Shown in pieces: positions 1 to 10,749 of a DNA stretch of 10,749 bases. Both the position numbers and the translations under genes were made by a program. The notes under the pieces were generated by a model. That model saw only the letters and a list, made by a program, of their open reading frames with translations, was not told the DNA's origin and made no database searches. Origin of the DNA: Bacillota bacterium (lineage in GTDB: Bacteria > Bacillota_A > Clostridia > Lachnospirales > Bianqueaceae); contig JAFOIR010000052.1 in NCBI GenBank assembly GCA_017420625.1, positions 1 through 10,749 of the forward strand, in the 5' to 3' direction. The stretch's first letter is position 1. Every line of letters begins with the position of its first letter.

Positions 1-21
1 CAACAATATAAGGAGGCTGTC

Positions 22-1206
22 ATGGCATTTAGTTTGGATGTAGTTAATCCCGAAGAAATCAAGGAAAAAGTAGAGCAGGAACTGGCGGTTCCCGCTGAAA
101 TCAACCCGGAAGTTGCGAAAGCTGCGGAGCTGAAAGTTGCCGAGATCATGGCAGTGGATCTGGATTCCTTCGAGCACAGAAAAGAATTCACGACTGCGAT
201 CGATACCTTTGGTCAGGATGTTGTTCAGAAATCCGAAGTAAAGAACGAAATCCTCAGCAAGAGAATGGCGGAGCTTTCCAAAAACGGAACCGAGTCCGGC
301 GAAGTTGCAAAAGGTCTGGAAGATCTGGCGATCCGTATGAGAGATCTGGATCCCTCCGGAATCGATTTTGCAAAAAAAGGTCGTCTCGGAAAAGTTTTCA
401 ACCCTGTACGTCGTTACTTCGACCGCTACAAAACAGCAGATGCTGAGATTGCCGATATTGTCAAATCTTTGGAAAAGGGCAAAGGTACGCTGAAAAACGA
501 CAATACCACCCTTGAGCTGGAAGAGGCCTCTATGAGAGAGATCACGAAACAGCTCAACCAGAAGATCGAGATGGGTACAGCGCTTGATACCTATCTGACG
601 AATGCTCTGGAAGAACAGAAGGCACTGGGCGGAAACGAAGATAAAGTTCGCTTCGTCGAGGAAGAGGTTCTGTTCCCCTTAAGACAGCGGATCATGGATT
701 TCCAGCAGCTGCAGGTCGTGAACCAGCAGGGCATCGTGGCGATGGACGTTATCCGTTCCAACAACAAAGAGCTGATCCGTGCTGTCGACCGTGCCGAAAC
801 GGTCACGGTTTCTTCTCTTCGTACGGCTGTTACCGTAGCCGGAGCACTGTACAATCAGAAGATTGTTCTGGAAAAGGTACAGCTGCTCAATGCATCTACC
901 AACGCAATGATCGAAGCAACGTCCAAGATGCTCAAGGAGCAGGGTGTTGCGATCCAGCAGCAGGCCACCGAAGCAAATATTTCCGCAGAAACACTGAAAG
1001 CTTCCTTCGCCAATACACTGTCTGCACTGGATGATATCAGCAACTACAAACAGCAGGCTCTGCCGAAGATCGCGAAGACGATTGCTGACTTCAGAGAACT
1101 GGCTGAGACCGGTGAAAAACGACTCATTGAAATGGAAAAGCGTGGAGCTTTCCTGGATCTGGAGACTGCCGCAACTCAGCAGAAGAAGCTTGAAACCAGA
1201 ACTTAA
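22..1206 (+). CDS. TelA family (toxic anion resistance) protein
   Basis: A 394-residue soluble, highly charged and mostly helical protein that I recognise as a member of the TelA/KlaA/YaaN family, whose founders were linked to tellurite resistance and whose Bacillota members are often tied to envelope stress. No signal peptide or membrane segment is visible. The recognisable core runs from about residue 100 (the DPSGIDF and GKVFNPVRRYFDRYK region) to about 350, with long heptad-like helices and a VTVSSLRTAVTVAGALYNQ segment near residues 260-280. The length is close to the usual 360-400 residues. The ATG at 22 follows AAGGAGG at 10-16 with 5 nt spacing, which fixes the start. It lies 12 nt before the XpaC-like gene and is surely co-transcribed with it, the same pairing as yaaN and xpaC in Bacillus subtilis. 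The biochemical role of the family is not settled. Family assignment is firm; function is inferred only from family. Confidence 0.88.
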   Translation: MAFSLDVVNPEEIKEKVEQELAVPAEINPEVAKAAELKVAEIMAVDLDSFEHRKEFTTAIDTFGQDVVQKSEVKNEILSKRMAELSKNGTESGEVAKGLEDLAIRMRDLDPSGIDFAKKGRLGKVFNPVRRYFDRYKTADAEIADIVKSLEKGKGTLKNDNTTLELEEASMREITKQLNQKIEMGTALDTYLTNALEEQKALGGNEDKVRFVEEEVLFPLRQRIMDFQQLQVVNQQGIVAMDVIRSNNKELIRAVDRAETVTVSSLRTAVTVAGALYNQKIVLEKVQLLNASTNAMIEATSKMLKEQGVAIQQQATEANISAETLKASFANTLSALDDISNYKQQALPKIAKTIADFRELAETGEKRLIEMEKRGAFLDLETAATQQKKLETRT

Positions 1207-1218
1207 TGAGGTTATCAG

Positions 1219-1992
1219 ATGACAAGAAAAGGTAATTCCGGACTTCTTTGGATCATAGTTGGAGTTATCGCATTGGTACTCCTTCGAAGTGTGTTCAAAG
1301 GGTCTTCCTCCTCGGGAGGAGCCAGCGTATTCAGTATTTTTCTGATTACAGCGCTGGTGATCATCGTGATCGTTGTAGCAGCAACGATTACGATCATTCT
1401 GCTCATCCATAAGGATGACAAGAAAGTGACCAAAGCGAAAGCGCAATTGGCTGAAGGCAAGGTCGATCAGCTGGGTACGGTCATCGGATCCTATAAAGGC
1501 AAATACGGAATCGGTTCGATTGCCGAGATTGCCTCAAGACAGGTGATCAATATCGAGAAGAAAGGTCCAAGCCTTCTGAAGATGGTCGATGAAAAATTCG
1601 AGCCCGGCACGATGAGCCACGATCGGTTCATTACACCGATTCAAAGCGGAATCGAAACAGTAAGGCAGAACAGCCTGACCCTTGCAAGAATGCTGGATGG
1701 ATTTGACGATCAGGATTTCCAGAAACTGGCCAAGCTCATGCAGACCGGTGAGTACCGCCATGATCTGATCGATGATGAGATCCAGAAAGAACGGTATCTG
1801 ATCTATCAGAACAACATGTCTGAAATGGAAAGAATCGTCAGCACGAATGAGCGCATGCTCCTGATGCTGGATCGGATCAGTGTAGAGCTCAGCAAGCTGG
1901 AAACCAATCAGATCGACCAGGAAGGATCCAAGATCCTGGAGGAAATCCAGGAGCTGGCTCAAACGGCCAAGTATTATCAGTCCAAGCTCTAA
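1219..1992 (+). CDS. XpaC-like membrane-anchored protein
   Basis: A 257-residue protein with two N-terminal hydrophobic segments, about residues 8-23 and 36-63, separated by a short Ser/Gly-rich loop (KGSSSSGGAS). A charged, helical cytoplasmic domain of about 190 residues follows. The layout and the location directly after a TelA gene match the XpaC family, named from hydrolysis of 5-bromo-4-chloroindolyl phosphate in Bacillus, although no catalytic motif is visible and enzymatic activity is doubtful. The C-terminal half (residues about 190-257) looks like coiled coil. The ATG at 1219 is preceded by GAGG at 1208-1211, just after the TelA stop at 1204-1206. An inference is that it anchors the TelA partner at the membrane. 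The family call rests on topology and neighbourhood more than on sequence motifs. Confidence 0.6.
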   Translation: MTRKGNSGLLWIIVGVIALVLLRSVFKGSSSSGGASVFSIFLITALVIIVIVVAATITIILLIHKDDKKVTKAKAQLAEGKVDQLGTVIGSYKGKYGIGSIAEIASRQVINIEKKGPSLLKMVDEKFEPGTMSHDRFITPIQSGIETVRQNSLTLARMLDGFDDQDFQKLAKLMQTGEYRHDLIDDEIQKERYLIYQNNMSEMERIVSTNERMLLMLDRISVELSKLETNQIDQEGSKILEEIQELAQTAKYYQSKL

Positions 1993-2015
1993 GAAGCATA
2001 GAAACATCAAAAAAG

Positions 2016-2046
2016 GAAGCCATCCCGGGAAAGGGATGGCTTCTTT
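2016..2046. terminator. Bidirectional rho-independent terminator
   Basis: A perfect 11-bp stem, GAAGCCATCCC at 2016-2026 and GGGATGGCTTC at 2033-2043, closes a 6-nt loop (GGGAAA). On the + strand it is followed by TTT and lies 24 nt after the XpaC-like stop. On the - strand the stem is followed by CTTTTTT (complement of 2009-2015), a better U-tract, about 37 nt after the lipoprotein stop. It therefore serves both convergent transcripts. Confidence 0.88.
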
Positions 2047-2079
2047 GCGTCAGTGTTCATGAGCGAATGAATATGAATC

Positions 2080-3510
2080 TTATTTTGCGATGGGGCAGGC
2101 ACCCATGATCATATCCCAGATATACCAGCGGCCGTATTCATCGTCGCGGATATGAACACTGGGACCGACGGGATCAAAACGCCATTTACCGTCTTTGGAA
2201 TAATAATACTGATATTCGCTGCTCTTGTAATTTCGCATTTCTGCTGTAGTGATCAGGAAAAGAGAATGTTGGTAAATATTGACAAAAGTCTGATCTGTGC
2301 TCATTTCCTGATAATAGGGGAACCACTCAGAAGATGTCAGTTTGGGGTTGATCAGCTTGTTGCCGAAATCATCCCAGGTACAGTCGATCTCATACCACTG
2401 GCCGCTGATATAAGCTACGTTCCAGGCATGTCCGCCGACATCGCTTGCATCCGAGCCGGCCATTCCACTGACATAGACCGCATTGAGTCCGGCCTGCTGC
2501 ATCAGATAGATGTAGGCCAGTGAATAACCGTCACACACAGCACAGTTGGGAACACCTTCCTGATTGTGAACAAGTGCACCGAAGGCAGTGTGGCCAAGGT
2601 CGTCAAATCTCAGTTTTTTGTTGTAATAGAGGTCATAATCATAGTTGACTATACTGATCAGTTTATCATGAATCTGTGTAGCGATCGTCATCTCGGCCTT
2701 TGTCAGATCGATGTCTTTCATAAAGGCAGCAACAGCCTGATTGAAAAGCATCATATCCTGCTGGAAAGTGGGATAGGCATCCACATAGAAATAGACAGTA
2801 TAGGGAGAATTGACATCCTTACGTCCGTATTTCCAGCGAATATTACGGGTAATATACAGGTAGTAAAGTTCCGGATGATCATACAGCATGCACCAGAAGC
2901 AAAGGTTGACTGAATCCTTAAACTGTTGGCTGACAGGATCCTCATAGGTCAGATAGACAACATAATTGCTGCCGGAGGGATCAGAAGCTGCCATCAGAAA
3001 CGTGTCATACAGTTCCTGTCCGACATCATTAAGACATTCGTAATAATAGAATGACTTGGCATTATTGATGAGCAGGCTGGTTTCCGGATACTGATAATCC
3101 CTCATAGCTCTGTCGATTCGCTCGATTTCTTCCTGAGAAGCTTCTTCGCCGTCTTCCAAAGGCTCAGCCGTAACGATTTCACCTACAGGCAAACCTGCGA
3201 TCAATGCTTCGGGAGGTGCATCAGCAGCTTCCTGAGTCTCTTCTGGTGCTGCAGATGTTTCTTCAGATGTTTCTTCTGAAACTTCATCTGATACTTCCTC
3301 AGATACTTCTTCCTGTTGAGAGGCTTCAGAAGAAACAGCTTCTTCGGCAGCAGCTTCCTGAACCGCTTCGACCACTTCTTCTTTGAAAGAAGCGGCAGTC
3401 TTCTCAGGAATTTCTTCTGTAGAAGGTGCTGCAGCCTGGGTGCAGCCCGAAAGAAGAAGGGACAAAACCAAAAGGACAGACAGGCATTTGACTAAAAATG
3501 AATGTTTCAA
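2080..3510 (-). CDS. Transglutaminase-like surface lipoprotein
   Basis: A 476-residue predicted lipoprotein. Residues 1-22 are a type II signal peptide with lipobox LLSGC, so Cys23 would be lipidated and the protein displayed outside the membrane. Residues about 31-130 are a low-complexity Glu/Ser/Ala/Val-rich linker. A transglutaminase-like (papain-fold) domain spans about residues 270-385, with a visible triad: Cys326 in VCDGYS, His361 in GGHAWN and Asp376 in YEIDCTWDD. A Tyr/Trp-rich tail follows and ends in PIAK. Family members act as cysteine proteases or transamidases; the substrate cannot be told from sequence. The start codon is TTG at 3508-3510, set by AAAGGAGG at 3519-3526 with 8 nt spacing. 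The nearby ATG is out of frame. It has its own promoter just upstream and shares the hairpin at 2016-2043 with the convergent gene. Domain call firm; role unknown. Confidence 0.85.
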   Translation of the reverse strand: MKHSFLVKCLSVLLVLSLLLSGCTQAAAPSTEEIPEKTAASFKEEVVEAVQEAAAEEAVSSEASQQEEVSEEVSDEVSEETSEETSAAPEETQEAADAPPEALIAGLPVGEIVTAEPLEDGEEASQEEIERIDRAMRDYQYPETSLLINNAKSFYYYECLNDVGQELYDTFLMAASDPSGSNYVVYLTYEDPVSQQFKDSVNLCFWCMLYDHPELYYLYITRNIRWKYGRKDVNSPYTVYFYVDAYPTFQQDMMLFNQAVAAFMKDIDLTKAEMTIATQIHDKLISIVNYDYDLYYNKKLRFDDLGHTAFGALVHNQEGVPNCAVCDGYSLAYIYLMQQAGLNAVYVSGMAGSDASDVGGHAWNVAYISGQWYEIDCTWDDFGNKLINPKLTSSEWFPYYQEMSTDQTFVNIYQHSLFLITTAEMRNYKSSEYQYYYSKDGKWRFDPVGPSVHIRDDEYGRWYIWDMIMGACPIAK

Positions 3511-3518
3511 TGATCATT

Positions 3519-3526
3519 CCTCCTTT
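3519..3526 (-). promoter_or_regulatory. Ribosome binding site fixing a TTG start
   Basis: AAAGGAGG on the - strand, 8 nt before TTG at 3508-3510. It decides the start of the lipoprotein gene at a non-ATG codon directly before the signal peptide. Confidence 0.8.
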
Positions 3527-3549
3527 GTAAGGATTCAAAACTAACTTTG

Positions 3550-3579
3550 ATTATACCAAATGCAATGAGGGGTATGCAA
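3550..3579 (-). promoter_or_regulatory. Sigma-A-type promoter of the lipoprotein gene
   Basis: Reading the - strand, TTGCAT (3574-3579) is separated by 18 nt from a perfect TATAAT (3550-3555). A TGG just before the -10 gives an extended -10 element. It sits between the RT stop (3594-3596) and the lipoprotein start (3510), leaving a 5' leader of roughly 30 nt. No terminator is visible between the RT and this promoter. Confidence 0.72.
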
Positions 3580-3593
3580 CTTTTCTTAAGATG

Positions 3594-4820
3594 TCATAGA
3601 GATATCCGGCCATGGTCTTCCTCCGTTTTTTTGAACTGATAATAGGCATGGACAAGGTTCTGATAGCCAAGTCTCTTTATCTCGTTATAAGTGATCCTGT
3701 AGCGGGCTTTCGTATGGGTATCAGACATCAGATACCGGATGCAGTCCTGAGCATAATGATCGATTTCCTTCAGTGAGCGCGTCGTATTGATCATGGAGAA
3801 GAACCAGTGACTCCAGGTGAGCTCGTTGTCTCTTGCATTTTCCAGAAGTTTTCGATTAAACAGGCGGATAAAAGCTTTCGCAGCACGTTCTTTGCTCTGA
3901 TCGTTTCGCTTTTTCCAACGGGCGAGTGCACGAGTCTTGCGGCGCATTTTCTGCTTCAGTTTGCGAACGGTCGCCGGTGCTATATCGACTGTCTTTCCAT
4001 CTACTATGAATCCGAGGAATACCCAGGGATCACCAGGCTGAAAAAAGGATTCTTTTTCAGGATTGACGCTCAGGCCTTTTTCAGTCAGAAAAGAACGGAT
4101 CTCTTCTGCATAGCTCTGTGTTTCTTCCGGTGTATGACCAAAAACGATGATGTCATCCGAATAGCGGGCATAGGGAATACTCCTTTTCCGGAAAGATTCA
4201 TCGAGATCCTTCAGGTACAGATTGGCATAGAAGGAGGAGAGCGGTGTACCGGCCATAATACCTTTTCTTTCACGAATTGGCTCCCCGTTATCCAGTACAT
4301 ACTCTTCTTCCAGAAGAGATCAAAGAAACCTGAAAAGTGACGGATCGTCAGATAGGACATTGCTCAGCATAGGAATCAGACGTTCGACAGGGATGGAATT
4401 GAAATAATCATGAATATCAACTTTGTAGGCAGTCATCGAGTGGATACCGGGAAACCGAATGAGATATCGGACAGCATCCATGGCCGTTCTGCCTGGGCGA
4501 AAAGAATAAAGACCCGGCGAAAACAGACGGTCATACTTCCGAAGAAGCAGATAAGTGAGAAGCTTCATGACAGTGTTTTCGGCCCGGGGGTATGTATAAA
4601 CAGTTCGTTTTTTCTGAGAGCTCAGCTTGCTGATGACAGCTTTTTCAGGCAGTACAAAGCGCTCTCCGCTTGCGATTTTCCTGCATACGGAGAGGTATTC
4701 TTTCTGATCGATCGAAGTCCTCAGGCTTTTCAGAAAAAAGGTCGGACAGGCGAGAGAGGATTTATAGGTATAGAATGCCTCCCATGAAGCTTCATCCGAG
4801 AGCCGATCCAGCAGTGACAT
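3594..4820 (-). pseudogene. Stand-alone reverse transcriptase with an in-frame UGA
   Basis: One reading frame of 408 codons encodes an RNA-directed DNA polymerase, broken by a single UGA at 4320-4322. Numbering from the ATG at 4818-4820, visible RT elements are YSFRPGRTAMDAV (about 105-117), motif A KVDIHDYFNSIP with the first catalytic Asp at 135, IMAGTPLSSFYANLYL (188-203), the catalytic box YARYSDDIIVF with Asp222/Asp223, and WVFLGF further on. The C-terminal part is basic and helical, ending about 20 residues after a YQNLVHAYYQF segment. I see no maturase or HNH domain and no retron signatures (NAxxH, VTG), so it is neither a typical group II intron enzyme nor a canonical retron RT. The start at 4820 is chosen because TGAGGA lies 6 nt before it; the ATG at 4826 abuts that site. 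The RT family is confident; the subfamily is not assigned. It could be a fresh pseudogene, a sequencing error or a recoded gene. Confidence 0.8.
4320..4322 (-). other. In-frame UGA interrupting the RT gene
   Basis: The frame of the N-terminal part (ending SLFRFL) continues without any frameshift after TGA into SLLEEEYVLDNGEPIRERKG and then the GIMAGTP segment. Only this codon separates the two halves. A single base change from Arg (CGA), Trp (TGG), Ser, Leu or Gly codons would produce it. Catalytic motif A lies before it and YSDD after it, so neither half alone has the full active site. Confidence 0.85.
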
Positions 4821-4826
4821 TTTCAT

Positions 4827-4832
4827 TCCTCA
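4827..4832 (-). promoter_or_regulatory. Ribosome binding site deciding the RT start
   Basis: TGAGGA on the - strand directly abuts one ATG (4824-4826) but is 6 nt from the next in-frame ATG (4818-4820). The spacing favours the second ATG, giving a protein beginning MSLLDRLSD. Confidence 0.6.
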
Positions 4833-4838
4833 TAAAGA

Positions 4839-4855
4839 AAAAAACAGAAAGAGAA
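4839..4855. repeat. Left arm of 17-bp inverted repeat
   Basis: AAAAAACAGAAAGAGAA on the + strand, the exact reverse complement of 4969-4985. Nearly all purine on one strand. Pairing stops on both sides (A-A mismatches), so the repeat is exactly 17 bp. Confidence 0.9.
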
Positions 4856-4863
4856 AGCGTTAA

Positions 4864-4883
4864 ATCCCGGAAAATTCCGGGAT
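4864..4883. other. Strong hairpin inside the candidate RNA
   Basis: ATCCCGGAA and TTCCGGGAT are exact reverse complements separated by AA; in RNA this would form about 8 bp with a 4-nt loop. No U-tract follows directly on either strand, so it does not look like a terminator. Confidence 0.8.
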
Positions 4884-4968
4884 ATACCAGACCGTACACA
4901 AACCGGCTGCCTGCGAAACCATCCATTGGTTTGTGCCGGGCCCGCCACAGGCACAGCCAGAGGCTGTA

Positions 4969-4985
4969 TTCTCTTTCTGTTTTTT
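4969..4985. repeat. Right arm of 17-bp inverted repeat
   Basis: TTCTCTTTCTGTTTTTT on the + strand, the exact reverse complement of 4839-4855, separated from it by 113 nt. No clear target-site duplication flanks the two arms. Confidence 0.9.
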
Positions 4986-4996
4986 ACTTAAGTCAG

Positions 4997-5030
4997 GCAC
5001 CTTAAGAGGTGCAGATTTGCTTCGGCAAAT
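4997..5030. other. Two tandem hairpins after the 173-residue gene
   Basis: GCACCT-TAAG-AGGTGC (4997-5012) and ATTTGC-TTCG-GCAAAT (5015-5030) are perfect 6-bp hairpins 2 nt apart. The second carries a C(UUCG)G-type loop on the + strand and CGAA on the - strand. They lie 5 nt after the stop at 5036-5038 and before the 17-bp repeat. Neither has a U-tract, so they are poor terminators. They may protect a 3' end or belong to the leader of the RT transcript. Confidence 0.6.
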
Positions 5031-5035
5031 GATCT

Positions 5036-5557
5036 TTAGCGAAGCACGGAGCGTACGCGGGTAACTACATACTCGCGGGTATTCCACCAGCCGTGATGAT
5101 CATAGTAGAAACGAAGATAAGGAGTACCTTCCATCTGACAAGCACGGCGGACCCGGTTGGATTCGCTCTTTTCAGATTTCAGTTCTACGACCAATGCCTT
5201 GCGACCAGCATGATACACAGTGAAAATCGTTGAACTTCCTTTGGGCTCCTTCTGGCTTACAGCCTGATAGCCCGGAAAATCCTCCCGGAAGATATGATCA
5301 AAATATTCCACATAATTTCCGTGGTAGTTGTACTGATTTTCTTCCATGGGCATGTTTTTGCCCCAGGAAAACCCGGAAGCGGCCGTTTCCGGTTCATAGG
5401 GACGGGCTTGATTCTGAGAACCAGAATCTGAAGCTGAATCGGCTGCATAGGATTCAACCTTGCGTACAGCTTTTTCGGCAACATCGGTTATGCCTTTGGC
5501 CAGCTTTTCCAGGCTGATGTCAGGGGCACCGCCCAACAGTTTCTTGAAAAGTCCCAT
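5036..5557 (-). CDS. Hypothetical 173-residue protein
   Basis: I do not assign this to a named family. The N-terminus (MGLFKKLLGG) is a short basic helix, followed by a helical stretch to about residue 45 and a Ser/Gln/Pro-rich linker to about 70. Residues about 75-173 look like a compact alpha/beta domain with the segments DHIFREDFPGY, IFTVYHAGRKALVVELKSE, CQMEGTPYLRFYYDHHGWWNTREYVVTRVR. The hydrophobic strand ending in ELK recalls the ExK half of PD-(D/E)XK nuclease folds, but no clear preceding Asp motif is seen, so nuclease activity is only a guess. No signal peptide or membrane span. AAAGGAGG at 5565-5572 sits 7 nt before the ATG. The start is 17 nt after the alpha-mannosidase stop, so the two are probably co-transcribed. 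Confidence 0.75.
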   Translation of the reverse strand: MGLFKKLLGGAPDISLEKLAKGITDVAEKAVRKVESYAADSASDSGSQNQARPYEPETAASGFSWGKNMPMEENQYNYHGNYVEYFDHIFREDFPGYQAVSQKEPKGSSTIFTVYHAGRKALVVELKSEKSESNRVRRACQMEGTPYLRFYYDHHGWWNTREYVVTRVRSVLR

Positions 5558-5574
5558 GATGAGTCCTCCTTTGT

Positions 5575-8500
5575 TTAAAACTTAATAATATAGTTGACGA
5601 TTTCAAACGGATGAACCGTTCGGAAAATCGTATTCTCACTGACTGACGGACCGATAGCTTCCTCAAGCAGATTGGCTTCCTGATAGGACTTGATGGGGAA
5701 GGAAGAAGAGATCCGGATCTTATGGGTTCCACCGCGGTATTCATGCAGTCTGAGAATAAGTGCATCCTGATCTTCCGCCTTCTTCACAGCATCGATATGC
5801 ACACCTTCTCCTTCGATCCGGAAAAGATCCTTCTCATCCAGAACAGATTGCCCGCATACCGTTTTCAGCGGCAGATTGACGATCTCGCTTTCTTCGATTA
5901 CGCCGCCTTCAACAGGACCGTGCGCATGAGGCAGCAGAGAATAGGTGAAGTCATGCTCACCCATATCGGCTTCGGTATCGGGATGTTTTCCGCTCTTGAG
6001 CAGGGAAAGTTTGATGGTCTGATCCTTTGCATTGTACCCATACTTGCAGTCATTCAGAATAGCTACTCCGTAGTTCTGCTCGGAGATATCACCCCATTTG
6101 TGTCCGACGACTTCGAACCGGGCCATATCCCAGCTGTTATTATAATGAGTAGGCCGTTCAACATGTCCATACTGAATATCATAGGTCGCCTTGGTTGAAC
6201 GGACAGTGGTCTCGAATGCAGTCTTCAGCAGTCGGTGATCTTCATGCCAGTCTACGTGCGTTACAAAATCAATCCGACGGGAATCAGCATAAAGAATCAT
6301 GTCCTGATCAATCACAGACTGATTGTAGCGGAAAGAAAGTCCAAGCACCATGCGCAGCGGACCGGTTTCTTTCAGAATCACATCCCCAACGGGAACGGCA
6401 TATTCTTTCTTTTGGGTATAGAACAGATCGATATCCCAATTGTCATAGTTGATCGGTTTGTCTTCAAAAACCTCCAGCGCATTGCCAAGTCCGGCCAGGA
6501 CTTCCCGATCTTCATCCTTGTCATAGACCTTGTCCAGAAAATGCTGATCATTCAGATGGAGAAGATAGTGCGGAGTCTCGATCGTATGATCAGAAAAGAT
6601 AAACGGAATATCAGCTGGATCTTCAGCCGCGGATGGTTTTGAACGGAATGAAGTCAAAGACAGTGCCTTGACCGGTATTTCTACCAGATAGCCATCGTTT
6701 GTCTTCTGAGAAGGAAGAGATTTGCCATCCATCGATTCAAAAGAGCAGTCATCCTGAACGGGAACAAAGGTCAGATCCTTCCGGTCATAACTCCCGAAAT
6801 GATAAGCGGTATAGGTATCTTCGACGGGCTTAATCAGATGAGACAGAGCAGCTTTCTCGACTTTTCCGGTATCCGCCAAGACTTTCTCATACATCTTATC
6901 GGAGTCCTCATAGACCTCACGGATGGAAGAACCGGGGATGATATCGTGGAACTGAAGCTCAAGTACCGTTTCCCAACTGTCATAAAGTGTTTTTCCGTCG
7001 TACGGAGCACCCAGAATATAGGCGAGAGAAGAGAGCCATTCCGCCTCGGAGAGGGCAAATTCACTCTTGCGGTTATAACGTTTATTATGTCCCTGAGAAG
7101 TATAAGTGCCGCGATGATATTCAAGATACAGTTCGCCGTCCCAAACCGGTACTTCCCGAATGGGCTTATCCTCATAAGCCTTGACATCTTCATGAAGACG
7201 ATCGAAGAACTCTCCGGCACTGGCTGACTTAACATGCGGAATACCAGGAATCCTGTCCATCACACGACGCATTTTGAGCATGTCATGGTCGACTCCGCCG
7301 CCCCCGTCACCACGGCCATAGGAGATCAGATATTTTCTGGTGATCTCTTTGTTGCGCTGCTTCTTCCAGCCGCCGATGATACCGGCCGGTGTAATATTGC
7401 CGTTGTAGGTGGAGAAGCGTTGAGAAATCTCTCTTTCACTGCCGGGGATATCGATGAAGTAAGTCAGAATCTCGCTGCCGTCAAGCCCGCGCCATTTAAA
7501 GATATCGTTTGGCATACTGTTGAACTGATTCCAGCTGATTTTGGTCGTAGCAAAGGTTTTGATATTGCAGAGTTTCAAAATCTGTGGAAGAGCCCAGCTG
7601 TAACCGAAGACATCCGGAAGCCACAGATACTGACTGGGTTTGCCGAATTCATCCCGGAAGAACCGGATGCCGTGTTCAAATTGTCTGGCCAGGCTTTCCC
7701 CGGAAGTGATATTGCAGTCGGCTTCCAGCCACATACCGCCGTCCGCTTCAAAACGGCCTTCCAACACTCTCTGCCTGACACGTTCAAACATCTCCGGAGC
7801 ATCCTTTTTCAGATCTTTATAGACCTGAGGAGAAGAGTGCATGAAAACAAATTCGTCAAATTCTTCCATGAATCGAAGAACGGAAGCAAAGGTGCGCTGA
7901 ACCTTCTCTCTGGTATGCTTGAGCCGCCACAGCCAGGCTACGTCGATATGCGAATGACCAACAGCGTAAGCAGTAATATCTGTTGTCTTTTCGATTCGGT
8001 CAAGTTCTGTCATCAGAACATCCAGTGCTTCACCGACGGTTGAAAGATACTTGTCCTGATCCCAGTTGATCCTGGCGAGAGCCTTGTCCAGTGCATGTTC
8101 CAGCTCGTAACGGATCGGGTCTTCTTCGCTCATAAGAGGAAGAGAGCCAGCGATCGCTCTGGTGAAATAATACATTTCATCAGCGGCTTTATGAAGATAT
8201 CCTAGCTGTGCCTGGCGATACACATGCGTGGAGATCCGATGAGGACCGCCGCCTTCGAGACCGGTCCACAGAAGGAAGGTCAGCCGGACATCCTGACCGG
8301 CCATCTGTTCAAATACCACGTCATTATGATAGGTATCGACACCCTGATAGCGAATTCCGTCGACATACAGCAGGGACTCAAAACCACGGCCATATCCTCC
8401 GTCAGTCTTGCCAAAATCAAACAGGCCGACAACTTCGTAACCTTCCCGCTTTTCGGGCATTTTTACCTTTTTTTCGATCCAGAGATACCGATCGCGGCCT

Positions 8501-8682
8501 ACAAACGTATCACCTTCCCGGTATTCATATCCTTCGACATTCGCCGGTGCTTCTGTATGTACATCGTCGGGGCCGAGAGAGTCTTCCATAGCTGTCATGG
8601 GGGAGATCGAAACCATATCCACATATCGCCGGGAAGCCATTTCCTGGGCTCTTCTCTGGAATTTTTCTATTGCATAGAACAT
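5575..8682 (-). CDS. GH38 alpha-mannosidase
   Basis: A 1035-residue glycoside hydrolase family 38 enzyme that releases alpha-linked mannose from glycans or mannosides with retention of configuration, using a zinc ion. Visible signatures are GHSHIDVAWLW (about residues 242-252, with the zinc-binding His-x-Asp), FEADGGMWLEADCN (about 311-323), WLPDVFGYSWALPQ with the nucleophile Asp at about 357, and GDGGGG at about 458-463. The N-terminal about 230 residues form the usual bacterial leading domain, and the C-terminal half is the beta-sandwich part of the family. Length matches cytosolic bacterial GH38 enzymes of about 900-1050 residues. There is no signal peptide, so it acts on imported substrate. 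The ATG at 8680-8682 is chosen over an in-frame GTG at 8689-8691, because AAAAGGAG (8691-8698) overlaps the GTG but is 8 nt from the ATG. It has its own promoter and neighbours fit a carbohydrate-use unit. Confidence 0.94.
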   Translation of the reverse strand: MFYAIEKFQRRAQEMASRRYVDMVSISPMTAMEDSLGPDDVHTEAPANVEGYEYREGDTFVGRDRYLWIEKKVKMPEKREGYEVVGLFDFGKTDGGYGRGFESLLYVDGIRYQGVDTYHNDVVFEQMAGQDVRLTFLLWTGLEGGGPHRISTHVYRQAQLGYLHKAADEMYYFTRAIAGSLPLMSEEDPIRYELEHALDKALARINWDQDKYLSTVGEALDVLMTELDRIEKTTDITAYAVGHSHIDVAWLWRLKHTREKVQRTFASVLRFMEEFDEFVFMHSSPQVYKDLKKDAPEMFERVRQRVLEGRFEADGGMWLEADCNITSGESLARQFEHGIRFFRDEFGKPSQYLWLPDVFGYSWALPQILKLCNIKTFATTKISWNQFNSMPNDIFKWRGLDGSEILTYFIDIPGSEREISQRFSTYNGNITPAGIIGGWKKQRNKEITRKYLISYGRGDGGGGVDHDMLKMRRVMDRIPGIPHVKSASAGEFFDRLHEDVKAYEDKPIREVPVWDGELYLEYHRGTYTSQGHNKRYNRKSEFALSEAEWLSSLAYILGAPYDGKTLYDSWETVLELQFHDIIPGSSIREVYEDSDKMYEKVLADTGKVEKAALSHLIKPVEDTYTAYHFGSYDRKDLTFVPVQDDCSFESMDGKSLPSQKTNDGYLVEIPVKALSLTSFRSKPSAAEDPADIPFIFSDHTIETPHYLLHLNDQHFLDKVYDKDEDREVLAGLGNALEVFEDKPINYDNWDIDLFYTQKKEYAVPVGDVILKETGPLRMVLGLSFRYNQSVIDQDMILYADSRRIDFVTHVDWHEDHRLLKTAFETTVRSTKATYDIQYGHVERPTHYNNSWDMARFEVVGHKWGDISEQNYGVAILNDCKYGYNAKDQTIKLSLLKSGKHPDTEADMGEHDFTYSLLPHAHGPVEGGVIEESEIVNLPLKTVCGQSVLDEKDLFRIEGEGVHIDAVKKAEDQDALILRLHEYRGGTHKIRISSSFPIKSYQEANLLEEAIGPSVSENTIFRTVHPFEIVNYIIKF

Positions 8683-8690
8683 AGGGAACA

Positions 8691-8698
8691 CTCCTTTT
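8691..8698 (-). promoter_or_regulatory. Ribosome binding site deciding the mannosidase start
   Basis: AAAAGGAG on the - strand, 8 nt before ATG at 8680-8682. It overlaps the in-frame GTG at 8689-8691, which therefore cannot be the real start. Confidence 0.8.
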
Positions 8699-8717
8699 AA
8701 TCTGTATGCATATTTTC

Positions 8718-8747
8718 ACTATAACAGCCACGCTCTTTCGTTGTCAA
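8718..8747 (-). promoter_or_regulatory. Sigma-A-type promoter of the alpha-mannosidase gene
   Basis: On the - strand a perfect TTGACA (8742-8747) is followed after 18 nt by TATAGT (8718-8723), one mismatch from consensus. The predicted leader is about 30 nt. The -35 box overlaps the stop codon of the dehydrogenase gene (8744-8746), so the mannosidase can be made independently of the upstream genes. I see no clear CcpA or repressor operator palindrome around it. Confidence 0.75.
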
Positions 8748-9535
8748 GAGAGGATCTTCCGAATCACAAAGAGCTTGAGACGAGGTGGAAGAAGCTGATA
8801 TAAAAGCAGCAGTGGATTGCGGTTGATGGAATATACAAGCCGAGGATGAGCTGCTCTTAAAACCTGATCGATCAGAGAAGCGATCCTGTCAGGTGAAATG
8901 TGTTTTGCTTCAATGGATTCAACGATCTTTCTGAACCGTCCTGAACTGAAGCGATAGAGTCTGGTAGAGGAACAAAACTGATCCAGTTTGGCAGTCGAAG
9001 CAGGAAGCATAGCTGTATGGACTGCGCCCGGACGGATCACAATAACGGAATGTCCAAGCAGCTGAAGTTCCATACGTAGGGCTGAGGCATAACTCTCGAG
9101 AGCCGTTTTGGTAATGGCATATATGCCGGTAAACGGTAAAGGATGAAGCGGTGCCAGTTCACTGGAGATAATGACGATACGTGCTTTTTTTGCAAGAAGA
9201 GGAAGGAAGATTTTGTTGACCCGAAACATACCGAAAAGATTAACATTGAAATCCCGGATAAAGTCTTCCTCTGTCATTTCTACTAATGAAGCAAGGTCAT
9301 AGATTCCGGCGGCATGGATGATTCCGTCCAGTCGCATCGATGAAGTTCGAATCGTTTCAAACGCTGCTTCGATCTCATTACTTTGGGTAATATCTGTCCG
9401 AATAAAGTGGAAAGAGTCCGGCATGGGAGGATCTGACCGATCAAGTCCCCAGACGGTATGACCTTTGGCGGTAAGTAAGCGGCAGATCGCTGTGCCCATC
9501 CCGCCGCTGACACCGGTAATCAGATAATTAGCCAA
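8744..9535 (-). CDS. Classical short-chain dehydrogenase/reductase
   Basis: A 263-residue NAD(P)-dependent oxidoreductase of the SDR superfamily. The Rossmann glycine motif is TGVSGGMG (7-14), with Asp32 at the end of the second strand, which favours NAD(H) over NADP(H). HAAG (74-77) is the NAG-type motif, Asn99 the structural/catalytic Asn, Ser124/Ser125 and YAITK (Tyr139, Lys143) the active site, and RPG (168-170) follows. The C-terminus is basic and hydrophobic (NPLLLLYQLLPPRLKLFVIRK), perhaps contacting membrane or a lipophilic substrate; the substrate cannot be told. The start is TTG at 9533-9535, preceded by AAGGAGG (9547-9553) with a rather long 11-nt spacing. No in-frame ATG is closer. 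It starts 25 nt after the upstream stop, so it is co-transcribed with that gene. Confidence 0.9.
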   Translation of the reverse strand: MANYLITGVSGGMGTAICRLLTAKGHTVWGLDRSDPPMPDSFHFIRTDITQSNEIEAAFETIRTSSMRLDGIIHAAGIYDLASLVEMTEEDFIRDFNVNLFGMFRVNKIFLPLLAKKARIVIISSELAPLHPLPFTGIYAITKTALESYASALRMELQLLGHSVIVIRPGAVHTAMLPASTAKLDQFCSSTRLYRFSSGRFRKIVESIEAKHISPDRIASLIDQVLRAAHPRLVYSINRNPLLLLYQLLPPRLKLFVIRKILS

Positions 9536-9546
9536 GAAAATGGATG

Positions 9547-9553
9547 CCTCCTT
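9547..9553 (-). promoter_or_regulatory. Ribosome binding site before a TTG start
   Basis: AAGGAGG on the - strand, 11 nt before TTG at 9533-9535, in the short gap after the upstream stop (9561-9563). The spacing is longer than ideal and, with a TTG start, may lower translation of the dehydrogenase. Confidence 0.65.
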
Positions 9554-9560
9554 GAAAGTA

Positions 9561-10749
9561 TTAGCCCAACAGTGTGATAGGAATATAAAGAATGGTCGGA
9601 TGTCCTTCTGTTACGACTTCAAGAACAAGGCGGTTGACTGGCTGTATGCTTTCACCGGCTTCAATAATGAAATCTGCCCTGCCCAGATGATCTTTCGAGT
9701 GGTTGTTTTCCTGATTGATGCGGACAGCACTGCGGCCGGATACAACGTGGAAACCTTCCGGGAGGAGCCAGCGCAGAGAAAGGTTATATGGTTCATTTTC
9801 ATGTCTTTGGGTTTTGCCAACGAAACACAGATGGATCCGGCACTGGCCGAACGGATGAATATCCGGTGCATCTTCCAGCCGTACAAAGGTTTCATACATG
9901 GGACATTCGAAATAAAGGCTGTAGGGTTGTAAAGCCACCAGGGAAGAATTCAGACGATCATTCTCCCTGATGCGATGGATCATTTTTTCTTTAGCGTCTG
10001 TCGGTATATCAGATGGTTCGGTATAGGAGAGCGAAAGATCTGCTTCGTTGGCGATCAGGGTTCCTTCTGCCAGCCGAACGACACGCTCGGTCAGTTCCTG
10101 ACATGTTCCTGGCAGATTTCTTGCACGATCTCCGCGAGCGATGGAAATTGTAACGATCTCATCTCCCAGGTACTCTCTCCAGTCGGAAGGAATGGCTTTC
10201 ATACCGCCAAGGATTCCGAGCGTTGCTCCGACTGTGGCACCGGTACAGTCAGTATCATCTCCGCAGTTGATAGCCAGGATCATGGATCGTTTAAAATCAC
10301 CTTCACCGTAGAGCAGTCCCAGTACCGTATAGGCAACGTTGGATGGAGCTTCAAACCATCCGTCTCCGATATCGGCATTCATCTGCTGAACCTGATTTCG
10401 GGTCTCGGAAGGCTTCAATCCGAGGTCATAAGCATCCAGAACGAACCGGACACTCTGGGAGACTCTTGAACTTTCCGGGATGACACAGAGCGCAACTTCA
10501 ATACAGGAACGAATATCTTTCAGAACAAAAGCTGCCGATTGCATCGCCCCGACAAAAGCGGCAGCGACAGTCCCTTCACCGGCACCATGGTCGACTTTTG
10601 CATCCTCGATGGCGTAACGGGCTGCTGCTTCCGGTGCGCCTGGTGTTTCACAAGCCCAGATCTCTGTACGAATCCAGGCTCCGTTGGAGTGTTTCCAGTT
10701 GTTCTCATAATCACCGGACATGGGTGAGAGCAGACCTCTTCTCATGTTG
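9561..10749 (-). CDS. ADP-ribosylglycohydrolase family protein (5' end outside window)
   Basis: At least 396 residues of an ADP-ribosylglycohydrolase (ARH/DraG) fold protein; the frame stays open past the window edge, and the ATG at 10743-10745 is probably internal because the usual N-terminal metal-binding segment (GxxxGDALG type) is missing. Counting from that Met, VDHGAGEGTVAAAFVGAM (51-68) and INCGDDTDCTGATVGATLGILGG (about 159-181) match the helical ARH core; the GDDTD acidic cluster supplies magnesium ligands in the family. From about residue 235 on there is an extra C-terminal region of about 150 residues rich in beta strands, beyond the ARH core. Family members cleave N-glycosidic ADP-ribose bonds, but those encoded beside sugar-use genes may act on other glycosides. 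Next to a mannosidase, that is a plausible inference here. The dehydrogenase gene follows after 25 nt. Confidence 0.85.
   Translation of the reverse strand, partial: NMRRGLLSPMSGDYENNWKHSNGAWIRTEIWACETPGAPEAAARYAIEDAKVDHGAGEGTVAAAFVGAMQSAAFVLKDIRSCIEVALCVIPESSRVSQSVRFVLDAYDLGLKPSETRNQVQQMNADIGDGWFEAPSNVAYTVLGLLYGEGDFKRSMILAINCGDDTDCTGATVGATLGILGGMKAIPSDWREYLGDEIVTISIARGDRARNLPGTCQELTERVVRLAEGTLIANEADLSLSYTEPSDIPTDAKEKMIHRIRENDRLNSSLVALQPYSLYFECPMYETFVRLEDAPDIHPFGQCRIHLCFVGKTQRHENEPYNLSLRWLLPEGFHVVSGRSAVRINQENNHSKDHLGRADFIIEAGESIQPVNRLVLEVVTEGHPTILYIPITLLG

Follow-up and report, generated by a model that had tools for sequence, protein, structure and literature searches.

Introduction

The described systems that most closely resemble the locus analyzed here are two reverse transcriptases (RTs) that copy templates in associated RNAs. 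According to the accessible part of its report, DRT9 uses a U-rich loop in its own ncRNA as template, and its two conserved C-terminal tyrosines probably prime the reaction (PMC12483538). The accessible sections on DRT10, which corresponds to UG17, describe copying of an A-B-A′ template located after SL5, with a C-terminal Ser or Tyr as the primer; the Eco3DRT10 RNA is 137 nt long, and its template and repeat reach to approximately nt 119 (PMC12632851). A further RT group, UG26, is listed as DRT by PADLOC, and excerpts of a study on cold-seep viruses report UG26 RTs in these viruses with an unknown role (PMC10504277). The UG26 RT and the Rfam RNA family RT-5 have each been catalogued, and the literature we searched, with the defining UG-group and RT-n papers outside its coverage, gave no function for either.

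Here, we examine a window, i.e., the whole analyzed stretch of 10,749 nt, in which a UG26-type RT lies next to an RT-5-type RNA. The present analysis contributes a mutual test of RNA and RT occurrence, a covarying closing helix and pseudoknot, cases of apparent action in trans, and the accessory status of a partner gene.

Results

Layout of the UG26 cassette

The cassette lies on the minus strand and comprises, in order of transcription, a 173-aa gene (5557-5036), a structured segment (4985-4839) and an RT frame (4826-3594). The surrounding genes of the window are ordinary, with Pfam matches to TelA, a transglutaminase-like protein, a GH38 alpha-mannosidase, a short-chain dehydrogenase and an ADP-ribosylglycohydrolase. 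A reading made from the sequence only had described a perfect 17-bp inverted repeat that closes a 147-nt segment, and we confirmed both arms (4969-4985 and 4839-4855); no other inverted repeat of that length within 200 nt occurs across the window. Folding of minus-strand positions 4827-5005 yielded −73.5 kcal/mol (z = −5.6), a value as low as which was reached by none of 200 shuffles. The 3′ end of the closing helix (P0) is a terminator-like U run, and the RT frame, with its KVDIHDYF and RYSDD motifs, follows directly downstream. The previously noted spacing of 18 nt between repeat and RT start applies to the second ATG (4820), whereas the first ATG (4826) gives 12 nt.

Covariation of the RNA structure

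The segment contains a match to RT-5 (RF03026) at 4852-4956, spanning model positions 1-104 and scoring 96.4 bits where the gathering threshold is 45.7, which together with the folding result upholds the structured RNA candidate. RF03026 also matched in seven of nine divergent loci tried, with L105 and L114 giving no match. Our own covariance model (138 positions; 33 RNAs, from the window and 32 loci) matched the window at 4839-4984 with 137.2 bits. In an alignment of 85 distinct RNAs, prepared with a model lacking the pseudoknot, 93.5% of cells were paired and 46 of 49 pairs showed changes on both sides; this covariation confirms the RNA. None of 500 shuffles scored as high, and slid partners were paired in 35-48% of cells.

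The arm of the RNA (4888-4944) consists of helices P2 (4939-4944/4888-4893), P3 (4928-4936/4896-4904) and P4 (4917-4920/4905-4908). A 7-bp pseudoknot joins GCCUGYG, located past the closing helix, to CGCAGGC in the P4 loop; in the window, these are GCCUGUG at 4946-4952 and CGCAGGC at 4909-4915. Six of the seven pseudoknot pairs change on both sides, and 99.3% of cells are paired. Across 86 RNAs, the two arms pair fully in 79 and in 6/7 positions in two, with five gapped or misaligned; the variants include ACCUGCA/UGCAGGU, GUCUGCG/CGCAGAC, GUCCGCG/CGCGGAC, GCUCGCA/UGCGAGC and GCCUGGG/CUCAGGC. A best-match search in 26 RNAs picked for breadth, eight of them shared with the 86-RNA set, found at least six contiguous pseudoknot pairs in every case. 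The last hairpin, P5 (4866-4881; CCCGGAAUUUUCCGGG), shows changes on both sides in 7/7 pairs, and is followed by a single-stranded linker of 9 nt leading to P0 (4856-4864; UUUAACGCU). Together, these data show a conserved RNA structure of approximately 139 nt, whose elements are the closing helix, the arm of three helices with its pseudoknot, the hairpin P5 and a conserved single-stranded UUUAA.

Separately, GUAC before the 3′ arm of P2 and a conserved GUAY after it (window 4884-4897, and in relatives) could pair into an alternative hairpin, perhaps forming a switch.

RT family and the interrupted frame

Against PADLOC RT_UG26, the two RT pieces of the window scored 195.5 and 331.1 bits, compared to 37.8 and 87.4 bits for the next models, and both the RT and the partner protein matched PADLOC models at E < 1e-57. 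An intact relative scored 563 bits with RT_UG26 and 118 bits with the next model, a general RT model; the other UG-type models followed with 113 (UG17), 110 (UG27) and 103 bits (UG4), and Drt9 with 94 bits. UG17 is thus the best UG model after UG26, ranking below the general RT model, and the assignment to UG26 is one of profile scores. A single-sequence AlphaFold prediction for one RT (P0003) had a mean pLDDT of 44 and was not used. RYSDD is present in all 92 RT sequences, some of which are near-duplicates.

The window's RT gene (3594-4826) is interrupted by an in-frame TGA at 4320-4322, codon 169 of 410, which splits it into 168 and 241 codons; the pieces appear as ORFs at 4320-4826 (168 aa) and 3594-4256 (220 aa counted from the first ATG). 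The KVDIHDYF motif and YSDD box of the stand-alone RT frame read earlier are present, but the window holds no intact catalytic frame, the stop having escaped that reading. Among 17 aligned relatives, the residue at the stop position is Arg in nine and Cys in two; the closest relative, P0001 (97% identical), has Cys, and neighbouring species carry the codons CGT and CGG. With its frame cut by the TGA, the window's RT has probably lost its activity; the exceptions would be an error of sequencing or assembly at this codon, or readthrough of it.

In comparison with locus L001, the two parts of the frame on either side of the stop are under similar constraint (pN 0.153 for the first and 0.133 for the second, pS 0.80 and 0.65), so the lesion is either recent or an error. 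Codons 147-187 (window 4265-4388) hold 11 of the 13 amino-acid differences to P0001, the stop counted, a cluster that may stem from mixed assembly or local recombination. Whether the window cassette as a whole is a decaying pseudogene without function has to be weighed against this background. The TGA speaks for decay, and we regard it as a real possibility, though not the one we would choose, given that the lesion is single, that pN and pS are alike on its two sides, that RNA and partner each align with their model from end to end, and that the clustered differences would fit a mixed assembly.

Genomic context and distribution

The window and two further genomes, G001 and G002, carry the cassette at the same site, between the GH38 and transglutaminase genes, although the RT's synonymous sites have come close to saturation. 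In the related genome G003, the cassette lies elsewhere, and other genes are found downstream at its GH38 locus. The UG26 cassette is both long kept and patchy, because it occupies the same site in the first three genomes despite this near-saturation and another in G003.

We evaluated the neighbourhood using the 127 nearest genes of at least 150 aa, obtained from 76 of 80 RT loci, of which the 114 not exceeding 700 aa were retained. At most three of the 114 matched a PADLOC model at 1e-10, and the Pfam families of the neighbours were scattered and mostly metabolic among the 25 of 114 shown. Searches of viral contigs, phages and plasmids confirmed no relative at the limits used. The neighbourhood therefore gives no backing to the mention of defence-associated RTs (DRT types) in the sequence-only reading, and a phage defence role of the cassette can be suggested by analogy only, because so few neighbours match defence models and the phage and plasmid searches came back empty.

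The distribution is uneven. In a class sample of 291 genomes, 119 had some UG26-model match at E 0.001, and UG26 proper, at 463 bits or more, was found in 13, the next scores being 284 and 145 bits. Searches with the RNA only gave 4/7 genomes of the genus, 7/31, and 16/392 of the order, the last figure being a lower bound as stricter filters missed a known case, G094.

These observations bear on a non-defence reading, in which the same RT-RNA complex would serve a stable chromosomal house function of gut Clostridia. The shared GH38-transglutaminase site, the scarcity of defence-model neighbours next to mostly metabolic families, and the lack of matches in phage, plasmid and viral collections at the limits used would all suit such a role. 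We nevertheless consider it rather unlikely in view of the patchy occurrence in genus, class and order, the cold-seep virus UG26 RTs in the accessible part of PMC10504277, and the standing of DRT9 and DRT10 as defence systems in the available sections of PMC12483538 and PMC12632851.

Joint occurrence of RNA and RT

Starting from the RT, we took the best 80 of 357 loci from a scan of genome contigs; all are labelled as metagenome-assembled genomes of Bacillota groups, many from ruminant gut. Our covariance model, which was built from 32 of these loci and the window, detected the RNA in 77 of the 80 and in the window (78/81 sources). The RT homologues thus keep the upstream structure; its lack was one of the outcomes that the sequence-only reading had named as speaking against its proposal. 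Of the 105 matches listed for this model, 27 are weak and lie opposite true matches, on the other strand. The RNA was not detected by this model in L026, L046 and L072, of which L026 and L072 begin at or near a contig end. Twelve of the 13 UG26 genomes in the class sample, at least two of which (G001 and G203) are also within the 80 RT loci, have the RNA at the locus, in L102 at 1.2 kb from the RT; in the thirteenth, G092, the distance is 7.3 kb.

Starting from the RNA, a UG26 RT adjoined it in 23 of 23 distinct loci, six of which are the same DNA as RT-selected loci and 17 new. The second adverse outcome named in that reading, occurrence of the RNA without the RT, was accordingly not seen at these loci.

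In L021, partner and RNA are on the opposite strand, facing the RT, and in G298, RNA and partner are on one contig and the RT on another. The inverted or separated arrangement of RNA and RT in L021, G092 and G298 makes it probable that the RNA acts in trans; all three are draft metagenome assemblies, in which single cases may be misassembled. The same arrangements make it improbable that the RNA serves as a cis-regulatory leader for the RT mRNA, such as an attenuator or autoregulatory site, and neither partner nor template of the enzyme. A leader would explain why the window's RNA stops 12-18 nt short of the RT start, why most of the 80 loci have the RNA a small distance ahead of their RT match, and why P0 finishes in a U run. 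It is difficult to reconcile with opposite strands in L021, with the separation in G092 and G298, and with RNA-RT gaps of approximately 580 nt in L042 and 640 nt in L036.

The gaps hold sequences of their own, namely a 186-aa frame in L042 (2074-2634) and a tandem repeat of approximately 66 nt in L036 (3569-3778), with repeated peptides in its open frames. A distant UG26-like RT in L114 (G242; 1501-2622, 284 bits) is a possible outgroup of the system, and RT-5 RNA was not detected within approximately 1 kb upstream of it.

The partner gene

The gene at 5036-5557, which the sequence-only reading had overlooked, matched PADLOC RTasCOG2852 (PDLC03793) over residues 1-172 with 194.5 bits. Its product was modelled with a putative PD-(D/E)XK nuclease-like fold without the canonical catalytic motif: E125 is invariant and position 127 varies, no conserved D was found in the strands before E125, and the canonical D + (D/E)xK motif is absent. 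The catalytic residues may have migrated.

By tblastn, the partner was found in 77 of 81 sequences, window included, and not in L026, L046, L070 and L072. Partner match and RT are separated by 163-334 nt, except in L042 (753 nt), L036 (936 nt) and the inverted L021. Searches with the partner profile gave nothing in L101, L102, L103, L105, L106, L108, L112 and L113, nor in L142, L143, L145, L146 and L147, with at most approximately 1.5 kb of upstream sequence in each. With none found in these 13 loci by profile and in four by tblastn, an obligate part is ruled out, and the partner is an accessory of the cassette. L111, L141 and L144 have weak matches to the partner immediately ahead of the RNA. 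In L141 and L144 these sit within longer frames, so divergent clades may carry the partner domain fused to further parts.

A candidate template and primer

Guided by DRT9 and DRT10, we think it reasonably likely that RT and RNA of the UG26 cassette form a complex in which a short stretch next to the last hairpin is copied as template. In such a complex, the ncRNA would bind the UG26 RT as a scaffold, and the linker after P5 would carry the template, at a relative place similar to that of the DRT10 template, with P5 as a candidate template boundary element. The RT would probably be primed by a hydroxyl residue in its own C-terminal tail, and would write short or repeated cDNA.

The linker between P5 and P0 begins with UUUAA in 82 of 86 RNAs and spans 9 nt in 83 of them. 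Its start lies at a median of approximately 0.82 of the RNA length, for example at nt 114 of 139 in L041, and several divergent RNAs depart from UUUAA, e.g., those of L112, L113, L142 and L144. The window's RT has a C-terminal YY. Among the sequences compared, the tail carries YY in 80 of 91, and 89 of 91 have a Tyr at one or both of these positions; this count derives from 92 sequences, some near-duplicates, with one lost to a contig end and three of 80 read by eye. A universal YY primer was ruled out, L109 (FH) and L113 (FW) lacking both tyrosines.

We also compared the linker region with the A-B-A′ pattern of DRT10, which is weakly present in UG26 RNAs. The mean match was 3.0 versus 2.84 for swapped sequences (16/5000 as high; 0/3000 for within-sequence shuffles), and the base before UUUAA was associated with the linker (Fisher p = 0.0006 without tree control). 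On the RT tree, this base shows only eight changes; because only two independent pairs fall on supported branches, we do not claim an A-B-A′ template.

A bolder extension is that UG26 and its RNA form a telomerase-like repeat writer, with an RNA that is pseudoknotted like telomerase RNA, a hairpin-bounded template UUUAANNNN and Tyr-primed synthesis of tandem-repeat DNA, maybe in a non-defence role at stable chromosomal sites. We rate this scenario as unlikely.

A retron-like msr-msd, in which P0 would play the role of the a1/a2 repeat and the sequence that it encloses would be copied into RNA-primed msDNA, can be dismissed as highly improbable: retrons likewise have inverted repeats beside the RT, but the RT family and signatures differ, with UG26 scoring far above other models, NCBIfam retron models below their cut-offs, NAxxH and VTG absent from the window's RT and found in 2/81 RTs each (the window's taken only as far as the stop), and a conserved pseudoknot closing the RNA arm. 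This agrees with the earlier placement of the locus as an RT plus ncRNA unit outside the canonical retrons, in which the RNA covaries and travels with the RT. The reported lack of group II intron maturase or HNH parts also held, as Pfam shows RVT_1 only in both RT pieces and TIGR04416 scored 122 bits on the intact relative, below the cut-off of 300.

Discussion

Mutual presence, a covarying pseudoknot and a candidate template tie the RT-5 RNA to the UG26 RT and make them an RNA-linked RT group that is directly testable. Both halves have counterparts in existing collections. By score, the window RNA is a member of RT-5; the Rfam model has 104 positions and a displayed structure without closing helix or pseudoknot, whereas the window RNA has both. 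Both window proteins match the PADLOC UG26 and RTasCOG2852 entries under 'DRT', although the window RT has a stop codon, and the library searched consists of protein models, with no RNA model.

Among described systems, DRT10 (UG17, a SLATT protein and a 137-nt ncRNA) shares with UG26 the combination of partner gene, ncRNA and RT, a similar RNA length, and a putative template site that follows the last stem-loop, and it supplies the best UG model after UG26. It differs in its partner, the window's being COG2852-like and not SLATT, and in its RT, for which the UG26 model is preferred over UG17; the covarying pseudoknot is a feature of the UG26 RNA. DRT10 template loops are poorly conserved according to the accessible part of PMC12632851, in contrast to the conserved UG26 linker. 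DRT9 (UG28), as far as its available description goes, resembles UG26 in its upstream ncRNA, a conserved U-containing stretch and two tyrosines near the C-terminus. Its template is a universally conserved poly-U, in place of which the UG26 linker has UUUAA, and the Drt9 model scores lower.

The pair of UG26 and RT-5 extends the comparison of bacterial repeat-writing RTs with telomerase that is drawn in the accessible part of the DRT10 report (PMC12632851).
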